A program made the position numbers and the translations under genes. Of a stretch of 64,000 bases of DNA, positions 1 to 64,000 are shown piece after piece. The stretch is from Microbacterium imperiale (GTDB lineage Bacteria; Actinomycetota; Actinomycetes; Actinomycetales; Microbacteriaceae). The stretch lies in the NCBI RefSeq assembly GCF_017876655.1, contig NZ_JAGIOK010000001.1, forward strand, positions 2,666,001 to 2,730,000, in the 5' to 3' direction. Within the stretch, counting starts at the first letter, position 1, and each line of letters opens with the position of its first letter. The notes under the pieces are model-generated. The model saw only the letters and a list, made by a program, of their open reading frames with translations, had not been told where the DNA came from and ran no database searches.

Positions 1-374
1 GGACGCTCGCGGCGTTCTTCCGGCAGATCCCCTGGGAGCTCGAGCAGGCCGCCCAGGTCGACGGCGCGACGCCGTTCGAGGCCTTCCGCAAGACCGTCGT
101 GCCCCTCGCGGCGCCCGGGGTGTTCACGACGGCGATCATCGCCTTCTTCATCGCCTGGAACGATTTCGTCTACGGCATCTCGCTCACCTCGACGAGCGCC
201 GCCCGACCGGTGCCGGCGGCGCTGTCGTTCTTCACCGGCGCGTCGCAGTTCGAGCAGCCCACGGGCGCCATCTCAGCGGCCGCCATCATCGTGACGATCC
301 CGATCGTCGTGGTCGTCGTCATCTTCCAGCGCCGGATCGTCTCCGGCCTCACGCAGGGCGCGGTGAAGGGATGA
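1..374 (+). CDS. Carbohydrate ABC transporter permease (MalG type), 5'-truncated
   Basis: The C-terminal part of a sugar ABC importer inner-membrane permease is present; the 5' end lies outside the window and the reading frame enters at base 3. The cytoplasmic EAA loop that docks on the ATPase is visible ([20 protein letters not shown], then PLAAPG), followed by two hydrophobic helices (around [15 protein letters not shown] and [16 protein letters not shown]). It ends [16 protein letters not shown], the usual end of MalG-type permeases. The ATPase gene follows 46 bases downstream on the same strand, so the two are probably one operon with upstream binding-protein and MalF-type genes not seen here. 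The sugar cannot be told. Confidence 0.93.
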
Positions 375-420
375 CCTGCCGCATCCCGGTCACCGACCGT
401 CTCATCCCGAAGGGAACGTC

Positions 421-1701
<1,281 letters not shown>

Positions 1702-1733
1702 CGCGACGCCGCTCGGGCTGCGAGACTGACGGC

Positions 1734-2714
1734 ATGGAGCGGCGCGACGAGGTGACCTGGGAGCCCGACCTGCTGGGCCCCGGGTTCGAGCAGGCGACTC
1801 TGCCGCTCGGCGCCGACGACGAGGGGGATGTCGTCGCGACGGTTGTGCGGGCGATGCCGCATCCGGGCCTGCGGCTGTTCGGGCCGTGGCGCGACGTCGA
1901 CGTGCTGTACGTCCACGGCTGGTCGGACTACTTCTTCCAGACAGACCTCGCGCGGATCTTCACCGATCGCGGCGCCCGCTTCTACGCCCTCGACCTGCGT
2001 AAGTACGGGCGCAGCATCCGGCCCGGGCAGGCGCGCGGATACGTCACGTCCCTCGACGTGTACGACGAGGACATCGCGGCCGCTCTGGCCGCGATGGACA
2101 CCGAGCGCCAGGGGAGACGCCTCGTGCTGCTCGGGCACAGCACGGGAGGCCTGACCCTGACGCTGTGGGCCGCCCGCCACCCGGGACGCGCGGCCGCCGT
2201 CATCCTGAACAGTCCCTGGCTCGAGTTCCAGCTCGGACCGCTGGGGCGCCAAGCCGTCGCGCCGCTCGTCGAGGTGCGGGCGCGGTTCGACCCGCGCGGT
2301 GCGCATCCGGCCGTCGACTTCGGCTTCTACACCGCCGCCCAGCGGAGGCTCGGCACCCTGCCGCCGGCTCCGGACGGTTGGCGCCCCGCGCGGGGGTTCC
2401 CGACCCATCCGGCCTGGCTCGCCGCGATCATCGCGGGCCATGCCCGCATCGCCGCGGGCGTCGACGTGGGATGCCCGACCCTCGTGCTGCTCTCGGCGCG
2501 GTCGACCTCGCCCCTGCGCTGGAACGACGCGATGACCTCGACCGACTCGGTGCTCGTCGTCGACGACATCGCCCGCGCCGCGACCCGGATCGCCGCGACC
2601 GTCACCATCGCGCGGATCGACGGCGCGATCCACGACGTGTTTCTCTCGGCCGAGCCGGCACGCGCGGAGGCGGGCGCCGCTCTCGTGTCGTTCCTAACCG
2701 GGCTCGCGCGCTGA
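1734..2714 (+). CDS. Alpha/beta hydrolase
   Basis: A 326-residue serine hydrolase of the alpha/beta fold. The oxyanion region is VLYVHGWSDYFFQ (residues 58-69), the nucleophile elbow is GHSTGG with Ser136, and a late His in AIHDVF probably completes the triad. The lid-like region after VILNSPWLEFQ fits lysophospholipase/carboxylesterase relatives, but the substrate is unknown. It lies 32 bases after the ABC ATPase and converges on the lipoprotein gene downstream. No signal peptide is seen, so it should be cytoplasmic. The GAGACT six bases before the ATG loosely resembles the leaderless -10 motif found elsewhere in the window. Confidence 0.85.
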   Translation: MERRDEVTWEPDLLGPGFEQATLPLGADDEGDVVATVVRAMPHPGLRLFGPWRDVDVLYVHGWSDYFFQTDLARIFTDRGARFYALDLRKYGRSIRPGQARGYVTSLDVYDEDIAAALAAMDTERQGRRLVLLGHSTGGLTLTLWAARHPGRAAAVILNSPWLEFQLGPLGRQAVAPLVEVRARFDPRGAHPAVDFGFYTAAQRRLGTLPPAPDGWRPARGFPTHPAWLAAIIAGHARIAAGVDVGCPTLVLLSARSTSPLRWNDAMTSTDSVLVVDDIARAATRIAATVTIARIDGAIHDVFLSAEPARAEAGAALVSFLTGLAR

Positions 2715-2747
2715 GGGCGGCGGGGCTGGCGGCAGAGCGAGGAGCGC

Positions 2748-3254
2748 CTACAGGCCGTCCCGATGCTCGCGTCCCGTCGCCCACAGCTCGAAATCATCGG
2801 GATCGGGCACGGCGCGGATCCCGGAGCTGAGGGCTCCCGAGAGGTCCTTCGTGAGCTCGCATTGGAACTCCGTCGGAGTGGTCCCCTGCGGGTCGGACAA
2901 CGGAACGACGACATACCAGGCGTCGTCCGGACGCAGAGCCGACCGGGCGTCGTCCCAATGGATCGTCACCCGCGCCAGGACGCTCTCGAAGTCCTGGTAG
3001 ATCTGCCCGGATGCGGCGACGCAGGCCTCAGCGAGAGTTCGCGTATCGACTTCCACACCGGGCCCGGAGCCGGGCGATGGGAGCGAGGCACCGAGCGTCG
3101 GAGTGCTCTTCGGTGTGGGCGCCGTCTGCGTCGGAGTCGCGGTGGGGGTATCCGAGCTGACCGGAGTCGCGACGACCGACTCTCCTCCGGCCGAGCAACC
3201 GGTCACAGCCAGCACGCACGTCACCGCGGCGGCGAGGAGGGTCCATCTGCGCAT
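2748..3254 (-). CDS. Secreted lipoprotein of unknown function
   Basis: This 168-residue protein begins MRRWTLLAAAVTC and carries a lipobox ending AVTGC, so it should be lipidated and anchored to the outer face of the membrane. A Thr/Pro/Ser-rich linker (SDTPTATPTQTAPTPKSTPT) follows, then a small globular domain of about 110 residues that I do not recognise. The ATG at 3254 is preferred over the GTG three codons upstream because a TAATGT hexamer sits seven bases before it, the leaderless geometry seen at many genes here. It is transcribed towards the hydrolase gene. Confidence 0.75.
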   Translation of the reverse strand: MRRWTLLAAAVTCVLAVTGCSAGGESVVATPVSSDTPTATPTQTAPTPKSTPTLGASLPSPGSGPGVEVDTRTLAEACVAASGQIYQDFESVLARVTIHWDDARSALRPDDAWYVVVPLSDPQGTTPTEFQCELTKDLSGALSSGIRAVPDPDDFELWATGREHRDGL

Positions 3255-3261
3255 GGACCAC

Positions 3262-3267
3262 ACATTA
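3262..3267 (-). promoter_or_regulatory. Putative leaderless -10 element of the lipoprotein gene
   Basis: The hexamer TAATGT on the minus strand lies seven bases before the ATG at 3254. This places the expected transcription start on or next to the start codon. No clear -35 is visible. Confidence 0.5.
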
Positions 3268-3313
3268 TCGCTCCGCAGACTGCCGCCGAGACGCGGCGCG
3301 TAGCCCGCCCGCG

Positions 3314-3802
3314 TCAGCGGTAGTTGACGAACTGGAGGTCGACGTCGAGGTCGGCGGCCTTCAGCATCCGCTGCACTTCCTGCAGGTCGTCGCGCGACTT
3401 CGACTGCACGCGCAGCTCGTCGCCCTGGATCTGCGATTTGACCGACTTGGGGCCCTCGTCGCGGATCATCTTGCTGATCTTCTTGGCGTCCTCCGACGAG
3501 ATGCCTTCCTTCAGCGTCGAGACGATCCGGTACTCGCGGCCCGACGCGGTCGGCTCACCCGAGTCGAGGCTCTTGAGGGAGATGCCGCGCTTGATGAGCT
3601 TGGTCTGGAAGACGTCGAGCACGGCCTTCGCGCGCTCCTCGGAGTTCGCCTTGATGAGGATCGACTCGCCCGACCACTCGATCGACGCATCGGTGCCCTT
3701 GAAGTCGTACCGCTGCTCGACCTCCTTGCGGGCCTGATTGAGCGCGTTGTCTGCCTCTTGGCGATCGATCTTGCTGACGATGTCGAACGAGGAATCTGCC
3801 AT
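3314..3802 (-). CDS. YajQ family nucleotide-binding protein
   Basis: A complete 162-residue YajQ/UPF0234 protein, the usual family length. It starts [20 protein letters not shown] and contains the family motifs RYDFKGTDA (near residue 32), [13 protein letters not shown] and [21 protein letters not shown], and ends LQFVNYR. YajQ proteins form two ferredoxin-like domains; some bind cyclic di-GMP and act with transcription factors, but the role in actinobacteria is not settled. It is a cytoplasmic single-gene unit whose start is divergent from the zinc-finger gene next door. Confidence 0.93.
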
Positions 3803-3808
3803 GCCGAG

Positions 3809-3814
3809 AGTCTA
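3809..3814 (-). promoter_or_regulatory. Putative leaderless -10 element of the yajQ-like gene
   Basis: TAGACT on the minus strand lies exactly six bases before the ATG at 3802, with no Shine-Dalgarno sequence between them. The divergent gene carries the same TAGACT hexamer at 3874. Confidence 0.55.
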
Positions 3815-3873
3815 GCGGCGCGGGCCCGATCGACCGGGTCCGGGACAGCGGAGCCCGGTGTCGGAGTGCTTCG

Positions 3874-3879
3874 TAGACT
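3874..3879 (+). promoter_or_regulatory. Putative leaderless -10 element of the FBP-domain gene
   Basis: TAGACT lies seven bases before the ATG at 3887. This supports that start over the upstream in-frame codons. Confidence 0.5.
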
Positions 3880-3886
3880 TGGATTC

Positions 3887-4378
3887 ATGCAGGCACTGAC
3901 TGAGGACCAGGTCCGCTCCACGTTCGTCAACGCCGTTCCCGACGAGGTGCGGCAGCTCGCTCTCCCGCATGATTTCCCGATCGTCGAGTGGGACCATCTC
4001 GACTTCCTCGCCTGGCCCGATCCGCGCACGCGCGGACGCGCCTACGTCGTGGCCGAGCTCGACGGTGCCCCGACGGGTGTCGTGCTGCGCCGCGCCGACG
4101 GACGCAGCGCGGCTCGCGCGGCGATGTGCAACATCTGCCACACGATGCAGCCCGGCGATCAGGTGGCCTTGTTCACCGCACGCAAGGCGGGGGATGCCGG
4201 CGAGCGCGGCGATGCGGTCGGCACGTATCTGTGCGCCGACCTCGGCTGCCACGAGAACGTGCGCATCGCCGCGCCGCTCGCGCCGAGCGAGATCCGCGCG
4301 AGCGTCGACCGGCGGATCGACGGCACGCGGCATCGTGCCGAGGCGTTCGTCGAGCGGATCGTGAGCGACGAGGCCTGA
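3887..4378 (+). CDS. FBP-type zinc-finger protein (treble-clef, EF-G/fusidic-acid-type fold family)
   Basis: A 163-residue cytoplasmic protein. Its C-terminal half has four well-spaced cysteines, Cys81 and Cys84 in MCNICHTM and Cys116 and Cys121 in LCADLGCHENVRI, forming the zinc site of FBP/FusB-like C-terminal domains. Family members with this fold bind elongation factor G, some giving fusidic acid resistance; resistance is not implied here and the housekeeping role in actinobacteria is unclear. The N-terminal part (RAYVVAELDGAPTGVVLRRAD) fits the same family. An in-frame ORF extends upstream, but the ATG at 3887 has a -10 hexamer immediately before it and is the better start. Confidence 0.8.
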   Translation: MQALTEDQVRSTFVNAVPDEVRQLALPHDFPIVEWDHLDFLAWPDPRTRGRAYVVAELDGAPTGVVLRRADGRSAARAAMCNICHTMQPGDQVALFTARKAGDAGERGDAVGTYLCADLGCHENVRIAAPLAPSEIRASVDRRIDGTRHRAEAFVERIVSDEA

Positions 4379-4435
4379 CGCGGCGGCATCCCGGTCCGCC
4401 CCGGACGGTGGTTCGGAGCACTGCTTCACCGGGGG

Positions 4436-4441
4436 TAATAT
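4436..4441 (+). promoter_or_regulatory. Possible -10 element for tRNA-Tyr
   Basis: TAATAT is the most AT-rich hexamer in the 110-base gap before tRNA-Tyr and lies about 48 bases upstream of its mature 5' end. The matching -35 (TTCGGA at 4412) is poor. The rest of the gap shows nothing else. Confidence 0.35.
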
Positions 4442-4489
4442 GGGTTCTCGCGCCTCTGCTCGACTGGATAAGCCGGGCAGGTGCGCACT

Positions 4490-4571
4490 GGCGAGTTACC
4501 CAAGCGGCCAAAGGGATCTGACTGTAAATCAGACTGCATTGCATTCGGGGGTTCGAATCCCTCACTCGCCA
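4490..4571 (+). tRNA. tRNA-Tyr (GTA)
   Basis: The 82-base class II tRNA has acceptor arms GGCGAGT and ACTCGCC with discriminator A at 4571. The anticodon stem TCTGA/TCAGA encloses the loop CTGTAAA, with anticodon GTA at 4524-4526. A long variable arm and the T-loop GTTCGAATC follow. CCA is not encoded. A strong terminator hairpin follows at once. Confidence 0.97.
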
Positions 4572-4578
4572 CTTTCGA

Positions 4579-4614
4579 AGAAGGGCCCCCGTTCAGCGGG
4601 GGCCCTTCTCGTTT
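4579..4614. terminator. Bidirectional rho-independent terminator between tRNA-Tyr and the lanthipeptide precursor gene
   Basis: A 13-bp stem (arms 4579-4591 and 4597-4609, core GGGCCCCC) closes a five-base loop and is followed by CGTTT on the plus strand. On the minus strand the arm is followed by TTCGAAAG. It can end both tRNA-Tyr transcripts and the converging lanthipeptide operon, whose last stop codon lies at 4637. Confidence 0.85.
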
Positions 4615-4636
4615 CGCTGACGCGCGGCGATCGGCG

Positions 4637-4753
4637 TCAGCAGAGCGTCGACACCGTGCTCCGGCAGATGCCGGAGCTCGCCGCACTGACCAGGATCGTT
4701 CGATGCTCGTCGTCGCTGTTCTCGAGCGTCTGCAGAGCCAGAATGAAGCCCAT
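4637..4753 (-). CDS. Class III lanthipeptide precursor peptide (LanA)
   Basis: A 38-residue ORF starts three bases after the lanKC stop codon (TGA-GGA-ATG), with GAGGGGG in the end of lanKC serving as ribosome site, so the two are translationally coupled. The leader MGFILALQTLE matches the class III pattern of a hydrophobic-x-LQ stretch near the N-terminus (compare the ramS, labyrinthopeptin and erythreapeptin leaders, from memory). The acidic segment NSDDEH follows, then a core from about residue 19 with two Ser-x2-Ser-xn-Cys motifs: Ser23/Ser26/Cys30 and Ser32/Ser35/Cys38. These are the substrates for labionin or lanthionine rings. Seen: the ORF, its spacing and motifs. Inferred: the leader/core boundary and ring pattern. 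Confidence 0.9.
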   Translation of the reverse strand: MGFILALQTLENSDDEHRTILVSAASSGICRSTVSTLC

Positions 4754-4756
4754 TCC

Positions 4757-7369
4757 TCACCCCCTCGGTTTCATCGCGCCGGATCGACCGGCGGGCTCGA
4801 GCACCGGGGGGAGCAGGAACGGCATGACAGAGCGGTCATCGCCGAAGCCGGATGCCGCGACGAGGGCGGCGAGCACGCCTGCCGAGCCCGTCGCGAGGTC
4901 GCACGACGCACGCACGAGGCCGTCGCCCGCGAATCGAGGGCCGGCCGGGCCGGGAAGCGCATGCAGCGGCATCCGTGACAGGTGATGTTCGAGCGCGCGA
5001 TCGGTGTCGGCGGTGGCGTGACCGGTGCTCTCGAGCGCCCGCAGGAAGAGCACGAGCCCCGCGCGACCCTGGAACAGTCCCGACTGCACGACGAAGGGGG
5101 CGGATGCCGCGGCCGCGATGCCGCCGAGGATCCGGCGAAGCGCGTCGTCGCCGGGCTCGTGCACGAGGTACTGCGCGAGGACGAGGCCGATGCCTGCCGA
5201 CCCATGCGCGAGGTAGGGCATCATCCGCCATCCCTCGTCGACCTGCAGGGCGCCGCTGTCGTCTCGCCTCAGGGAACGCAGATCGACCTCCAGTGCCCGG
5301 CGCACCGTGTCGAGGAAGCGCCTGTCACCGGTGCGCTCGTACACACGCAGAGCGAGGAGGGCGGTTCCCGTCGCCGCGCCCATGAGCCCGCCGCGGCCCC
5401 GCGCCACCGTCGTGGGCGGGTCGACCTTCCGCCAGTGATCGGCGAGCTGCTCGACGATCGTCACGGCGCGTTCGACGGCGTCGTCGTCGCCGACGCCGTG
5501 ATCTCCGGCGCCGTCGAGAAGAGCGAGGGCGATCCCGGGCAGTCCCGAGAACAGGTCCGGCCCCGAGCCGGACAGGTCGGCGCCACGCAGGCGCTCGCGG
5601 AGCCTCACCGCTTCGTCGAGCAGGCCCAGGCGTCGACATGCCCACAGCGCGCCGGCGGCGCCGTCCATCAGGCCCAGGCGTGCGGGGTGATCGTCGGTCG
5701 CCGCGAGCGCTCGTCGCATCCACTCCTCGAACGCCGGCGGGAGCGCGACCCCCGCCGCGTCGAGCGCGACGGCGACGCCCAGGGCCCCGTGGGCGAGTGC
5801 GAACGCCGGCTGGGAGAACTGCCGCGGATCGCCGGGCCACAGACGGTCGGGGCGTGCGGGCGTCGCATCGGCGATCAGCTGCGCGGCGATGCGCTGGGCG
5901 GATGCGGCCGGGTCGGGCTCCACGCCGCTGCGGGCGAGCATGCGGCGCGGAGCCGCCGATCCACGCCGCAGCTCGCCGGTGACCCGCGCTGCCCAAGAGT
6001 CGGGCAGGTCGAACACCGCCGCCGCCTCAGCGACGAGCTCCTTCGCTTTCGTCGGGGCCACGCCGAGCAACGGCGTCAGCGGAACGAAGACGTACAGCTC
6101 GATGGCTGCGCACGCGTACAGGTCACGCTTCACCGGATCCGTTTCGCCCGCCGCGGCGAATCCCACCGCCCCGAGCACGGCTTTCTCGCTCGCGTTCGTC
6201 GGCAGCGACATCTCGAGGTCGACAAGTCCCACAGACCCGTCCTCGCCGACGATCACGTTGGCGGGGTGCAGGTCGCCGTGGGTGCGTCCCGTCCCGTGCA
6301 GATTCGCCACTTCGGCCCGCAAAGAGCCGAGCACCCGCAGCATCCGATCGCGGTAGGCGTCGCGAGCCGCGCGCGACGAGACCGCCGCCAGCAGCGGGCT
6401 CGGCGACGCGACGAGCCGGTCGAGCGCGGAGCCGGGCAGCTTCTCGAGCGCGAGGAAGCGGTGGCCGTGCGCTTCGAACGTCGCGTGGACGGCGGGCACG
6501 CGCACGCGGTGCGACACGGCGCGCAGCGCGCCCTCCTCGTCACGCAGTCGGGCGACGGCATCCCGGCCATCGGCGGTCCAGCCCGCGAACGGTCGCGCCT
6601 CTTTGACGATGACCGGCGTGCCGTCGAGCACGCCCGTGTAGACGCCGCCGGCGTTCGAGTAGTGGAGCGCCCCGGTGATCTCGGGGAAGGCCGCCGGAGG
6701 GTCCGTGCCGAGCGCATCCAGCTGTCGCTGCAGGAAGGGCGGCAGCACCACCCACGGCGGTACGTGGAACCCCGCCTCGCGGCGGTCTGCGACCCAGCTA
6801 CCCGTTCGAGGGTCGCGCACCGCGGGCACCGGTCGTCCGTCGACGATCGCCTCCCGCGCGGTGAAGGCACCGTATCGGACGTACAGCGGGCCACGGTTCC
6901 ACCGCAGGTCCGACAGGATGTAGGGCCCGGGCTCGCCCCCGAGCACCGCATCGAGCGTCACGAGGCAGTGCTCGAGGGCGTCGAGCGAATCCGGGTACAG
7001 CGTGATGAACTTGCCGGCGCTCGAACGATCGGCGTCCTTGGCGAGCACGGCGTCGAGCGCGCGCTCGTCGCTCAGGTGCTTGAACGGCATGCCTGCCCGG
7101 TGGCAGTGCTCCGAGACGATCGCGAGCACGCGTCGGGCACGGCCGGGCAGCGCGCTGACGTGCACCTTCCAGCCCTGCTCGCCGAGGCGGTGCCCGTCGG
7201 GGATCCACACGAACCATGGATGCCGCCGCCTGCGGCGCCATGCGCCCCACGAGACCGAGGCAGACGGCGCGTACCGCCGCTGCGCGTCGCCGGTGTCGGC
7301 GGCATCCGCGGCGGGGGAGTCGTAGAACAGCGGATCCCGCGCCGCGAACCGTGCGTGAATCGGATCCAT
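4757..7369 (-). CDS. Class III lanthipeptide synthetase (LanKC)
   Basis: The 870-residue trifunctional enzyme should phosphorylate Ser/Thr of the precursor, eliminate phosphate and cyclise onto Cys. An N-terminal lyase-like region (about 60-220) contains GKFITLYPDS at 119-128. The kinase domain (about 235-480) has Lys256 in VIVKEARPF, the catalytic loop HGDLHPAN at 364-371 with Asp366 and Asn371, and DLE at 384-386 in place of DFG. A LanC-like cyclase follows (about 505-870), with glycine motifs such as AHGSAGIG and GLFQGRAG. The Cys and Cys-His-Gly zinc ligands of class IV LanL and LanC are absent, which points to class III. AGGGGGA precedes the ATG. The kinase and regulator genes lie upstream on the same strand. 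Confidence 0.93.
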   Translation of the reverse strand: MDPIHARFAARDPLFYDSPAADAADTGDAQRRYAPSASVSWGAWRRRRRHPWFVWIPDGHRLGEQGWKVHVSALPGRARRVLAIVSEHCHRAGMPFKHLSDERALDAVLAKDADRSSAGKFITLYPDSLDALEHCLVTLDAVLGGEPGPYILSDLRWNRGPLYVRYGAFTAREAIVDGRPVPAVRDPRTGSWVADRREAGFHVPPWVVLPPFLQRQLDALGTDPPAAFPEITGALHYSNAGGVYTGVLDGTPVIVKEARPFAGWTADGRDAVARLRDEEGALRAVSHRVRVPAVHATFEAHGHRFLALEKLPGSALDRLVASPSPLLAAVSSRAARDAYRDRMLRVLGSLRAEVANLHGTGRTHGDLHPANVIVGEDGSVGLVDLEMSLPTNASEKAVLGAVGFAAAGETDPVKRDLYACAAIELYVFVPLTPLLGVAPTKAKELVAEAAAVFDLPDSWAARVTGELRRGSAAPRRMLARSGVEPDPAASAQRIAAQLIADATPARPDRLWPGDPRQFSQPAFALAHGALGVAVALDAAGVALPPAFEEWMRRALAATDDHPARLGLMDGAAGALWACRRLGLLDEAVRLRERLRGADLSGSGPDLFSGLPGIALALLDGAGDHGVGDDDAVERAVTIVEQLADHWRKVDPPTTVARGRGGLMGAATGTALLALRVYERTGDRRFLDTVRRALEVDLRSLRRDDSGALQVDEGWRMMPYLAHGSAGIGLVLAQYLVHEPGDDALRRILGGIAAAASAPFVVQSGLFQGRAGLVLFLRALESTGHATADTDRALEHHLSRMPLHALPGPAGPRFAGDGLVRASCDLATGSAGVLAALVAASGFGDDRSVMPFLLPPVLEPAGRSGAMKPRG

Positions 7370-7411
7370 CTGCTTCCCCCTGCGCCTCGAACGGTCGGCG
7401 CAGGCTCATCC

Positions 7412-7430
7412 TCGGGCGCGTCGCGCCCGA
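7412..7430. repeat. Near-perfect palindrome upstream of lanKC
   Basis: Arms TCGGGCGCG (7412-7420) and CGCGCCCGA (7422-7430) flank one base, about 42 bases before the lanKC start. It could be a leader hairpin or a regulator site. Confidence 0.5.
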
Positions 7431-7533
7431 TCGTGTTCGCCAATGCCGGCACGAAGAGGCCGCGGACGAGAACGAGAGCCGCGGCGGGAGGCGAGGTCGA
7501 GCTGCGGGACGGGCTCAGAATCCGCGCCGATGT

Positions 7534-7551
7534 TTCATCCGAATGGATGAA
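7534..7551. promoter_or_regulatory. Operator-like palindrome TTCATCC-GAAT-GGATGAA
   Basis: Perfect 7-bp arms flank a GAAT spacer in the gap between the response regulator gene and lanKC. NarL/FixJ-type regulators bind short inverted repeats, and such a regulator is encoded ten bases away. A near copy lies at 13343-13358, and a site with the same CCGAATGG centre lies at 30840-30855. The role as operator is inferred. Confidence 0.65.
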
Positions 7552-7560
7552 GCGGGCGGG

Positions 7561-8229
7561 TCAGATCCGGTTGCGTGCTCCCCAGAGCGCGAGTTGGGTG
7601 CGGTCGGCGAGGTCGAGCTTCTTGAGCGCGGAGTGCAGTTGGGAGCGGACCGTGTGCACCGAGACCTGGAGCGTTTCGGCGATGCCCTCGTTGCTCGTGA
7701 CGCCCCCGGCGAGCACGGAGATCACGCGGCGCTCGGCGGATGTCAGCAGGGCGCTGCCTTCGGGGTCGGCGGGGACGCCGCCCCGGCGGACGAACTCGCG
7801 CAGGAGCGGAGCGGTCACCCGCGACGACACGAGTGCTTCACCGCGCGCGGCCGCGTAGATGGCGCCGACGAGCTGATCGGAGTCGTGGCTTTTGAGCAGG
7901 TACCCGACGGCGCCGGAGTCGAGCGCTTCGCTGACGTAGCCGTCGACGGCGTAGCTGGTCATCACGATGACGGCGATCGGAGGATGCCCGTCGTCGGGCC
8001 GGGCGAGCACGCGGGTGGCGGCCAAGCCCGACATCTGCGGCATCTGGATGTCCATCAGCACGACGTCGGCCCGTTCGGCCCGGGCGACGTGAACGGCGTC
8101 GACGCCGTTGGACACCTCCCCGGCCACGAGGATGCCGGGGGCTCCTTCGAGCTGCAGGCGCAGGCCACGGCGGACGGCACGATTGTCGTCGGCGATGAGG
8201 ACGCGGATGCGCTCGCTCGGACGATTCAT
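7561..8229 (-). CDS. Response regulator, NarL/LuxR family, of the lanthipeptide locus
   Basis: A 222-residue receiver/HTH protein. The acidic pocket is in LIADDN, the phospho-acceptor is Asp60 in VVLMDIQMP, and the switch Lys is in YLLKSHD. The C-terminal LuxR-type helix-turn-helix is SNEGIAETLQVSVHTVRSQL. The gene begins 13 bases after the sensor kinase gene (both on the minus strand) and lies directly upstream of lanKC. It is therefore the likely pathway-specific regulator, in the place occupied by RamR-type regulators in SapB-like clusters, although RamR itself is an orphan. Confidence 0.93.
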   Translation of the reverse strand: MNRPSERIRVLIADDNRAVRRGLRLQLEGAPGILVAGEVSNGVDAVHVARAERADVVLMDIQMPQMSGLAATRVLARPDDGHPPIAVIVMTSYAVDGYVSEALDSGAVGYLLKSHDSDQLVGAIYAAARGEALVSSRVTAPLLREFVRRGGVPADPEGSALLTSAERRVISVLAGGVTSNEGIAETLQVSVHTVRSQLHSALKKLDLADRTQLALWGARNRI

Positions 8230-8242
8230 GCCGTTCTCCTTG

Positions 8243-9517
8243 TCAGGCGACCGGGTCGATCGGGATCGCGATCCGCACGTCCCATCCGCCTGTCGGCGTC
8301 GGCCCTGCGAACAGTGTGCCTCGCAGCAGCTCGATGCGTTCGCGCATGCCGCGCAGTCCCCAGCCGAGGTCGAGGCCGGGAACGGGGGTCGAATCGCGCC
8401 CGGGCGCCTCGTTGCCGATCCGCACCACGAGATCGTCCGGACCGGCCGACACCGTGACGGTCACGGGAGCTCCCGGCGCGTGCTTGGCTGCGTTGGTGAG
8501 CGCTTCCTGCAGCGCACGGTACGCGGTGGTCGAGACGACGGCGGGCAGGTCGGTCACGGGACCGGACGCGGTGAACGACACCGGCATCCCGCGCTGCGAC
8601 CAGAACTCCACGAGCTCCGCCGCGCGGCGCAGGTCGCGCGTGGTCTCGGTGGGGGCGGTCGCGTCCGCATGCAGGTCGCTCAGGGCACCCGAGAGGCTCG
8701 CGGCGGCGAACCTGCCCTCGTTGCGCACCTCTCCCACCAGCCGAATCGCCTCTTCGGGCCGAGCGGGGGCGAGCGAGATCGCCGCGTCGGCGAGCGTCAC
8801 CAGGCCGGCGAGGTGCTGGCCGGCGACATCGTGCAGTTCCTGCGCGATGCGCGCACGCTCGCGTTCGCGTGCGTCGGTCACGCGCGCGTCGTGCTCCTGG
8901 CGGGCGAGCTCCGCCTGCTCGCGGGCGAGCGTGACCCGTCGCACCTGCGCTCCCCACCAGATACCGAGAGCCGTGGCGCCGAGCACGGGAGCTGTGAAGT
9001 TGAAGAACTGATTCGCCGTGTAGCTCACCGACTCGCCGAGATCGCCGACGTAGAACGCGGCCCAGACCACGAGGGTGCCCATGGCGACCACGACGACGAG
9101 AACGCCGCACACGATCGCCCAGGTCGGGGAGACGCGGCTCGCCAGCAGGAACTGTGCGAGCGCCACCACGAGATACATGCCCACGAGCCAGTTCGGGATG
9201 GCGAATGCGATGAGCAGCGCGAGGTACACCGCGACGGTCGCGGCGACGGCCGTCCGCGGCCACCGGTCGCTCAGCAGCAGCGCCGCGGCCTGCACGACGC
9301 ATCCGGCCGTGAGGGTGGCGAACAGCAGCGGCAGCGGAATCTCCCAGGGCCAGTCCTCGAAACCGTCGATCAGGGCCGTGATCGGAGTCGCCAGCACCTG
9401 CAGCGTCGTCATCACCGAGACGATCACGACGAAGATGGCCGCCGCGCGACGGGTGCGGAAGAAGGTCCGCGTGGCGGACGCGTCGAATCCGACGCCGGGT
9501 TCTCGGGGTGGTTTCAC
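8243..9517 (-). CDS. Sensor histidine kinase (NarL-type partner)
   Basis: The 424-residue membrane kinase has about five or six hydrophobic helices in the first 195 residues. A coiled linker (REQAELARQEHDARVTDARE) follows. The HisKA_3 dimerisation box ERARIAQELHDVAGQHL carries phospho-acceptor His229. The ATPase domain has the N-box ALQEALTNAAKHA and a G-box GWGLRGMRERIELLRG near the end. It is the first gene of the unit leading into the regulator, lanKC and the precursor gene. The signal is unknown. The start is a GTG at 9517, with GAGAGGA upstream. Confidence 0.92.
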   Translation of the reverse strand: MKPPREPGVGFDASATRTFFRTRRAAAIFVVIVSVMTTLQVLATPITALIDGFEDWPWEIPLPLLFATLTAGCVVQAAALLLSDRWPRTAVAATVAVYLALLIAFAIPNWLVGMYLVVALAQFLLASRVSPTWAIVCGVLVVVVAMGTLVVWAAFYVGDLGESVSYTANQFFNFTAPVLGATALGIWWGAQVRRVTLAREQAELARQEHDARVTDARERERARIAQELHDVAGQHLAGLVTLADAAISLAPARPEEAIRLVGEVRNEGRFAAASLSGALSDLHADATAPTETTRDLRRAAELVEFWSQRGMPVSFTASGPVTDLPAVVSTTAYRALQEALTNAAKHAPGAPVTVTVSAGPDDLVVRIGNEAPGRDSTPVPGLDLGWGLRGMRERIELLRGTLFAGPTPTGGWDVRIAIPIDPVA

Positions 9518-9555
9518 CTCAGCATCCTCTCAGCAGCCGCGGCCCTCGCCCGACG

Positions 9556-9577
9556 GCGGGGTCGGGAACGACCCCGC
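9556..9577. other. Hairpin in the divergent intergenic region
   Basis: Nine-bp arms GCGGGGTCG and CGACCCCGC close a GGAA tetraloop between the sensor kinase (minus) and membrane protein (plus) starts. It is not followed by T residues, so it is more likely a leader structure or protein site than a terminator. Confidence 0.45.
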
Positions 9578-9632
9578 GCGGACAACGAGCGCGTGCCAGG
9601 ATGAGAGCATCCACGCGGAAGGATCACCGTCG

Positions 9633-10478
9633 ATGACCCAGCCCATCACGTCTCCGGAATCGAACAAGCTGCTGCGCGCCGCGATCTGGGTGGCCATCGG
9701 AGCGCTGATCGCCGCGGCCCTCGTCTGCGTCGTCTGGGTGCTCGTCGGTTCGGGCACCGGCATCGTCGCGCGTGCCTTCCTCACGGTGCTGCTGCTCGCC
9801 GGGTTCGCCGGCATCGCGATCCTCGAGTCCCACCTCGCCTCACGGCGCCCCGCCTGGTTCTCGCTGACGAGCATGGTCGTCTGGGTGGTCGCGCTGCTCG
9901 TCGGTGCCGTCATGATCTGGCTGCCGCGCCCGGTCGAGGACTTCGGATGGGGCTACGAACGCTTCCTGCGCTTCTTGCTCATCGTGCTCATCCTGCAGCT
10001 CGCGTTGCTGCATCTGCGACTGTTCACCAAGGCGTACGCGCGCAACCCGACGACGTTCCTGTCGATCGTCACGTACGTCACGATCGCCTTCGTGGCGATC
10101 GTCGCCGTCATGCTGATCGTCCCCCTGATCGTCGAGGACCACTTCACCTTCCTGCCGATCTACTGGCGGGTCGTCGTGGCGCTGACGATCCTCGCGGCCG
10201 TGGGCACGGCGCTCGTGCCGCTCGTCAACGCGCTGCTGATGCCACGCCCGCGCAAGCCCGCCGCCCCGGCGTGGCCCACCTACGCGGACGGCCGCACGCC
10301 GCTCCCCGCTCTCCCCGACGGGTCGCCGGACTGGCAGGCGTACTACACGGGTCGCCCGACCTACCCGCAGGGGTACGCGCCTCCCCGGATCCAGAGCCCG
10401 CAGCAGCCCGCGGCGCAGGGGTACCAGGGGTACCCGCCGCCCCCGCCGCTTCCGAACCAGCCCCCGGCACCGCGCTGA
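9633..10478 (+). CDS. Multi-pass membrane protein with Pro/Tyr-rich tail
   Basis: I do not recognise a named family for this 281-residue protein. About six hydrophobic segments span residues 15-205 (for example AAIWVAIGALIAAALVCVVW and FLTVLLLAGFAGIAI). A low-complexity cytoplasmic tail of about 70 residues rich in Pro, Gln, Gly and Tyr follows (AAQGYQGYPPPPPLPNQP). Such tails are common in actinobacterial membrane proteins. The ATG at 9633 is chosen because the first helix follows directly. It is divergent from the lanthipeptide-locus kinase, so shared regulation or an immunity role is possible but only by position. Confidence 0.72.
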   Translation: MTQPITSPESNKLLRAAIWVAIGALIAAALVCVVWVLVGSGTGIVARAFLTVLLLAGFAGIAILESHLASRRPAWFSLTSMVVWVVALLVGAVMIWLPRPVEDFGWGYERFLRFLLIVLILQLALLHLRLFTKAYARNPTTFLSIVTYVTIAFVAIVAVMLIVPLIVEDHFTFLPIYWRVVVALTILAAVGTALVPLVNALLMPRPRKPAAPAWPTYADGRTPLPALPDGSPDWQAYYTGRPTYPQGYAPPRIQSPQQPAAQGYQGYPPPPPLPNQPPAPR

Positions 10479-10484
10479 CCCGCG

Positions 10485-10503
10485 GGGCGCCGTGCGGGCG
10501 CCC
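10485..10503 (+). terminator. Short GC hairpin after the membrane protein gene
   Basis: GGGCGCC and GGCGCCC flank the loop GTGCG seven bases after the stop codon. No T-run follows, so termination strength is uncertain. Confidence 0.4.
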
Positions 10504-10510
10504 GACCCCG

Positions 10511-10516
10511 TAGCGT
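10511..10516 (+). promoter_or_regulatory. Putative -10 element of the inositol-phosphatase gene
   Basis: TAGCGT lies six bases before the ATG at 10523. The intervening GGAGGC could also act as a tight ribosome site on a longer transcript. Confidence 0.45.
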
Positions 10517-10522
10517 GGAGGC

Positions 10523-11320
10523 ATGGTGGACACTCGAGAGCTCGCTGACCTGGCCATCGACATCGCGCGCGAGGCCGGTGAGCTCGCGCGACGTCGACGC
10601 GGCGAGGGCGTCGCGATCGCGGCCACCAAGTCGGCGCTGGCCGACATCGTCACCGAGGCCGACCGCGAGGTCGAGCTGCTGATCCGCGACCGCATCGCCA
10701 CCGCGCGGCCCGATGACGGCTTCCTCGGCGAGGAGTCCGGCGCCGAGCGCGGTGCGAGCGGATTGACGTGGGTCGTCGACCCGATCGACGGCACCGTGAA
10801 CTACGCCTACGGCATCCCGCATTACGCCGTGAGCATCGCCGTCGTCGAGGGCGAGCCCGACCCGCAGGCCTGGGACGCCCTCGTCGGCGTCGTCTACTCA
10901 CCCGCTGTCGATGAGCTGTTCCAGGCTCGCGCGGGCGAGGGGGCGTGGCTCGCCGCGCATCGCTTGCAGGTGTTGGAGCCGACGGATGCCGGTGCGCTGC
11001 TGGCGACCGGCTTCGGGTACGACCCCGCCACGCACGCCGGCGACCTGGCCCGCCTCGGGCGGATCATGCCGGTCGCCCGCGACATCCGTCGTGCCGGAGC
11101 GGCATCGCTCGATCTGGCCTATGTCGCCGCCGGACGACTCGACGGGTACGTCGAGCGCGGACTGCAGCCCTGGGACCACGCCGCGGGTGCGCTGCTCGTG
11201 CGCGAAGCCGGTGGTGAAGTGACGGGCATGCCGGGCGAGCGTCCCGGGCGCACGATGACCATCGCCGCGTCGCCGGCCCTGCACAGCCGGTTGGCCGAGC
11301 GGGTTTTCCACGAATCCTGA
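10523..11320 (+). CDS. Inositol monophosphatase family protein
   Basis: A 265-residue Mg-dependent phosphatase. Metal ligands are visible: Glu70-Glu71 in FLGEESG, Asp86 and Asp89 in WVVDPIDGTVNY, and Asp218 in QPWDHAAGALLVREAGG. Relatives act on myo-inositol-1-phosphate, histidinol phosphate or 3'-phosphoadenosine phosphate, and sequence alone does not separate these here. In actinobacteria the inositol product would feed phosphatidylinositol or mycothiol synthesis. It is a cytoplasmic single-gene unit. Confidence 0.92.
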   Translation: MVDTRELADLAIDIAREAGELARRRRGEGVAIAATKSALADIVTEADREVELLIRDRIATARPDDGFLGEESGAERGASGLTWVVDPIDGTVNYAYGIPHYAVSIAVVEGEPDPQAWDALVGVVYSPAVDELFQARAGEGAWLAAHRLQVLEPTDAGALLATGFGYDPATHAGDLARLGRIMPVARDIRRAGAASLDLAYVAAGRLDGYVERGLQPWDHAAGALLVREAGGEVTGMPGERPGRTMTIAASPALHSRLAERVFHES

Positions 11321-11346
11321 CGCGTGGATCGCATTCTCAGCCGCAA

Positions 11347-11382
11347 CTCGTTAGTGTTTACCTGTTCGTTATCTTCGTTACC
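11347..11382 (+). repeat. Phased 9-bp repeats in the M23 peptidase promoter region
   Basis: Two adjacent units, TTCGTTATC (11365) and TTCGTTACC (11374), and a third related unit, CTCGTTAGT (11347), lie in 9-bp phase in the only AT-rich stretch before the peptidase gene. Read on the other strand they give GTAAC/ATAAC direct repeats, which recall sites of the MtrA cell-wall regulator of actinobacteria. The spacing does not clearly match MtrA, so that link is tentative. Confidence 0.45.
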
Positions 11383-11459
11383 CGAGCGAAGGGGCACGAA
11401 CGACACCCGGTTTGTATCCGTCGTGCTTCGAGCGCGCGCTATTTCCGAGAGCCTGCGAT

Positions 11460-12770
11460 TTGACTTCTGAGACCGCTCCCACCGAGGCCGCGACTTCGCG
11501 TCCCTCGACCGGGGAACCCTCCCTCGGAGCGCCGAACGGCCTCACCCGAGCGCAGTGGCGTCGGCTGATGGCCGAGGCCGAGCTGGCCGCGAAGGTCGCC
11601 GCCGCCCCCGCGGCGGAGGTGGCGAACACCGAGCCCGTCGAGCCCGAGCCCCACCCCGAGCCTGCCGCTCCCGCCGCGGAGGTCGTCGAAGAAGAGCTGG
11701 TTCTGACGGTCGTCGACAGTGACGCCCACGCCGGTCCTCAGCTCGTGACCCCGTCTCGCCGCCGCCGCGAGCGTGCGCAGACCGCCGAAGCGGCGTCCGC
11801 CCCGGGCGAGTGCTTCGGTCCGGCCGCGGTCGAGTCCGACGAGCCGCACGCGGATGCCGCCGACGAGTCCGGCATCCCGCCGGCCGCTCCGCTGCCCGAC
11901 GACCGCGTCGTCGACGAGTTCGAGTTCGCCGCGCGACTGTTCTCCTTCACGGCGCAGACGCCGGTCCAGGTCGCCGCCGAGGCCATCGTCGAGCAGGAGG
12001 CGCGCGAGGTCGCGACCCCCCGCCGGCGACTGCGCAACGTGGGCAAGCGCATGGCCGCGGCATCCGTCTCGATGACGGCCGTCGCCGCTGTCGGCCTGCT
12101 CGCGGTGGGGCTGACGAGCCCGGCCGCCGTGGTCTTCGCGTCCGGCGACACCGGCCACGACATCACGGCCGAGACGGCTCGTCCCGCCGCAAGCGTCGAG
12201 CCCGAAGAGATCCAGGCTTTCGTCTCCTCCTCGGCCACGGGCGTGACCTTCGATCGCAGCGACGCGTTCGACGTCACCTCGGTGTCGGAGATCGCCGCCG
12301 ATTCCGGCGTGACCAACTTCGCCGGCACGTGGGTCAACGACCCGAACGCCGAGATCCAGTGGCCCTTCCCGGTCGGCGTTCCGATCTCGGCCGCCTTCGG
12401 GTCGGTGTCATACCTGTCGGAGTTCTCGCGCCCCCACCGCGGCGTCGACCTGACCCCGGGTGCCGGTGCCGACATCCACGCCGTCGCCGGCGGAACCGTC
12501 CGCATCGCGACCGAGGCCGGCGGCGACTACGGCGTGACCGTCGTCATCGACCACACCATCAACGGCGAGCTCGTCTCGACCCGGTACGGGCACATGCAGT
12601 ACGGCTCGCTCAAGGTGAAGGTCGGCCAGACGGTCGAGCCCGGGCAGGTCATCGGCAAGGTCGGCAGCACCGGCAAGTCGACCGGCGCGCACCTCCACCT
12701 CGAGGTGCTGCTGGGCGGAACCACGCAGGTCGATCCCATCGCTTGGCTGCAGGAGCACACCGGCAGCTGA
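11460..12770 (+). CDS. M23 family metallopeptidase (cell-wall hydrolase)
   Basis: A 436-residue secreted or membrane-anchored LytM-type endopeptidase. A long Ala/Glu/Pro-rich cytoplasmic stretch comes first, then one membrane helix (about 194-222, SMTAVAAVGLLAVGLTSPAA) and a catalytic C-terminal domain. Zinc ligands are visible in HRGVD (His326, Asp330) and HLH (His411, His413), with the fold marker TRYGHM before them. It should cleave peptidoglycan cross-bridges. The start is uncertain: TTG at 11460 gives MTSETAP with GAGAG upstream, and TTG at 11412 is the alternative. Repeats lie in the promoter region. Confidence 0.88.
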   Translation: MTSETAPTEAATSRPSTGEPSLGAPNGLTRAQWRRLMAEAELAAKVAAAPAAEVANTEPVEPEPHPEPAAPAAEVVEEELVLTVVDSDAHAGPQLVTPSRRRRERAQTAEAASAPGECFGPAAVESDEPHADAADESGIPPAAPLPDDRVVDEFEFAARLFSFTAQTPVQVAAEAIVEQEAREVATPRRRLRNVGKRMAAASVSMTAVAAVGLLAVGLTSPAAVVFASGDTGHDITAETARPAASVEPEEIQAFVSSSATGVTFDRSDAFDVTSVSEIAADSGVTNFAGTWVNDPNAEIQWPFPVGVPISAAFGSVSYLSEFSRPHRGVDLTPGAGADIHAVAGGTVRIATEAGGDYGVTVVIDHTINGELVSTRYGHMQYGSLKVKVGQTVEPGQVIGKVGSTGKSTGAHLHLEVLLGGTTQVDPIAWLQEHTGS

Positions 12771-12799
12771 CCTGATTCGATCAGAGGTCGCCGAGATGG

Positions 12800-12805
12800 T
12801 ATCCT
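12800..12805 (+). promoter_or_regulatory. Probable -10 of the tRNA-Thr/tRNA-Met unit
   Basis: TATCCT lies 28 bases before mature tRNA-Thr. The -35 at the proper distance (TTCGAT at 12776) is weak. Confidence 0.5.
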
Positions 12806-12833
12806 CTTCTAGTTGCCCGCTTGCGGGCAGCAC

Positions 12834-12905
12834 GCCCCGATAGCTCAGTGGCAGAGCACTTCCATGGTAAGGAAGGGGTCGTCAGTTCAATCCTGACTCG
12901 GGGCT
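12834..12905 (+). tRNA. tRNA-Thr (GGT)
   Basis: A 72-base tRNA with acceptor arms GCCCCGA and TCGGGGC and discriminator T. The anticodon stem CTTCC/GGAAG encloses ATGGTAA, with GGT at 12866-12868. The T-arm loop is TTCAATC. CCA is not encoded. It probably shares a transcript with tRNA-Met 34 bases downstream. Confidence 0.97.
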
Positions 12906-12939
12906 CGCAGCATCTCTCGGCTCACGCCGGATGCCGTGT

Positions 12940-13013
12940 GGCGGGGTAGCTCAGTTGGTGAGAGCGCACGACTCATAATCGTGAGGTCGCGGGTTCAAGC
13001 CCCGCTCCCGCTA
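12940..13013 (+). tRNA. tRNA-Met (CAT), elongator type
   Basis: A 74-base tRNA with acceptor GGCGGGG pairing with TCCCGCT, U8-A9, and the D-arm GCTC...GAGC. The anticodon stem CACGA/TCGTG encloses CTCATAA, with CAT at 12974-12976. The G-U pair at the acceptor end and the A/U-flanked loop suit elongator Met rather than initiator. A lysidine-modified Ile tRNA is possible but less likely. Confidence 0.93.
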
Positions 13014-13020
13014 CAGAAGC

Positions 13021-13050
13021 AAACCCCCGGTTCCGCCGGGGGTTTGTCGT
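13021..13050 (+). terminator. Rho-independent terminator after tRNA-Met
   Basis: Arms AAACCCCCGG and CCGGGGGTTT close the loop TTCCG, followed by GTCGTTT, eight bases after the tRNA. Confidence 0.88.
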
Positions 13051-13076
13051 TTGCGGAGTGTGTTCCGGGCAAAGAG

Positions 13077-13107
13077 GCGCCCGGGGCCCCTCCAGAGCCC
13101 CGGGCGC
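13077..13107 (-). terminator. Strong hairpin, terminator-like on the minus strand
   Basis: Eleven-bp arms GCGCCCGGGGC and GCCCCGGGCGC flank a nine-base loop. On the minus strand the hairpin is followed by CTCTTTGCC, on the plus strand by no T-run, so it would end a leftward transcript coming from about 13340. Confidence 0.55.
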
Positions 13108-13342
13108 ATGTCGGGCGCGAGACGAGGACGATCTCACTCGCGGCCGCGGGTCGAGCAGGCCCGCCCTGCTCCCCAGCAGCGCTGGTGCGCACCCGACGCG
13201 ATCATTGTGCCGCTCGTGGCACGACGCGCCGTTGAGGGCGTTGGGCGGCGGGGTGACAACAAAATGCCTGGTCCGTAGGCAGTACCGTGGCGTTGGACGC
13301 GATGGGAGAGCGACCGACGAGGCCCAAAACGCCGCCGGGATT

Positions 13343-13358
13343 TCATCCGAACGGATGA
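13343..13358. promoter_or_regulatory. Operator-like palindrome TCATCC-GAAC-GGATGA
   Basis: A second copy of the palindrome found before lanKC. The two share TTTCATCCGAA-y-GGATGA with one differing base in the spacer. No regulated gene is evident on either side, the nearest being the P450 that converges on it. Confidence 0.55.
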
Positions 13359-13394
13359 CGCCGCGGTGCGGCATCCGTCATGCCCCCACAACAG

Positions 13395-13427
13395 GAACGC
13401 CCCGACATCCGGGGATGCGGGGCGTTC
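13395..13427. terminator. Long hairpin downstream of the P450 gene
   Basis: GAACGCCCCG pairs with CGGGGCGTTC, and CATCC with GGATG after one bulged base. It lies about 115 bases past the P450 stop and may terminate that minus-strand transcript. No T-run follows on that side. Confidence 0.5.
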
Positions 13428-13541
13428 TGCGATCCGGGGGAGATCGTCGACTGCTGGCTTCGACGCTACGGGCTTTCGCCACCCCCGTCGAGTCGGTACT
13501 TCGGGGGACAAGACGGCCGCTCGCGACGGATCGGCGCGGGG

Positions 13542-14861
13542 TCAGCGACGGTGGAAAGGACAGCGCCCACCCTCACCGGTGCCGCGCACGCGCCCACCCG
13601 AGGCGGGCTTGGTCGGAAGGCGACGGCGGTTCACGTCGAGGCCCTCGCCGAGGATCGTGACACCCGGAGTGCTCAGTGCGGCGATCGCCGTCGCCAGGCC
13701 CGCGATCGCGAGCTTCTCGCCGGGGCAGCGGTGCCCCGTGGCCGGATCGGCGCCGCCGTGGGGGATGAAGGCGGGCAGCGCCTCGTAGTCGTCGACGCCG
13801 ACGAACCGCTCGGGATCGAACGACTCCGCGTGCTGCCAGGACGCGTCGTCCGTATTCGTGCCGAGGATGTCGAGCACGACGCGACCGCCGGCTGCGACGG
13901 TCTGCCCGTCGAGTTCCACATCGGCCACGGCGCGGCCCGGCAGCATCGGGACGAACGGTGCCGTCCGGCGGATCTCCTGGGCGAAAGCCACGGCGAGCGG
14001 CCCGTCGACGAGCGTCCCGCGATCGGCGGTCTCGGCTGCGATGCGCTCGCGCCACTCGGGTCGATCGTGCAGCTCCTTCGCCGCGAACGCGACGAACCGC
14101 GCGACGGCGATCATCGGGCGCATGCTGTTCTGCAGCTCGATGCCGGCCAGTCGCGCCGACAGCAGCACGCCTCCGCGGTCGCGGTGCCACGCCCATTCCT
14201 TCAGCGCGGTGCCGTCGGCGGGGTCGAGGTCGCCGTCGCGGACAGCCTCGATGAGGTGCTGAGCGTGCCGGTCCGACCAGCTCCGGTTCAGCCATGCGAG
14301 CGCGTACTCGGGGGAGTAGGGCACGCCGAAGCCGTTCACGATCTGCGCCAGACGCGCCGCCCAGCGGGTCTTCGCGTCCGCGGTCCCGGGCAGCCCCGCC
14401 CAGCGCATGACGGCTCGACCGAAGGCGCCGACGGCCGCGTCGTAGGCCGACCGCTCGCCGCCCGCGCCCCAGGCGTCGAGCTCGACCTGCCACTCGTGCT
14501 CGAGCAGCGGACGCAGGCGCTCGACCTGCGCATCCTCGTATGCGACATCGAGGAACGTCGCCTTGCGGTGACGGTGCTCGTCGCCGTCGAGGCTGTGCAC
14601 CGAGCCGTGACCGAACAGCGTCTCCTGCACGATCCCGGGCATGGCGCCGTGTCGACGGATGCGACTCTCGTCGTAGAACAGCTCCACGCCCTCCGCGCCT
14701 CGGACGAAAATCGTCGGGTCGCCGAGAAGTCCCATCGGGGCCGATCGGGCGCCCGGGCGCACGCGCTTCCAGATGCGTTCCCCGAAGCCATAGCCGCGCA
14801 GCAGGATCTTGGGCGAGTCGTCTCGTAGCGTGCGGGCGGCAGCGGTGATCGAGGACGTCAT
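13542..14861 (-). CDS. Cytochrome P450, CYP152 peroxygenase/decarboxylase type
   Basis: A 439-residue P450 without a membrane anchor. The heme-binding segment is GHRCPGE with Cys379. Hallmarks of the CYP152 fatty acid peroxygenases (P450-BSbeta, P450-SPalpha, OleT) are present: Arg248-Pro249 in LQNSMRPMIAVARF in place of the usual acid-alcohol pair, and TLFGHGSVHSLDGDEHRHRK at 81-100. Family members use H2O2 to hydroxylate or decarboxylate fatty acids. His89 seems to fall at the position of OleT His85, where hydroxylases have Gln. The ATG at 14861 has AGAGG close upstream; a GTG nine codons earlier has no ribosome site. The gene stands alone, with no redox partner nearby, as expected for a peroxygenase. 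Confidence 0.88.
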   Translation of the reverse strand: MTSSITAAARTLRDDSPKILLRGYGFGERIWKRVRPGARSAPMGLLGDPTIFVRGAEGVELFYDESRIRRHGAMPGIVQETLFGHGSVHSLDGDEHRHRKATFLDVAYEDAQVERLRPLLEHEWQVELDAWGAGGERSAYDAAVGAFGRAVMRWAGLPGTADAKTRWAARLAQIVNGFGVPYSPEYALAWLNRSWSDRHAQHLIEAVRDGDLDPADGTALKEWAWHRDRGGVLLSARLAGIELQNSMRPMIAVARFVAFAAKELHDRPEWRERIAAETADRGTLVDGPLAVAFAQEIRRTAPFVPMLPGRAVADVELDGQTVAAGGRVVLDILGTNTDDASWQHAESFDPERFVGVDDYEALPAFIPHGGADPATGHRCPGEKLAIAGLATAIAALSTPGVTILGEGLDVNRRRLPTKPASGGRVRGTGEGGRCPFHRR

Positions 14862-14924
14862 GCCCTCTACGGTCGCACGGGGCTGCACCGGGGCCGAGGG
14901 GGAGGCGGATCGATGCGGCGTGTG

Positions 14925-15860
14925 CTAGCCGTTGTCGGCCGGGTCGAGGGCACCGGCATCCCACCGCCGCGCGGCGCGCTTGAGGACGATGGACTCCGCC
15001 AGCAGCACCCCGCCGACGACCGCGGCGCCGAGCGCCACGAGGAGCAGCGCGGGCACGAGATCGGGGCCGGGAGCCTGGATGCTGCCGCCTTCCTGCCACG
15101 GCCAGAGGGCGCGCAGCGATCCGATCATCAGGCCCGTCATCGCCGCGAGCACGACGCGCCGGCGGTGCGTCAGCAGCCACTGCAGTACCGAGACGAAGAG
15201 CCCCAGCCCGATCATCGCGCCCAGGACGAACACGCCGAGGTACGCGAGGTCGCGGTCGTTGACGGCGGCGAGAGTCGGCGCGTACATGCCGACGGCGAGC
15301 AGCACGAACGATCCCGAGACTCCGGGGACGACGAGCGCGCAGACGGCGAAGGCGGCCGCGAGTGCGACCACCGGCAGCGGCGGCTCGAGGGGATCGACCT
15401 GCGGCAGGCTCGTCAGTGCGAGGCCGGCGATCGCGCCGAGCGCGGCCACGCCGTACTCCCGCGGACGCCAGCGACCGCCCACCATGCGAATGGGCACGAC
15501 GAGCGACGCGAGGATGAGGCCGGCGAACAGCGCGCGCGACGCGACGGGCTCGGCCTCGATGAGCGGGGCCAGCACGGCCGAGGCGACGAGCACCGCGACG
15601 ATCATCCCGATGCCGACCGGCAGCACCACCGACCAGCGGACGGCGCTCAGCTCGCGGCGGGCTCGCGCGAGTCCGCGTCCCCGCACACCGTCGGCGACCG
15701 TCGCGGCGACGCCGCGCGCGAGGTGCCCCGCCGAGTCGATGAGCGTCTCGTAGACACCGACGATCAGCGCGACCGTGCCGCCGCTCACCCCGGGGATGAT
15801 CTCGACGGTGCCGATGAGGGCGCCGCGACCGGTGTCGAGCAGCATGCGGGCGAAAGGCAC
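14925..15860 (-). CDS. DUF368 membrane protein
   Basis: A 311-residue integral membrane protein with eight or more helices. It has the duplicated DUF368 motifs PGVSGGTVALIVGVYE (about residue 27) and PGVSGSFVLLAVGMY (about 190). Work on relatives implicates the family in recycling undecaprenyl phosphate across the membrane (from memory), but the function here is inferred by family only. The GTG at 15860 is chosen because GGAGG lies seven bases upstream; longer ORF starts have no ribosome site. It lies 63 bases upstream of the P450 gene on the same strand. Confidence 0.85.
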   Translation of the reverse strand: MPFARMLLDTGRGALIGTVEIIPGVSGGTVALIVGVYETLIDSAGHLARGVAATVADGVRGRGLARARRELSAVRWSVVLPVGIGMIVAVLVASAVLAPLIEAEPVASRALFAGLILASLVVPIRMVGGRWRPREYGVAALGAIAGLALTSLPQVDPLEPPLPVVALAAAFAVCALVVPGVSGSFVLLAVGMYAPTLAAVNDRDLAYLGVFVLGAMIGLGLFVSVLQWLLTHRRRVVLAAMTGLMIGSLRALWPWQEGGSIQAPGPDLVPALLLVALGAAVVGGVLLAESIVLKRAARRWDAGALDPADNG

Positions 15861-15910
15861 GGGTGACCTCCGAGTGAAGCGAACGGAGTGATTCACGCTA
15901 CCGACCTCCA

Positions 15911-15945
15911 CCCGGGTGAACCCCGAGAGCGGGCGTTCACCCGGG
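15911..15945. repeat. Long inverted repeat upstream of the DUF368 gene
   Basis: CCCGGGTGAACCCCG and CGGG-c-GTTCACCCGGG form a 15-bp stem with one bulged C and the loop AGAG. The arms contain the smaller palindrome CACCCGGGTG. It could be a 5' leader hairpin of the DUF368 transcript or a regulator site shared with the divergent gene. Nothing else is seen between 15861 and 16126. Confidence 0.5.
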
Positions 15946-16126
15946 GCCAGACGCGCTCGAGTCGGGCTGGGGTGGGTTGGTTGGCAGTTGGTGCCCCCTC
16001 CGGGTGCGGCGAGGGGGCGGGACCTGTCAGGTGAGGGTCTGGCGGGCACTCACGCTCGCGTTACCGTGCGTTCCGAGCACTCGCAAGTGGCTCGACGGAA
16101 TCGACGGCGCCGCCGAGGGTGGAGTC

Positions 16127-16486
16127 ATGTCCAACGCATTCAACGACGACCTCGCCCGTCCCGCCGCAGCCGAGGATGCCGGCATCCAGCCCTTGCGCGA
16201 CGGCGATGCGACCAGCGAGGCCGACCCGTCGCTCGACCCGGCCCAGCAGGAATGGGACCGCACCGACGCGATCGATGAGGCGCTCGACGCGGGCGTCGAC
16301 CCGGCCGACCTCGACGTCGCGACCGCGACGGGCGACGACCCGGCGCACCTCGTCGACGACACCGACGAGATCCCGGCCACCGACCAGCCCTCGAGCGGTC
16401 TGCAGCCCGAGTCCCAGGGCGATGACCCGATCGTGGCGGAGCTCGGCGAGGACGGCGAGGGCGACCTGTCCGACGAGGATCTGTGA
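16127..16486 (+). CDS. Small acidic protein of unknown function
   Basis: A 119-residue, strongly acidic protein (Asp/Glu-rich, for example ELGEDGEGDLSDEDL at the C-terminus) with no recognised domain, membrane segment or signal peptide; it is probably disordered. The ATG at 16127 has GGTGGAG upstream, and the ORF overlaps the next gene by four bases (GTGA), so it is translationally coupled to the GH15 enzyme. It may be a stress or partner protein of this cluster. Confidence 0.75.
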   Translation: MSNAFNDDLARPAAAEDAGIQPLRDGDATSEADPSLDPAQQEWDRTDAIDEALDAGVDPADLDVATATGDDPAHLVDDTDEIPATDQPSSGLQPESQGDDPIVAELGEDGEGDLSDEDL

Positions 16487-18270
16487 CCGGGATCGAGACC
16501 TACGCGCCGATCGGCGACGGTCGCACCGTCGCGCTGATCGGACTCGACGGCAGCGTCGACTGGCTGCCGCTGCCGGAGCTGACGAACACTCCGATCTTCG
16601 CGCGCCTGCTCGATCGCGACACCGGCGGCTGCCTCGAGCTCGCGCCGGTCGAGCAGTTCGAGACGACGCGCCGCTACGTGCCCGACACCAACGTCCTCGA
16701 GACGACATTCACCACCGCGGCCGGATCGGTGCGGGTCACCGACGCCATGGTGTCGGGCGTGGCCGGACGGATGCCGTGGGCCGAGCTCGCCCGCCGCATC
16801 GATGGTCTCGACGGCGAGGTCGAGATGGCGTGGCGCATCCATCCGGGCACGTCGCTGACCACGGCGGCGCCGTGGGTCGAGCGCACGCAGCACGGCGACG
16901 TCGTCCGCAGCGGCAAGACGGCGTTCGTCGTGGTGGGCTTCGACCACGGTCCCGACGAGCCCGATCCCGACGGCACCCGCGGCCCCCGCCTGACGGGCTC
17001 GTTCACGACGCAGCCGGGGTCGCGTCACCTCATCGCCCTGGCCGCGACGCACGACGAGCCGTTGCACCTGCCCGATCCGCACAAGGTCGACATCGGCATC
17101 GACCGCACGATCGACAACTGGCGCCACTGGTCCGAGGTGTTCTCGTACGAGGGGCCGTGGGCCGAGCGCATCCAGCGCAGCGCTCTGGCGCTGAAGCTCC
17201 TGATCTTCAGTCCGACCGGCGCGATCGCTGCCGCAGCGACGACCTCGCTGCCCGAGAACCCCGAGGGCGGCAAGAACTGGGACTACCGCTTCGCCTGGGT
17301 GCGCGACCTCGCCTACACCGCTCATGCCCTCGTCCGTTTCGGCCTGCGCGAAGAGACGCATGCCGCGCTGTCGTGGATGCTGCGCACGATCCGCGAGCAC
17401 GGCCCCGAGCTGCACGTCATGTACACCCTCGACGGCGGCCTCGTCCCGGATGCCCGCGAGCATCCCGTGCCGGGGTGGCGCGGCATCCCTCCCGTCGTGA
17501 CGGGGAACCCCGCGCGGCAACAGCTGCAGCTGGGTGTCTACGGCGACCTGATGGCGATCTGCCGCACCTACGTCGATGCCGGCAACGTCCTCGACATCGG
17601 CACGGGACGGATGCTCGCCGGGCTCGCCGATCGCACGTGCGATCTGTGGCGCAACCCCGACTCGGGCATGTGGGAGCTCCCCGAGCAGCGGCACTACACG
17701 TCGTCGAAGATGGGGTGCTGGAAGGCGCTCGACGATGCCGTCGCGCTCGCCGAGTCGGGAGCGATCCCCGGCAGCGCCGAGCGCTGGAAGGCCGAGCGCG
17801 AGCGCATCCGGCTCTGGATCGACGAGAACTGCTGGTCCGACGAGCGCGCCGCCTACGTCTTCTACGCCGGATCGGACGAGCTCGACGCGTCCGTGCTGCT
17901 GCATGCTCCCACCGGATTCGACCGCGGCGAGCGGATGTCGTCGACGATCGACGCCCTCACCGCCTTGCTCGGCGCGGGGCCCCTGCTCTACCGCTACAGC
18001 GGGGTCGATCGCGAGGAGAAGACGTTCGTGGCGTGCGCCTTCTGGCGCGCCGAGGCCCTCGCGTGCGTCGGCCGCCACGACGAGGCGCTGGAGCTCGTCG
18101 ACCAGCTCGTCGCCTCGGCCAACGACGTCGGCATCTACGCCGAGATGATCGACGCCGAGGACGGCACCGCCTGGGGCAACACGCCGCAGGCGCTGAGTCA
18201 CCTCGCGTTCATCGCGACCGTGCTGACCATCCGAGACGTCGTCCCCGAGGAGGCTCTCCGTGACCGATGA
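16483..18270 (+). CDS. Glycoside hydrolase family 15 protein (glucoamylase/trehalase-like)
   Basis: A 595-residue cytoplasmic enzyme. The N-terminal beta domain begins IETYAPIGDGRTVALIGLDGSVDWLPLPEL, and the (alpha/alpha)6 barrel contains GGKNWDYRFAWVRDLAYTAHAL and a likely catalytic Glu398 in SGMWELPEQRHY. Actinobacterial relatives hydrolyse trehalose or alpha-glucans by inversion; the substrate is not certain. Its neighbours (a lactonase-like protein and a stress-type SDR, same strand, overlapping or close) suggest a carbohydrate or osmotic-stress cluster. The GTG start at 16483 overlaps the preceding stop, and the next gene overlaps by 11 bases. Confidence 0.9.
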   Translation: MTGIETYAPIGDGRTVALIGLDGSVDWLPLPELTNTPIFARLLDRDTGGCLELAPVEQFETTRRYVPDTNVLETTFTTAAGSVRVTDAMVSGVAGRMPWAELARRIDGLDGEVEMAWRIHPGTSLTTAAPWVERTQHGDVVRSGKTAFVVVGFDHGPDEPDPDGTRGPRLTGSFTTQPGSRHLIALAATHDEPLHLPDPHKVDIGIDRTIDNWRHWSEVFSYEGPWAERIQRSALALKLLIFSPTGAIAAAATTSLPENPEGGKNWDYRFAWVRDLAYTAHALVRFGLREETHAALSWMLRTIREHGPELHVMYTLDGGLVPDAREHPVPGWRGIPPVVTGNPARQQLQLGVYGDLMAICRTYVDAGNVLDIGTGRMLAGLADRTCDLWRNPDSGMWELPEQRHYTSSKMGCWKALDDAVALAESGAIPGSAERWKAERERIRLWIDENCWSDERAAYVFYAGSDELDASVLLHAPTGFDRGERMSSTIDALTALLGAGPLLYRYSGVDREEKTFVACAFWRAEALACVGRHDEALELVDQLVASANDVGIYAEMIDAEDGTAWGNTPQALSHLAFIATVLTIRDVVPEEALRDR

Positions 18271-19162
18271 CAACGTGACCGATGAGAACGTGACGGTGTT
18301 CCGCGACACGCGCGCTGTGCTCGTCGAGAGTATCTGGTGGGACGAGCGCACCGACGAAGTGGTCTGGGTCGACATCACCGCCGGCCTGCTGCACCGCGGC
18401 CGGCTCGATGGCGCGGTGGACGGCAGCGACGACCGGGTCGTCGAGCTGCCGCCGCCTGTCTCGGCGGTGCAGCCCGCCCGCGGCGGGGGGTACGTCGCGG
18501 CGCTGAAGGACCGCGTCGTCCTGCTCGACGCCGACGGGCGCCTCGAGCGCGAGCTCGCGCCGCTGCACCATCGTCACGACGGCATGCGGCTGAACGAGGG
18601 CAAGGTCGACCCCTTCGGGCGGCTGATCGTCGGCGGCATGGAGCTGACCACCGACGACCCCGACGCGACCGTGTGGTCGGTGGGGATCGCGGGAGACGTG
18701 CGCGCGCTCGTCGGCGGGTTCGGCGTCGCGAACGGGATGGAATGGTCCGACGATGCGCGGACCATGTACGTCACCGACACCGCGACGTCGACGGTCTACC
18801 GCGGCTCCTACGGGGCCGAGGGCGATCTCGGCGAGCTCGAGCCGTTCCTCGTCGGCCGGCCGAGCGACGGGCTCACGCGTGCCGACGACGGATCGTTCGT
18901 CTCGGCCTTCTACGGCGAGGGAACGATCGGACGATGGGATGCCGCGGGCGACCTCGTCGGCGAGATCGCGCTGCCCGCACCCAACCTCACGTCCGTCGCA
19001 TTCGTCGGGCCGCAGCACGACGTCCTCCTCGTCGGCTCGGCGCGGGAGAACCTGACCGAGGAGCAGCTGCAGCAGCATCCGCTCTCGGGGGGGATCTTCC
19101 GGCTCTCGCTCGGCGTCGCCGGACGCGGCGTCCACACTTTCGGCCAGTCGCCCACCGACTGA
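18260..19162 (+). CDS. SMP-30/gluconolactonase/LRE family protein
   Basis: A 300-residue six-bladed beta-propeller. Landmarks are the N-terminal metal Glu in VESIWWDERTDEVVWVDI, the MRLNEGKVDPFGRLIVGGM loop, NGMEWSDDARTMYVTDTAT and PSDGLTRADDGSFV; together these supply the Glu/Asn/Asp metal site of the family. Members hydrolyse sugar lactones, for example gluconolactone. The GTG start lies inside the end of the GH15 gene, indicating coupled translation. A role opening lactones made by oxidising the sugars released by the GH15 enzyme is plausible but inferred. Confidence 0.88.
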   Translation: MTDDNVTDENVTVFRDTRAVLVESIWWDERTDEVVWVDITAGLLHRGRLDGAVDGSDDRVVELPPPVSAVQPARGGGYVAALKDRVVLLDADGRLERELAPLHHRHDGMRLNEGKVDPFGRLIVGGMELTTDDPDATVWSVGIAGDVRALVGGFGVANGMEWSDDARTMYVTDTATSTVYRGSYGAEGDLGELEPFLVGRPSDGLTRADDGSFVSAFYGEGTIGRWDAAGDLVGEIALPAPNLTSVAFVGPQHDVLLVGSARENLTEEQLQQHPLSGGIFRLSLGVAGRGVHTFGQSPTD

Positions 19163-19206
19163 GCCGCGCACGACCACCCCCAGGAAGACCAACGGAAGGA
19201 GACACC

Positions 19207-20103
19207 ATGTCCCGCGATCAGTACACCTTCGTCAACCCCGCCGAGCTGTACTCGGACATCGAGCCCGAGAAGCAGCACATGGAGGAGCCCGGCCTCGACG
19301 CCGACCTCACGCCGAAGGCCGACCTCGGTGAGGAGAGCTACCGCGGCAGCGGCCGGCTCACGGGGCGCAAGGCCCTCATCACCGGCGGCGACTCCGGCAT
19401 CGGTGCGGCCACGGCCATCGCGTTCGCGCGCGAAGGCGCCGATGTCGCCATCTCGTACCTGCCCCAGGAGGAGGAGGACGCCCAGCGCATCGCCGGGATC
19501 CTGAAGGAAGCGGGTGTCACGGTGGCTCAGCTTCCGGGCGACCTGCGCGACCCCGAGTACTGCCGGTCGCTCGTGGCCGACACCGTGTCGGCGCTCGGCG
19601 GCATCGACATCCTGGTGAACAACGGCGGCAAGCAGATCTTCCAGGAGTCGCTCGCCGACCTGACCGACGAGCAGTTCGACGACACGTTCAAGACGAACGT
19701 CTACGCGATGTTCTGGATCACCAAGGCGGCGCTGCCGCACCTGCCCGCGGGCGCGTCGATCATCAACACCACGTCGATCCAGGCTTACTCGCCGTCCGAG
19801 ACGCTCGTGGACTACGCCTCGACGAAGGCCACGATCAACACCTTCACCAAGGCCCTCGCGCAGCAGCTGGCGCCGCAGGGCATCCGTGTCAACGCGGTCG
19901 CCCCCGGCCCCATCTGGACGCCGCTGCAGCCGAGCGACGGCCAGCCGCAGGAGAAGATCGCGAGCTTCGGCGAGGAGACCCCGCTCGGACGCATGGGCCA
20001 GCCCGCGGAGCTCGCGCCGGCATACGTGTTCCTCGCGTCGCCCGAGTCGAGCTACGTCGCCGGTGAGACGCTCAACGTCAACGGCGGCATGCCCACGCCC
20101 TGA
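19207..20103 (+). CDS. SDR family oxidoreductase with N-terminal extension (general-stress type)
   Basis: A 298-residue short-chain dehydrogenase. An extension of about 50 residues precedes the Rossmann fold; this is typical of the YhdF/GSP39-like SDRs induced by stress in other bacteria. The cofactor motif is TGGDSGIG at 59-66, the NNGG motif follows near residue 138, and the catalytic residues are Ser190, Tyr203 and Lys207 (YASTK). The substrate is unknown. AAGGAG precedes the ATG, 44 bases after the lactonase gene. A terminator hairpin closes the unit. Confidence 0.9.
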   Translation: MSRDQYTFVNPAELYSDIEPEKQHMEEPGLDADLTPKADLGEESYRGSGRLTGRKALITGGDSGIGAATAIAFAREGADVAISYLPQEEEDAQRIAGILKEAGVTVAQLPGDLRDPEYCRSLVADTVSALGGIDILVNNGGKQIFQESLADLTDEQFDDTFKTNVYAMFWITKAALPHLPAGASIINTTSIQAYSPSETLVDYASTKATINTFTKALAQQLAPQGIRVNAVAPGPIWTPLQPSDGQPQEKIASFGEETPLGRMGQPAELAPAYVFLASPESSYVAGETLNVNGGMPTP

Positions 20104-20110
20104 CGCCGAC

Positions 20111-20150
20111 GAACGCCCCCGGAGCCGCGCGCCGCGCTCCGGGGGCGTTC
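20111..20150 (+). terminator. Terminator hairpin after the SDR gene
   Basis: A 15-bp perfect stem (GAACGCCCCCGGAGC with GCTCCGGGGGCGTTC) with a ten-base GC loop lies eight bases after the stop codon. The run of T is short, so it may work without one, as many actinobacterial terminators do. Confidence 0.75.
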
Positions 20151-20160
20151 CTCGACGCGA

Positions 20161-20190
20161 TTGATTGTGCACAACCTAATCGTGTACGGT
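20161..20190 (+). promoter_or_regulatory. ohrR-ohr promoter with palindromic OhrR-type operator
   Basis: The -35 TTGATT (20161-20166) and -10 TACGGT (20185-20190) are 18 bases apart. The perfect palindrome TTGTGCACAA (20165-20174) overlaps the -35 and spacer. The ATG follows the -10 by six bases, so the mRNA is probably leaderless. An OhrR dimer bound to the palindrome would block polymerase, giving autoregulation relieved by organic peroxide. This is inferred from the family. Confidence 0.72.
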
Positions 20191-20196
20191 CGAAGC

Positions 20197-20682
20197 ATGG
20201 AACCCACGCAGCACATGGTGTGCTTCTCGCTGTACGCGGCGTCGCGTGCCACGACGAAGGCCTACGCCGCGCTGCTCGAGCCGCACGGGCTGACCTATCC
20301 GCAGTACCTCGTGCTCGTGCTGCTGTGGAGCCGCGACGGCCGCAGCGTGCGCGACCTCGGTGACGCGCTCGACCTCGACTCGGGCACGCTGTCGCCGCTG
20401 CTGCGGCGCATGGACCGCGACGGTCTCGTCGAACGGACCCGCACCGCCGACGACGAGCGCGTCGTCACCGTGTCGCTCACCGACCGCGGGCGACAGCTGC
20501 GCGCCGACCTGGCGCACGTGCCGACCTGCATCGCATCCGGCATGGGAGTCACCCTCGATGGCGCGCGCGAACTGATCGCCGCACTCACCGATCTCGCCGA
20601 CGGCATGCGCGACACCGCCGCCGACGCGCGGACGGCACCCGCCGCCCGGTCCACCCCCGAGAAGAAGAAGGAGCACGCATGA
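20197..20682 (+). CDS. ohrR: OhrR-type MarR family peroxide-sensing repressor
   Basis: A 161-residue winged-helix regulator. The N-terminus MVCFSLYAASRATTKAY carries Cys9, at the position of the reactive Cys of OhrR (VCF/LCF-ALYA motif), followed by LTYPQYLVLVLLW. The wing and recognition helix are in LGDALDLDSGTLSPLLRRMDRDGLVERTR. Oxidation of this Cys by organic hydroperoxides releases DNA in the family. It overlaps ohr by four bases (ATGA). The tail APAARSTPEKKKEHA is an extra low-complexity end. Confidence 0.93.
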   Translation: MEPTQHMVCFSLYAASRATTKAYAALLEPHGLTYPQYLVLVLLWSRDGRSVRDLGDALDLDSGTLSPLLRRMDRDGLVERTRTADDERVVTVSLTDRGRQLRADLAHVPTCIASGMGVTLDGARELIAALTDLADGMRDTAADARTAPAARSTPEKKKEHA

Positions 20683-21101
20683 GCGCCCTCTACACCGCCG
20701 AAGCCCTGTCGACCGGAGCCGGCCGCAACGGCCACGTCCGCAGCACCGACGGCCGCGTCGACCTCGACATGGCCGTCCCGAAGGAGATGGGCGGATCGGG
20801 CAACGGCTCGAACCCCGAGCAGCTGTTCGCGGCCGGGTACGCCGCCTGCTTCCACTCCGCACTGCAGATGGTCGCGCGCACGAAGAAGGTCGACGTCACC
20901 GACTCCGCCGTCGGCGGCCAGGTGCAGATCCACCCCACGGATGCCGGCGGCTTCTCGCTCTCGGTCGTTCTCGAGGTCGTCCTGCCGGGCGTCGACCGCG
21001 ACGTCGCCCAGGAGCTGGCGGATGCCGCTCACCAGGTGTGCCCGTACTCCAACGCGACCCGCGGCAACATCCCCGTCGAGATCACGGTCTCCGAGGACTG
21101 A
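20679..21101 (+). CDS. Organic hydroperoxide resistance protein, Ohr/OsmC family
   Basis: A 140-residue thiol peroxidase that reduces organic hydroperoxides. The two catalytic cysteines are present: Cys57 in GYAACFHSAL and Cys121 in QVCPYSNATRGNI, with Arg21 in HVRSTDG as a candidate for the activating Arg. It starts LYTAEALSTGAGRNGHV as in the family. It is coupled to ohrR by an ATGA overlap, so the repressor and its target are one operon under the palindromic operator. Reduction in actinobacteria is usually via lipoyl proteins (family knowledge). Confidence 0.95.
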   Translation: MSALYTAEALSTGAGRNGHVRSTDGRVDLDMAVPKEMGGSGNGSNPEQLFAAGYAACFHSALQMVARTKKVDVTDSAVGGQVQIHPTDAGGFSLSVVLEVVLPGVDRDVAQELADAAHQVCPYSNATRGNIPVEITVSED

Positions 21102-21131
21102 GCCCCGAGCCCTCGTCCCCGTGTCGAGCGC

Positions 21132-21827
21132 TCAGATGCGCACGATGCGGGGACGCTGGCGCACCTCGCGGTGCAGCCGCTCCATCTTCGCGTCGAGCTC
21201 GGACGCCGTCTGCGCGGCATCCTTGAGCTCCGTGAGCAGTTCCGCCGGCACGTTCGAGGCGAACTTGTAGTAGATCTTGTGCTCGAGGCTCGCCCAGAAG
21301 TCCATCGCGATGGTGCGGAACTGGACCTCGACGGGCACCATGAGCCGGCCCGTCGAGAGGAAGACCGGCACCTGCACGATCGCGTGCAGACTCTTGTAGC
21401 CGTTGGGCTTCGGCTCGGCGATGTAGTCCTTCACGAGCAGGACCTCGACGTCGTCCTGGGCGGTGAGCAGGTCGAACAGGCGGTAGGCGTCCTGCGTGAA
21501 GCTGCACGTCACCCGCACACCCGCGATGTCGGTGATGCTCTCGCGGATCGCCGAGAACTCCGGCTCGACGCCCTTGCGCACCACCTTCTCGACGATGCTG
21601 TCGGGCGACTTCAGCCGGCTCGAGAGGTGCTCGATCGGGTTGTAGTCGTGCAGCTGTTGGAACTCATCGCGCAGGATCTGCAGCTTGGTCTCGATCTCCT
21701 GCATGCCGAACCGGTACTCGAGCAGGAACTGCTGGAACTCGTCCCGGAGGCTGCGCAGCTCCTGCGGTGAGAAGTTCTGCAGCCCGTCGGTGACGGAGAG
21801 CGGGGGAACGGCGCTGCCGGTCGTCAT
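21132..21827 (-). CDS. Small alarmone synthetase (RelA/SpoT synthetase domain only)
   Basis: A 231-residue protein with a ppGpp synthetase domain and no HD hydrolase, TGS or ACT domains, so it is a stand-alone SAS. Motifs are DIAGVRVTCSF, PKPNGYKSLHAIV (G-loop and GTP-binding Tyr) and VPVEVQFRTIAMDFWASLEHKIYYK, which carries the catalytic Glu. Coiled helices rich in Arg/Glu precede and follow. The length and the N-terminal helices suit RelQ/RelP-like enzymes. It converges on the ohr gene and has a leaderless -10 seven bases before its ATG. Confidence 0.92.
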   Translation of the reverse strand: MTTGSAVPPLSVTDGLQNFSPQELRSLRDEFQQFLLEYRFGMQEIETKLQILRDEFQQLHDYNPIEHLSSRLKSPDSIVEKVVRKGVEPEFSAIRESITDIAGVRVTCSFTQDAYRLFDLLTAQDDVEVLLVKDYIAEPKPNGYKSLHAIVQVPVFLSTGRLMVPVEVQFRTIAMDFWASLEHKIYYKFASNVPAELLTELKDAAQTASELDAKMERLHREVRQRPRIVRI

Positions 21828-21834
21828 GAGTGAG

Positions 21835-21840
21835 ACGGTA
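21835..21840 (-). promoter_or_regulatory. Putative leaderless -10 element of the alarmone synthetase gene
   Basis: TACCGT on the minus strand lies seven bases before the ATG at 21827, with no ribosome site between. Confidence 0.5.
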
Positions 21841-21966
21841 GCGACATCGGGTCAGCGGTCGCTGTGAGCGCGCTCGCCGTTCGCCGGGGGCGCAACCTCG
21901 ACCCCGTGCGTGTCGGAGCCCGGCGTTAGCATGAACCGTCCGACCCGCTTCGCCCAGGGAGAACCC

Positions 21967-23694
21967 ATGCTCGGCAAGCTCCTGATCCGCTATCTGCGCA
22001 CCTATCGGCTGCTGCTCCTGGGCGTGCTGGTCTTCCAGTTCGCCTCGGCCATGGCGTCCCTCTACCTGCCGCGGCTGAACGCCGACATCATCGACAACGG
22101 CGTCGCCCGCGGCGACACGGCCTACATCTGGTCGCGCGGCGCGATCATGCTCCTCATCGCCCTCGGCCAGATCGTCGCCGCCGTCATCGCCACCCTGTGC
22201 GCCGCCCGCGCCGCGATGGCGGCCGGTCGCGACATCCGCCGCGACGTGTTCCAGAAGGTCAGCGGCTTCTCAGAGCGCGAGGTCTCGCGGTTCGGGCCGG
22301 GAACCCTGATCACGCGCAACACCAACGACGTCCAGCAGGTGCAGATGCTCGCGATGATGGGGGCGACGATGCTCGTCACCGCGCCCATGCTCGCCATCGG
22401 CGGCATCATCATGGCGCTGCAGCAGGATGTCGGACTCAGCTGGCTCATCGGCGTCTCGGTGCCGCTGCTGCTCGTGATCGCGGGCGTCATCATCAGCCGC
22501 ATGGTGCCCCTGTTCCGGCAGTTCCAGACGCGTCTCGACAACGTCAACCGCATCATGCGCGAACAGCTGACCGGTGTCCGGGTCGTCCGCGCCTTCGTGC
22601 GCGAGCGCATCGAAGAGGAGCGCTTCCGCGGCGCCAACACCGACATCATGATCGTCGGGCGCAAGGTCGGCTCGCTATTCGTCCTGATGTTCCCGCTCGC
22701 GATGCTCGTGCTGAACGTGACCGTCGTCGGGGTCATCTGGTTCGGCGGCATCCAGGTCGATCAGGGCAACGTGCAGATCGGCACCCTCTTCGCCTTCATG
22801 CAGTACGTCGGCCAGATCCTCATGGGCGTCCTGATGGCCACCTTCATGACGATCATGATCCCGCGCGCAGCCGTCTCCGCCGACCGCATCGGCGAGGTGC
22901 TCGCGTCGCACGACGCGCTCGAGCGCCCGGCCGAGCCGGTGACGACGTTCACCGACCCCGGCGCGATCGTCTTCGACGACGTCTCGTTCACCTACCCCGG
23001 CGCCGACTCCGCCGTGCTCCAGGGCATCTCGTTCCGGGCGGCGCCGGGCGAGACGGTCGCCGTCGTCGGCTCGACCGGGTCGGGCAAGACGACGCTCGTC
23101 TCTCTCATCCCGCGGCTGTTCGACGTCACCGGCGGCGCGGTGCGCGTCGCGGGCGTCGACGTCCGGCGAGCCGACCTCGACCAGCTGTGGGCGGGCATCG
23201 GCTACGTCCCGCAGCGGGCGTTCCTGTTCACGGGGACGGTCGCGTCCAACCTCCGCTTCGGCCGCGAGGACGCGACCGACGACGAGCTGTGGCGCGCTCT
23301 CGAGATCGCTCAGGCCCGGGACTTCGTCGCCGAGATGGAAGGCGGGCTCGACGCGCGGATCGCCCAGGGCGGCACGAACGTGTCGGGCGGTCAGCGGCAG
23401 CGGCTCGCGATCGCACGAGCGATCGTCCGGCGCCCCGACGTCCTCGTGTTCGACGACTCGTTCTCGGCGCTCGACCTCGCCACCGACGCACGCCTGCGCG
23501 AGGCGCTCTGGCGCGAACTGCCCGACGTGACCAAGATCGTCGTCGCCCAGCGCATCTCGACGGTCACCGGCGCCGACCGCATCCTGGTCCTGGACGACGG
23601 CAGGATGGCGGGCCTCGGCACCCACGCGGAGCTGTTGCAGTCCAACGACACATATCGCGAGATCGTGCAGTCGCAGCTGGGAGTGGACGCGTGA
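21967..23694 (+). CDS. ABC exporter half-transporter 1 (degenerate catalytic site)
   Basis: A 575-residue type IV exporter with six membrane helices in the first 310 residues, then a nucleotide-binding domain. Walker A GSTGSGKTT lies near residue 369 and the intact signature SGGQRQ near 472. Walker B reads VLVFDDSFSALD, with Asp replacing the catalytic Glu. This is the pattern of the non-hydrolysing site partner in heterodimers such as BmrC or TmrA. The ATG at 21967 has AGGGAGA upstream; longer starts exist. It overlaps the partner gene by four bases. Drug or peptide export is likely and the substrate unknown. Confidence 0.92.
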   Translation: MLGKLLIRYLRTYRLLLLGVLVFQFASAMASLYLPRLNADIIDNGVARGDTAYIWSRGAIMLLIALGQIVAAVIATLCAARAAMAAGRDIRRDVFQKVSGFSEREVSRFGPGTLITRNTNDVQQVQMLAMMGATMLVTAPMLAIGGIIMALQQDVGLSWLIGVSVPLLLVIAGVIISRMVPLFRQFQTRLDNVNRIMREQLTGVRVVRAFVRERIEEERFRGANTDIMIVGRKVGSLFVLMFPLAMLVLNVTVVGVIWFGGIQVDQGNVQIGTLFAFMQYVGQILMGVLMATFMTIMIPRAAVSADRIGEVLASHDALERPAEPVTTFTDPGAIVFDDVSFTYPGADSAVLQGISFRAAPGETVAVVGSTGSGKTTLVSLIPRLFDVTGGAVRVAGVDVRRADLDQLWAGIGYVPQRAFLFTGTVASNLRFGREDATDDELWRALEIAQARDFVAEMEGGLDARIAQGGTNVSGGQRQRLAIARAIVRRPDVLVFDDSFSALDLATDARLREALWRELPDVTKIVVAQRISTVTGADRILVLDDGRMAGLGTHAELLQSNDTYREIVQSQLGVDA

Positions 23695-25739
23695 GCGCGA
23701 CGGAACAGAACCTGACCGACGAAGAGAAGCTCGAGCTCGAGCTCGCGGAGCAGGCGCGGCAGAACTCCGGCGACTGGGACAGCGTTGCGCCGGGCAAGGC
23801 CGAGAAGTTCGGACCGAGCTTCCTGCGCATGATCGGCCTGCTGCGGCCCTACGCCGCGGTGTTCGCACTGATGACGGTGCTCGGTGCCCTCGGCGTGCTG
23901 CTCGCAGTCCTCGCGCCGCGCGTGCTCGGCGACGCGACCAACCTCATCTTCGAGGGGGTCGTGTCCAAGAACCTCGGCGAGCAGTTCCCGGCCGGGACGA
24001 GCCAGGAGGATGTCGTCGCGGCCCTCAACGCCGTCGGGCAGACCGACATCGCCAACATCGTCGGCGCGATGCAGAACTTCCAGGTCGGCGCCGGCGTCGA
24101 TTTCGACCGACTCAAGTGGGTCGTGGTGGCCGTCCTGGCGATCTACGTCGGCTCGGCGGTGCTCACCTGGCTGCAGGGCTTCGTGATCAACATCATCATG
24201 GTGCGCACGATGTGGCGCTTGCGCGAGTCGGTCGAGGCGAAGATCAACCGCCTGCCGCTGTCGTACTTCGACCGCGTGCAGCGCGGCGAACTGATCTCGC
24301 GGGTGACCAACGACATCGACAACATCACCCAGACGATGCAGCAGTCGCTCTCGACAGCCCTCACCAGTGTGCTGACCGTCGTCGGCGTGCTGTTCATGAT
24401 GTTCTCCATCTCGTGGCAGCTCGCCCTCGTCGCGCTCGTGTCGCTGCCGCTCATGGCGGTCATCTTCGGCGTCATCGGGCCGCGGTCGCAGAAGGCGTTC
24501 GCCACGCAGTGGCGCAAGGTCGGCCGTCTCAACGCCCGCGTCGAGGAGTCCTTCTCGGGGCACGCCCTCGTGCGGGTCTACGGGCGCGAGCGCGACGCGC
24601 GCGAGAAGTTCGAGGCCGAGAACGACGAGCTGTTCGAAGCGGCCTTCAAGGCGCAGTTCCTGTCGGGCCTGATCATGCCCGGGATGATGTTCATCGGGAA
24701 CCTCTCGTATGTCGGCATCGCCGTCCTCGGCGGCCTGATGGTCGCTTCCGGTCAGCTGCGTCTGGGCGATGTGCAGGCCTTCATCCAGTACTCGCAGCAG
24801 TTCACCCAGCCCCTCTCCGAGCTCGGCGGCATGGCGGCCGTCGTGCAGTCGGGCACCGCCTCGGCGGAGCGGGTGTTCCAGCTGCTCGACGAGGACGAGC
24901 AGGACCCCGACGACCCCGAGGCTCAGGTGGCCTCGGGTGGGCGCGGCGTGATCGAGTTCGACCACGTGCGCTTCGCCTACTCGCCCGACAAGCCGCTGAT
25001 CCGAGACCTCTCGTTCCGCGTCGAGCCCGGACAGACGGTGGCGATCGTCGGACCGACGGGTGCGGGCAAGACGACCCTCGTCAACCTGCTCATGCGCTTC
25101 TACGAGCTCGACGGCGGACGCATCCTGCTCGACGGCCAGGACATCTCCGAGCTCTCCCGCGACGACGTCCGTTCGCGCACCGGCATGGTGCTGCAGGACC
25201 CGTGGCTGTTCGCCGGCACGATCCGCGAGAACATCCGATACGGTCGCGAGAGCGCGACCGATGAGGAGATCGTGGATGCCGCCGTCGCGACGCGGGTCGA
25301 TCGCTTCGTGCACTCGCTCCCCGACGGCTACGACACGGTGCTCGATGAGGACGCGGCCAACGTCTCGGCGGGGGAGAAGCAGCTCATCACGATCGCCCGG
25401 GCCTTCGTCGCTCAGCCGGCCGTGCTCATCCTCGACGAGGCGACCAGCTCGGTGGACACCCGTACCGAGCTTCTGCTGCAGCAGGCGATGTCGGCGCTGC
25501 GCGAAGGACGCACCTCGTTCGTCATCGCGCACCGGCTGTCGACGATCCGCGACGCCGACCTCATCCTCGTGATGGAGCACGGCGACATCGTCGAGAAGGG
25601 CACGCACGATGAGCTGATCGCGGCGCAGGGTGCGTATTGGCGGCTCTACCGGTCGCAGTTCGAACGGGCGGCCTCCGAGTCGGAGGGCCCCGTCGAGTCC
25701 GCAGCGGATGCCGCCGACGCGATCCCGGCCGACGGATAG
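23691..25739 (+). CDS. ABC exporter half-transporter 2 (catalytic Glu, degenerate signature)
   Basis: A 682-residue partner. An N-terminal acidic/coiled segment precedes six helices, and there is a loop of about 60 residues between the first helices (GEQFPAGTSQEDVV and on). In its nucleotide-binding domain Walker A GPTGAGKTT is near 452, the signature is altered to VSAGEKQ near 558, and Walker B VLILDEATSSVD has Glu583. Together with the upstream half this gives one competent ATP site (this Glu plus the partner SGGQ) and one degenerate site. The GTG at 23691 overlaps the upstream stop. The tail is acidic and Ala-rich. Confidence 0.93.
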   Translation: MSATEQNLTDEEKLELELAEQARQNSGDWDSVAPGKAEKFGPSFLRMIGLLRPYAAVFALMTVLGALGVLLAVLAPRVLGDATNLIFEGVVSKNLGEQFPAGTSQEDVVAALNAVGQTDIANIVGAMQNFQVGAGVDFDRLKWVVVAVLAIYVGSAVLTWLQGFVINIIMVRTMWRLRESVEAKINRLPLSYFDRVQRGELISRVTNDIDNITQTMQQSLSTALTSVLTVVGVLFMMFSISWQLALVALVSLPLMAVIFGVIGPRSQKAFATQWRKVGRLNARVEESFSGHALVRVYGRERDAREKFEAENDELFEAAFKAQFLSGLIMPGMMFIGNLSYVGIAVLGGLMVASGQLRLGDVQAFIQYSQQFTQPLSELGGMAAVVQSGTASAERVFQLLDEDEQDPDDPEAQVASGGRGVIEFDHVRFAYSPDKPLIRDLSFRVEPGQTVAIVGPTGAGKTTLVNLLMRFYELDGGRILLDGQDISELSRDDVRSRTGMVLQDPWLFAGTIRENIRYGRESATDEEIVDAAVATRVDRFVHSLPDGYDTVLDEDAANVSAGEKQLITIARAFVAQPAVLILDEATSSVDTRTELLLQQAMSALREGRTSFVIAHRLSTIRDADLILVMEHGDIVEKGTHDELIAAQGAYWRLYRSQFERAASESEGPVESAADAADAIPADG

Positions 25740-25781
25740 GGTGAGGTGGCGGCACGCCGCCCGATGTGGAATGAGGCAGAG

Positions 25782-26732
25782 TTGAGCAGTTCGACGCCCC
25801 CCGGCTGGTACGACGACGGTCACGGCGCGCTCCGGTGGTGGGACGGCGAGCAGTGGACCGAGCACACGCATCCGCTGCCTCAGCCGGACGGGAACCCCTC
25901 CGCGGCCGAGGCGTCGTCGCCGGCTGAGCCTCCGGTCGTGACCGAGGCCTCCCTCGTCGAGAGCCAGCAGCCCACGGCGTCGGCCGACACCGCGACGCCG
26001 ACGGATGCCCTGCCCCCCGTGCCGCAGGCGCCCACCGGCCCCGCCCCCGTCTTCGAGGACGACCGGTCCGCGCATCCGGCGATCGCGTCTGTCTCGGCGC
26101 ACCCGGGGCCGGTTCCGCCGCACCCCGGCCCGGTGCCCCCGCACCCCGGAGCGGTGCCGCCGTACGCCGGCGCGGGCCCAGCACAGCACGGCACCGGGGA
26201 AGCGCCGCAGCGGAAGTCGAAGCTGTGGATCGTCTTCGTCGTGCTCGGCGCCCTGCTGCTGGGTCTGATCATCCTCGCCGCGGTGTTCATCCCGCGCTTC
26301 GTCGCGGACCTGCTCGACCCGACGGGTGGACGCCCGGGCGACGGTGGCATCGCGCAGGACGCCGATATGCGGGCAGCCGAGCAGGTCGTCGCGGACTACG
26401 ACGACGCCTGGGACGACATCGACTGCACGGCCTATCAAGCCACCCTCACGCCGGCCTACCTCACCGCCTACGGTTACGCCGACTGCGCCGATTTCGATCA
26501 GGCGGCGACCGTGTTCAACGAGTCCGTCGACGATTACGAGGTGAACGTCATCTCGAGCACGCGCGAGGGCGACACCATCTACGTCGAGACCGTCGAGAGC
26601 TTCGTGCAGGTGCTCGACGAGGCGGGCCTTCCGCTCGAGAACCCCGTGCCCGGCAGCTTCTCCTATTCGTACACGCTCGTGTCCGACGGTTCCGGCTGGC
26701 TCATCGACGACTTCGTCGAGTCGCAGCCGTGA
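25782..26732 (+). CDS. DUF2510 membrane protein with extracellular domain
   Basis: A 316-residue protein starting with a DUF2510 motif (STPPGWYDDGHGALRWWDG), then a Pro/Ala-rich cytoplasmic stretch with repeated GPVPPHPG units. One membrane helix follows (LWIVFVVLGALLLGLIILAAVF), and an outside domain of about 130 residues resembles NTF2-like or DUF4878 folds (AAEQVVADYDDAWDDIDCTAYQ). The function is unknown. The start is not settled: TTG at 25782 follows GGAATGAGG closely, and ATG at 25764 or GTG at 25746 are alternatives. Confidence 0.8.
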   Translation: MSSSTPPGWYDDGHGALRWWDGEQWTEHTHPLPQPDGNPSAAEASSPAEPPVVTEASLVESQQPTASADTATPTDALPPVPQAPTGPAPVFEDDRSAHPAIASVSAHPGPVPPHPGPVPPHPGAVPPYAGAGPAQHGTGEAPQRKSKLWIVFVVLGALLLGLIILAAVFIPRFVADLLDPTGGRPGDGGIAQDADMRAAEQVVADYDDAWDDIDCTAYQATLTPAYLTAYGYADCADFDQAATVFNESVDDYEVNVISSTREGDTIYVETVESFVQVLDEAGLPLENPVPGSFSYSYTLVSDGSGWLIDDFVESQP

Positions 26733-27568
26733 TGGTCGCGGACAAGGTGCGGCGCAGCCCGCGGTTCTATCTCGCGTGCGTCGGCGTCGGTCTCGCCGCC
26801 GGTCTGCTCTCCGGGCTCTTCGGTGTCGGCGGCGGCACCGTCATCGTGCCGCTGCTCGTCCTGCTGCTCGGCTTCGATCAGCGTCTCGCCGCCGGCACCT
26901 CGCTCGCGGCGATCGTCCCGACGGCCTCCGTCGGCGTCATCTCGTACGCGCTCACCGGTTCGGTCGCCTGGATCCCGGCGATCATCCTCGCTGTCGGCGC
27001 CGTCATCGGCGCGCAGATCGGGAGCTGGCTGCTCGCGAAGATCCCGCAGAACGCTCTCCGCTGGGGCTTCGTCGGCTTCCTGGTCGTCGTCGTGGTCATG
27101 CTGTTCATCGTCGTCCCCTCGCGAGACGCCGTGCTCGAGCTCACGTGGCTCACCGGACTGGGTCTCGGCGGACTCGGGCTGTTCACCGGCGTCATGGCCG
27201 GACTCCTGGGGGTCGGCGGTGGCGTGATCGTCGTGCCGGCGCTGATGTTCCTCTTCGGCACGAGCGACCTCATCGCGAAGGGCACGTCGCTGCTGATGAT
27301 GATCCCGACCGCCCTCTCCGGCACGATCGGCAACGTGCGCCGTCGCAACGTCGATCTGTTGGCGGCGCTCGTCGTGGGACTCGCGGCCTGCACGACCACC
27401 GCGTTGGGGGCCTGGATCGCCACCCTGCTCAACCCGATGGTCGCCAACATCCTCTTCGCGGCGTTCCTGACGTTCATCGCCGCGCAGATGGCCTGGCGGG
27501 CGATCAAGGTCCACCGCACGCGTCGCGCCGCCGCGCGCGAGCCGCGTGCGGCACAGGGCCGCCGGTAG
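26732..27568 (+). CDS. TauE/SafE (TSUP) family permease
   Basis: A 278-residue membrane protein with about eight helices in two repeats, each with the family glycine motif: SGLFGVGGGTVIVPLL near residue 26 and AGLLGVGGGVIVVPAL near 160. TSUP proteins move sulfite, sulfonates or other small anions across the membrane; the substrate is not predictable. The ATG shares its A with the stop of the DUF2510 gene (TGATG), so the two are coupled. A basic C-terminal tail ends the protein. Confidence 0.9.
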   Translation: MVADKVRRSPRFYLACVGVGLAAGLLSGLFGVGGGTVIVPLLVLLLGFDQRLAAGTSLAAIVPTASVGVISYALTGSVAWIPAIILAVGAVIGAQIGSWLLAKIPQNALRWGFVGFLVVVVVMLFIVVPSRDAVLELTWLTGLGLGGLGLFTGVMAGLLGVGGGVIVVPALMFLFGTSDLIAKGTSLLMMIPTALSGTIGNVRRRNVDLLAALVVGLAACTTTALGAWIATLLNPMVANILFAAFLTFIAAQMAWRAIKVHRTRRAAAREPRAAQGRR

Positions 27569-27571
27569 AAT
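27566..27571 (+). promoter_or_regulatory. Putative leaderless -10 element of the MaoC-murB unit
   Basis: TAGAAT lies exactly six bases before the GTG at 27578 and overlaps the stop codon of the permease gene. Confidence 0.5.
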
Positions 27572-27577
27572 CGGAGC

Positions 27578-28027
27578 GTGTCCGTCAATCCCGATCTGGT
27601 CGAGCGCGCCTTCGCGCCGACCGCTCCCTACCTCGTGGGTCGCGAGAAGGTGCGCGAGTTCGCTCGCGCGGTCTTCGCGACCGATCCGCAGCACACCGAT
27701 CCCGAGGCTGCTCGCGCCCTCGGCTACGCAGACGTTGTCGCGCCGCCGACCTTCGCGATGGTCATCCAGGACCTCACGCTGCAGCAGCTGCTCGGTGAGC
27801 CTGACTCGGGTATCGCGCTCGAGCGCACCGTCCACGCGGAGCAGCGGTTCCGGTACAGCCGGCCGATCGTCGCGGGCGACGAGCTGACAGCTCAGTTGAA
27901 GGTCACCGGTATCCGGGCGTTCGGCAAGGGCGCGATGGTCACGAGCGAGGCGGAGATCGTCGACGCGGATGCCGCGCACGTCGTCACCGCGATCTCCGTC
28001 CTGCTCGTGGGAGGGGAGGACGCATGA
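27578..28027 (+). CDS. MaoC-like dehydratase subunit, FAS1/HadA type
   Basis: A 149-residue hot-dog protein. MSVNPDLVERAFAPTAPYLVGREKVREFARA and ADVVAPPTFAMVIQDL match the N-terminal MaoC dehydratase half, like HadA/HadC of mycobacteria, which lacks the catalytic dyad. It overlaps the next MaoC gene by four bases and should form a heterodimer with it, acting on 3-hydroxyacyl-ACP or -CoA. The GTG start is supported by the -10 hexamer just upstream. This pair directly upstream of murB is a familiar actinobacterial arrangement. Confidence 0.9.
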   Translation: MSVNPDLVERAFAPTAPYLVGREKVREFARAVFATDPQHTDPEAARALGYADVVAPPTFAMVIQDLTLQQLLGEPDSGIALERTVHAEQRFRYSRPIVAGDELTAQLKVTGIRAFGKGAMVTSEAEIVDADAAHVVTAISVLLVGGEDA

Positions 28028-28431
28028 GCGCGCTCGACGTCGGAACCGTCGTCGCCGAACGTACGGTCGAACTCACCCGCGAATCCCTCGTCCGCTACGC
28101 CGGCGCGTCGGGCGACTTCAACCCCATCCACTACCGCGACGACGTCGCCGAGCGCGTCGGTCTGCCGGGCGTCCTCGCACACGGCATGCTCACCATGGGT
28201 CTCGCGGTCGAGACGATCGTCGAGTGGCTCGGCGACAGCGGTCGCATCGTCGAGTACGGGGTGCGCTTCACGCGGCCCGTCGTCGTCGACGCCGGGCACG
28301 GCGCCACCCTGACGATCACGGCGACCGTCGGTGCCGTCGATGACGAGACCGCCCGCATCGACCTCACGGTGAAGCACGACGCGACCGTCGTGCTCGGCAA
28401 GGCGCAGGTGCGCGTGCGGACGGCTGTCTGA
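28024..28431 (+). CDS. MaoC-like (R)-specific dehydratase, HadB type
   Basis: A 135-residue hot-dog protein with the hydratase-2 catalytic motif YAGASGDFNPIHYRDDVAE (Asp and His), followed by GVLAHGMLTMGL. It should supply the catalytic residues for a heterodimer with the preceding subunit, dehydrating 3-hydroxyacyl chains in fatty acid synthesis. The ATG overlaps the preceding stop, and murB begins two bases after its stop, so all three genes are one operon. Confidence 0.92.
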   Translation: MSALDVGTVVAERTVELTRESLVRYAGASGDFNPIHYRDDVAERVGLPGVLAHGMLTMGLAVETIVEWLGDSGRIVEYGVRFTRPVVVDAGHGATLTITATVGAVDDETARIDLTVKHDATVVLGKAQVRVRTAV

Positions 28432-28433
28432 TC

Positions 28434-29570
28434 GTGGCGGAGGTCGCACCTCGGCCGCTGGCCGAACTCACCACGCTGCGCGCCGGCGCTGTTCCGGCGC
28501 GCATGGTCGAGGCGCACACGACCGACGAGCTCGTCGCGGTGCTGCGCGAGTTGTGGGCGGACGGCGAGCCCTGGCTCGTCGTGGGCGGCGGTTCGAACCT
28601 CCTGGTCGGCGATGATCCGTTCGACGGAACGGTCGTCGTCGTCCGCACGTCGGGCATCGAGGAACTGCCGTCGCCGAACCCGGGGCACACCCGACTGCGC
28701 GTGCAGGCGGGCCACTCCTGGGACGACCTCGTCGAATACGCGGTGGCGGCCGGCCTGAGCGGGATCGCGGCGATGTCCGGCATCCCCGGCACGGCCGGAG
28801 CCGCGCCCGTGCAGAACATCGGCGCGTACGGCCAGGAGGTCGTGCAGACGCTGGTCGAGGTCGAGCTGCTCGACGAGGCCACCGGCGAGGTCAGCGTCGT
28901 GCCGGCATCCGAGCTCGGTCTCGGCTTCCGCACCTCAGTGCTCAAGCACCACCACGGGTCGGTCGCCGCGCGGCCGGCCGTCATCCTCTCGATCACGCTC
29001 GAGCTCGCGCAGGTCGGGCACGGCGAGTTCGCCGTCCGCGGTCCGCAGCTGCGGGGAGCGCTGGGGCTCGACCCCGACGCCACCGTGACTCTGCGCTGGG
29101 TGCGCGAGACCGTGTTGGCGGTACGTGCGAGCAAGGGGATGGTGCTCGACGACGCCGACCCCGACACCTGGAGCGCGGGATCGTTCTTCCAGAACGCGGT
29201 CGTCACGGCAGCGTTCGCCCGCAGCCTCCCGCCCGAGTGCCCGCGCTGGCCCGTCGCCCCGGACCCCGTCGCGGACCGCATCATTCCGCTGAACGAGTAC
29301 TACGGCGTCGACCCGACGGACGAGGTCGCGGAGCCGCACGTGAAGGTCAGCGCGGCCTGGCTGATCGAGCACGCCGGGATCGGCAAGGGCTTCGCGCTGC
29401 CCGGCTCGCGGGCCGGCCTGTCGACCAAGCACGCGCTGGCACTGACCAACCGCGGTGGCGCGAGCGCTGAGCAGCTCGCCGCCCTCGCCCGCTTCGTGCA
29501 GCAGCGTGTGCAGTCCGAGTTCGGGCTCATCCTGCAGCCCGAGCCCGTCCTCGTCGGCGTCGACCTCTGA
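28434..29570 (+). CDS. murB: UDP-N-acetylenolpyruvoylglucosamine reductase
   Basis: A 378-residue FAD enzyme that reduces UDP-GlcNAc-enolpyruvate to UDP-MurNAc in peptidoglycan synthesis. FAD-site motifs are WLVVGGGSNLLVGDDPFDG and MSGIPGTAGAAPVQNIGAYGQE. The catalytic region has GSFFQNAVV, with the Ser that protonates the substrate, and the substrate-binding end is IEHAGIGKGFALPGSRAGLS. The length is longer than E. coli MurB but usual for actinobacteria. The GTG start lies two bases after the MaoC stop. Confidence 0.96.
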   Translation: MAEVAPRPLAELTTLRAGAVPARMVEAHTTDELVAVLRELWADGEPWLVVGGGSNLLVGDDPFDGTVVVVRTSGIEELPSPNPGHTRLRVQAGHSWDDLVEYAVAAGLSGIAAMSGIPGTAGAAPVQNIGAYGQEVVQTLVEVELLDEATGEVSVVPASELGLGFRTSVLKHHHGSVAARPAVILSITLELAQVGHGEFAVRGPQLRGALGLDPDATVTLRWVRETVLAVRASKGMVLDDADPDTWSAGSFFQNAVVTAAFARSLPPECPRWPVAPDPVADRIIPLNEYYGVDPTDEVAEPHVKVSAAWLIEHAGIGKGFALPGSRAGLSTKHALALTNRGGASAEQLAALARFVQQRVQSEFGLILQPEPVLVGVDL

Positions 29571-29618
29571 TCCCCGCCCCCTCCGGCGTCGAGTCGACGG
29601 AGAGGGCAGGGGAAGGGA
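29571..29618. terminator. Imperfect hairpin between convergent murB and aminotransferase genes
   Basis: CTCCG/CGGAG with outer GATCCC/GGGATC pairing spans most of the 48-base gap between the two stops. Mismatches make it a weak bidirectional terminator candidate. Confidence 0.4.
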
Positions 29619-30818
29619 TCAGGAGAAGAGGCGCTGGAGGCGGCGGATGCCTTCGAGCAGCTGATCGTCGCCGAGCGCGTAGGACAAGCGCAGGTAGCCC
29701 GACGGGCCGAACGCCTCGCCGGGGACGACCGCGACCTCGGCCTGATCGAGGATCAGGTCGGCCAGCTCGAGCGAGGTCGTCGCCTCGGTGCCGCCCCACG
29801 TGCGTCCGAGCAGGCCGGTGACGTCGGGGTAGACGTAGAACGCGCCGAGCGGGGTGGGCACCGTCACGCCGGGGATCTTGCTGAGCTCGTCCACGATCAG
29901 GCGGCGTCGGCGGTCGAAGGCGAGACGCATCTGCTCGGCCTCGTCCTGGGGGCCGGTGATCGCCGCGAGGGCGGCGCGCTGCGCGACGTTGTTGACGTTC
30001 GAGCTGAGGTGCGACTGCAGGTTGCCGGCGAGCTTCATGGCGTCGGTCGGGCCGATCATCCAGCCCACGCGCCATCCGGTCATCGCGTAGGTCTTCGCGA
30101 CGCCGTTGACGAGGATGGTCTGGCCGGCGAGCTCGGGCACGGCCTCGACGATCGACACCGCGCGGGCGCCGTCGTAGACGAGGTTCTGGTAGATCTCGTC
30201 GCTGATGACCCAGATGCCGTGCTCGAGGGCCCACTGGCCGATCGCGGCGGTCTCCTCGGGCGTGTAGACGGCGCCGGTCGGGTTCGACGGCGAGACGAAC
30301 ACGAGCACCGTCGTGCGCTCGGTGCGCGCGGCCTCGAGCTGCTCGACGGTGACCTTGTACTCCTGGTCCGCACCGGCGAAGACCTCGACCGGGATGCCGT
30401 CCGCGAGGGCGATGGCCTCGGGGTAGGTCGTCCAGTAGGGCGCGGGCAGCAGCACCTCGTCGCCGGGGTTCACGACGGTCTGGAACGCCTGGTAGACGGC
30501 CTGCTTGCCGCCGTTCGTGACGATGACCTGCGCCGGCTTCACCTCGAGGCCCGAGTCGCGCAGGGTCTTCGCGGCGATCGCTTCGCGCAGGGCGGGGAGT
30601 CCGACCGCGGGCGTGTAGCGGTAGTTCGCCGGGTCGGCGAGGGCCTGCTGTGCGGCATCCACGATGAACTGCGGGGTCGAGAAATCGGGCTCGCCCGCCG
30701 CGTACGAGATGACGGGGCGGCCGGCCGCCTGCAGGGCCTTCGCCTTGGCGTCGACCTTGAGGGTCGCCGACTCGGCGATGGCGGAGAGCTTGCGGGAGAG
30801 CGGTGCGCGTTCGGTCAC
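29619..30818 (-). CDS. Pyridoxal phosphate-dependent aminotransferase, aspartate aminotransferase type
   Basis: A 399-residue fold type I aminotransferase. The PLP lysine is Lys242 in [16 protein letters not shown]. Other markers are [12 protein letters not shown] near the start, [10 protein letters not shown] around 176-185 with the PLP-binding Asn, and [12 protein letters not shown]. The subclass I-gamma features suit aspartate/prephenate aminotransferases of Gram-positives. In relatives (from memory) it lies next to tRNA-Trp/secE; here about 21 kb separates them. The GTG start at 30818 has a -10 hexamer six bases before it. Confidence 0.93.
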
Positions 30819-30824
30819 CCTCCG

Positions 30825-30830
30825 AGCGTA
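30825..30830 (-). promoter_or_regulatory. Putative leaderless -10 element of the aminotransferase gene
   Basis: TACGCT on the minus strand lies six bases before the GTG at 30818. The palindrome at 30840 falls where a -35 would be. Confidence 0.5.
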
Positions 30831-30839
30831 GCGGCGGTG

Positions 30840-30855
30840 TCCACCGAATGGTGGA
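30840..30855. promoter_or_regulatory. Operator-like palindrome TCCACC-GAAT-GGTGGA
   Basis: Perfect 6-bp arms flank a GAAT spacer, the same spacer and CC/GG centre as the palindrome before lanKC. It lies 59 bases before the ABC-2 exporter/two-component cassette and is probably the binding site of that cassette's NarL-type regulator. The operator role is inferred. Confidence 0.6.
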
Positions 30856-30860
30856 TGCCT

Positions 30861-30890
30861 CCTCGCCCGGACGGCCGCTGTCGGGCGAGG
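30861..30890 (+). other. Leader hairpin before the ABC-2 exporter genes
   Basis: CCTCGCCCG and CGGGCGAGG flank a 12-base loop, ending 23 bases before the ATG at 30914. It may be a leader structure on the exporter mRNA. No T-run follows. Confidence 0.4.
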
Positions 30891-30913
30891 CCTGAAGCGG
30901 GCACGGTGGAGTC

Positions 30914-31795
30914 ATGACCACGAGAACCTCCGCGCCGACCATCGTGCGCGGCTTGACCAAGAGATACGGCGACGTCACGGCCGTCGACGACGTGAGCTTC
31001 GAGGTTCCGGCGGGCGGCGTCTTCGCGTTCCTCGGCACGAACGGGGCGGGCAAGTCCACGACGATCGGTGCCCTCACGACGGTGATCGAACCGGATGCCG
31101 GTGCCCTCACGGTCGCCGGACACGACGTGCGGACCGCCGGCGATGCCGTCCGGCGCGCGATCGGCGTCGTCTTCCAGGACTCCCTGCTCGACGAGGCGCT
31201 GACGGTGCGCGAGAACCTCACGGTGCGCGCGCGGCCCTACCTCGGCACGGCGGGCGGGATCCGCGAGCGCATCGAGCATCTGGCGGGGATCATCGATCTC
31301 GGCGAGTTCATCGATCGGCGCTACGGCCGGCTCTCGGGCGGCCAGCGCCGCCGCGCCGACATCGCCCGCGCGCTGCTGCACGATCCCGAGATCGTGTTCC
31401 TCGACGAGCCGACGACCGGTCTCGACCCCGCGAGCCGTCAGATGGTCTGGCGGACGATCCACGAGCTGCGTGAGCGGTCCGGTCTGACGGTCTTCCTGAC
31501 GACCCACTACCTCGAGGAGACCGAGCAGGCCGACCGCGTGTGCATCATCGAGCGCGGTCGCATCGTGGCCGAAGGCGCCCCCGCCGAGCTGCGGGCCCGC
31601 TACAGCTCGAGCGTCCTGTCGCTCGTGACCGCCGCGGGCGACGAGCGCATCGCCGTGTCGGACGCCGCCGAAGCGCGACGCATCCTGGCCGAGCGCGGCG
31701 ACGCGGTGCTCGACTTCGAGTTCCGGCACGGGCGCATGGACGACGTGTTCCTGGCGCTCACGGGCCGCCCCGTCGATGAGGCGGGTGCGCGGTGA
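30914..31795 (+). CDS. ABC-2 type exporter ATP-binding protein
   Basis: A 293-residue ATPase of the DrrA/CcmA class. Walker A is GTNGAGKST, the signature is LSGGQRRRADIARALL, Walker B is IVFLDEPTTGLDPASR, and the His switch is in LTTHYLEETEQADRV. The C-terminal region after AEGAPAELRARYSS is the usual regulatory extension. It overlaps the permease gene by four bases, and a sensor kinase and regulator follow on the same strand, the layout of self-regulated antibiotic or peptide resistance exporters (LnrLMN or YvfRS-TU type). Confidence 0.93.
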   Translation: MTTRTSAPTIVRGLTKRYGDVTAVDDVSFEVPAGGVFAFLGTNGAGKSTTIGALTTVIEPDAGALTVAGHDVRTAGDAVRRAIGVVFQDSLLDEALTVRENLTVRARPYLGTAGGIRERIEHLAGIIDLGEFIDRRYGRLSGGQRRRADIARALLHDPEIVFLDEPTTGLDPASRQMVWRTIHELRERSGLTVFLTTHYLEETEQADRVCIIERGRIVAEGAPAELRARYSSSVLSLVTAAGDERIAVSDAAEARRILAERGDAVLDFEFRHGRMDDVFLALTGRPVDEAGAR

Positions 31796-32667
31796 GAACG
31801 ATCCAGGCGTACGTCGGGCGCAACCTGCGCCTGTTCTACCGCGACCCGCTGGGTGTGTTCTTCTCGCTCACCGGCGCGCTCGTGGTGTTCCTGCTCTACG
31901 CCCTGTTCCTCGGGCAGATGCAGGTCGACTCGCTCGCGCAGACGCCCGGGCTGGATGCCGACGCGGCCCGCGACTTCGTGGACTCGTGGATGTTCGCGGG
32001 GGTCGTGGCGGTGGCCGCGGTCACGACGCCGCTCGGGGCGCTGTCGACGTTCGTCGAGGATGCCGCGACGGGCCGGTTCCGCGACTTCCTCGTGTCGCCG
32101 GTGCGCCGGGCGCAGCTCGTGCTCGGATACCTGGGCTCGGCCTTCGTCATCGGGCTGCTGACGACGCTGGTCGTGCTGGCCGTCGCGCTGGCATACCTCG
32201 GGTTCACGGGGCGCGTGCTGCCCGACGCGGGGCAGATCGCCCGCATCGTCGGCTGGACGGCGCTGTCGGTCGCGGCGTACACGGCGCTGTGGGCGTTCGT
32301 CGTGTCTTTCCTGCGGACAACGGGGGCGTACTCCGGGCTGTCGACACTCGTGGGCACGCTCACCGGCTTCGTGGCCGGCGCGTACATCCCCGTCGGCGCC
32401 TTTCCCGACGCGGTGCGCGACGCGGTGGGCGTCCTTCCCTTCGCGCAATCGGCCATGCTCGTACGACGCGAGTTCGCCCTCGATCCCCTCGAAGAGCTGG
32501 CGGGCTCGTCGCCGGCGGCGGTCGAGGAGCTCAGCCGCATGTACGGCATCGAGCTGCAGCTCGCCGGCGGCGTCGTGCCGGTCTGGGTCGCGGCGGTCGT
32601 GCTCGCCGTCGTCGCCGTCGCGTTCACGGTGCTCGCAGCGGCCCGCATCCGATCCCGCATCCGGTAG
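31792..32667 (+). CDS. ABC-2 type exporter permease
   Basis: A 291-residue membrane protein with six helices of the ABC-2 fold. It begins RTIQAYVGRNLRLFYRDPLGVFFSL, an amphipathic coupling helix before the first membrane span, and has a long outside loop between the first two helices (GQMQVDSLAQTPGLDADAA). The family motif region is AGAYIPVGAFPDAVRDAVGVLPF. It partners the preceding ATPase. The exported compound is unknown; toxic peptides or drugs are the usual substrates of such four-gene cassettes. Confidence 0.92.
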   Translation: MRTIQAYVGRNLRLFYRDPLGVFFSLTGALVVFLLYALFLGQMQVDSLAQTPGLDADAARDFVDSWMFAGVVAVAAVTTPLGALSTFVEDAATGRFRDFLVSPVRRAQLVLGYLGSAFVIGLLTTLVVLAVALAYLGFTGRVLPDAGQIARIVGWTALSVAAYTALWAFVVSFLRTTGAYSGLSTLVGTLTGFVAGAYIPVGAFPDAVRDAVGVLPFAQSAMLVRREFALDPLEELAGSSPAAVEELSRMYGIELQLAGGVVPVWVAAVVLAVVAVAFTVLAAARIRSRIR

Positions 32668-32683
32668 CGGCAGGATGGGGATC

Positions 32684-33856
32684 ATGATCCGGCGCAGGTG
32701 GGTGGATGTCGCGGTGGGCGCCGTCATGGTGCTCGGCCTCGTCATCGTCGCGCTCGCCGAGACCGGGGCGCGGCTGCCGTGGGCGGTGGCGGGTCTGGCG
32801 CTGCTCGTGGTGGCATATCTCGCGGGGCGCCCGGCGATCGGGCTCGAGCGCCCGGCACGCTTCGCCGGCTTCCTGATCCTCGCGGTCGCGGCGGTCGTCG
32901 TCATGACCGCCGCGGAGCCGTCGCTCGCGACGATGCAGGTCATCGTCTACCCGCTCGTCTGGATCCTGGGGCCGAGCCGGCGCTGGGGAGTGGCCGGCTC
33001 GGTCGCCGTCGGAGCCGCCGTGCTCGCCGGCTACACCGCGGGTCTGGGGTTCTCCGCCGAGGTCTTGCGCGAGGCCGGGCTCGTGGCGGCGCTGTCGGTG
33101 GCCTTCTCGGTCGCGATGGGGTGGTGGATCAGCGCGATCGCGGCCTACGGCGACGAGCGCAGCCGGCTCCTCACCGAGCTCACGCATGCGCAGGAGCAGG
33201 TCGAGGCACTCAGCCGCGACGCCGGTGCGGCGCACGAGCGCGAGCGCCTCGCCCGCGAGATCCACGACACGCTGGCCCAGACGCTGGCGGGCCTGGTCAT
33301 CCTGGCGGAGCAGGCGCGCCGGCGCGCGCACGCCGGCGACGCCGGTGCCGCCGCCTCGACCCTCACGCACCTCGAGTCGGTGGCCCGCGAAGCGCTCGAT
33401 GAGACCCGGGCCATCGTCGCGCGCACAGCCGCCGTGCCGGGAGACCAGGCGCTCGAGGCCGCCGTGGAGCGCCTCGTCGACAGGTTCCGCCTCGACACGG
33501 GGCTGCAGATCGCGCTGACGGTGTCCGAGAGCGGCGAGCCGCTCGACCGCGATGCTCAGGTGGTGATCCTCCGCTGCCTGCAGGAGGGCCTCGCGAACGT
33601 GCGCAAGCACGCCGCTGCCGCGCGGGTCACGGTCGCCGTCGACCGCGACCCCGAGGGTGGGGTGCGCGTGAGGATCCGCGACGACGGGCGGGGCTTCGAC
33701 ACGGCGTCGCCGCGGCTCGGCTACGGACTCGACGGGATGGCCGAGCGCGTCTCGCTGGCCGGCGGGAGCGTCGCCGTCACCTCGACCGCGGGCGCCGGCA
33801 CCGCCCTGACCGTGACCCTGCCGGCGACGGCCCGACCCATCGGGAGTGCGACATGA
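32684..33856 (+). CDS. Sensor histidine kinase of the ABC-2 exporter cassette
   Basis: A 390-residue kinase with about six hydrophobic helices (residues 7-155). A coiled linker leads to the HisKA_3 box ERERLAREIHDTLAQTLAGL with phospho-acceptor His194. The ATPase domain has VILRCLQEGLANVRKHAAA as N-box and YGLDGMAERVSLAGG as G-box. Short-loop intramembrane sensors of this kind often detect cell-envelope drugs through their exporter. The ATG at 32684 has GGGG upstream; an in-frame ATG nine bases earlier is the alternative. It overlaps the regulator gene by four bases. Confidence 0.9.
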   Translation: MIRRRWVDVAVGAVMVLGLVIVALAETGARLPWAVAGLALLVVAYLAGRPAIGLERPARFAGFLILAVAAVVVMTAAEPSLATMQVIVYPLVWILGPSRRWGVAGSVAVGAAVLAGYTAGLGFSAEVLREAGLVAALSVAFSVAMGWWISAIAAYGDERSRLLTELTHAQEQVEALSRDAGAAHERERLAREIHDTLAQTLAGLVILAEQARRRAHAGDAGAAASTLTHLESVAREALDETRAIVARTAAVPGDQALEAAVERLVDRFRLDTGLQIALTVSESGEPLDRDAQVVILRCLQEGLANVRKHAAAARVTVAVDRDPEGGVRVRIRDDGRGFDTASPRLGYGLDGMAERVSLAGGSVAVTSTAGAGTALTVTLPATARPIGSAT

Positions 33857-34509
33857 TTCGCCTGCTCATCGCCGACGATCATCCCGTGGTGCGCGCGGGG
33901 CTCGCCGGCCTGCTCTCCGACGAGCCGGGCTTCGACGTCGTCGGTGAGGCGGCGGACGGGGGCGAGGCGACCGCCCTCGCCGCCGAGCTGCGGCCCGACG
34001 TGGTGCTGATGGACCTGCGGATGCCGCGCATCGACGGTGTCGCCGCGACGTCGCGCATCGTCGCCGCGCGGGGTGACGCCGCCGTGCCGCGCGTACTGAT
34101 CCTCACGACCTACGAGAGCGACGACCAGATCCTCGCCGCCATCGAGGCCGGCGCGAGCGGATATCTGCTCAAGGCGGCGCCGCGGGAAGAGATCGTCGCG
34201 GGCATCCGCTCCGTCGCGGCGGGGCAGTCCGCCCTCTCGCCGTCCGTCGCGGTGCGTCTGGTGGAACGGATGCGGCACCCCGAGCCGGCGGCATCCGCTC
34301 TCACTCCGCGCGAGATCGACGTGCTGCGTCTCGTGGCGGCCGGTCATGGCAACAAGCGGATCGCGGTGGAACTCGGTATCGGCGAGTCGACCGTCAAGAC
34401 CCACCTGCTGCGCGTCTACGACAAGCTCGGGGTCGACAGCCGGACGCGCGCCGTGACCCTGGCCCTCGAACGCGGCGTGCTGGGCGGCGGGGGATCGGCC
34501 GAGCGGTGA
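33853..34509 (+). CDS. Response regulator, NarL/LuxR family
   Basis: A 218-residue regulator with receiver pocket LIADDHPVVRAGL, phospho-acceptor Asp54 in VVLMDLRMP and switch Lys in YLLKAAPREEIV. A C-terminal LuxR HTH (LTPREIDVLRLVAAGHGNKRI then GESTVKTHLLRVYDKL) completes it. It is coupled to the kinase by an ATGA overlap. The palindrome at 30840-30855 is its likely binding site, which would make the cassette self-inducing. Confidence 0.93.
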   Translation: MIRLLIADDHPVVRAGLAGLLSDEPGFDVVGEAADGGEATALAAELRPDVVLMDLRMPRIDGVAATSRIVAARGDAAVPRVLILTTYESDDQILAAIEAGASGYLLKAAPREEIVAGIRSVAAGQSALSPSVAVRLVERMRHPEPAASALTPREIDVLRLVAAGHGNKRIAVELGIGESTVKTHLLRVYDKLGVDSRTRAVTLALERGVLGGGGSAER

Positions 34510-34524
34510 TCGGCGGCCGGCCGC

Positions 34525-35223
34525 TCAGTCGACGGCGTTCCAGCGCACCCGATCGGGCTCGGCGTCCAGACCGGCCAGCAGCGCGGCGGCGTCGGCGACG
34601 GGGAAGGTCGTGACCAGAGCCACGCGCTCGGGATCGACGTTCTCGGGATCATTGCTCACGCCGATGCGCGCATAGACCAGCGCCGCCGGGCCGCTCGCGG
34701 CTGAGAGCGCGACGCGGAAGCTGCCGTCCCGTTCGTCACAGCGCACCGGCGCGGTCTCGAGCAGCGCGAGAGCGGCTGCCGTCACCCGCGCGAGCAACGT
34801 CGGACCGGGCGGCCAGGGCAGGAACGCCTCGTCGTCGAGACCCAAGGCGGTGGCGAGGTCGCCGCCGAGCCACCGTTCGCGTTTGAGGCCGTACGGGGTG
34901 GGGGTCGTCGACAGCAGGTAACCGTAGACGTGCAGCAAGCCGGCGTTGCCGATGGGCCAATCCGCCGTGAGCCCGGCGTCCCGGTGCAGTCGCTCGAAGA
35001 CGGCGCGGGTGAGCACCGGCGCACCGACGTTCTCGTCGACGATGGTCGACCGCGCCCAGCGCGAGAACAGGCCGGATGCCGCATCGGCCGCGATCGACCG
35101 GGGGAGCCAGGGGACGGCTGCCCACGCCGCCTCGAGACGCCCGGCGTTCGCCGCCGCAGCGGCGGCATCGAGGCGATGGATGCCGTTCACTCGGCGTTCA
35201 TCGGCTGTGGGATCTCTGTCCAT
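34525..35223 (-). CDS. Protein of unknown function
   Basis: I do not recognise this 232-residue protein with confidence. It is soluble, Ala-rich at the N-terminus, and has conserved-looking segments LFSRWARSTIVDENV, IGNAGLLHVYGYLLSTTPTPYGLKRERWLGGDLA and LPWPPGPTLLARV. The compact Tyr/Trp-rich centre looks like a real fold. No membrane segment, signal peptide or catalytic motif is evident. It converges on the response regulator gene (15-base gap) and diverges from the HAD gene, with starts close together, so the two may share a promoter region. Confidence 0.7.
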   Translation of the reverse strand: MDRDPTADERRVNGIHRLDAAAAAANAGRLEAAWAAVPWLPRSIAADAASGLFSRWARSTIVDENVGAPVLTRAVFERLHRDAGLTADWPIGNAGLLHVYGYLLSTTPTPYGLKRERWLGGDLATALGLDDEAFLPWPPGPTLLARVTAAALALLETAPVRCDERDGSFRVALSAASGPAALVYARIGVSNDPENVDPERVALVTTFPVADAAALLAGLDAEPDRVRWNAVD

Positions 35224-35270
35224 GCGACCACCTCACGATGGACGAAGCGTCCACTCAGAAAGTCCGACTC

Positions 35271-35936
35271 GTGCCGAACCGCCCCCTCATCATCTTCGAT
35301 TTCGACGGAACCGTCGCCCTCGGCGACGGCCCCGTGCTCGCCTACGCGCGAGCCGCCGCAGCGGCCGCGGCCGAGCCCGAGCGGTTCCTCGCCCGTGTCG
35401 ACGCGGGTCTGCGACCCCGGGCCGCGACCGCTGAGCAGCCGCTCGACGCCTACGACGTCATCCGGGTCGCCGCGGTGGAGGCCGGGCTCGAACCCGACGC
35501 GCTCTCCCGCGCCTATCTGTCGAGCCGTTCCCTGCTCGGCACGTCGGAGGCGCCCGTCGAAGCACCCGTCGGGCTCGCCGCGGTGGCCGCCGCGCTCGAG
35601 GCCGATTGCGTTCTCGTCACCAATGCGCCCGCGATCCGGATCGCCGAGACCCTCGCAGCGCTCGGCCTCGGCGGCGCCTTCGCGCGGATCGTGACCGACG
35701 CGGGCAAGCCCGCCGGGCTCGACCGCCTGCTCGACGAGCCCGACGTGTCGGGTCGTCGCGTGCTGGCCGTCGGCGACATCTGGCGCAACGACCTCGAGCC
35801 CGCACATCGCCGCGGGCACGACACGGCGCTCGTGGGCCCCTGGTCCGACCCCGAGGCGACGCCGACGTTCCGCGCCGCCACCCTGACCGACCTGCTCCCG
35901 CGCATCGAGGCGTGGGCGGCGGCATCCGTCTCCTGA
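35271..35936 (+). CDS. HAD family hydrolase
   Basis: A 221-residue phosphatase-like protein. Motif I is [10 protein letters not shown] with both catalytic aspartates, motif II is VLVTNAP, the motif III Lys is in [13 protein letters not shown], and motif IV is [15 protein letters not shown]. The alpha-helical cap after motif I suits subclass I HADs such as phosphoglycolate phosphatase-like enzymes. The GTG at 35271 begins just before the first strand; ATG at 35238 is an alternative start. It lies 44 bases upstream of the phosphonate-type importer and may process its substrate, but that is inference from position. Confidence 0.85.
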
Positions 35937-35980
35937 TCCCGAACACCCACTCTCACCCCTCACACCCGAAGGACATCACC

Positions 35981-36955
35981 ATGCGCACCACCCGCCTCTT
36001 CGCGGCCGCCGCCGTCACGGCCGTCGCCGCGATCGCCCTCGCCGGCTGCGCCGGCTCGCCCGCCGCCGGCGACACCCCCGCCGCAGCGGAAGACCCGAGC
36101 TCGCTCGTGCTCGCGCTCGTGCCCTCGCAGGACCAGAACGGCCTCGTCGAGACGGCCGCACCGCTGACGGACTACCTCACCGACGAGCTCGGTATCGAGG
36201 TCACCGGTGTCGTCTCGAAGGACTACCAGGCCGCCGTCGAGGCGATGGGCGCCGGCCAGGCGCAGATCGGGTTCCTGCCCTCGCTGCAGCTGTGGCAGGC
36301 CAACGACATGTACGACGCCGAGGTGGTGCTCCAGACCGAGCGCAACGGCAACATCAGCTACCCCGCGCAGTTCATGACCAACAACCCCGACAAGTACTGC
36401 GACGACGCCCCGGTCGAGCGCGACGGGATGCTGTTCTGCAACGGCGCCGACGCCATGACGGGGCCCGCCGGCCTCGACTCGATCACCAAGGTCGAGGGCG
36501 CCAAGGTCGCCGTGCTCGGCCCCGGCTCGCCCGCGGGCTACATCTACCCGATCCTGGCCCTGCAGGAGGCCGGCCTCGACACCGACAGCGACATCGAGCA
36601 GCTGCCCGTCACCGCCAACGACGCCTCCGTGCTCGCGGTCTACAACGGCGACGCCGAGGTCGGCTTCAGCTTCTGGGACGCCCGCACCATCGTGCAAAAG
36701 GACACCCCGGATGTCGGCCAGAAGGTCGTCGTGTTCGCAATGACCGAGGAGATCCCGAACGACGGCGTCGCCCTGAGTGCCGACCTGTCGCCCGAGCTGC
36801 GCGAGCGCATCGCCACGGCGCTCGAGGACTTCTCGAACACCCCCGAGGGCTCGGAGGTGCTGCAGAGCATCTACTCCATCACGAAGCTCGCCCCGGCCGA
36901 CCCGGAGTCCCTCGACGTCGTCGCGCGCGCCGCGCAGGCTCTCGGACTGCAGTGA
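35981..36955 (+). CDS. Phosphate/phosphite/phosphonate ABC transporter substrate-binding lipoprotein
   Basis: A 324-residue PhnD-type protein. The signal peptide [20 protein letters not shown] ends in the lipobox ALAGC, so it is lipid-anchored outside. The binding domain has [21 protein letters not shown] at the start of the first lobe, [21 protein letters not shown] and [20 protein letters not shown]. The Ser-rich loops that hold a phosphono group in PhnD are only partly matched, so the ligand may differ. GAAGGA precedes the ATG. ATPase and two permease genes follow with 4-bp overlaps. Confidence 0.9.
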
Positions 36956-37770
36956 TCGAGGCCACCGCAGGCGATGCCGGGGCTGCGGCCCCGGCATCGC
37001 CGTCCTCGATCCGGCTGCGCGACGTCACGGTGCGCTACCCGAACGGCACCGTGGGCCTGCGCGGCGTCTCGCTCGACATCCCCGCCGGCGAGATGGTCGC
37101 GGTGGTCGGGCTGTCGGGCTCGGGCAAGTCGACGCTCATCCGCACGATCAACGGGCTCGTGCCCATCACCTCGGGCTCGCTCTCGGTCGGCGACGTGCGG
37201 GTCGACGCTGCCCGCGGCCGTGAGCTGCGGCGGCTGCGCGGCGACATCGGCATGGTCTTCCAGGGCTTCAACCTCGCCGGGCGCACGAGCGTCATGAACA
37301 ACGTGCTCGTCGGTCGTCTCGCGCACACGCCGGTCTGGCGCACCCTGGTCGGTGCCTACCGCGCCGACGACCGACGCCTCGCCTTCGAAGCGCTCGACCG
37401 CGTCGGCATGCTGGCGCGCGTGTGGGACCGCGCCTCGGCGCTGTCGGGCGGTCAGCAGCAGCGGGTCGCGATCGCCCGCGCTCTCGCCCAGCAGCCGCGC
37501 ATCGTCCTCGCCGACGAGCCCGTCGCGAGCCTCGACCCGCCGACCGCGCACGGCGTGATGAAAGACCTGCAGCGCGTCAACGTCGACCTCGGCATCACGG
37601 TGCTGGTCAACCTGCATCTGCTCGATCTCGCACGCGCGTACGGTGTGCGCCTCATCGGGATGCGCGGGGGAGAGGTCGTCTACGACGGGACGGCGGCGGA
37701 TGCCACCGACGCCGACTTCGCCGGCATCTACGGGCGCTCGCTGACGGCCGAGGACCGGCTGGACGCGTGA
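36952..37770 (+). CDS. Phosphonate-type ABC transporter ATP-binding protein (PhnC-like)
   Basis: A 272-residue importer ATPase. Walker A is GLSGSGKST, the Q-loop is in [24 protein letters not shown], the signature is [15 protein letters not shown], and Walker B is [15 protein letters not shown]. The Q-loop and NVLVGRL are PhnC-like. It has a short Ala-rich N-terminal tail. The GTG start overlaps the binding protein stop, and the first permease gene overlaps its end in turn. Confidence 0.92.
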
Positions 37771-38585
37771 ACGGCACGAGCACGGCTGCCCCCGCGCAGC
37801 TCCCGGTGCCGGCACGTCCGCCCGGTCGCGCCGTCCCCTGGATCGTCGCGGCGATCGTGGCCGCCATCACCGTCGTGACCTGTCTGCCGGGCATCGGCGT
37901 CGGCTTCGACCTGTCGGGCATCGTCCGCAACTGGCAGCACGGCGCCGACAAGATCCTCGGTCTGCTGCAGCCCGACTGGTCGTTCTTCCCGCGGACGGTC
38001 GCGCCGCTGCTCGAGACGCTGCAGATGGCCGTCATCGGCACCGTCGTCGGCGCCGCCCTGTCGCTGCCGCTCAGCTTCTGGGCGGCGCGGCCGACGAACC
38101 CGAACCGGTGGGCCCGGGGTGCCGTGCGCGCCGCCTTGAACATCGTGCGCAGCGTGCCCGATCTGCTGTCGGCGGCGATCCTCGTCGCCCTGGTGGGCGT
38201 CGGCGCCCTGCCCGGCATCCTCGCCCTCGTGCTCTTCAACGTCGGCATCGTCGTGAAGCTCGTGTCGGAGTCGATCGACGCGATGGACACCGGCCCGCTC
38301 GAGGCGGGACGCGCGGCCGGGGGCACGCAGCTGCAGATCAACCGAGCGCTCGCGCTGCCCGACACCTGGCCCGCCTACGCTGCGCAGACGCTCTACGTGC
38401 TCGAGCTCAACGTGCGGGCCTCGACGGTGCTGGGGCTCGTCGGCGCGGGCGGCATGGGGCTCATCATCGACGCCGTGCGCACCTTCTACCGGTACGACCA
38501 GCTGTCGCTCATCATCCTCGAGATCCTCGTCGTCGTGCTCGTCATCGACGCCGCGAGTTCCGCTCTCCGCCGGAGGCTCACGTGA
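37767..38585 (+). CDS. Phosphonate-type ABC transporter permease 1 (PhnE-like)
   Basis: A 272-residue membrane protein with about six helices. The coupling loop [21 protein letters not shown] is visible near residue 178, followed by [19 protein letters not shown], a hallmark of PhnE permeases. It starts with a cytoplasmic Pro/Ala-rich tail. The GTG start overlaps the ATPase stop, and the second permease gene overlaps in turn, so two different PhnE subunits form the channel. Confidence 0.92.
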
Positions 38586-39415
38586 CCGCTCCCGTCCTCT
38601 CGCGCGCGCCCCGGACCGCCGTCCCGGCGACGCCCCACCGCCCGCGCCGCCCCGCGCGCTGGGTGATCGGTGCGACGGTGACCGTCGTCGTCGTCCTGGC
38701 GTTCTGGTCGGTCGACATCACCTGGGCGCGCCTGGCCGATCTGCCGTCCGAGCTGGTGCGCTACGGCTGGCTCATGTTCTCGTCGCCGACGTGGGAGAAG
38801 CTGCCCGACGCGCTGTGGCAGACCTGGCAGAGCGTGCAGATGGCGTGGGTGGGCACCGTCCTCGGCATCCTCATCGCGACGCCGCTCAGCCTCATCGCCG
38901 CGCGCGGCTTCGGTCACGCCTGGCTGCGGGCTGTGCTGCGTTTCGTGTTCTCAACGATCCGCGCGGTGCCCGAGATCATCTTCGCGATCATCATCCTCTC
39001 CATGACGGGGCTGACCCCGCTGACGGGCGCGCTCGCGCTCGCGATCAACGGCGTCGGCACGCTCGGCAAGTGGGGCTACGAGGCGGTCGAGGCCGTGCCG
39101 CCGGGCCCGATCGAAGCGGCTCGCGCGGCCGGCGGCAGTCCCGTGCAGGTGCTGCGGTGGGGGGTGTGGCCGCAGGCCACCCCGGTGTTCCTGTCGTTCT
39201 GGCTGTACCGCTTCGAGATCAACGTCCGCTCATCGGCCGTGCTGGGTCTCATCGGCGTCGGCGGCATCGGCGACATGCTGACGACGTACACCCAGTACCG
39301 TGAGTGGTCGACGGTGGGGATGCTGCTGATCGTGGTCATCGCGGTGACGATGGCGATCGACGGGATCTCGGGCCGCATCCGCCGACGGATCATGGAGGGC
39401 GCACGTGTCCGGTAA
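38582..39415 (+). CDS. Phosphonate-type ABC transporter permease 2 (PhnE-like)
   Basis: A 277-residue permease, partner of the preceding gene. Six helices are visible, with the coupling loop EAARAAGGSPVQVLRWGVWPQ near residue 178 and the terminal motif VRSSAVLGLIGVGGIGDML. The GTG start overlaps the upstream stop by four bases, and the RpiR-type regulator begins inside its 3' end. Confidence 0.92.
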   Translation: MTAPVLSRAPRTAVPATPHRPRRPARWVIGATVTVVVVLAFWSVDITWARLADLPSELVRYGWLMFSSPTWEKLPDALWQTWQSVQMAWVGTVLGILIATPLSLIAARGFGHAWLRAVLRFVFSTIRAVPEIIFAIIILSMTGLTPLTGALALAINGVGTLGKWGYEAVEAVPPGPIEAARAAGGSPVQVLRWGVWPQATPVFLSFWLYRFEINVRSSAVLGLIGVGGIGDMLTTYTQYREWSTVGMLLIVVIAVTMAIDGISGRIRRRIMEGARVR

Positions 39416-40268
39416 CGCCCCGCCCACGGTTCGCATCCAGGCGCTGCGCAACAGCATGCAGCCGACCGAGCGGCGCGTCGCCGACGCGATCCTCGACGCA
39501 CCCGACGAGGTCGTCGAGCTCACGGCCCAGCAGCTCGCCGACCGTGCCGGCGTCGCGCGCTCGTCGGTCGTGCGGGCCTGTCAGGCGTTCGGGTTCCGCG
39601 GCTACCCGCAGCTGCGAGTCGCGCTCGCCGCCGAGCTCGGCTCGGGCGCCCCGGCCGTCACCGACCACGGCGGCGGTGTGCTCGGGCGCCTGCGTACGGC
39701 GATCGACCGGGCGGCCGCGGCGCTGCCGGCCTCGACGAGCTTGCTCGACGCCGAGGGGCTCGAACGGGCCCGCGACGCCGTCGTCGGCGCCGGCCGCCTG
39801 CTCGTCGTGGCGAACGGGCTCTCGTCACCGATCGCGAGCGACCTCGCGATGCGGCTGACGGCGGCGGGGCGACCGGCCGAGGTCATCGCCGACGCGATCG
39901 CCCAGCAGATCTCGGCGCGCCAGCTCGGGTCGCGCGACGTGTGCGTCGTCGTCAGCGGATCCGGTGCGAACGAGGCGAGCCTGCGGGCCGCGTCGGCGGC
40001 CGCCCGCGGAGGAGCGGCGGTCGTCGCGATCACCTCGTTCGCGGCATCCCCTCTGGTCGATCTGGCCACGCACGCGCTGGTGATCGCGCCGGCGGGCACG
40101 AGCTTCCGCGACGAGCTCGAGCACACCTCGCGCGCGGCGCATGCGCTGTTCGTCGAGGCGTTCGTCGACGAGGTCGCGTCGCGGATGCCCGAGGCCGGTG
40201 GCGCGGTGCGGGCGCAGGTGCTCGAGATCCTCTCCGACAACCTCGGCGAGGCCGCACTCGACCGCTGA
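39405..40268 (+). CDS. MurR/RpiR family transcriptional regulator
   Basis: A 287-residue regulator. The N-terminal HTH_6 domain (PTERRVADAILDAPDEVVELTAQQLADRAGVARSSVVRACQAFGF) is followed by a SIS sugar-phosphate-binding domain (about 120-260). The SIS pocket is visible in VVANGLSSPIASDLAMRL and CVVVSGSGANEASL. Such regulators sense phosphosugars. Its gene overlaps the last permease gene by 11 bases, so it is in the importer operon. This hints that the imported compound is, or becomes, a sugar phosphate or related organophosphorus molecule (inference). Confidence 0.9.
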   Translation: MSGNAPPTVRIQALRNSMQPTERRVADAILDAPDEVVELTAQQLADRAGVARSSVVRACQAFGFRGYPQLRVALAAELGSGAPAVTDHGGGVLGRLRTAIDRAAAALPASTSLLDAEGLERARDAVVGAGRLLVVANGLSSPIASDLAMRLTAAGRPAEVIADAIAQQISARQLGSRDVCVVVSGSGANEASLRAASAAARGGAAVVAITSFAASPLVDLATHALVIAPAGTSFRDELEHTSRAAHALFVEAFVDEVASRMPEAGGAVRAQVLEILSDNLGEAALDR

Positions 40269-40271
40269 CGG

Positions 40272-41813
40272 TCAGCTCGACAGGCGCAGGGCCGCCCACA
40301 CCGCCGCGCGTTCGGGGAACGACGACAGGTCGCGCCCGAGCAGCTGCTGCGCGAGCGCGATCCGGGCGCGGATGGTGTGCCGGTGCAGGCCGAGAGCCCG
40401 GGCCGTCGCCTCGTGCGCGCCGTCGTGCTCGAGCCAGGCGACGAGTGTCGCGGTCAGCGCGGTGCCGTGGCGGGCGTCGTGGCCGCGCAGGCGCTCGAGC
40501 TCGGCGCCCGCCCGTGCCCGCGCGGCCGGCGTCGCGAGGTCGCCGAGCAGGTCGCCGGGAGCGTCGGCGATGTCGGTCGCGGTGCCGGGGCGGCCGCGGT
40601 CGCGGGCCAGGCGCGCGCGCTCGCGGGCCGCGACCAGGTCGGCGTCGGTCGCCGCGTCGGCGACGCCGAGGCGCCACGTCAGGCGCGAAGCGATGTCGTC
40701 GAGCAGCGGGCGGTCGGATGCCGCCGCCACGAGCAGCACGCCGTCGTCGTCGCGGCCGTAGAACAGCCGCCCGTTCGTGGCGAGGGTGTCGAGCAGCTCG
40801 CGGGCGCCCGTCGGCGCGGTGCTGTCGGCCAGCGCGACGACGTAGGGGGCGGATGGGTGACCGCCCCAGGCATCCGCGGCGACGTCCCGGACGAGCTCGG
40901 GACGGCCGCCGACGAGCAGGTCGACCAGTGCCGCGCGCAACCGGCTCCAGGCACCCGCCGTCATCCGCCGTTGCTCCAGGGCGAGCCCGGTCGTCGCGAC
41001 GACCGCGGTCACGACCGCACGGGCCTCCTGGTCGAGGTCGACGCCCGCCGTGGCGAGGACGCCGCGACGCCCGCCGGAGCCGAGGGTCTGCAGAGTCACG
41101 GCCGTGCCGTGCAGACGCATCGCGGCGCCGGTCCCGCCGCCGCGGCGGAGGAGGGCGGCCGCTTCCGCGTCCACGGCCGCGCGCAGGCCCGCGTCCGCGG
41201 CGACCTCCGCGGGCCCATGCGCGTGCGACAGCGCACCGGAGGCGTCGTACAGCCCGACCCATGCTCCGAGCTGACGGGCCAGCTCGGCCAGCGTCGCGTC
41301 GAAGCCGTCGGGGCGCAGCGCCGCGAGCGCGAGGGCGCGCTGCGCGTCGAGCGCCCAGCTGCGCCGGGCGTAAGCCTGCGCCGCGATCGCCTCGGCGGCG
41401 GCTCGCGCGACGGCGATGAACGGCGTCCGATAGGGCACCTCGAACAACGGGATGCCGTCGCGCTCGCACGCGTCGCGCAACGGATCGGGGATGCCGTCGC
41501 GCACGACCTCGGTGCCGAAGCCCAGGCCGCGCACGCCGCGGGCGCGCAGACGCGCGACGTAGTCGTCGGCGCGGTCGATGCCGCCGTCGACGACGAACTG
41601 CGTGCCCGTCGTCAGCAGGACGACGTCCTCCGACAGGAACGGCGTGGGATCGGCGAGGTCGGAGCTGTGGACCCAGCGCACACCGGCGTCGAGCGCCGCG
41701 TCATCGGCTGCCGTCGCCAGGTGGAGATCGAGCTCGCGCCGGGCGAGCAGTGCGCGCAGCGTTGGGGCGGGTGCCGCGGTGAGCGCCGGGACGGGCGGCA
41801 GAGCAGAGGACAT
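40272..41813 (-). CDS. PucR family transcriptional regulator
   Basis: A 513-residue regulator. The N-terminal PucR domain (TLRALLARRELDLHL then VRWVHSSDLADPTPFLSEDVVLLTTG) covers about 1-130, and a GGDEF-like central part follows. The C-terminal HTH_30 is LVAWLEHDGAHEATARALGLHRHTIRARI near residue 450. PucR-type activators control purine, polyamine or GABA use; here it is divergent from gabT and the putrescine genes, so it is their probable activator. ATG at 41813 has AGGA five bases upstream; another ATG lies two codons earlier. It converges on the RpiR gene with a three-base gap. Confidence 0.88.
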   Translation of the reverse strand: MSSALPPVPALTAAPAPTLRALLARRELDLHLATAADDAALDAGVRWVHSSDLADPTPFLSEDVVLLTTGTQFVVDGGIDRADDYVARLRARGVRGLGFGTEVVRDGIPDPLRDACERDGIPLFEVPYRTPFIAVARAAAEAIAAQAYARRSWALDAQRALALAALRPDGFDATLAELARQLGAWVGLYDASGALSHAHGPAEVAADAGLRAAVDAEAAALLRRGGGTGAAMRLHGTAVTLQTLGSGGRRGVLATAGVDLDQEARAVVTAVVATTGLALEQRRMTAGAWSRLRAALVDLLVGGRPELVRDVAADAWGGHPSAPYVVALADSTAPTGARELLDTLATNGRLFYGRDDDGVLLVAAASDRPLLDDIASRLTWRLGVADAATDADLVAARERARLARDRGRPGTATDIADAPGDLLGDLATPAARARAGAELERLRGHDARHGTALTATLVAWLEHDGAHEATARALGLHRHTIRARIALAQQLLGRDLSSFPERAAVWAALRLSS

Positions 41814-41883
41814 CGGCATCCTGTACGAACGGGCGATAAGAGGTGCGCTCACTGTACACGGCGGCGAGTGCGCGCGCGGCGGC

Positions 41884-41902
41884 CCGCGACTTACTGTCGC
41901 GG
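41884..41902. promoter_or_regulatory. Inverted repeat CCGCGAC-TTACT-GTCGCGG at the gabT start
   Basis: Seven-bp arms flank a five-base spacer, and the repeat ends one base before the gabT ATG. It contains the putative -10 TACTGT. It could be a binding site for the divergent PucR-type regulator. Confidence 0.5.
41892..41897 (+). promoter_or_regulatory. Putative leaderless -10 element of the gabT operon
   Basis: TACTGT lies six bases before the ATG at 41904, inside the inverted repeat. No ribosome site is present. Confidence 0.5.
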
Positions 41903-41903
41903 A

Positions 41904-43262
41904 ATGAGCACCACGACCTCCACGCCGACCATCCCCCTCGGCGGCCCGACCCTCCCGCAGGAGCGTCGCGTCGTCACCGCGATCCCCGGGCCGCGCTCCG
42001 AGGAGCTGCTGGCGCGCAAAGCGGCGGCGGTGCCGGCGGGCGTCGGACACACCGCTCCGATCCATGCCGTGGCGGCCGGCGGTGGCGTCGTGGTCGACGC
42101 GGACGGCAACTCGCTCATCGACCTCGGGTCGGGCATCGCGGTGACCTCGGTCGGGAACGCGCACCCCGCTGTCGTCGCGGCGGTGCAGGCCCAGGTGGCG
42201 CAGTTCACCCACACCTGCTTCATGATCTCCCCGTACGAGTCGTACGTCGCCGTCGCCGAGGCCCTGAACCGGCTGACCCCGGGTGACCACGAGAAGAAGA
42301 CGGCGCTGTTCAACTCCGGCGCCGAAGCGGTCGAGAACGCGGTGAAGATCGCACGCAAGGCCACGGGACGCTCGGCCGTCGTCGCGTTCGACCACGGCTA
42401 CCACGGACGCACCAATCTGACGATGGCGCTGACGGCGAAGTCGATGCCCTACAAGAGCGGATTCGGGCCGTTCGCGCCCGAGGTCTACCGGGCGCCCCTG
42501 TCGTACCCGTTCCGCGACGGCCTCTCGGGTGCCGACGCCGCGGCGCGGTCGATCTCGCTGATCGAGAAGCAGATCGGCGCCGACAACCTCGCCGCCGTCA
42601 TCATCGAGCCGATCCAGGGCGAAGGGGGCTTCATCGTCCCCGCAGACGGCTTCCTGCCCGCGATCGCCGACTGGTGCCGCGAGCATGGCGTCGTCTTCAT
42701 CGCCGATGAGGTGCAGACCGGATTCGCCCGCACCGGCGCGATGTTCGCCAGCGAGCACTTCGGCATCGTGCCCGACCTCATCACGACCGCGAAGGGCATC
42801 GCCGCGGGCCTGCCGCTCGCCGCGGTCACCGGGCGCGCCGAGATCATGGACGCCTCGCACCCCGGCGGTCTCGGCGGCACCTACGGCGGCAACCCGGTGG
42901 CCTGCGCCGCCGCCCTCGCCGCGATCGACGCATTCGAGAATGACGGGCTCATCGAGCGGGCGCAGCAGCTCGGCCAACGCCTCACGGCACGGCTCGAGGC
43001 CCTGCGCGCGGCCGACCCGCGCGTCGGCGATGTACGCGGGCACGGCGCCATGATCGCCGCCGAGTTCGTCGACCCGGCGACGGGTGCGCCCGATGCCGCC
43101 CTGACCTCGGCCGTCGCGAAGGCGTGCATCGCACAGGGCGTGATCGTGCTCACGTGCGGCACCTACGGCAACGTCATCCGCTTCCTGCCGCCGCTGTCGA
43201 TCACCGACGAACTGCTCGACGACGGGCTCGATGTCGTCGCGGCCGCGCTCGCGGCGGCCTGA
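41904..43262 (+). CDS. gabT: 4-aminobutyrate--2-oxoglutarate transaminase
   Basis: A 452-residue class III aminotransferase that converts GABA and 2-oxoglutarate to succinic semialdehyde and glutamate. The PLP lysine is Lys297 in ITTAKGIAAGLPLAA. Other markers are NSGAEAVENAVKIARKATGR, AFDHGYHGRTNLTMALTAK, EPIQGEGGF and FIADEVQTGFARTG. These match the GabT subfamily well. It opens the polyamine/GABA operon and is divergent from the pucR-type regulator. Enzymes upstream (amine oxidase) and downstream (aldehyde dehydrogenases) in the pathway are encoded next to it. Confidence 0.93.
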   Translation: MSTTTSTPTIPLGGPTLPQERRVVTAIPGPRSEELLARKAAAVPAGVGHTAPIHAVAAGGGVVVDADGNSLIDLGSGIAVTSVGNAHPAVVAAVQAQVAQFTHTCFMISPYESYVAVAEALNRLTPGDHEKKTALFNSGAEAVENAVKIARKATGRSAVVAFDHGYHGRTNLTMALTAKSMPYKSGFGPFAPEVYRAPLSYPFRDGLSGADAAARSISLIEKQIGADNLAAVIIEPIQGEGGFIVPADGFLPAIADWCREHGVVFIADEVQTGFARTGAMFASEHFGIVPDLITTAKGIAAGLPLAAVTGRAEIMDASHPGGLGGTYGGNPVACAAALAAIDAFENDGLIERAQQLGQRLTARLEALRAADPRVGDVRGHGAMIAAEFVDPATGAPDAALTSAVAKACIAQGVIVLTCGTYGNVIRFLPPLSITDELLDDGLDVVAAALAAA

Positions 43263-43302
43263 TCGGCCCACGGAAACCCAGCATCGGAACGAAGGAGTCG
43301 CA

Positions 43303-44661
43303 ATGAGTGAGATCACCCGGGACGTCGCGATCGTCGGGGCCGGCGCCGCCGGCCTGACGGCCGCGAACGACCTGCGAAAGGCGGGCCTCTCGGTCGTCGT
43401 GCTCGAAGCGCGCGAACGCGTCGGCGGTCGCCTGTGGACCGAGGAGATCGACGGCGCGATGCTCGAGCTCGGCGGGCAGTGGGTCTCGCCCGACCAGCAC
43501 GCGCTGATCGAGACGCTGGCCGACCTCGGGCTCGAGACCTACGAGCGCTACCGCGACGGCGACAGCGTGTACGTCGGTCCGAACGGTGAAGCTCGGCGGT
43601 TCCGGGGAGAGATGTTCCCGGTGGCCCCCGAGACCGAGCGCGTGATCGACGAGATCACCGAGCGCCTCGACGCCATGGTCGCCGAGATCGACCCCGACCG
43701 GCCCTGGGCGCACGAGCGCGCCGCCGAGTGGGATGCGATCTCGTGGGACGCATGGCTGCGGCAGCAGACCGATGACGACGAGGCGGTGCGCAACCTCGCG
43801 TTCGCCACCGGGTCGGCGATGCTCACGAAGCCGACGCACTCCTTCTCGCTGCTGCAGTCGCTGCTCATGGCCGCCTCGGCGGGGTCGTACTCGCACCTGG
43901 TCGACGCCGACTTCATCCTCGACAAGCGCGTCGTCGGCGGCCTGCAGCAGGTTCCGCTGCGTCTGGCCGAGCGACTGGGCGAGGACGTCCTGCTGAACCA
44001 GCCGGTGCGCACGATCGAGTACACGGATGCCGGTGCCGTCCTGCGCACCGACGAGGTCACGGTGCGCGCCCGCCGCGTCGTGCTGGCCGTGGCCCCCGTG
44101 CTCTACAACCGCATCACCTTCGTGCCGCCGCTGCCGCGGCTCAAGCACCAGATGCACCAGCACTTCTCGATGGGGTTCGTCATCAAGGTGCACGCCGTCT
44201 ACGATCGCCCGTTCTGGCGCGAGCAGGGGCTGTCGGGCACCGCCTTCAGCCCGTACGAGCTCTCGCACGAGGCATACGACAACACGAACCACGAGGACGA
44301 GCGGGGCACGCTCGTCGCGTTCGTGTCGGACCGCACCGCCGACGACCTGTTCCGCCTCTCCGCCGACGAGCGCCGCGAGCGGATCCTCGAGTCGCTCTCG
44401 CACTACTACGGCCCCCAGGCGAAGGAGCCGATCGTCTACTACGAGAGCGACTGGGGCAGCGAGGAATGGACCCGCGGCGCGTACGCGGCCAGCTTCGACC
44501 TCGGCGGCCTCACCCGCTACGGCGCCGACCAGCTCGAGCTGGTCGACCCGCTCCACGTCGCCTGCAGCGACCTCGCGGGCCTGGGCTACCAGCACGTCGA
44601 CGGGGCGATCCGCATGGGTCACCGCGTCGCCGACGAGATCCTCGCGGCGGAGCGGGCATGA
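43303..44661 (+). CDS. Flavin monoamine oxidase, probable putrescine oxidase
   Basis: A 452-residue FAD amine oxidase. The dinucleotide motif is VAIVGAGAAGLTAANDLRKAG, then VLEARERVGGRLWTEE, and the FAD C-terminal motif is near GLGYQHVDGAIRMGHRVADEIL. The sequence style and length match actinobacterial putrescine oxidases (Rhodococcus/Kocuria type), which oxidise putrescine to 4-aminobutanal with H2O2 release. Its place between gabT and the GABA pathway dehydrogenases supports this. GAAGGAG precedes the ATG. Another primary amine could be the substrate. Confidence 0.87.
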   Translation: MSEITRDVAIVGAGAAGLTAANDLRKAGLSVVVLEARERVGGRLWTEEIDGAMLELGGQWVSPDQHALIETLADLGLETYERYRDGDSVYVGPNGEARRFRGEMFPVAPETERVIDEITERLDAMVAEIDPDRPWAHERAAEWDAISWDAWLRQQTDDDEAVRNLAFATGSAMLTKPTHSFSLLQSLLMAASAGSYSHLVDADFILDKRVVGGLQQVPLRLAERLGEDVLLNQPVRTIEYTDAGAVLRTDEVTVRARRVVLAVAPVLYNRITFVPPLPRLKHQMHQHFSMGFVIKVHAVYDRPFWREQGLSGTAFSPYELSHEAYDNTNHEDERGTLVAFVSDRTADDLFRLSADERRERILESLSHYYGPQAKEPIVYYESDWGSEEWTRGAYAASFDLGGLTRYGADQLELVDPLHVACSDLAGLGYQHVDGAIRMGHRVADEILAAERA

Positions 44662-45560
44662 GCGCGCCCGCCCCCGGCGACCGCATCGTCGTCGGCTACA
44701 CGGCGACCAAGGCCGGGCGTGACGCGGTCGCGTTCGCGAGCCGCCTGGCCGCGGCATCCGGCGCCGCGCTGCACCTCGTGCTCGTCCTCCCCGCGCAGAA
44801 GCCGGGGATCGTGCCGCCCGACGCCGGGTACGAGCGGCTCGTGCGCGAGCAGGCGGCCGGTTGGCTGCGCGACGGTGCCGCGACGGTGCCCGAGAGCATC
44901 CCGCACCGCGCGCACGTGCGCTACGGCGAGTCGGTCGCGGCCGGTCTCGTCGACACGGCGGACGAGCTCGGCGCCTCGCTGATCGTCATCGGTGCCGCAG
45001 ACGGCGGCAACCGCGGGCGCCATCGCCTCGGCACGACCGCGACCGAGCTGGTGCACTCCTCCGATGTGCCGGTGGCTCTCGTCCCGCGAGGCGCGCGTCG
45101 CATCACGCACGAGACCGGCATCACCCGGCTCACCGCGGCGGTGGGGGAGCGCGAGGGGACGCAGCTGCTGGTCGAGGAGACGATCCGGCTCGCCGGGTCG
45201 ACGGGCGTGCCGGTGCGGCTGCTCTCGCTCGTCGCGCTCGACCTGCCCGCCGGTCTCGACACGGGTGCGATCCGCACCGTGGGCGACACCCACGCGCAGG
45301 AGGTGCTGGACGAGGTGCGGTCGGCCCTTCCCGCCGACGCCGAGGTGACGGCGACCGTCGCCGCCGGCGACGGGATCGAGGATGCCGCTGCCCAGCTCGA
45401 GTGGGAGGCCGGCGAGATCGTCCTCGTAGGCTCCAGCAGACTCGCGCAGCCGCGGCGGCTCTTCCTCGGGTCGACGGCGGCCCGGATGCTGCGCGTCGTG
45501 ACCGCCCCCATGATCGTGGTGCCCCGCACCCGCAGCGAACGCGAAGGAGCGAGCGCATGA
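44658..45560 (+). CDS. Universal stress protein with two Usp domains
   Basis: A 300-residue tandem UspA protein. The first domain starts RIVVGYTATKAGRDAVAFASRL, with an ATP-loop-like VIGAADGGNRGRHRLGTTATELV. The second ends IVLVGSSRLAQPRRLFLGSTAARML followed by APMIVVPRT. Both G-x2-G-x9-G(S/T) loops look ATP-competent. It overlaps the oxidase gene and the permease gene by four bases each, so it is fully inside the operon. Usp proteins next to amino acid permeases are common; a regulatory role in uptake is possible. Confidence 0.9.
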   Translation: MSAPAPGDRIVVGYTATKAGRDAVAFASRLAAASGAALHLVLVLPAQKPGIVPPDAGYERLVREQAAGWLRDGAATVPESIPHRAHVRYGESVAAGLVDTADELGASLIVIGAADGGNRGRHRLGTTATELVHSSDVPVALVPRGARRITHETGITRLTAAVGEREGTQLLVEETIRLAGSTGVPVRLLSLVALDLPAGLDTGAIRTVGDTHAQEVLDEVRSALPADAEVTATVAAGDGIEDAAAQLEWEAGEIVLVGSSRLAQPRRLFLGSTAARMLRVVTAPMIVVPRTRSEREGASA

Positions 45561-47116
45561 CCAGAGCAGAAGCGTCCCAGGTGCCCGCGGGTGACCCCGT
45601 CACGGGAGGCATCTCCCGCAAGGGGTTGAGCGCCGGGACGGTGGGCCTGCTCGGCGCTGTCGTCATCGGCATCTCGTGCATCGCCCCGGCCTACACGTTC
45701 ACAGCGGCCGTCGGGCCGACGGCATCCGTCGTGGGACTCCAGGTGCCGGCGATCGTGCTCGTCGGGTTCATCCCGATGCTGCTCGTGGCGTTCGGCTACC
45801 GCGAGCTCAACAACCGGATGCCCGACTCGGGGACGAGCTTCACATGGGCCACCCGGGCGTTCGGTCCGTGGGTCGGCTGGATGGCGGGGTGGGGTCTGGT
45901 CGCGGCGACGATCCTCGTGCTGTCGAACCTCGCGGGCGTCGCCGTAGACTTCCTCTTCCTGTTGATCGCCCAGCTGACCGGGCAGGAGGCGATCGCCGAC
46001 CTCGCCGCCGTCACGTGGATCAACGTGCTCGTGTGCGTGCTGTTCGTCGCAGCCGCGACCTTCGTGTCCTATCGCGACATGCAGACGACGCAGAAGCTGC
46101 AGTACGGCCTCGTCGCCTTCCAGGTGCTCGTGCTCGTCTTCTTCGCCGGCGCCGCGATCGTCGAGTCGTTGTCGGGCAACGCGTTCGACGCGACATCCTT
46201 CGACTGGTCGTGGTTCAACCCGTTCGCCGTGCCCTCGTTCAGCGCCTTCGCCGCCGGCCTCTCGCTGTCGATCTTCATCTTCTGGGGGTGGGATGTCACC
46301 CTGACGATGAATGAGGAGACGAAGGATCCCGAGCGCACGCCGGGGCGCGCCGCGACGATCACGGTCGTCATGATCGTCGCCCTCTACCTGCTGCTCTCGA
46401 TCGCGATGATCATGTTCGCCGGCGTCGGAACCGGTGACCTGGGGCTCGGTAACGAGGACATCCAGGAGAACGTCTTCTTCCACCTGTCCGGTCCGATCCT
46501 CGGGCCGCTGGCCTTCCTCGTGTCACTCGCGGTGCTGACCAGCTCGGCCTCGTCGCTGCAGTCGACGATCGTCGGCCCGGCCCGCACCCTGCTCGCGATG
46601 GGTCACTACGGGGCATTGCCCGAGAAGTTCGCGAAGGTCAGTCCGCGCTTCTTCACCCCCGGGTACGCGACCGTCGTCTCGGCCGTCGTCGCCTCCGGGT
46701 TCTACGTCGTGATGCGCATCGTCAGCGAGAACGTCCTCTGGGACACGATCCTCGCCCTGGGCATGATGATCTGCTTCTACTACGGGCTCACCGCCTTCGC
46801 CTGCGTCTGGTATTTCCGCCGGCAGTGGTTCGACTCGACCCGCAACGTCTTCTTCACCTTCCTGTTCCCGCTGATCGGCGGCGTGATCCTCGCCGTGCTG
46901 TTCGTGACGACGCTGATCGACACGATGGACCCCGCGTACGGCAGCGGCTCGCAGATCGGGGGCATCGGACTGGTGTTCATCCTCGGGGTGGGCGTCATCC
47001 TCATCGGCGTCGCCGTGATGGTGTGGCAGGCCGTGACGCGCCCGGCATTCTTCCGGGGAGAGACACTGACCAAGGACGCGCCGGTGAGCCGGCGCCGGAG
47101 AGGAGTGACGCGATGA
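45557..47116 (+). CDS. APC family amino acid/polyamine permease
   Basis: A 519-residue transporter with about twelve helices. The N-terminal motif GLLGAVVIGISCIAPAYTFTAAVG carries the unwound TM1 glycines of the APC fold. TM6 is near FAAGLSLSIFIFWGWDVTLTMNEETKD. Its place in the operon suggests uptake of putrescine or GABA. The C-terminus is basic. It overlaps the next gene by four bases (ATGA). Confidence 0.9.
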   Translation: MTRAEASQVPAGDPVTGGISRKGLSAGTVGLLGAVVIGISCIAPAYTFTAAVGPTASVVGLQVPAIVLVGFIPMLLVAFGYRELNNRMPDSGTSFTWATRAFGPWVGWMAGWGLVAATILVLSNLAGVAVDFLFLLIAQLTGQEAIADLAAVTWINVLVCVLFVAAATFVSYRDMQTTQKLQYGLVAFQVLVLVFFAGAAIVESLSGNAFDATSFDWSWFNPFAVPSFSAFAAGLSLSIFIFWGWDVTLTMNEETKDPERTPGRAATITVVMIVALYLLLSIAMIMFAGVGTGDLGLGNEDIQENVFFHLSGPILGPLAFLVSLAVLTSSASSLQSTIVGPARTLLAMGHYGALPEKFAKVSPRFFTPGYATVVSAVVASGFYVVMRIVSENVLWDTILALGMMICFYYGLTAFACVWYFRRQWFDSTRNVFFTFLFPLIGGVILAVLFVTTLIDTMDPAYGSGSQIGGIGLVFILGVGVILIGVAVMVWQAVTRPAFFRGETLTKDAPVSRRRRGVTR

Positions 47117-48579
47117 CGCACGAGGACGAGACCCGGCTGCTCGCGGGGCTGCAGCGCGGCCTGTTCATCGGCGGCGAATGGGTGGATGCCGAGGGCGGCG
47201 CGACTTTCGCCGTCACCGACCCGGCGACCGGACGCACGCTCGTCGAGATCGCCGACGCGTCGCCCGCCGACGGCATCCGTGCCCTCGACGCCGCGGTCGC
47301 TGCCCAGGAGGACTGGGCCGCCACGCCGCCGCGCACCCGCAGCGACATCCTTCGCCGCGCGTTCGACCTCGTCCAGGAGCGCCGCGAAGACCTGGCGCTG
47401 CTCATGACCCTCGAGATGGGCAAGCCCCTGGCCGAGGCGCGCGGCGAAGTCACGTACGGCGGCGAGTTCCTGCGGTGGTTCAGCGAGGAGGCGGTGCGCA
47501 TCTCCGGGCGCTACGGGCTGAACCCCGAGGGCACGGGGCGGATGGTCGTCTCGCAGCGCCCGGTGGGCCCGTCGTTCTTCATCACGCCCTGGAACTTCCC
47601 GCTGGCGATGGCCACACGCAAGATCGCGCCGGCGCTCGCGGCGGGGTGCACCGTCGTCATCAAGCCGGCGGCGCTCACCCCGCTGACGACGGTGCTGTTC
47701 GTGCAGCTGCTCGAAGAGGCCGGGCTTCCGGCGGGCGTCGTGAACGTCGTCAACGCGACGCGCTCGAGCGAGGTCGCCGCGCCGATCATCGCCGATCCCC
47801 GGTTGCGCAAGCTCTCGTTCACGGGGTCGACGCCGGTCGGGCGCAAGCTCATCGAGCAGGCCGCCGAAGGCGTGCTGCGGGTGTCGATGGAGCTCGGCGG
47901 CAACGCGCCCTTCGTCGTGTTCGACGACGCCGACCTCGACAAGGCGGTGGACGGTGCGATGCTGGCGAAGTTCCGCAACATCGGGCAGGCGTGCACGGCG
48001 GCCAACCGCTTCATCGTGCACGAGTCGGTCGCCGACGAGTTCGCCGATCGCCTGACGGAGCGGGTCGCCGCGATGAAGGTCGGCCGGGGCACGGAGGACG
48101 GCGTGCAGATCGGGCCACTGATCGACGACCGCGCCGTCGCGAAGACGCGCGATCTCGTCGACGACGCCGTCTCGCGGGGCGCGACCCTGCGCACGGGCGG
48201 GTCGGCGATCGAGGGCGAGGGCAGCTTCTTCGAGCCGACCGTCGTCACCGAGGTCGTCGCGGGCAGCGACATCCTGCGCGAGGAGATCTTCGGCCCGGTG
48301 CTCGCCATCGCGACGTTCTCGGACGAGGACGAAGCGGTGCGGCTCGCCAATGACACCGAGTACGGGCTCGTCTCGTACGTCTTCACCCAGGACCTGGCGC
48401 GCGGACACCGGATGATCGATCGGCTCGAGACGGGCATGATGGGCCTGAACGTCGGGGTCGTGTCGAACGCCGCGGCGCCCTTCGGCGGCGTCAAGCAGTC
48501 CGGCGTCGGACGTGAGGGAGGGCTCGAGGGCATCCACGAGTACCTCTCGACGAAGTACACCCTGATCCCGGCCGACTGA
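47113..48579 (+). CDS. NAD(P)-dependent aldehyde dehydrogenase, succinate-semialdehyde dehydrogenase type
   Basis: A 488-residue ALDH. Cys294 is in IGQACTAANRFIVHE, the catalytic Glu is in SMELGGNAPFVVF, and the substrate/cofactor lobe has ITPWNFPLAMATRKIAPALAAG. GQACTAANR and ELGGNAPF are typical of GabD enzymes, which oxidise succinic semialdehyde to succinate. It would finish the GABA route begun by gabT. It could also oxidise 4-aminobutanal; the second ALDH downstream may take that step. Confidence 0.92.
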   Translation: MTHEDETRLLAGLQRGLFIGGEWVDAEGGATFAVTDPATGRTLVEIADASPADGIRALDAAVAAQEDWAATPPRTRSDILRRAFDLVQERREDLALLMTLEMGKPLAEARGEVTYGGEFLRWFSEEAVRISGRYGLNPEGTGRMVVSQRPVGPSFFITPWNFPLAMATRKIAPALAAGCTVVIKPAALTPLTTVLFVQLLEEAGLPAGVVNVVNATRSSEVAAPIIADPRLRKLSFTGSTPVGRKLIEQAAEGVLRVSMELGGNAPFVVFDDADLDKAVDGAMLAKFRNIGQACTAANRFIVHESVADEFADRLTERVAAMKVGRGTEDGVQIGPLIDDRAVAKTRDLVDDAVSRGATLRTGGSAIEGEGSFFEPTVVTEVVAGSDILREEIFGPVLAIATFSDEDEAVRLANDTEYGLVSYVFTQDLARGHRMIDRLETGMMGLNVGVVSNAAAPFGGVKQSGVGREGGLEGIHEYLSTKYTLIPAD

Positions 48580-48625
48580 CCCGCGACGACCGTTGACATC
48601 GACGAGCGTTGAAGAAGGAGAACAG

Positions 48626-49993
48626 ATGAGCACGTATGCCGTGACCAATCCCGCGACGGGCGAGACGCTCGCGACCTACGACCCCGCGACGGACGCCGAC
48701 GTCCAGCAGGCCATCACCGTCGCCGACGCCGCGTATCGCGACTGGGCGCGGGTCGTCGCCCCCGCTGAGCGGGCGGACCGTCTGCGCCGCGTGGCCGAGC
48801 TGCACCGCGAGCGCCGCGACGAGCTCGCCGCGATCATCGTGCGCGAGATGGGCAAGCCGCTGGCGGCCGCCGAGGGCGAGGTCGACTTCGCCGCCGACAT
48901 CACCGCCTACTACGCGGACCACGTCGACCAGATCACCGGTGACACGCCCATTCCGATCGAGGGCGAGGGCGCTGCGGTCATCCGGCGCAGCCCGCTGGGT
49001 GTGCTGCTGGGCATCATGCCCTGGAACTTCCCGTACTACCAGGTGGCGCGATTCGCGGCTCCGAACATCGCGGTGGGCAACACGATCCTGCTCAAGCACG
49101 CGCCGCAGTGCCCCGAGTCGGCTGCCGCGATCGCCGACATCTACCGCGACGCCGGCTTCCCGGAGGGCGTGTACACCAACCTGTACATCAGCAACGAGCA
49201 GGCCGCCGACGTCATCGCCGACCCGCGCGTGCAGGGGGTGTCGGTGACGGGGTCGGAGCGCGCCGGTTCGGCCGTGGCCGAGGTCGCCGGCCGTCACCTC
49301 AAGAAGGTGGCGCTCGAGCTGGGCGGGTCGGACCCGTTCATCCTGCTGTCGACGGATGACCTGGATGCCGCGGTGTCGGCCGCCGCCGAGGCGCGTCTGG
49401 ACAACGTCGGGCAGTCCTGCAACGGCGCGAAGCGCTTCATCGTCGTGGACGAGCTCTACGACGCGTTCGTCGAGAAGTTCGCATCGGCGCTCGCCGGGGC
49501 GAAGGTCGGCGACCCGTTCGCCGAGGACACGGTGCTCGGACCGCTGTCGTCGCTCGCGGCGGCGGAGCGTCTGGCTGAGCAGGTCGACCGCGCTGCCCGC
49601 CAGGGTGCGACCGTGGTCACCGGCGGACAGCGCGACGGCGCCTTCTATCCGGGCACGGTGCTCACCGGCGTGACCGCCGACATGGACGCCTACCGCGAGG
49701 AGTTCTTCGGGCCCGTCGGGGTCGTCTACCGCGTCGCCGACGAAGCCGAGGCGATCGAGCTCGCGAACGACACGCCGTTCGGACTCGGCTCGTATGTGTT
49801 CACGACAGACGCCGAGCAGGCAGCCCGGGTCGCGGACGCGATCGAGGCCGGCATGGTCTACATCAACGTCGTGCTCGCCGACGAGGCGGGTCTGCCCTTC
49901 GGCGGAGTCAAGCGCAGCGGCACGTCACGGGAACTCGGGCTGCTCGCGGCCGACGAGTTCGTCAACAAGAAGCTCATCCGTACGGGCGCCTGA
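48626..49993 (+). CDS. Second aldehyde dehydrogenase (GabD2/Sad-like)
   Basis: A 455-residue ALDH, shorter at the N-terminus than the preceding one. Cys265 is in VGQSCNGAKRFIVVDE, the catalytic Glu is in ALELGGSDPFILL, and MPWNFPYYQVARFAAPNIAVGN is the cofactor region. QSCNGAKRF is seen in the GabD2/YneI-like class. With the first ALDH it can cover the two aldehyde steps from putrescine (4-aminobutanal to GABA, succinic semialdehyde to succinate); which enzyme does which is not resolvable by eye. AGAAGGAG precedes the ATG. Confidence 0.9.
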   Translation: MSTYAVTNPATGETLATYDPATDADVQQAITVADAAYRDWARVVAPAERADRLRRVAELHRERRDELAAIIVREMGKPLAAAEGEVDFAADITAYYADHVDQITGDTPIPIEGEGAAVIRRSPLGVLLGIMPWNFPYYQVARFAAPNIAVGNTILLKHAPQCPESAAAIADIYRDAGFPEGVYTNLYISNEQAADVIADPRVQGVSVTGSERAGSAVAEVAGRHLKKVALELGGSDPFILLSTDDLDAAVSAAAEARLDNVGQSCNGAKRFIVVDELYDAFVEKFASALAGAKVGDPFAEDTVLGPLSSLAAAERLAEQVDRAARQGATVVTGGQRDGAFYPGTVLTGVTADMDAYREEFFGPVGVVYRVADEAEAIELANDTPFGLGSYVFTTDAEQAARVADAIEAGMVYINVVLADEAGLPFGGVKRSGTSRELGLLAADEFVNKKLIRTGA

Positions 49994-50008
49994 TCACGTG
50001 CGAGTCCA

Positions 50009-50045
50009 GCGGAGGGGGCGTCGGCGGTGCTGGCGCCCCCTCCGC
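50009..50045. terminator. Terminator hairpin between the GABA operon and the HNH gene
   Basis: A perfect 12-bp stem, GCGGAGGGGGCG with CGCCCCCTCCGC, closes a 13-base loop between convergent genes. It lacks a T-run but is well placed to end both transcripts. Confidence 0.7.
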
Positions 50046-50084
50046 CGCGCGGCCCTCAACCGCGCGCGGCTTCGCGCGGTGGGG

Positions 50085-51461
50085 TCAGAACGGTGGCGGC
50101 GCTCCGCGTGACTCGTGCCGCGCTGGCCGGGCGCCGGTTCCCGCCCCGGGCGGTGGGCCGGATTCGGGTGTGAAGCAGACCGCAGGAACCGGCACGTCTT
50201 CGCGGTAGATTCGCCCGCCCGGTGATGTCCATTCGAGGACCCCGCCGCCGAGTTGCCGGACGTTCCAGTCGGTGAATTGCTTCATCGAGTGGTGTCGCTG
50301 GCAGAGGTGGGCGAGGTTGTAGATGTGCGTATGCCCGCCGAGGGCGTGGTCGATGGTGTGGTCGATCTCGCAGCGAATCGCAGCGCGACGGCATCCGGGG
50401 AATCGGCAGTGCTGATCGCGGGCTTGCAGGAGGCGTCGCATCGAGGCGGTGGGCCGATAGGTATCGATCTCGACCGGAGTGCGGGTGACGGGGTCGATGA
50501 AGAGCCGATCCCACGAGGTCGTTTGCCCGGCGAGCTCGCGGGCCGTGTCAGCATCGACGAGCCCGGTGCCGACCGCTTCGGCGGGACCGTGGTCGGTTCC
50601 GGTGAGGGTGTCTGCGGTGACGACGACCTGCACGCGCGCCCGGATCGCGCCTAACGGGCCAGGAGCGTCGGTGCCGTAGGTTGGGTCGACCGCCGGCGCA
50701 CCCGCAAGGACGAGGTCAGCCAGCGCATCGGCGCGAAGCTGATCCATGGTCCGCGCATCCGGCTCCTCAGGCTGCCCGGGCGCCGCTGCGCCGCCGAACG
50801 CGGCTCCCGCACCCCGGGCGTCCCTCACCGACTGGCCCATCTGCGTCAGCCGGTCCAGCATCCCCGCGGCGATCACCGTGGGCAAGGTCGCGATCAAATC
50901 CGACATCCCGTCCGCCCCAGGAAGCACCCGCACACACCGCCCCGCGGCGGCGTCCCGGTGTCGCTGCGTGAACTCCCGCGGATGCATCCGCTCCGCCAAA
51001 ACCCTCAGCGGCTCCTTCACCCGTGCCGCGATGTCCCGCTCGCAGATCTCGATCGCGGCTTCCGCGAACGCGCCTCGAACCTCAGCCGGCACCACCGTCC
51101 CGGCTTTGACGATCACCTCCACGTGATCGCGGGTGATCCGCCGGGTCTCCCACGCCGCGAACACGGCGGGGTAGTCGTCGACGATGGTCATCGCGTGGTC
51201 GATGTCGTGCTGCAACCGCCGATCCGACCGCCCCGCCAAACCCGCCGCCTCCGCAGCGACCGACCGCAACTCCATGTCCGAAGCCATGCCCCGCACACCG
51301 TCGACGTGCGCGACCCGCAACGCCGACCGCCCGATCTCAGCGAGGGCTCGCACCAATGAGACATCGACAGCATGCGCCGCATCGAGCACCTGCGCATAGG
51401 CACCGAGCGCACCGGCGTGAGGACTCAGTCCCACCCCGTCACTGCCGCACGTCCTTGCCAT
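50085..51461 (-). CDS. DUF222/HNH endonuclease signature protein
   Basis: A 458-residue member of the DUF222-HNH family, which is multi-copy in actinobacteria and often linked with mobile DNA. The N-terminal DUF222 helical region spans about 1-330 (LVRALAEIGRSALRV, DHAMTIVDDYPAVFAAWETRRI). The HNH domain follows with CRFPGCRRAAIRCEIDH, HALGGHTHIYNLAHLCQRHH, giving the His/Asn/His ligands and zinc Cys pairs. A Pro-rich tail ends it. The precise role is unknown. Codon use resembles its neighbours. The start at 51461 is one of two candidates, the other being 20 codons upstream. Confidence 0.88.
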   Translation of the reverse strand: MARTCGSDGVGLSPHAGALGAYAQVLDAAHAVDVSLVRALAEIGRSALRVAHVDGVRGMASDMELRSVAAEAAGLAGRSDRRLQHDIDHAMTIVDDYPAVFAAWETRRITRDHVEVIVKAGTVVPAEVRGAFAEAAIEICERDIAARVKEPLRVLAERMHPREFTQRHRDAAAGRCVRVLPGADGMSDLIATLPTVIAAGMLDRLTQMGQSVRDARGAGAAFGGAAAPGQPEEPDARTMDQLRADALADLVLAGAPAVDPTYGTDAPGPLGAIRARVQVVVTADTLTGTDHGPAEAVGTGLVDADTARELAGQTTSWDRLFIDPVTRTPVEIDTYRPTASMRRLLQARDQHCRFPGCRRAAIRCEIDHTIDHALGGHTHIYNLAHLCQRHHSMKQFTDWNVRQLGGGVLEWTSPGGRIYREDVPVPAVCFTPESGPPPGAGTGARPARHESRGAPPPF

Positions 51462-51705
51462 ATGTCCATGATGCCGGGGGCCACCGACATCCGAGCCTCC
51501 GCCTGCCGCTCTCGTGGACAACGCGCGCGGCAGTGCTGGTGGGGAGGAGTGCCGGACCGTCGCGACCGCCGCCGTTCGCGACCGTCCTGCGCATGACGTA
51601 CACTGGGAGGAGCAGTCGAAATCTGCATTCTTTCGCCATGCCCGAGCAAGTGTGACGGTATGCCAACGGAAGAGTGCGGGTCGACCTCGGGATCCTCGGA
51701 TCTCT

Positions 51706-51778
<73 letters not shown>

Positions 51779-51822
51779 CGCGTCGGCGTCAGCCGGCTCA
51801 CGGAAGGTATCAGGTGGGTTCG

Positions 51823-52080
51823 ATGGTCCAAGAGGGTGGCGAAGTCGTCGCCGCAGGTGGCGCGCCCCGCGAGAAGAAGCCCAACGTCTTCGCGCGGATC
51901 ATCATCTTCATCCGCCAGGTGTTCGCCGAACTCCGCAAGGTCGTCACGCCGACCCGCCAGGAGCTCGTGAAGTTCACGGCAGTGGTCCTCGGCTTCGTCG
52001 TCGTCATGATGGCGCTCGTGTACGGCCTCGACGTCCTGTTCGTCTGGATCACGACCGTCGTCTTCGGCGTCCCGCGCTGA
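51823..52080 (+). CDS. secE: Preprotein translocase subunit SecE
   Basis: An 85-residue single-span protein that clamps SecY in the protein-export channel. An N-terminal Gly/Ala-rich stretch is followed by the conserved amphipathic segment FIRQVFAELRKVVTPTRQEL and one membrane helix (FTAVVLGFVVVMMALVYGLDVLFVW). The ATG at 51823 is chosen to give the usual short N-terminus. It lies between tRNA-Trp and nusG, as in other Gram-positives. Confidence 0.95.
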   Translation: MVQEGGEVVAAGGAPREKKPNVFARIIIFIRQVFAELRKVVTPTRQELVKFTAVVLGFVVVMMALVYGLDVLFVWITTVVFGVPR

Positions 52081-52154
52081 TCGACGGGCCCGGCCCGCAC
52101 GACCCGCGAATGCCTGCTCAGCAGGCATCCCGACAATCGATGGAAGAGAACGCA

Positions 52155-53216
52155 GTGTCAGAACGCATCCCCGACGACGTCGACTGGGCCACGGCCGCCG
52201 AGCAGTCCAGCGAGGACGATGAGGCCCAGGAGGGCAACGTGCTCGCGGGTCAGGAGCGCTCCTCCGACGCCGCCGAGCACGCCGCCGTCCACGTGGTGGA
52301 CGACGAGACTGACGAGGACGACCTCGACCTCGATGGCATCGAGATCAACGACCCCGAGGCGGACGCCGTGGTGAACGACGCCCTCGAGATCGACGAGACC
52401 GCTGAGGCCGAGGCCGCCGCCGAGGTGCTCACCGACTCGCTGGAGGAGGAGCGCGCCGAGCAGGCCGCCGACGCCGCCGACGAGGTCGAGCCGTACGACG
52501 GGCCCGAGCCCGAGGTCGAGGTCTCGGACGAGACCGTCGACTACCTCTCCGAGTTCGAGGCCGCCGCCGGCATCGAGATCACCGTCGGCGACGACGAGGA
52601 CCCGTACGAGGCGTTCCGCTCCGAGCTGCGCATGCTGCCGGGCAAGTGGTACGTCATCCACTCGTACGCCGGATTCGAGCGCAAGGTGAAGGCCAACATC
52701 GAGCAGCGCAAGTCGACGCTCGAGGTCGAAGAGGACATCTACCAGGTCGAGGTCCCGATGGAGGACGTCGTCGAGATCAAGAACGGTCAGCGCAAGATGG
52801 TCACGCGCGTCCGGATCCCCGGCTACGTGCTCGTCCGCATGGAGCTCACCGAAGACACCTGGTCGGTCGTCCGCCACACTCCCGGCGTCACGGGCTTCGT
52901 GGGCAACGCCCACAACCCCACGCCGCTGCGCTTCGACGAGGCCTTCAACATGCTGAAGTCGCTCGTCGAGGTCAAGGAGGCCGCTCCCGCCAAGGCCGGC
53001 GCCGCCAAGGGTGCTGCCGCACCGGTCCGCAGCGTCGTCACCGAGGTCGACTTCGAGATCGGCGAGACGATCACGATCAAGGAGGGCTCGTTCGCCGGCC
53101 TTCCCGGTTCGATCAGCGAGATCAAGCCCGAGAGCGGCAAGCTCACGGTGCTCGTGTCGCTCTTCGAGCGCGAGACGCCGGTCGAGCTCTCGTTCGACCA
53201 GGTCACCAAGCAGTAA
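52155..53216 (+). CDS. nusG: Transcription termination/antitermination protein NusG
   Basis: A 353-residue NusG. The first 160 or so residues are a highly acidic Asp/Glu/Ala-rich extension, then comes the NGN domain (KWYVIHSYAGFERKVKANIEQ, RIPGYVLVRMELTEDTWSVVRHTPGVTGFVG). A Lys/Ala linker (VKEAAPAKAGAAKGAAAP) precedes the KOW domain (ETITIKEGSFAGLPGSISEI). E. coli NusG has about 180 residues; actinobacterial ones carry such extensions. It binds RNA polymerase and Rho. The GTG start has GGAAGAG upstream. Confidence 0.95.
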   Translation: MSERIPDDVDWATAAEQSSEDDEAQEGNVLAGQERSSDAAEHAAVHVVDDETDEDDLDLDGIEINDPEADAVVNDALEIDETAEAEAAAEVLTDSLEEERAEQAADAADEVEPYDGPEPEVEVSDETVDYLSEFEAAAGIEITVGDDEDPYEAFRSELRMLPGKWYVIHSYAGFERKVKANIEQRKSTLEVEEDIYQVEVPMEDVVEIKNGQRKMVTRVRIPGYVLVRMELTEDTWSVVRHTPGVTGFVGNAHNPTPLRFDEAFNMLKSLVEVKEAAPAKAGAAKGAAAPVRSVVTEVDFEIGETITIKEGSFAGLPGSISEIKPESGKLTVLVSLFERETPVELSFDQVTKQ

Positions 53217-53229
53217 CGCGACCCGCGTC

Positions 53230-53270
53230 GCGAAGCGCCTCACGGTCCGCCGTGGGGCGCTTCGCCGTTT
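53230..53270 (+). terminator. Rho-independent terminator after nusG
   Basis: A 16-bp stem (arms 53230-53245 and 53250-53265, one G-T pair) with the loop TCCG is followed by CGTTT. It separates secE-nusG from the rplK promoter. Confidence 0.82.
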
Positions 53271-53302
53271 CGAGTTGTGTGCGCTCCACCCACTCGCGGG
53301 CC

Positions 53303-53332
53303 GGGACAGGTCGGCGCGGGATGCGGTAAGCT
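53303..53332 (+). promoter_or_regulatory. Promoter of rplK-rplA
   Basis: GGGACA (53303-53308) and TAAGCT (53327-53332) are 18 bases apart. A leader of about 100 bases follows and could hold the L1 or L11 feedback site. Nothing else is seen between 53271 and 53441. Confidence 0.6.
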
Positions 53333-53441
53333 TGGGGGGTTTGCGGGCGCTGATGCGCGCGCGAAACGCACCGCCGCTCGGAGAGGCCGAGCGTGCGGGA
53401 GAGGGATGCCGCCCGGCATCCGCTCGACGAAAGGAAAACGA

Positions 53442-53873
53442 ATGGCACCGAAGAAGAAGGTGACCGGCCTGATCAAGCTTCAGATCAAGGCTGGAGCCGC
53501 CAACCCGGCGCCGCCGATCGGCCCCGCGCTCGGTCAGCATGGCGTCAACATCATGGAGTTCTGCAAGGCGTACAACGCCGCGACCGAGTCGCAGCGCGGC
53601 AACGTCATCCCCGTGGAGATCACCGTCTACGAGGACCGCAGCTTCACCTTCATCCTGAAGACCCCGCCCGCCGCGGAGCTCATCAAGAAGGCCGCCGGCG
53701 TCGCCAAGGGCTCGCCGACGCCCCACACGACCAAGGTCGCGAAGCTCACCAAGGACCAGGTCCGTGAGATCGCCGAGGCCAAGATGCCCGACCTGAACGC
53801 CAACGACATCGAGGCCGCCTCGCTGATCATCGCTGGCACCGCCCGTTCCATGGGCATCACGGTCGAGAGCTGA
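53442..53873 (+). CDS. rplK: 50S ribosomal protein L11
   Basis: A 143-residue L11, full length. It shows [34 protein letters not shown] at the start and [37 protein letters not shown] at the end (shown in family pieces). It binds the GTPase-associated region of 23S rRNA and is needed for RelA activation. AAAGGAAAA precedes the ATG. rplA follows after 13 bases. Confidence 0.98.
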
Positions 53874-53886
53874 GGGGGAGACGACA

Positions 53887-54576
53887 ATGGCTAAGTCCAA
53901 GGTTTACGAAGCAGCCGCGGCGAAGATCGACCGCGACAAGTTCTACAGCTCCACCGAGGCGGTCGCCCTCGCGAAGGACACCGGGTCGAAGAAGTTCGAC
54001 TCGACCGTCGAGGTCGCGCTGAAGCTCGCCGTCGACCCGCGCAAGGCGGACCAGATGGTCCGCGGCACGGTCATCCTGCCCCACGGCACGGGTAAGACCG
54101 CTCGCGTCATCGTCTTCGCGACGGGCCCGGCGGCAGAGGCAGCCATCGCTGCTGGTGCCGACGAGGTCGGTGGCGCCGAGCTCATCGAGAAGGTCGCCGG
54201 CGGCTGGACCGCTTTCGACTCCGCCGTCTCGACCCCCGAGCTCATGGGCCAGGTCGGTCGTCTGGGTAAGGTCCTGGGTCCCCGCGGCCTCATGCCGAAC
54301 CCCAAGACCGGCACCGTGACCCCCAACCCGGCCAAGGCCGTCGAGGAGATCAAGGGCGGAAAGATCGAGTTCCGCGTCGACAAGCACGCCAACGTGCACT
54401 TCGTCGTCGGCAAGGCCTCGTTCTCGGCCGAGCAGCTCGAGGAGAACTTCAACGCGGCGGTCGAAGAGATCGTCCGCCTGAAGCCCTCCAGCGCGAAGGG
54501 CCGTTACATCCAGAAGGGCGCCGTGTCGACCACGTTCGGCCCCGGCATCCCGCTGGACGTCAACGCGCTCGTCTGA
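53887..54576 (+). CDS. rplA: 50S ribosomal protein L1
   Basis: A 229-residue L1 of normal length, with the signature region [20 protein letters not shown] and [17 protein letters not shown] near the end. It forms the mobile L1 stalk and usually represses its own operon by binding the mRNA leader. GGGGGAG lies before the ATG. A UUCG-capped terminator follows, so rplK-rplA form a unit separate from rplJ-rplL, which lie 8.8 kb downstream. Confidence 0.98.
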
Positions 54577-54589
54577 TCGCAGCTTCAGC

Positions 54590-54630
54590 GAACGGGGTTC
54601 CGCCTTCGGGCGGGGCCCCGTTCGTCGTTC
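54590..54630 (+). terminator. Terminator after rplA
   Basis: A 15-bp stem (GAACGGGG and CCGCC pairing with GGCGG and CCCCGTTC through two G-U pairs) closes a TTCG tetraloop, followed by GTCGTTCC. Confidence 0.82.
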
Positions 54631-54670
54631 CGGCGCGGTGATCGCCCGCGCGCCGCGCCCCCGTGCGCGA

Positions 54671-54676
54671 TAACGT
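54671..54676 (+). promoter_or_regulatory. Putative leaderless -10 element of the nitronate monooxygenase gene
   Basis: TAACGT lies exactly six bases before the ATG at 54683, with no ribosome site between. Confidence 0.5.
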
Positions 54677-54682
54677 CGGGGC

Positions 54683-55723
54683 ATGACGCGCGACCTCCGC
54701 CACCTCCTCGGGATCGACCTCCCCATCGTGCTGGGACCGTTCGGCGGGCTGTCGTCGCCCGACCTCACCGCGCTCGTCAGCGACGCCGGTGCCCTCGGCT
54801 CGTTTGGCCTGTACGGGTACGACGGCGTGCGCATCCGCGAGACGGCGGCGCAGCTGCGCGAGCGCACCGCCGGGCCGTTCGCGCTGAACATCTGGTTGCC
54901 GCTCGGCGACGAGGTCTCGCCGAGCGACGTCGACATCTCGCCCGTGCGCGCCGCTCTGCGGCCTCTGTACGAGGCGGCCGGCGCGGCGCTGCCCGAGACG
55001 CCCGCGCGGTTCGTCCCTCCGCTCGACGAGCAGCTGGCGGCTGTCTGGGATGCCGCACCCGCGGTGCTCAGCGTCGTCTACGGCGTCCCCGCGCCCGAGG
55101 TCGTCGCCGAGGCCCATCGCCGCGGCATCCGGGTGATCGGAACCGCGACGTCCGTCGCCGAGGCGGTGGCGCTCGCGGCGGGGGGAGTGGATGCCGTCGT
55201 CGCGAGCGGAGCGGAGGCGGCGGGACACCGCGTCTCGTTCCTCGCGTCCCCCGAGCGCTCCCTGGTGGGCACGTTCGCCCTGGTGCCGCAGGTCGTGGAC
55301 GCCGTCGATGTGCCCGTGATCGCCGCGGGCGGGATCGCCGACCGCCGCGGGGTAGCAGCCGCCTTCGCGCTCGGTGCGGCCGGAGTGCAGGTCGGCACCG
55401 CCTTCCTGCGGACGCGGCAGTCGGCCGCCTCGGCCGGGCACCGGCTCGCGATCGCCCGCGCACGCGACACCGACACGGTCCTGACGCGGGCCATGAGCGG
55501 TCGGCTCGCGCGCGGCATCCCCAATCGCGCCGTGCGCGACATCGAGACGGGCGGCGTCATCGCGCCGTTCCCGGCGCAGAACTGGCTCACGGGGGTGTTC
55601 CGGGCGGCGGCGGGCGGCGATCCCGAGCTGTCGTCGCTGTGGGCAGGGCAAGCCGCCGCGCTGGCGACGCGCGAGGACGCCGCCGAGGTCCTCGCGGAGC
55701 TCGCGGCGGGGTTCCCGCGTTGA
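54683..55723 (+). CDS. Nitronate monooxygenase family protein (NPD)
   Basis: A 346-residue FMN-dependent TIM barrel. VDAVVASGAEAAGHR and VPVIAAGGIADRRGVAAAFALGAAGVQVGTAFL are the FMN-phosphate and catalytic regions typical of nitronate monooxygenases. The His after AAG is the usual base in class I enzymes. Family members detoxify propionate-3-nitronate, but many relatives are enoyl reductase-like or uncharacterised. The start lies six bases after a TAACGT hexamer. The 3' end carries an imperfect 25-bp tandem repeat. Confidence 0.87.
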   Translation: MTRDLRHLLGIDLPIVLGPFGGLSSPDLTALVSDAGALGSFGLYGYDGVRIRETAAQLRERTAGPFALNIWLPLGDEVSPSDVDISPVRAALRPLYEAAGAALPETPARFVPPLDEQLAAVWDAAPAVLSVVYGVPAPEVVAEAHRRGIRVIGTATSVAEAVALAAGGVDAVVASGAEAAGHRVSFLASPERSLVGTFALVPQVVDAVDVPVIAAGGIADRRGVAAAFALGAAGVQVGTAFLRTRQSAASAGHRLAIARARDTDTVLTRAMSGRLARGIPNRAVRDIETGGVIAPFPAQNWLTGVFRAAAGGDPELSSLWAGQAAALATREDAAEVLAELAAGFPR

Positions 55724-55746
55724 GCTCGCGGCGGGGCTGCCGCGCT
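55697..55746 (+). repeat. Imperfect 25-bp tandem duplication over the end of the NPD gene
   Basis: Units 55697-55721 and 55722-55746 share GAGCTCGCGGCGGGG and differ at a few later bases. A third partial copy starts GAGCTCGAGG at 55747. The stop codon lies at the junction, so the repeat has fixed or moved the C-terminus. Confidence 0.7.
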
Positions 55747-55768
55747 GAGCTCGAGGTCGCGGCGGCAA

Positions 55769-56044
55769 TCAGGCGGTGTCGCGCACCTCGAACCCGGACG
55801 CACCCGTCGGATCGACCTCGCTGACGGTCGATCGATCGACGCGGGCTCCGGGTGGACCTCCGGCCATCCAGGCCAGGACCTCGTCGACGGCGGCATCCGA
55901 CCCCTCGAGGACCGCCTCGACCGACCCGTCGGTACGATTACGCACCCAGCCGGAGACGTGCGCGCGGTCGGCCACGCCGTGCAACGAGTAGCGGTAGCCG
56001 ACGCCCTGCACGCGGCCGTCGACGATCACGTGAACGCTGCGCAT
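55769..56044 (-). CDS. Acylphosphatase
   Basis: A 91-residue enzyme of normal family length that hydrolyses acyl phosphates. The catalytic Arg18 is in RVQGVGYRYS and Asn36 in SGWVRNRTDGSVEAVLEG. The first strand VHVIVDGRVQ is typical. It lies 14 bases after the LysE-type exporter gene on the same strand and may be co-transcribed. The ATG at 56044 gives the usual N-terminus. Confidence 0.93.
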   Translation of the reverse strand: MRSVHVIVDGRVQGVGYRYSLHGVADRAHVSGWVRNRTDGSVEAVLEGSDAAVDEVLAWMAGGPPGARVDRSTVSEVDPTGASGFEVRDTA

Positions 56045-56058
56045 GACCCCATCCTGCC

Positions 56059-56676
56059 TCACGGCCAGACGAGGCTCACCGCGATCACGATCATCACGAC
56101 GGCCACGAGCGCGTCGAGCACGCGCCACGCGCGCGGCGTTGCGAGCACCCGGCTGAGCAGGCGCGCCCCGAACGCGAGCGCGAAGAACCAGACCACGCTG
56201 GCGATCACCGCCCCGACGGCGAACCACGCCCGATCGTCGCCGTGGGTAGCGGCGATGCTGCCGAGCAGGAAGACCGTGTCGAGGTAGACGTGCGGGTTGA
56301 GCCACGTCAGAGCCAGGCAGGTGAGGACGACGCCCGCCCGGCGCGCGGGTCTGCCTCCCGGGGCCGGCGCCTGCGCGTCGAGGACTTCGCCGCTCGGGCG
56401 CAGCGCGCGGCGCGCGGCGAGCAGGCCGTAGCCGAGCAGGAACGCCGCTCCCGCCCAGCGCACGACCGGGACCAGCCACGGCACGTTCTGCAGGACGATC
56501 CCGAGCCCCGCCACACCGGCGACGATCAGAACGGCGTCCGAGACCGCGCAGATCACCGCGACGAGCAGGACGTGCTCGCGGCGAATGCCCTGACGCAGGA
56601 CGAACAGGTTCTGCGCGCCGATCGCGACGATGAGCGACAGACCGAGGCCGAATCCGGCGAGCGAGGCGGTGAGCAT
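56059..56676 (-). CDS. LysE/ArgO family amino acid exporter
   Basis: A 205-residue membrane protein with about six helices. The family start SLAGFGLGLSLIVAIGAQNLFVLRQGIRREH and the central LALTWLNPHVYLDTVFLLGS match LysE/ArgO, exporters of lysine and arginine. The divergent LysR-type gene next door resembles LysG/ArgP, the usual activator that senses excess lysine or arginine. The ATG at 56676 is preferred because TACCGT lies six bases before it. Confidence 0.93.
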   Translation of the reverse strand: MLTASLAGFGLGLSLIVAIGAQNLFVLRQGIRREHVLLVAVICAVSDAVLIVAGVAGLGIVLQNVPWLVPVVRWAGAAFLLGYGLLAARRALRPSGEVLDAQAPAPGGRPARRAGVVLTCLALTWLNPHVYLDTVFLLGSIAATHGDDRAWFAVGAVIASVVWFFALAFGARLLSRVLATPRAWRVLDALVAVVMIVIAVSLVWP

Positions 56677-56682
56677 GTCTCG

Positions 56683-56688
56683 ACGGTA
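56683..56688 (-). promoter_or_regulatory. Promoter of the lysE-like gene (leaderless)
   Basis: TACCGT on the minus strand lies six bases before the ATG at 56676. TGGACT about 17 bases further upstream is a fair -35. The shared 71-base region with the divergent LysR-type gene should hold the activator site. Confidence 0.55.
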
Positions 56689-56747
56689 GGGTCCGCGGAC
56701 GATACAGTCCAGTTCATGATTCTTCATCACCGTAAGCACCGCTGAAG

Positions 56748-57647
56748 ATGCGCATCCCGGTCGAACTGGTCGAGACCCTGATCATCGCGCTCGACGAGGG
56801 CAGCCTCGATGCGGCGGCGCGCCGGTTGCACGTGACGCCCTCCGCTGTGAGCCAGCGCATCCGAGCGCTGGAACGCATCGCGGGACAGGTGCTGCTCGTG
56901 CGGTCGAAGCCGGTCCGAGCCACCGATGCGGCGCACGCGTTCGTCCGATACGCCCGGCAGCTCGCCCTGCTCGAGCAGGACGCGCTCTCCGACATCGCAC
57001 CCTCCGTCGCGACGGTGCCCCTCGCCGTGAACGCAGACTCACTCGCCACCTGGTTCCTGCCGCCGCTGGCACGTCTGGCCGAGACGCACGAGGTGGTCTT
57101 CGACCTGCACCGCGACGATCAGGACTACACCGCCGAGCTGCTCGAGAGCGGGACGGTCATGGGGGCGGTGACCTCGCGCGAGGATCCGATCGCCGGATGC
57201 CGCGTCAGCGCCCTCGGCGCCCTGCGCTACGAGGCCGTCGCGGCCCCCGCGTTCACCCGACGCTGGTTCGAAGGAGGGACGGATGCCGCTGCCCTCGCCG
57301 TCGCTCCGGTCGTGGACTTCGATCGTCGCGACGACCTGCAGACCCGCTGGCTGCGCGAATCGGGCATCGATCCGGCGCTGCCGCCGCGCCACCGGGTGCC
57401 GGCGTCGCAGGACTTCGCCGCCGCGGTCCTGCTCGGCCTTGGCTGGGCCCTGCTGCCCACGCTGCAGTCCTCGGCTCACGTCGACGACCGCGCCCTCGTT
57501 CGGCTGGGCGGACCCGACGTCGTCGTGCCGCTGTTCTGGCAGCAGTGGAACCTGCGGTCACCGCTGTTGGATGCCGTCGCCGACGAGGTCGTCGCCGAAG
57601 CTCACCGTGTGCTCGAGCCGGACGAGCTCAGGCGTCGCCGATCGTGA
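56748..57647 (+). CDS. LysR family regulator, LysG/ArgP type
   Basis: A 299-residue regulator. The N-terminal HTH (ETLIIALDEGSLDAAARRLHVTPSAVSQRIRALER) is followed by an effector domain with LAVNADSLATWFLPPLA, which is characteristic of ArgP/LysG. It is divergent from the lysE-type exporter and is its probable activator, with lysine or arginine as co-inducer. Its 3' end overlaps the convergent MDR gene by 20 bases. Confidence 0.93.
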   Translation: MRIPVELVETLIIALDEGSLDAAARRLHVTPSAVSQRIRALERIAGQVLLVRSKPVRATDAAHAFVRYARQLALLEQDALSDIAPSVATVPLAVNADSLATWFLPPLARLAETHEVVFDLHRDDQDYTAELLESGTVMGAVTSREDPIAGCRVSALGALRYEAVAAPAFTRRWFEGGTDAAALAVAPVVDFDRRDDLQTRWLRESGIDPALPPRHRVPASQDFAAAVLLGLGWALLPTLQSSAHVDDRALVRLGGPDVVVPLFWQQWNLRSPLLDAVADEVVAEAHRVLEPDELRRRRS

Positions 57648-58656
57648 GGACGACCTTGCCGCGAGCGTGGCCCCGTTCGACCTCCGCGTGCGCGGCGGCG
57701 ACCTCGCCGAGGTCGTGGACGCTGTCGACGAAGACCTGGATGGCACCCGAATCGAGCAGACGCGCGAGCGTCGCGAGGACCGTGCCGTCGGGAATGACCT
57801 TGTACCCCGTCGCGCGGACGCCCGCCGCGGCCGCCGCCTCGGCGTAGCCGGGCCACGCGCCCGTCGGCACCATGACGTACAGGCCGCCGGGCCGCAGCAC
57901 CTCGAGGGAGCGCGAGCCGGTGTCGTCGTGCACATTGCCCACGAGATCGATGACCACGTCCATCTCGCCCACGACGTCTTCGAAGCGCGTCGTCGCGTAG
58001 TCGATCGCGCCCGAGGCGCCGAGCTCGCGCAACCAGGGGAGATTGCGCTCGGAGCCCGTCGTCGTCACCTGAGCGCCGAAGTACGCCGCCAGCTGCACGG
58101 CGAAGTGGCCCACACCTCCCGAGCCGGCGTGGATCAGCATCCGCTGCCCCTCGTGCGCATGAGCGGTCTCGACGACCACGCCCCACGCCGTCAGCGCGGC
58201 GAGGGGGACCCCCGCGGCCTCGGCGTGCGAGAGGCTCGCCGGCTTGCGCGCGACCGACATCGACGGCACGACGGCGTACTCGGCATAGCTGCCGCCCGAC
58301 CGCGGGAACGGCAGCATGCCGAACACCTCGGTGCCGGGCTGCAGCTCGTGCGTCTCGTAGGGGCTTGCGACGACGACGCCGCTGAAGTCGAAACCGAGAG
58401 TGCTCGGCCACCGGTCGATCAGGCCGGAGACCCCGCGGCCGGCGCGTGTCTTGGCGTCGATCGGGTTGACGCCGGCGGCCATGATCCGCACGAGCACCTC
58501 GCTCAGCGCGGGCGTCGGCACCGCGATATCCGCGACGCGCATCACGTCGGGTGCTCCCGGCTCGTCGAAGACGACGGCGCGCATGCTGGACGGCGGCGGC
58601 TCGGAAGCCGCGACCGGGTGGGGGGATGTCGCTGTGCGCAGCGGCCGGAATCTCAT
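57628..58656 (-). CDS. NADP-dependent oxidoreductase, zinc-independent MDR (quinone oxidoreductase) family
   Basis: A 342-residue medium-chain dehydrogenase/reductase. The GroES-like N-terminal domain begins MRAVVFDEPGAPDVMRVADI at about residue 25. The cofactor motif is LIHAGSGGVGHFAVQLAAYFGA. No structural or catalytic zinc cysteines are present. Family members reduce quinones, enones or alkenals. AAGGAG lies six bases before the ATG at 58656; this gives a 24-residue extension before the MDR domain. It is possibly part of a stress response, being near the MFS-MarR efflux unit. Confidence 0.88.
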   Translation of the reverse strand: MRFRPLRTATSPHPVAASEPPPSSMRAVVFDEPGAPDVMRVADIAVPTPALSEVLVRIMAAGVNPIDAKTRAGRGVSGLIDRWPSTLGFDFSGVVVASPYETHELQPGTEVFGMLPFPRSGGSYAEYAVVPSMSVARKPASLSHAEAAGVPLAALTAWGVVVETAHAHEGQRMLIHAGSGGVGHFAVQLAAYFGAQVTTTGSERNLPWLRELGASGAIDYATTRFEDVVGEMDVVIDLVGNVHDDTGSRSLEVLRPGGLYVMVPTGAWPGYAEAAAAAGVRATGYKVIPDGTVLATLARLLDSGAIQVFVDSVHDLGEVAAAHAEVERGHARGKVVLTIGDA

Positions 58657-58768
58657 CCGTCGCTCCTTCCTCACACCGCCGTCGTCGGCAGCGGTGATGC
58701 TCGGTCGACCTCAGTCAATCGTGACATTGTCTCGACCGTGTTACGAAGCGGTCACCGCGGAGAGAAGC

Positions 58769-59290
58769 TCAGTCGGGCGCCTCGGCGGACGACAGCGCAT
58801 GGAGCAGACGGGTGAGCTCGCGGATGTCGTCGACCTGCCACGACTCCAGCGCCGCGAGCAGCGAGTTCTCGCTCGGCGCGCGCACGGCCCGCAGGCGCTC
58901 GAGCCCCTCGGCCGTCGCCGAGAGCAGGCTCGACCGCCCGTCCGCGGGGTCGGGAGTGCGGCGGATGAGGCCGAGCTCCTCGAGTTCGCGCACGGCCCGG
59001 CTGATCTGACCCTTGTCGGAGTGCAACGTCTCGGCGAGGGCGGAGAGGGTGCTCTCGCCGCGACGCGCGATGGTCGTGAAGACCTTGTACGACCCCGGCA
59101 TGAGGCCGGGACTGAGGCGGTTCGCGTTCTCGGTGAAGAGGCGTCGCACGTGGGTGAAGAGCTCGCCGAACTCGGTCTCGAGCGCGCGGACGGCCGCGGT
59201 GCGCTCGTCGAGGTCGGGGGAGTCGCCGCTTCCGACGGCGACCGCGGCGAGGGCGCCCCGGTCTCCGTCGGAAGCCGGCGTGGTCGTCAT
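58769..59290 (-). CDS. MarR family transcriptional regulator
   Basis: A 173-residue winged-helix regulator. The wHTH is in TLSALAETLHSDKGQISRAVRELEELGLIRRTPDPADGRSSLLSAT. It lies ten bases after the MFS efflux gene on the same strand, so it is probably the local repressor acting at the triple palindrome upstream of that gene. The ligand is unknown. An in-frame GTG three codons earlier is the alternative start. Confidence 0.9.
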   Translation of the reverse strand: MTTTPASDGDRGALAAVAVGSGDSPDLDERTAAVRALETEFGELFTHVRRLFTENANRLSPGLMPGSYKVFTTIARRGESTLSALAETLHSDKGQISRAVRELEELGLIRRTPDPADGRSSLLSATAEGLERLRAVRAPSENSLLAALESWQVDDIRELTRLLHALSSAEAPD

Positions 59291-59300
59291 GCCGATCACC

Positions 59301-60992
59301 CTATCGAGCCGAGCGAGAGCCGTCGGCCGGCTCGTCGGCCTGCGTCGCCACGGTGCCGGTGGCGGTGAGCGAGTTCATGCCCTCGGTCACCGAGACCGTC
59401 GCGAAGTCGGCCTCGGACGCCTGCAGGCGCTCGCTCGTCGTCATGGTGTTCAGCGGCTTGTTGGGCAGGAACACGATCGCGAGCAGGCTGAGGACGGCGA
59501 ACGGGACGGCGATGAGGAAGGACCGCGAGATGCCGGTCGCGTAGATGTCCTCGAACACGACGCGCAGCGCCTCGGGCATCGCCGACACCTGGGGCAGCGT
59601 GCCCGACTGCAGCTGCGCCGCCCAGGTCTGCGCCTGGTCGCCGAGCGACAGCAGGGCGGCCTGGATGTCGGCGGTGCGGTCGCTGACGAGCGTCGTGACC
59701 TGCGATGCCAGCGCGGCGCCCATGACCGAGACGCCGATCGTTCCGCCGAGGCTCCGGAAGAACGTGACGCCGGAGCTCGCGACGCCGATCTCGGTCGGAC
59801 GCGACGTGTTCTGGACGACGAGCACGAGGTTCTGCATCGTCATGCCGATACCGGCGCCGAGCATGGCCATGTAGATGGACACGAGCGTGAAATCGGTGTC
59901 GTAGTGGATCGTCGACAGCAGGCTCGACCCGCCGATCAGGAGGATGGCGCCGACGATGAGGAACGACTTCCAGCGACCCGTGCGGGTGATGAGGGCGCCG
60001 ACGCCGATGGATGCCACGAGCAGTCCCGCGATCATCGGGATGGTCATGAGGCCCGCCTCGGTCGGGGTCGCGCCGCGCGCCAGCTGCATGTACTGGCTGA
60101 GGAAGACCGACGCGCCGAACATCGCGATGCCGGTGGCGATCGAGGCGATGACCGACAGCGTGAAGGTCAGGTTGCGGAAGAGCGTGAGGGGAACGAGCGG
60201 CTCGCGCACCTTGAGCTCGGTGACGACGAACAGGATGGCGCCGATGACGGCACCGCCGACCATGAGCAGCGTCTCGATGCTCATCCACTCGAACGAGTCG
60301 CCGGCGAGCGTCACCCAGATCAGCAGCAGCGACACGGAGGCCGACAGCAGGACGATGCCGAGGTAGTCGATGCGCGTCTGCTTGCGGGGATGCGCGGGGA
60401 TGTGGAGCGTCTGCTGCACCATCACCAGGGCGGCGACGGCGACCGGCAGTGCGACGAAGAAGTTCCAGCGCCATCCCCAGGCGTCGGTGATGACACCACC
60501 GAGGAGCGGACCGCCGATCGTCGCGACCGCCATCACGGCGCCGAACAGACCCATGTACCGGCCGCGCTCGCGCGGGCTGATGATGTCGGCCATGAGAACC
60601 TGGCTGAGCGCCGCGAGACCGCCCGCGCCGATGCCCTGAACGGCACGGAACGCGATGAGCATCTCGGGGGTCTGCGAGAAGCCCGCGGCGGCGGTCGCCA
60701 GCACGAAGATGACGATCGCCAGCTGGTAGAGGACCTTGCGGTTGGTGAGGTCGGCGAGCTTGCCCCAGATGGGGGTCGAGATCGCCGTTGTCAGCAGGGT
60801 CGCCGTGACGACCCAGGTGAACGCGGTCTGCGTGCCCTCGAGGTCGTGGATGATGACCGGCAGCGACGTCGAGACGACGGTCGAGGCCAGCATCGACACG
60901 AACATGCCGAGGAGCAGACCCGAGAGGGCTTCGAGCACGCCGCGACGCGACATGCTCTTCCCCTCGTGGTGGGTGGATGCGGGAGCGGACAT
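59301..60992 (-). CDS. MFS transporter, DHA2 family (EmrB/QacA type)
   Basis: A 563-residue drug exporter with 14 predicted helices. Motif A is GKLADLTNRKVLYQ, motif C-like glycines are in GAVMAVATIGGPLLGGVI, and DIISPRERGRYMGLFGAV follows helix 4. A loop of about 60 residues before the last helix (AALASQVTTLVSDRTADIQ on) is typical of 14-helix members. AGGAGG precedes the ATG. Its promoter region carries three copies of GTTGA-N6-TCAAC, and the MarR gene follows. Substrates are probably lipophilic drugs. Confidence 0.93.
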   Translation of the reverse strand: MSAPASTHHEGKSMSRRGVLEALSGLLLGMFVSMLASTVVSTSLPVIIHDLEGTQTAFTWVVTATLLTTAISTPIWGKLADLTNRKVLYQLAIVIFVLATAAAGFSQTPEMLIAFRAVQGIGAGGLAALSQVLMADIISPRERGRYMGLFGAVMAVATIGGPLLGGVITDAWGWRWNFFVALPVAVAALVMVQQTLHIPAHPRKQTRIDYLGIVLLSASVSLLLIWVTLAGDSFEWMSIETLLMVGGAVIGAILFVVTELKVREPLVPLTLFRNLTFTLSVIASIATGIAMFGASVFLSQYMQLARGATPTEAGLMTIPMIAGLLVASIGVGALITRTGRWKSFLIVGAILLIGGSSLLSTIHYDTDFTLVSIYMAMLGAGIGMTMQNLVLVVQNTSRPTEIGVASSGVTFFRSLGGTIGVSVMGAALASQVTTLVSDRTADIQAALLSLGDQAQTWAAQLQSGTLPQVSAMPEALRVVFEDIYATGISRSFLIAVPFAVLSLLAIVFLPNKPLNTMTTSERLQASEADFATVSVTEGMNSLTATGTVATQADEPADGSRSAR

Positions 60993-61081
60993 GGGTCCTC
61001 CTGGAGATCGGACGGACGCGGCGGCGCTGGCGCGGGATCGTCGTGGGACGGATTCTTCGATAGCCGGTGACGGCGTAACTG

Positions 61082-61143
61082 GTTGATCAAAGTCAACCGT
61101 TGAGATTGGTCAACTATATGGTCAATCGTTGAGGTGCGTCAAC
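61082..61143. promoter_or_regulatory. Triple operator GTTGA-N6-TCAAC with MFS promoter
   Basis: Three perfect 16-bp inverted repeats lie at 61082-61097, 61099-61114 and 61128-61143. On the minus strand, TTGACG (61142-61137) and TATAGT (61118-61113) are 18 bases apart, a good promoter for the MFS-marR genes. Site 3 covers the -35 and site 2 the -10. The MarR protein encoded downstream is the likely ligand. The RNA ligase-like gene is divergent from here and may be co-regulated. Confidence 0.82.
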
Positions 61144-61181
61144 TATTCCCGACAGTGCCCGTGGACCGTCAGGATGGAGAC

Positions 61182-61694
61182 ATGTTCAGCGTGGAGTTGC
61201 TTCCGAGCGACGACGTCGACGCCGCCGTGCGCGACGATTGGCAGCGACTCATCGATGCCGGCCTGCCGAGCGCCGGCCGGCATCCGTCCGAGACGAATCG
61301 CCCGCACGTGACCGTGGCAGTGCGCGATGACCTGCCCGATGGCGCCGTCAGCCGCCTCGCCGTGCTGGGCGAGCGCCTGCCGCCGGTGTGCCGACTCGGG
61401 GGAGCAGTGGTGTTCCCGGCGCGCGACCGGTTCGTGCTGGCTCGCCCGATCGTGATGACGGCCGCCCTGATGCGCTTCCACGCGGACGTGGTCGGCCTCA
61501 TCGGGGCACCGCCCGAGGACTACGCGGTCACGGCGCAGGACCGCTGGACGCCACACGTCACGCTCGCGCGGCGGATGACGTCGGAGCAGGTCGGCCAGGC
61601 GCTGGCGGTCGTCGGTGCGGCATCCCTCGACGGTCGGTTCTCGGGCCTGCGACTCTGGGATGCCGAGCAGAAGCTCGTCACCGTGCTGCGCTGA
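61182..61694 (+). CDS. 2'-5' RNA ligase/phosphoesterase family protein (2H superfamily)
   Basis: A 170-residue protein with both catalytic 2H motifs: HVT with His42 (RPHVTVAV) and HVT with His125 (WTPHVTLARRM). Family members hydrolyse or ligate 2',5' or cyclic phosphate bonds in RNA or nucleotides; the activity here is unknown. It has no membrane segment. The ATG at 61182 has GGATGGAGA upstream; an in-frame ATG at 61134 would start inside the operator and is unlikely. It is divergent from the MFS gene. Confidence 0.88.
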   Translation: MFSVELLPSDDVDAAVRDDWQRLIDAGLPSAGRHPSETNRPHVTVAVRDDLPDGAVSRLAVLGERLPPVCRLGGAVVFPARDRFVLARPIVMTAALMRFHADVVGLIGAPPEDYAVTAQDRWTPHVTLARRMTSEQVGQALAVVGAASLDGRFSGLRLWDAEQKLVTVLR

Positions 61695-61724
61695 CCGTGC
61701 CGTCCGGGCGCACGATCGGGGTGG

Positions 61725-62384
61725 TCAGTCCGCGAGGGCGAGCGCGCGGAACGGCTCGCGCGGCGCTGCAGCCGGGACGCGCGGCGCTTCGGCGGCCCGG
61801 CGCTGCATCGTGCGCCGGTACAGCTCGTCGATCAGCTCGGTGGCGAGGTTCACCAGCAGGCGGATCTCGCGCTCGTCGCGATCGACCCAGGCGCAGCGGG
61901 GCTCGTCGTCGATCGGGACGAACCCGTCGTGCTGCTCCCACACCACGAGCGTCCGCTCGGCGCCGAGGACGTGCTGCTGCCACCAGACCTGACGCAGGTA
62001 GGTGCGGGGGATCGAGCGCCAGCTCTTGTTCGTGGTCTTGATCTCGGCCAGGACGACGCGGCCGTCGGCATCGAGGCCGACGCCGTCGGGCGTGGCGAGG
62101 TGCCGCTTCTCGACGACGGCGTGGAAGAGCGCCGACGAGGGTTGGATGCCGTGCGTCGCGGCGACCCACGCGGCGATCTCGGGCTCGCGGCGCCGGCCGT
62201 GGTCGGTGTAGGCGTTGCCCGAGAAGCCCGAGCCCATGAGCTTCGCGTCGGCGGCGCGGGCGATCGCCTTCGGGCTCGTCAGGGCCGCGACGTCCGTCGC
62301 TGTGATGCCGCGCGAGCGCGCCCGGATCCACGCGACGCGGTCGCGGGAGTCCGCGACGATGCGAGCAGCGAGTTCGGGATTCAC
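61725..62384 (-). CDS. YqaJ family recombinase/exonuclease
   Basis: A 219-residue PD-(D/E)XK nuclease. Active-site residues are visible: Glu67 or Glu69 in RRREPEIAAW, Asp100 in LATPDGVGLD, and Glu114/Lys116 in LAEIKTTNKSW. YqaJ/lambda exonuclease proteins are usually phage-borne and pair with an annealing protein, but no phage genes or annealase lie nearby. It may be a domesticated housekeeping copy. The GTG at 62384 is chosen because TAGGGT lies seven bases before it and the sequence from there matches the family start. Confidence 0.85.
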   Translation of the reverse strand: MNPELAARIVADSRDRVAWIRARSRGITATDVAALTSPKAIARAADAKLMGSGFSGNAYTDHGRRREPEIAAWVAATHGIQPSSALFHAVVEKRHLATPDGVGLDADGRVVLAEIKTTNKSWRSIPRTYLRQVWWQQHVLGAERTLVVWEQHDGFVPIDDEPRCAWVDRDEREIRLLVNLATELIDELYRRTMQRRAAEAPRVPAAAPREPFRALALAD

Positions 62385-62391
62385 GTCCTCG

Positions 62392-62397
62392 ACCCTA
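62392..62397 (-). promoter_or_regulatory. Putative leaderless -10 element of the yqaJ-like gene
   Basis: TAGGGT on the minus strand lies seven bases before the GTG at 62384. Confidence 0.45.
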
Positions 62398-62410
62398 ACC
62401 CGGGTCGAAG

Positions 62411-63061
62411 TCACATTCGGCGGAACGCGCCGCGGATGCGTGTCCACAGCGGGTCCGCCTCCGCGGCAGCGTTCACCAATCGCATGACACCGCCCATGAG
62501 GCAGACCGCGACAGCCGCGAGGAGGACTCCTGCGACGAGGGATCCGGGAACGAGGTTCGGCGAGCCGGCAGGCGTGGGATACGCGACGACGGACAGGGCG
62601 AGAATCGCGGCGAGTCCGGTGAGGGCCGATGCGGCGATGCGGGCGAGGACCGGCGGCTCGAGGTTCACTGTGCGGGCCGTCACCCACCCGCCGGCCGTAG
62701 GTCGCGCCGATCCGTTACGGAAGCGCTCTCGAGTCCACCAGCCCAGGGCGCGCAGCAGGCGCCGTCCCGAGACGTGCAGCGCGACGAGGACCCCGAGACC
62801 CGAGAGGCCGACCGGAACACCGATCGCCGCGAGGATGACGTCGGACGGCATCAGCCGGGCGCCGCTGGCGGGGATCATGACGGTAGCGAGCACCCCGAAC
62901 AGCGCGAGGGCGAGTCCGAGGAGTCCCACGAGCAGCCGGGACCAACGCCGGTAGTCGTCACCCAGGACGCGGACGGGGTTCACCTCCAGCGACGACTCCG
63001 GCCGGTCCGACGGAACGCGCAGCACGGACGCCGAGCTCGACTGGACGAAACCAAAGGTCAT
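62411..63061 (-). CDS. Membrane protein of unknown function
   Basis: A 216-residue protein with four likely helices (LLVGLLGLALALFGVLATVMI, VILAAIGVPVGLSGLGVLVAL, IAASALTGLAAILALSVVAY, SLVAGVLLAAVAVCLMGGVM) and cytoplasmic basic ends. I do not recognise a family. The ATG at 63061 gives MTFGFVQSSSASVL, and a CAGAAT hexamer lies seven bases before it. It reads away from rplJ and its leader. Confidence 0.7.
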   Translation of the reverse strand: MTFGFVQSSSASVLRVPSDRPESSLEVNPVRVLGDDYRRWSRLLVGLLGLALALFGVLATVMIPASGARLMPSDVILAAIGVPVGLSGLGVLVALHVSGRRLLRALGWWTRERFRNGSARPTAGGWVTARTVNLEPPVLARIAASALTGLAAILALSVVAYPTPAGSPNLVPGSLVAGVLLAAVAVCLMGGVMRLVNAAAEADPLWTRIRGAFRRM

Positions 63062-63169
63062 GCCGTCGATTCTGAGGGCAGCTCGTCGATCGGCCGAACG
63101 GGTTTCCTCCCGTCGGGCAGGATGCGCGTGGTCGTGAGCGCGAACGCCGTGTGCAGGGCCAGGGCGGAT

Positions 63170-63198
63170 TTGTCGGGTGCTCAGGGGTGGGGTATGGT
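63170..63198 (+). promoter_or_regulatory. Promoter of rplJ-rplL
   Basis: TTGTCG (63170-63175) and TATGGT (63193-63198) are 17 bases apart, a strong actinobacterial promoter. It drives a leader of about 205 bases before rplJ. Confidence 0.7.
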
Positions 63199-63204
63199 GA
63201 GGGG

Positions 63205-63410
63205 TAAGCCAAAGACCGCTGGTCATCGGTGTGCGCGTGAGCGCACTCGTGATCGAAGCTCTGCACTGCAGGGGCCCGCGCAGGTGACACTGAACTTCTC
63301 CTTCGGGAACCGAGCTCCGTGCCTCTGCGCCGGAGCTTTTGTCATGTCTGAGCTGGTCGAGGCCGGCGCTCCGCCACCGCGGCGCGTCAGGCACACATCA
63401 AGGAGTGACC
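63205..63410 (+). promoter_or_regulatory. Ribosomal L10 leader with attenuator-like hairpin
   Basis: The untranslated leader of rplJ contains several complementary segments and a final hairpin AGCTCCG (63313-63319) with CGGAGCT (63331-63337), followed by TTT. L10(L12)4 binds such leaders and represses translation or causes early termination in Gram-positives. The identification is by position and structure, not by covariance search. GGAG lies before the rplJ ATG. Confidence 0.7.
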
Positions 63411-63899
63411 ATGGTGCAGAAGGACGCATCGGTCGCCGAGCTCACGAAGTCATTCGAGGACTCGACTGCCGTTCTGCTGACCGAGTACCGCGGTCTGACG
63501 GTCGCCCAGCTCAAGCAGCTGCGCAACGACATCCGTCAGGACGCGAACTACGCCGTGGTGAAGAACACGCTGACCAAGATCGCCGCGAACAACGCGGGGA
63601 TCACGTCGCTCGACGAGGACCTCAAGGGCCCCTCGGCTGTGGCGTTCGTGCACGGCGACTTCGTCGCCACCGCCAAGGCTCTGCGTGACTTCGCCAAGGC
63701 CAACCCGCTCCTCGTCATCAAGGGCGGCATCTTCGAGGGCAACGCCCTCACCGCCGACGAGGTCAACAAGTACGCCTCGCTCGAGAGCCGCGAGGTTCTG
63801 CTGGCCAAGGCCGCGGGCATGATGAAGGCGACGATGGGCAAGGCTGCCGCCACCATCGACGCGCTTCGCGAAAAGCTGGAGACCGCCGACGCCGCGTGA
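63411..63899 (+). CDS. rplJ: 50S ribosomal protein L10
   Basis: A 162-residue L10 of normal length. It contains [28 protein letters not shown] and [17 protein letters not shown] in the rRNA-binding domain (shown in pieces), and a C-terminal helix that binds L7/L12 dimers. It forms the stalk base. AAGGAG lies eight bases before the ATG. rplL follows after 48 bases. Confidence 0.98.
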
Positions 63900-63947
63900 G
63901 CGACAGGCGAGCTCTTACACCAACCCCATCTATCTAGGAGATACATC

Positions 63948-64000
63948 ATGGCGAAGCTTTCCACCGAGGAGCTGCTCGAGCAGTTCGCCGGCCTGACCCT
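63948..64000 (+). CDS. rplL: 50S ribosomal protein L7/L12, 3'-truncated by the window end
   Basis: The first 17 codons read MAKLSTEELLEQFAGLT, the N-terminal dimerisation helix of L7/L12. AGGAG lies nine bases before the ATG, and rplJ is directly upstream. The rest of the gene lies outside the window. Confidence 0.95.
   Translation, partial: MAKLSTEELLEQFAGLT

Follow-up and report, generated by a model that had tools for sequence, protein, structure and literature searches.

Does the 38-codon reading frame directly behind a lanthionine synthetase gene of Microbacterium imperiale encode a class III lanthipeptide precursor and, if so, what might switch the pair on and what might its product do? 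The window analysed here, a stretch of 64,000 nucleotides, holds this frame (lanA) at positions 4637-4753 on the minus strand. Re-reading of the sequence bore out the original prediction in its particulars: the coordinates and length of the frame, the gap of three bases (4754-4756) between the lanKC stop and lanA, the leader MGFILALQTLE within the 38-residue peptide, and the Ser and Cys residues at 23/26/30 and 32/35/38, the last Cys being the C-terminal residue. The full peptide is MGFILALQTLENSDDEHRTILVSAASSGICRSTVSTLC, with the core arranged as S23xxS26xxxC30-R31-S32xxS35xxC38. A ribosome site had also been claimed; the candidate, GAGGGGGTGAGGA 5' of the ATG, is plausible but not ideal. Strains AG238 and SMR1 carry GGAGGTGA at the same position.

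The gene in front, lanKC (4757-7369, minus strand; 870 residues), is a class III lanthionine synthetase, as had been proposed. It comprises a RamC_N lyase, a kinase and a LanC-like cyclase, with matches to PF25816, PF01636 and PF05147, and scores 841 bits against the NCBIfam LanKC model NF038151 (cut-off 575) in a full-length match (positions 3-832/833). Its score against the class IV model NF038150 (LanL), 309, lies below the cut-off of 650. The kinase motifs VIVKEARP, HGDLHPANV and VDLE align with the solved structure 8w7l, and the LanKC enzymes 8sam and SalKC 9ugq (PDB) are among its relatives of solved structure. No other protein of the genome matches PF05147, the LanC domain. Inspection of the cyclase by eye found LAHGSAG and LFQG at the places where LanC has its zinc ligands, Cys and Cys-His.

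The layout of lanA is that of the SapB/AmfS family: an LxLQ leader followed by two S-x2-S-xn-C motifs, beside a LanKC. Against the family models the window peptide falls short, with 19.5 bits for NF033212 (SapB/AmfS, NCBIfam; curated cut-off 25) and 22.4 bits for PF19402 (RamS; cut-off 24.3). The precursor found in the same place behind lanKC in M. arborescens DSM 20754, AG238 and Yaish 1, identical in all three and 74% identical to the window lanA, scores 28.3 with NF033212, above the cut-off of 25. Only three of the ten peptides tested (the M. arborescens type, that of G140 and one from Nonomuraea) pass any class III NCBIfam cut-off, so most of this precursor branch sits at the edge of these models. 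The class III assignment is firm, and by its sequence lanA is a SapB/AmfS-type precursor, another member of a common, large and already known family for which the available portion of PMC13380574 gives more than 4,000 sequences. Its absence from annotation, as originally proposed, would be routine: the accessible part of a 2020 survey (PMC7268733) puts the unannotated share of class III precursors at about 55%.

A frame of only 38 codons with scores below the curated cut-offs might have arisen behind lanKC by chance, a reading to which we give next to no credence. A profile was built from the precursors of 11 relatives, with the window and its four closest relatives excluded, and searched against every six-frame segment of the window that reaches 25 residues, 933 in all. 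It retrieved lanA at E 1.9e-15, the next-best segment reaching 0.2, and this result refutes the chance reading. The leader pattern combined with the double ring motif occurs in one open reading frame of 25-80 residues in the window and in no frame of 30 dinucleotide-shuffled versions of the 64 kb. Counted regardless of the leader, the double motif was found in four frames of the window and in four across all 30 shuffles together, and is for that reason the weaker evidence when taken by itself.

Conservation at the same spot also counts against chance. LanKC relatives were present at E 1e-30 in 15 of 149 genomes sampled from the genus, and at nine loci of a named collection, where L045 and L047 were not counted again beside G050 and G140. 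The clade was delimited by at least 41% identity to the window LanKC and takes in 12 of the 15 genomes; G026, G077, G113 and the second copies of G027 and G007, at 33-37% identity, were left out, and the short frames of the excluded loci L013, L015 and L016 stand outside the peptide set described below. Within the clade a precursor lies behind lanKC at all 16 loci that have sequence there, the window and 15 relatives, two pieces of G046 running into contig ends. The 14 distinct precursors among the 16 were aligned, and all have G[FY]xLxLQ and two S-x2-S-x2/3-C motifs, with a one-residue linker between the motifs in 13. Residues G2, L5, L7, Q8, L10, S23, S26 and C38 are shared, and C30, S32 and S35 are nearly invariant. 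The original prediction had staked itself on the small frame being conserved beside lanKC and on there being no better precursor near the gene; the frame is kept behind lanKC in the relatives, and the family profile gave no better one in the window. The conserved LxLQ fits the finding, in the part of PMC10604976 available, that Val, Leu, Leu and Gln of the ThurA1 leader are important in processing.

Family chemistry predicts a product with two rings. The LxLQ leader helix would be recognised by LanKC, the core serines would be phosphorylated and eliminated, and two Ser/Ser/Cys rings would be closed one residue apart, either as lanthionine with dehydroalanine or as labionin. After loss of four waters, the calculated mass of a product that starts at residue 19, 20, 21 or 22 would be 1895.96, 1794.91, 1681.83 or 1568.74 Da, respectively. 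Labyrinthopeptin from Actinomadura namibiensis has a similar core, two S-x2-S-x3-C motifs with one residue between them, and SapB has a different ring layout from the motifs here, which lie one residue apart. The labyrinthopeptins differ in an extra Cys pair for a disulphide, of which lanA has none, and the second motif of the window peptide is S-x2-S-x2-C. Microvionin and the lipolanthines, named in PMC10604976, come from the same genus (M. arborescens) and likewise have a class III synthetase, but the neighbours read here showed neither a decarboxylase nor a PKS gene. Durhapeptin from Streptomyces durhamensis, in what is available of its description, resembles the present pair in its SapB/AmfS-family precursor, LanKC and two rings, and differs in having a three-gene cluster with a transporter gene, durT; none was seen here. 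The choice of ring may vary, as Sx2Sx3C yields either lanthionine or labionin, depending on the class III peptide (PMC7268733, in part), and labionin is described as hard to predict from the synthetase sequence (PMC13380574, in part).

What might control the pair is suggested by its surroundings. The order on the minus strand is kinase, regulator, palindrome, lanKC and lanA, then a hairpin and, on the other strand, tRNA-Tyr. The sensor histidine kinase (8243-9517, minus strand; 424 residues; HisKA_3 type, PF07730 and PF02518) and the response regulator (7561-8229, minus strand; 222 residues; NarL/LuxR family, PF00072 and PF00196) are both conserved beside lanKC. They adjoin it or lie within 3.7 kb in all 17 places that could be judged, namely the window, L022-L030, L032, L034, L036 and L041-L044; L031 and L033 stop at contig ends. 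Two gene orders occur: kinase-regulator-lanKC-lanA and, at L025, L032, L034 and L036, lanKC(-lanA)-kinase-regulator. At L041, L043 and L044 the gap of 3.4-3.7 kb contains a surface protein gene, which in L044 encodes thioester and DUF5979 domains, and a second NarL-type regulator. The kinase was found (E 1e-40) in 12 of 12 sampled clade genomes as against 25 of 149 genomes overall. The distant LanKC loci L035, L037-L040, L046, L048 and L049 gave no kinase match at a 60-bit threshold, and L040 gave one regulator match, 29% identical. Identities of LanKC and kinase correlate across 13 loci with r 0.976, a value equalled in none of 5000 permutations, kinship not having been removed, and shared ancestry contributes to this correlation. 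The lanA-lanKC pair is probably switched on by the neighbouring sensor system. The SapB and AmfS systems of Streptomyces (ram, amf) are alike in combining a LanKC (RamC) and a precursor of about 40 residues having two S-x2-S-xn-C motifs with a NarL-family regulator (RamR), and NF033212 is the NCBIfam family nearest to lanA; RamR is described in the available part of PMC9739842 as an orphan, whereas the regulator here has its own kinase. Among the matches listed in the open-access literature, as judged by titles and the starts of abstracts, there was no such class III lanthipeptide with a two-component system in Microbacterium, and the one paper that matched every term of one of the searches deals with Clostridium.

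The palindrome TTCATCCGAATGGATGAA at 7534-7551, 9 bp past the regulator stop and 164 bp before lanKC, is read as a putative operator of the NarL-type regulator. Nowhere else in the genome does TTCATCC-N4-GGATGAA occur in perfect form, and two further sites have one mismatch. Strain AG238 also keeps the palindrome. Palindromes with at least 6 of 7 arm letters matching and a T-C-[AG]...C frame were found upstream of lanKC in 12 of 16 regions, that of the window being one of the 12, where 0.10 were expected from shuffles; this rule was fixed after the sequences had been seen, and the loci are related to each other. The remaining regions are those of G081, G027 and G138, in which weaker versions are visible, and that of M. 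arborescens, which contains a remnant of a surface protein gene. The arms vary by lineage (TTCATCC, CTCACTC, CTCATAC, CTCGTCC) yet stay self-complementary, and at L041, L043 and L044 a palindrome precedes lanKC by 181-183 bp even with the regulator 3.4-3.7 kb distant. The palindrome might also be a plain terminator of the kinase-regulator genes, a reading that is disfavoured because at these three loci it precedes lanKC with a divergent gene on its far side; at G059 it may be one. A looser pattern, WTCRTCCNNNNGGAYGAW, occurs in 64 of 149 genomes, mostly ones without the pair, and is not specific.

Spelling of the arms follows the recognition helix of the regulator. With His in the helix, TCA is present on both arms in 11 of 11 tabulated regulators that have a site, and with Asn or Tyr, TCG is on at least one arm in six of seven, G020 with its in-frame stop among them; these counts are of related proteins and not of independent events. 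The exception is the second regulator of G084. By eye, G120 agrees with the rule and the G106 site is mixed.

Kinase and regulator could nevertheless form an independent system that is a mere neighbour of lanKC, the palindrome serving its own feedback or some other regulator, which we consider somewhat unlikely. A LanKC hit is absent from 13 of the 25 kinase-bearing genomes (neighbourhoods were retrieved for 11 of the 13), and a palindrome lies behind the regulator without lanKC in G059, in G020 and in the second system of G084, from which it follows that the kinase-regulator system has some other task as well. Kinase-bearing genomes as a group show no enrichment of the strict pattern, with 8 sites in 25 genomes as against 40 in the remaining 124, or 0.32 per genome in each, though the pattern does not catch lineages with other arm spellings; a lone site elsewhere means little given this equal rate, and several single sites fall inside unrelated genes. 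The counts stand out solely in the window's own lineage: with up to one mismatch allowed, three sites occur in the window's genome and 5, 6 and 4 in three close relatives, in which a control pattern gives none. A similar palindrome also precedes a transporter operon, whether or not the genome has the kinase pair. What speaks against independence is the linkage in 17 of 17 places in two gene orders, the palindrome that keeps its place before lanKC where the regulator is distant, and the covariation of helix and operator.

In some genomes the synthetase and precursor are missing or damaged. G059 keeps the kinase, regulator, palindrome, hairpin, tRNA-Tyr and next gene, but no trace of lanKC-lanA among them. 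In G138 the kinase and regulator stand beside a truncated lanKC, whose frame of 336 residues aligns to residues 3-325; a scan behind this frame found no lanA. Together these cases suggest that the pair is easily lost. They would also suit a cluster in decay that lacks exporter and protease and whose peptide is no longer made, as would the want of a dedicated exporter in the module. For the window we think decay very improbable: the frames are intact, dS (0.38-0.77) exceeds dN (0.16-0.18) for lanA between the window and four relatives (few sites, no significance test), and both ring motifs are retained across the 41-67% LanKC identity of the clade. Lack of a protease gene is, moreover, usual in actinobacterial class III clusters according to the accessible portions of PMC7268733 and PMC8960859, the latter adding that class III leader proteases can be unlinked.

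An ABC-ATPase signature was found inside the module at none of the 13 loci scanned; at three loci one lies about 3-5 kb off, the nearest at about 3 kb, and the one in the window (421-1701) follows, by eye, a sugar-type permease. The ram and amf clusters, by comparison, have linked ABC transporter genes. Neighbours read by eye showed no protease, decarboxylase or PKS gene, save for PKS-like genes at the more distant locus L035 of G113, among which its LanKC lies. That the peptide is a classical lantibiotic directed at competitors is unlikely in our estimate. Weak antibacterial activity is described for some class III products, NAI-112 among them, in the material available; set against this, the 13 scanned modules carry no signature of a linked ABC exporter or immunity transporter, and SapB and AmfS, which give the nearest curated family its name, are presented as morphogens in the accessible part of PMC13380574.

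The explanation that we regard as quite likely is a working pair of the SapB/AmfS kind, switched by the kinase and regulator through the palindrome and yielding an extracellular surface-active or signal peptide. On some cue the sensor kinase would phosphorylate the NarL-type regulator, which would bind the palindrome before lanKC and turn on lanKC together with the downstream lanA. Leader removal and export would fall to enzymes encoded elsewhere, and the two-ring peptide would most likely act outside the producer, as a surface-active or signal molecule and not as a classical antibiotic. In filamentous Streptomyces, peptides of the SapB type are known morphogens; the conserved Microbacterium family, linked to a full two-component system with a candidate operator, would offer a compact system for testing the role of such peptides apart from development. 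The palindrome would be a direct handle on the timing of peptide production, and the natural pattern of presence and absence supplies producer, non-producer and perhaps listener species to compare. Of the whole, it is the kinase-regulator-operator module that deserves further work.

A bolder extension, which we think improbable, is that the kinase senses the mature lanthipeptide or its effect on the envelope, lanKC, lanA, kinase and regulator then making up a peptide signalling circuit. Were this true, an actinobacterium without aerial hyphae (to our knowledge Microbacterium forms none) would run peptide signalling, and species that keep kinase and regulator without the lanKC-lanA pair, such as G059 with its retained palindrome and G138 with its broken lanKC, would listen to their neighbours' peptide and make none themselves.

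The operator core also precedes a lipoprotein/ABC/MacB-type operon in G000 and three relatives, and a MacB-like exporter was considered as a member of the lanKC regulon. A control covering 30 of the 39 genomes with the operon (the loci listed) did not support this: a site matching 12 or more of the 14 consensus letters precedes the operon in three of six genomes with the kinase pair and four of 24 without it, a skew in the hoped-for direction but small. Given that small skew, the other spellings there and outer letters unlike those of the lanKC site, the palindrome of this operon more likely belongs to another regulator.

A second operator-like site with one mismatch, of lower confidence, lies at 13342-13359 and has counterparts in G059, G149, G150 and G151. 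Downstream of it is a conserved non-coding stretch with a strong hairpin (13076-13222, minus strand), also of lower confidence. A coding gene behind the site was considered and set aside, as no conserved frame was seen between the window and G059; for the same reason the stretch is a candidate small RNA. It matches no Rfam family at the gathering score. Among the 149 genus genomes it was matched in G000 and G059 only, and also in three of three named close relatives searched. On the other side of lanA, between it and tRNA-Tyr (4490-4572, on the strand opposite to lanA), a GC-rich hairpin read by eye at 4580-4609 is a probable shared terminator, and a similar hairpin lies behind lanA at L041.

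On the minus strand of the window, a second operator-like site precedes a non-coding stretch that is conserved and contains a strong hairpin (13076-13359 for the two together). Counterparts of both the site and the stretch were found in four relatives' genomes (G059, G149, G150 and G151). The conserved stretch matched no Rfam family and is a candidate small RNA. Palindromes of varied spelling also stand before a lipoprotein/ABC/MacB operon (locus L136, 6669-6686, and loci L164-L193), where they perhaps serve a different regulator; the lipoprotein of this operon is present in 39 of the 149 genus genomes sampled. The response regulator of the window's kinase family in genome G020 (locus L060, 7756-8385) carries an in-frame stop ahead of its DNA-binding helix, and no LanKC match was found in that genome.

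Among the lanKC loci of named relatives, the kinase-regulator pair of L044 is separated from lanKC by a thioester-domain/DUF5979 surface protein, ending by eye in LPATG, and a second NarL-type regulator (2408-5685). Similar genes are present in L041 and L043, and only a remnant in L042. In L041 an Abi_2-family gene (PF07751) lies between lanA and tRNA-Tyr (8676-10231), and inspection by eye indicates that a segment of approximately 145 bp, from the 3' end of lanA through its terminator into the first bases of the tRNA end, is duplicated on the far side of this gene, a layout that looks as if a mobile element had inserted at the tRNA.

Another class III synthetase (L035, 2356-17469, and L013) has neighbours resembling PKS/NRPS genes and, behind it, two short ORFs with SSxSxNCG ends, perhaps a lipolanthine cluster within the same genus. 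A more distant LanKC (L037, 6852-12549) has a different precursor and an ABC-type ATPase gene nearby. By eye, this LanKC also has its own regulator-like pair close by, suggesting that further class III loci may likewise come with sensor systems.
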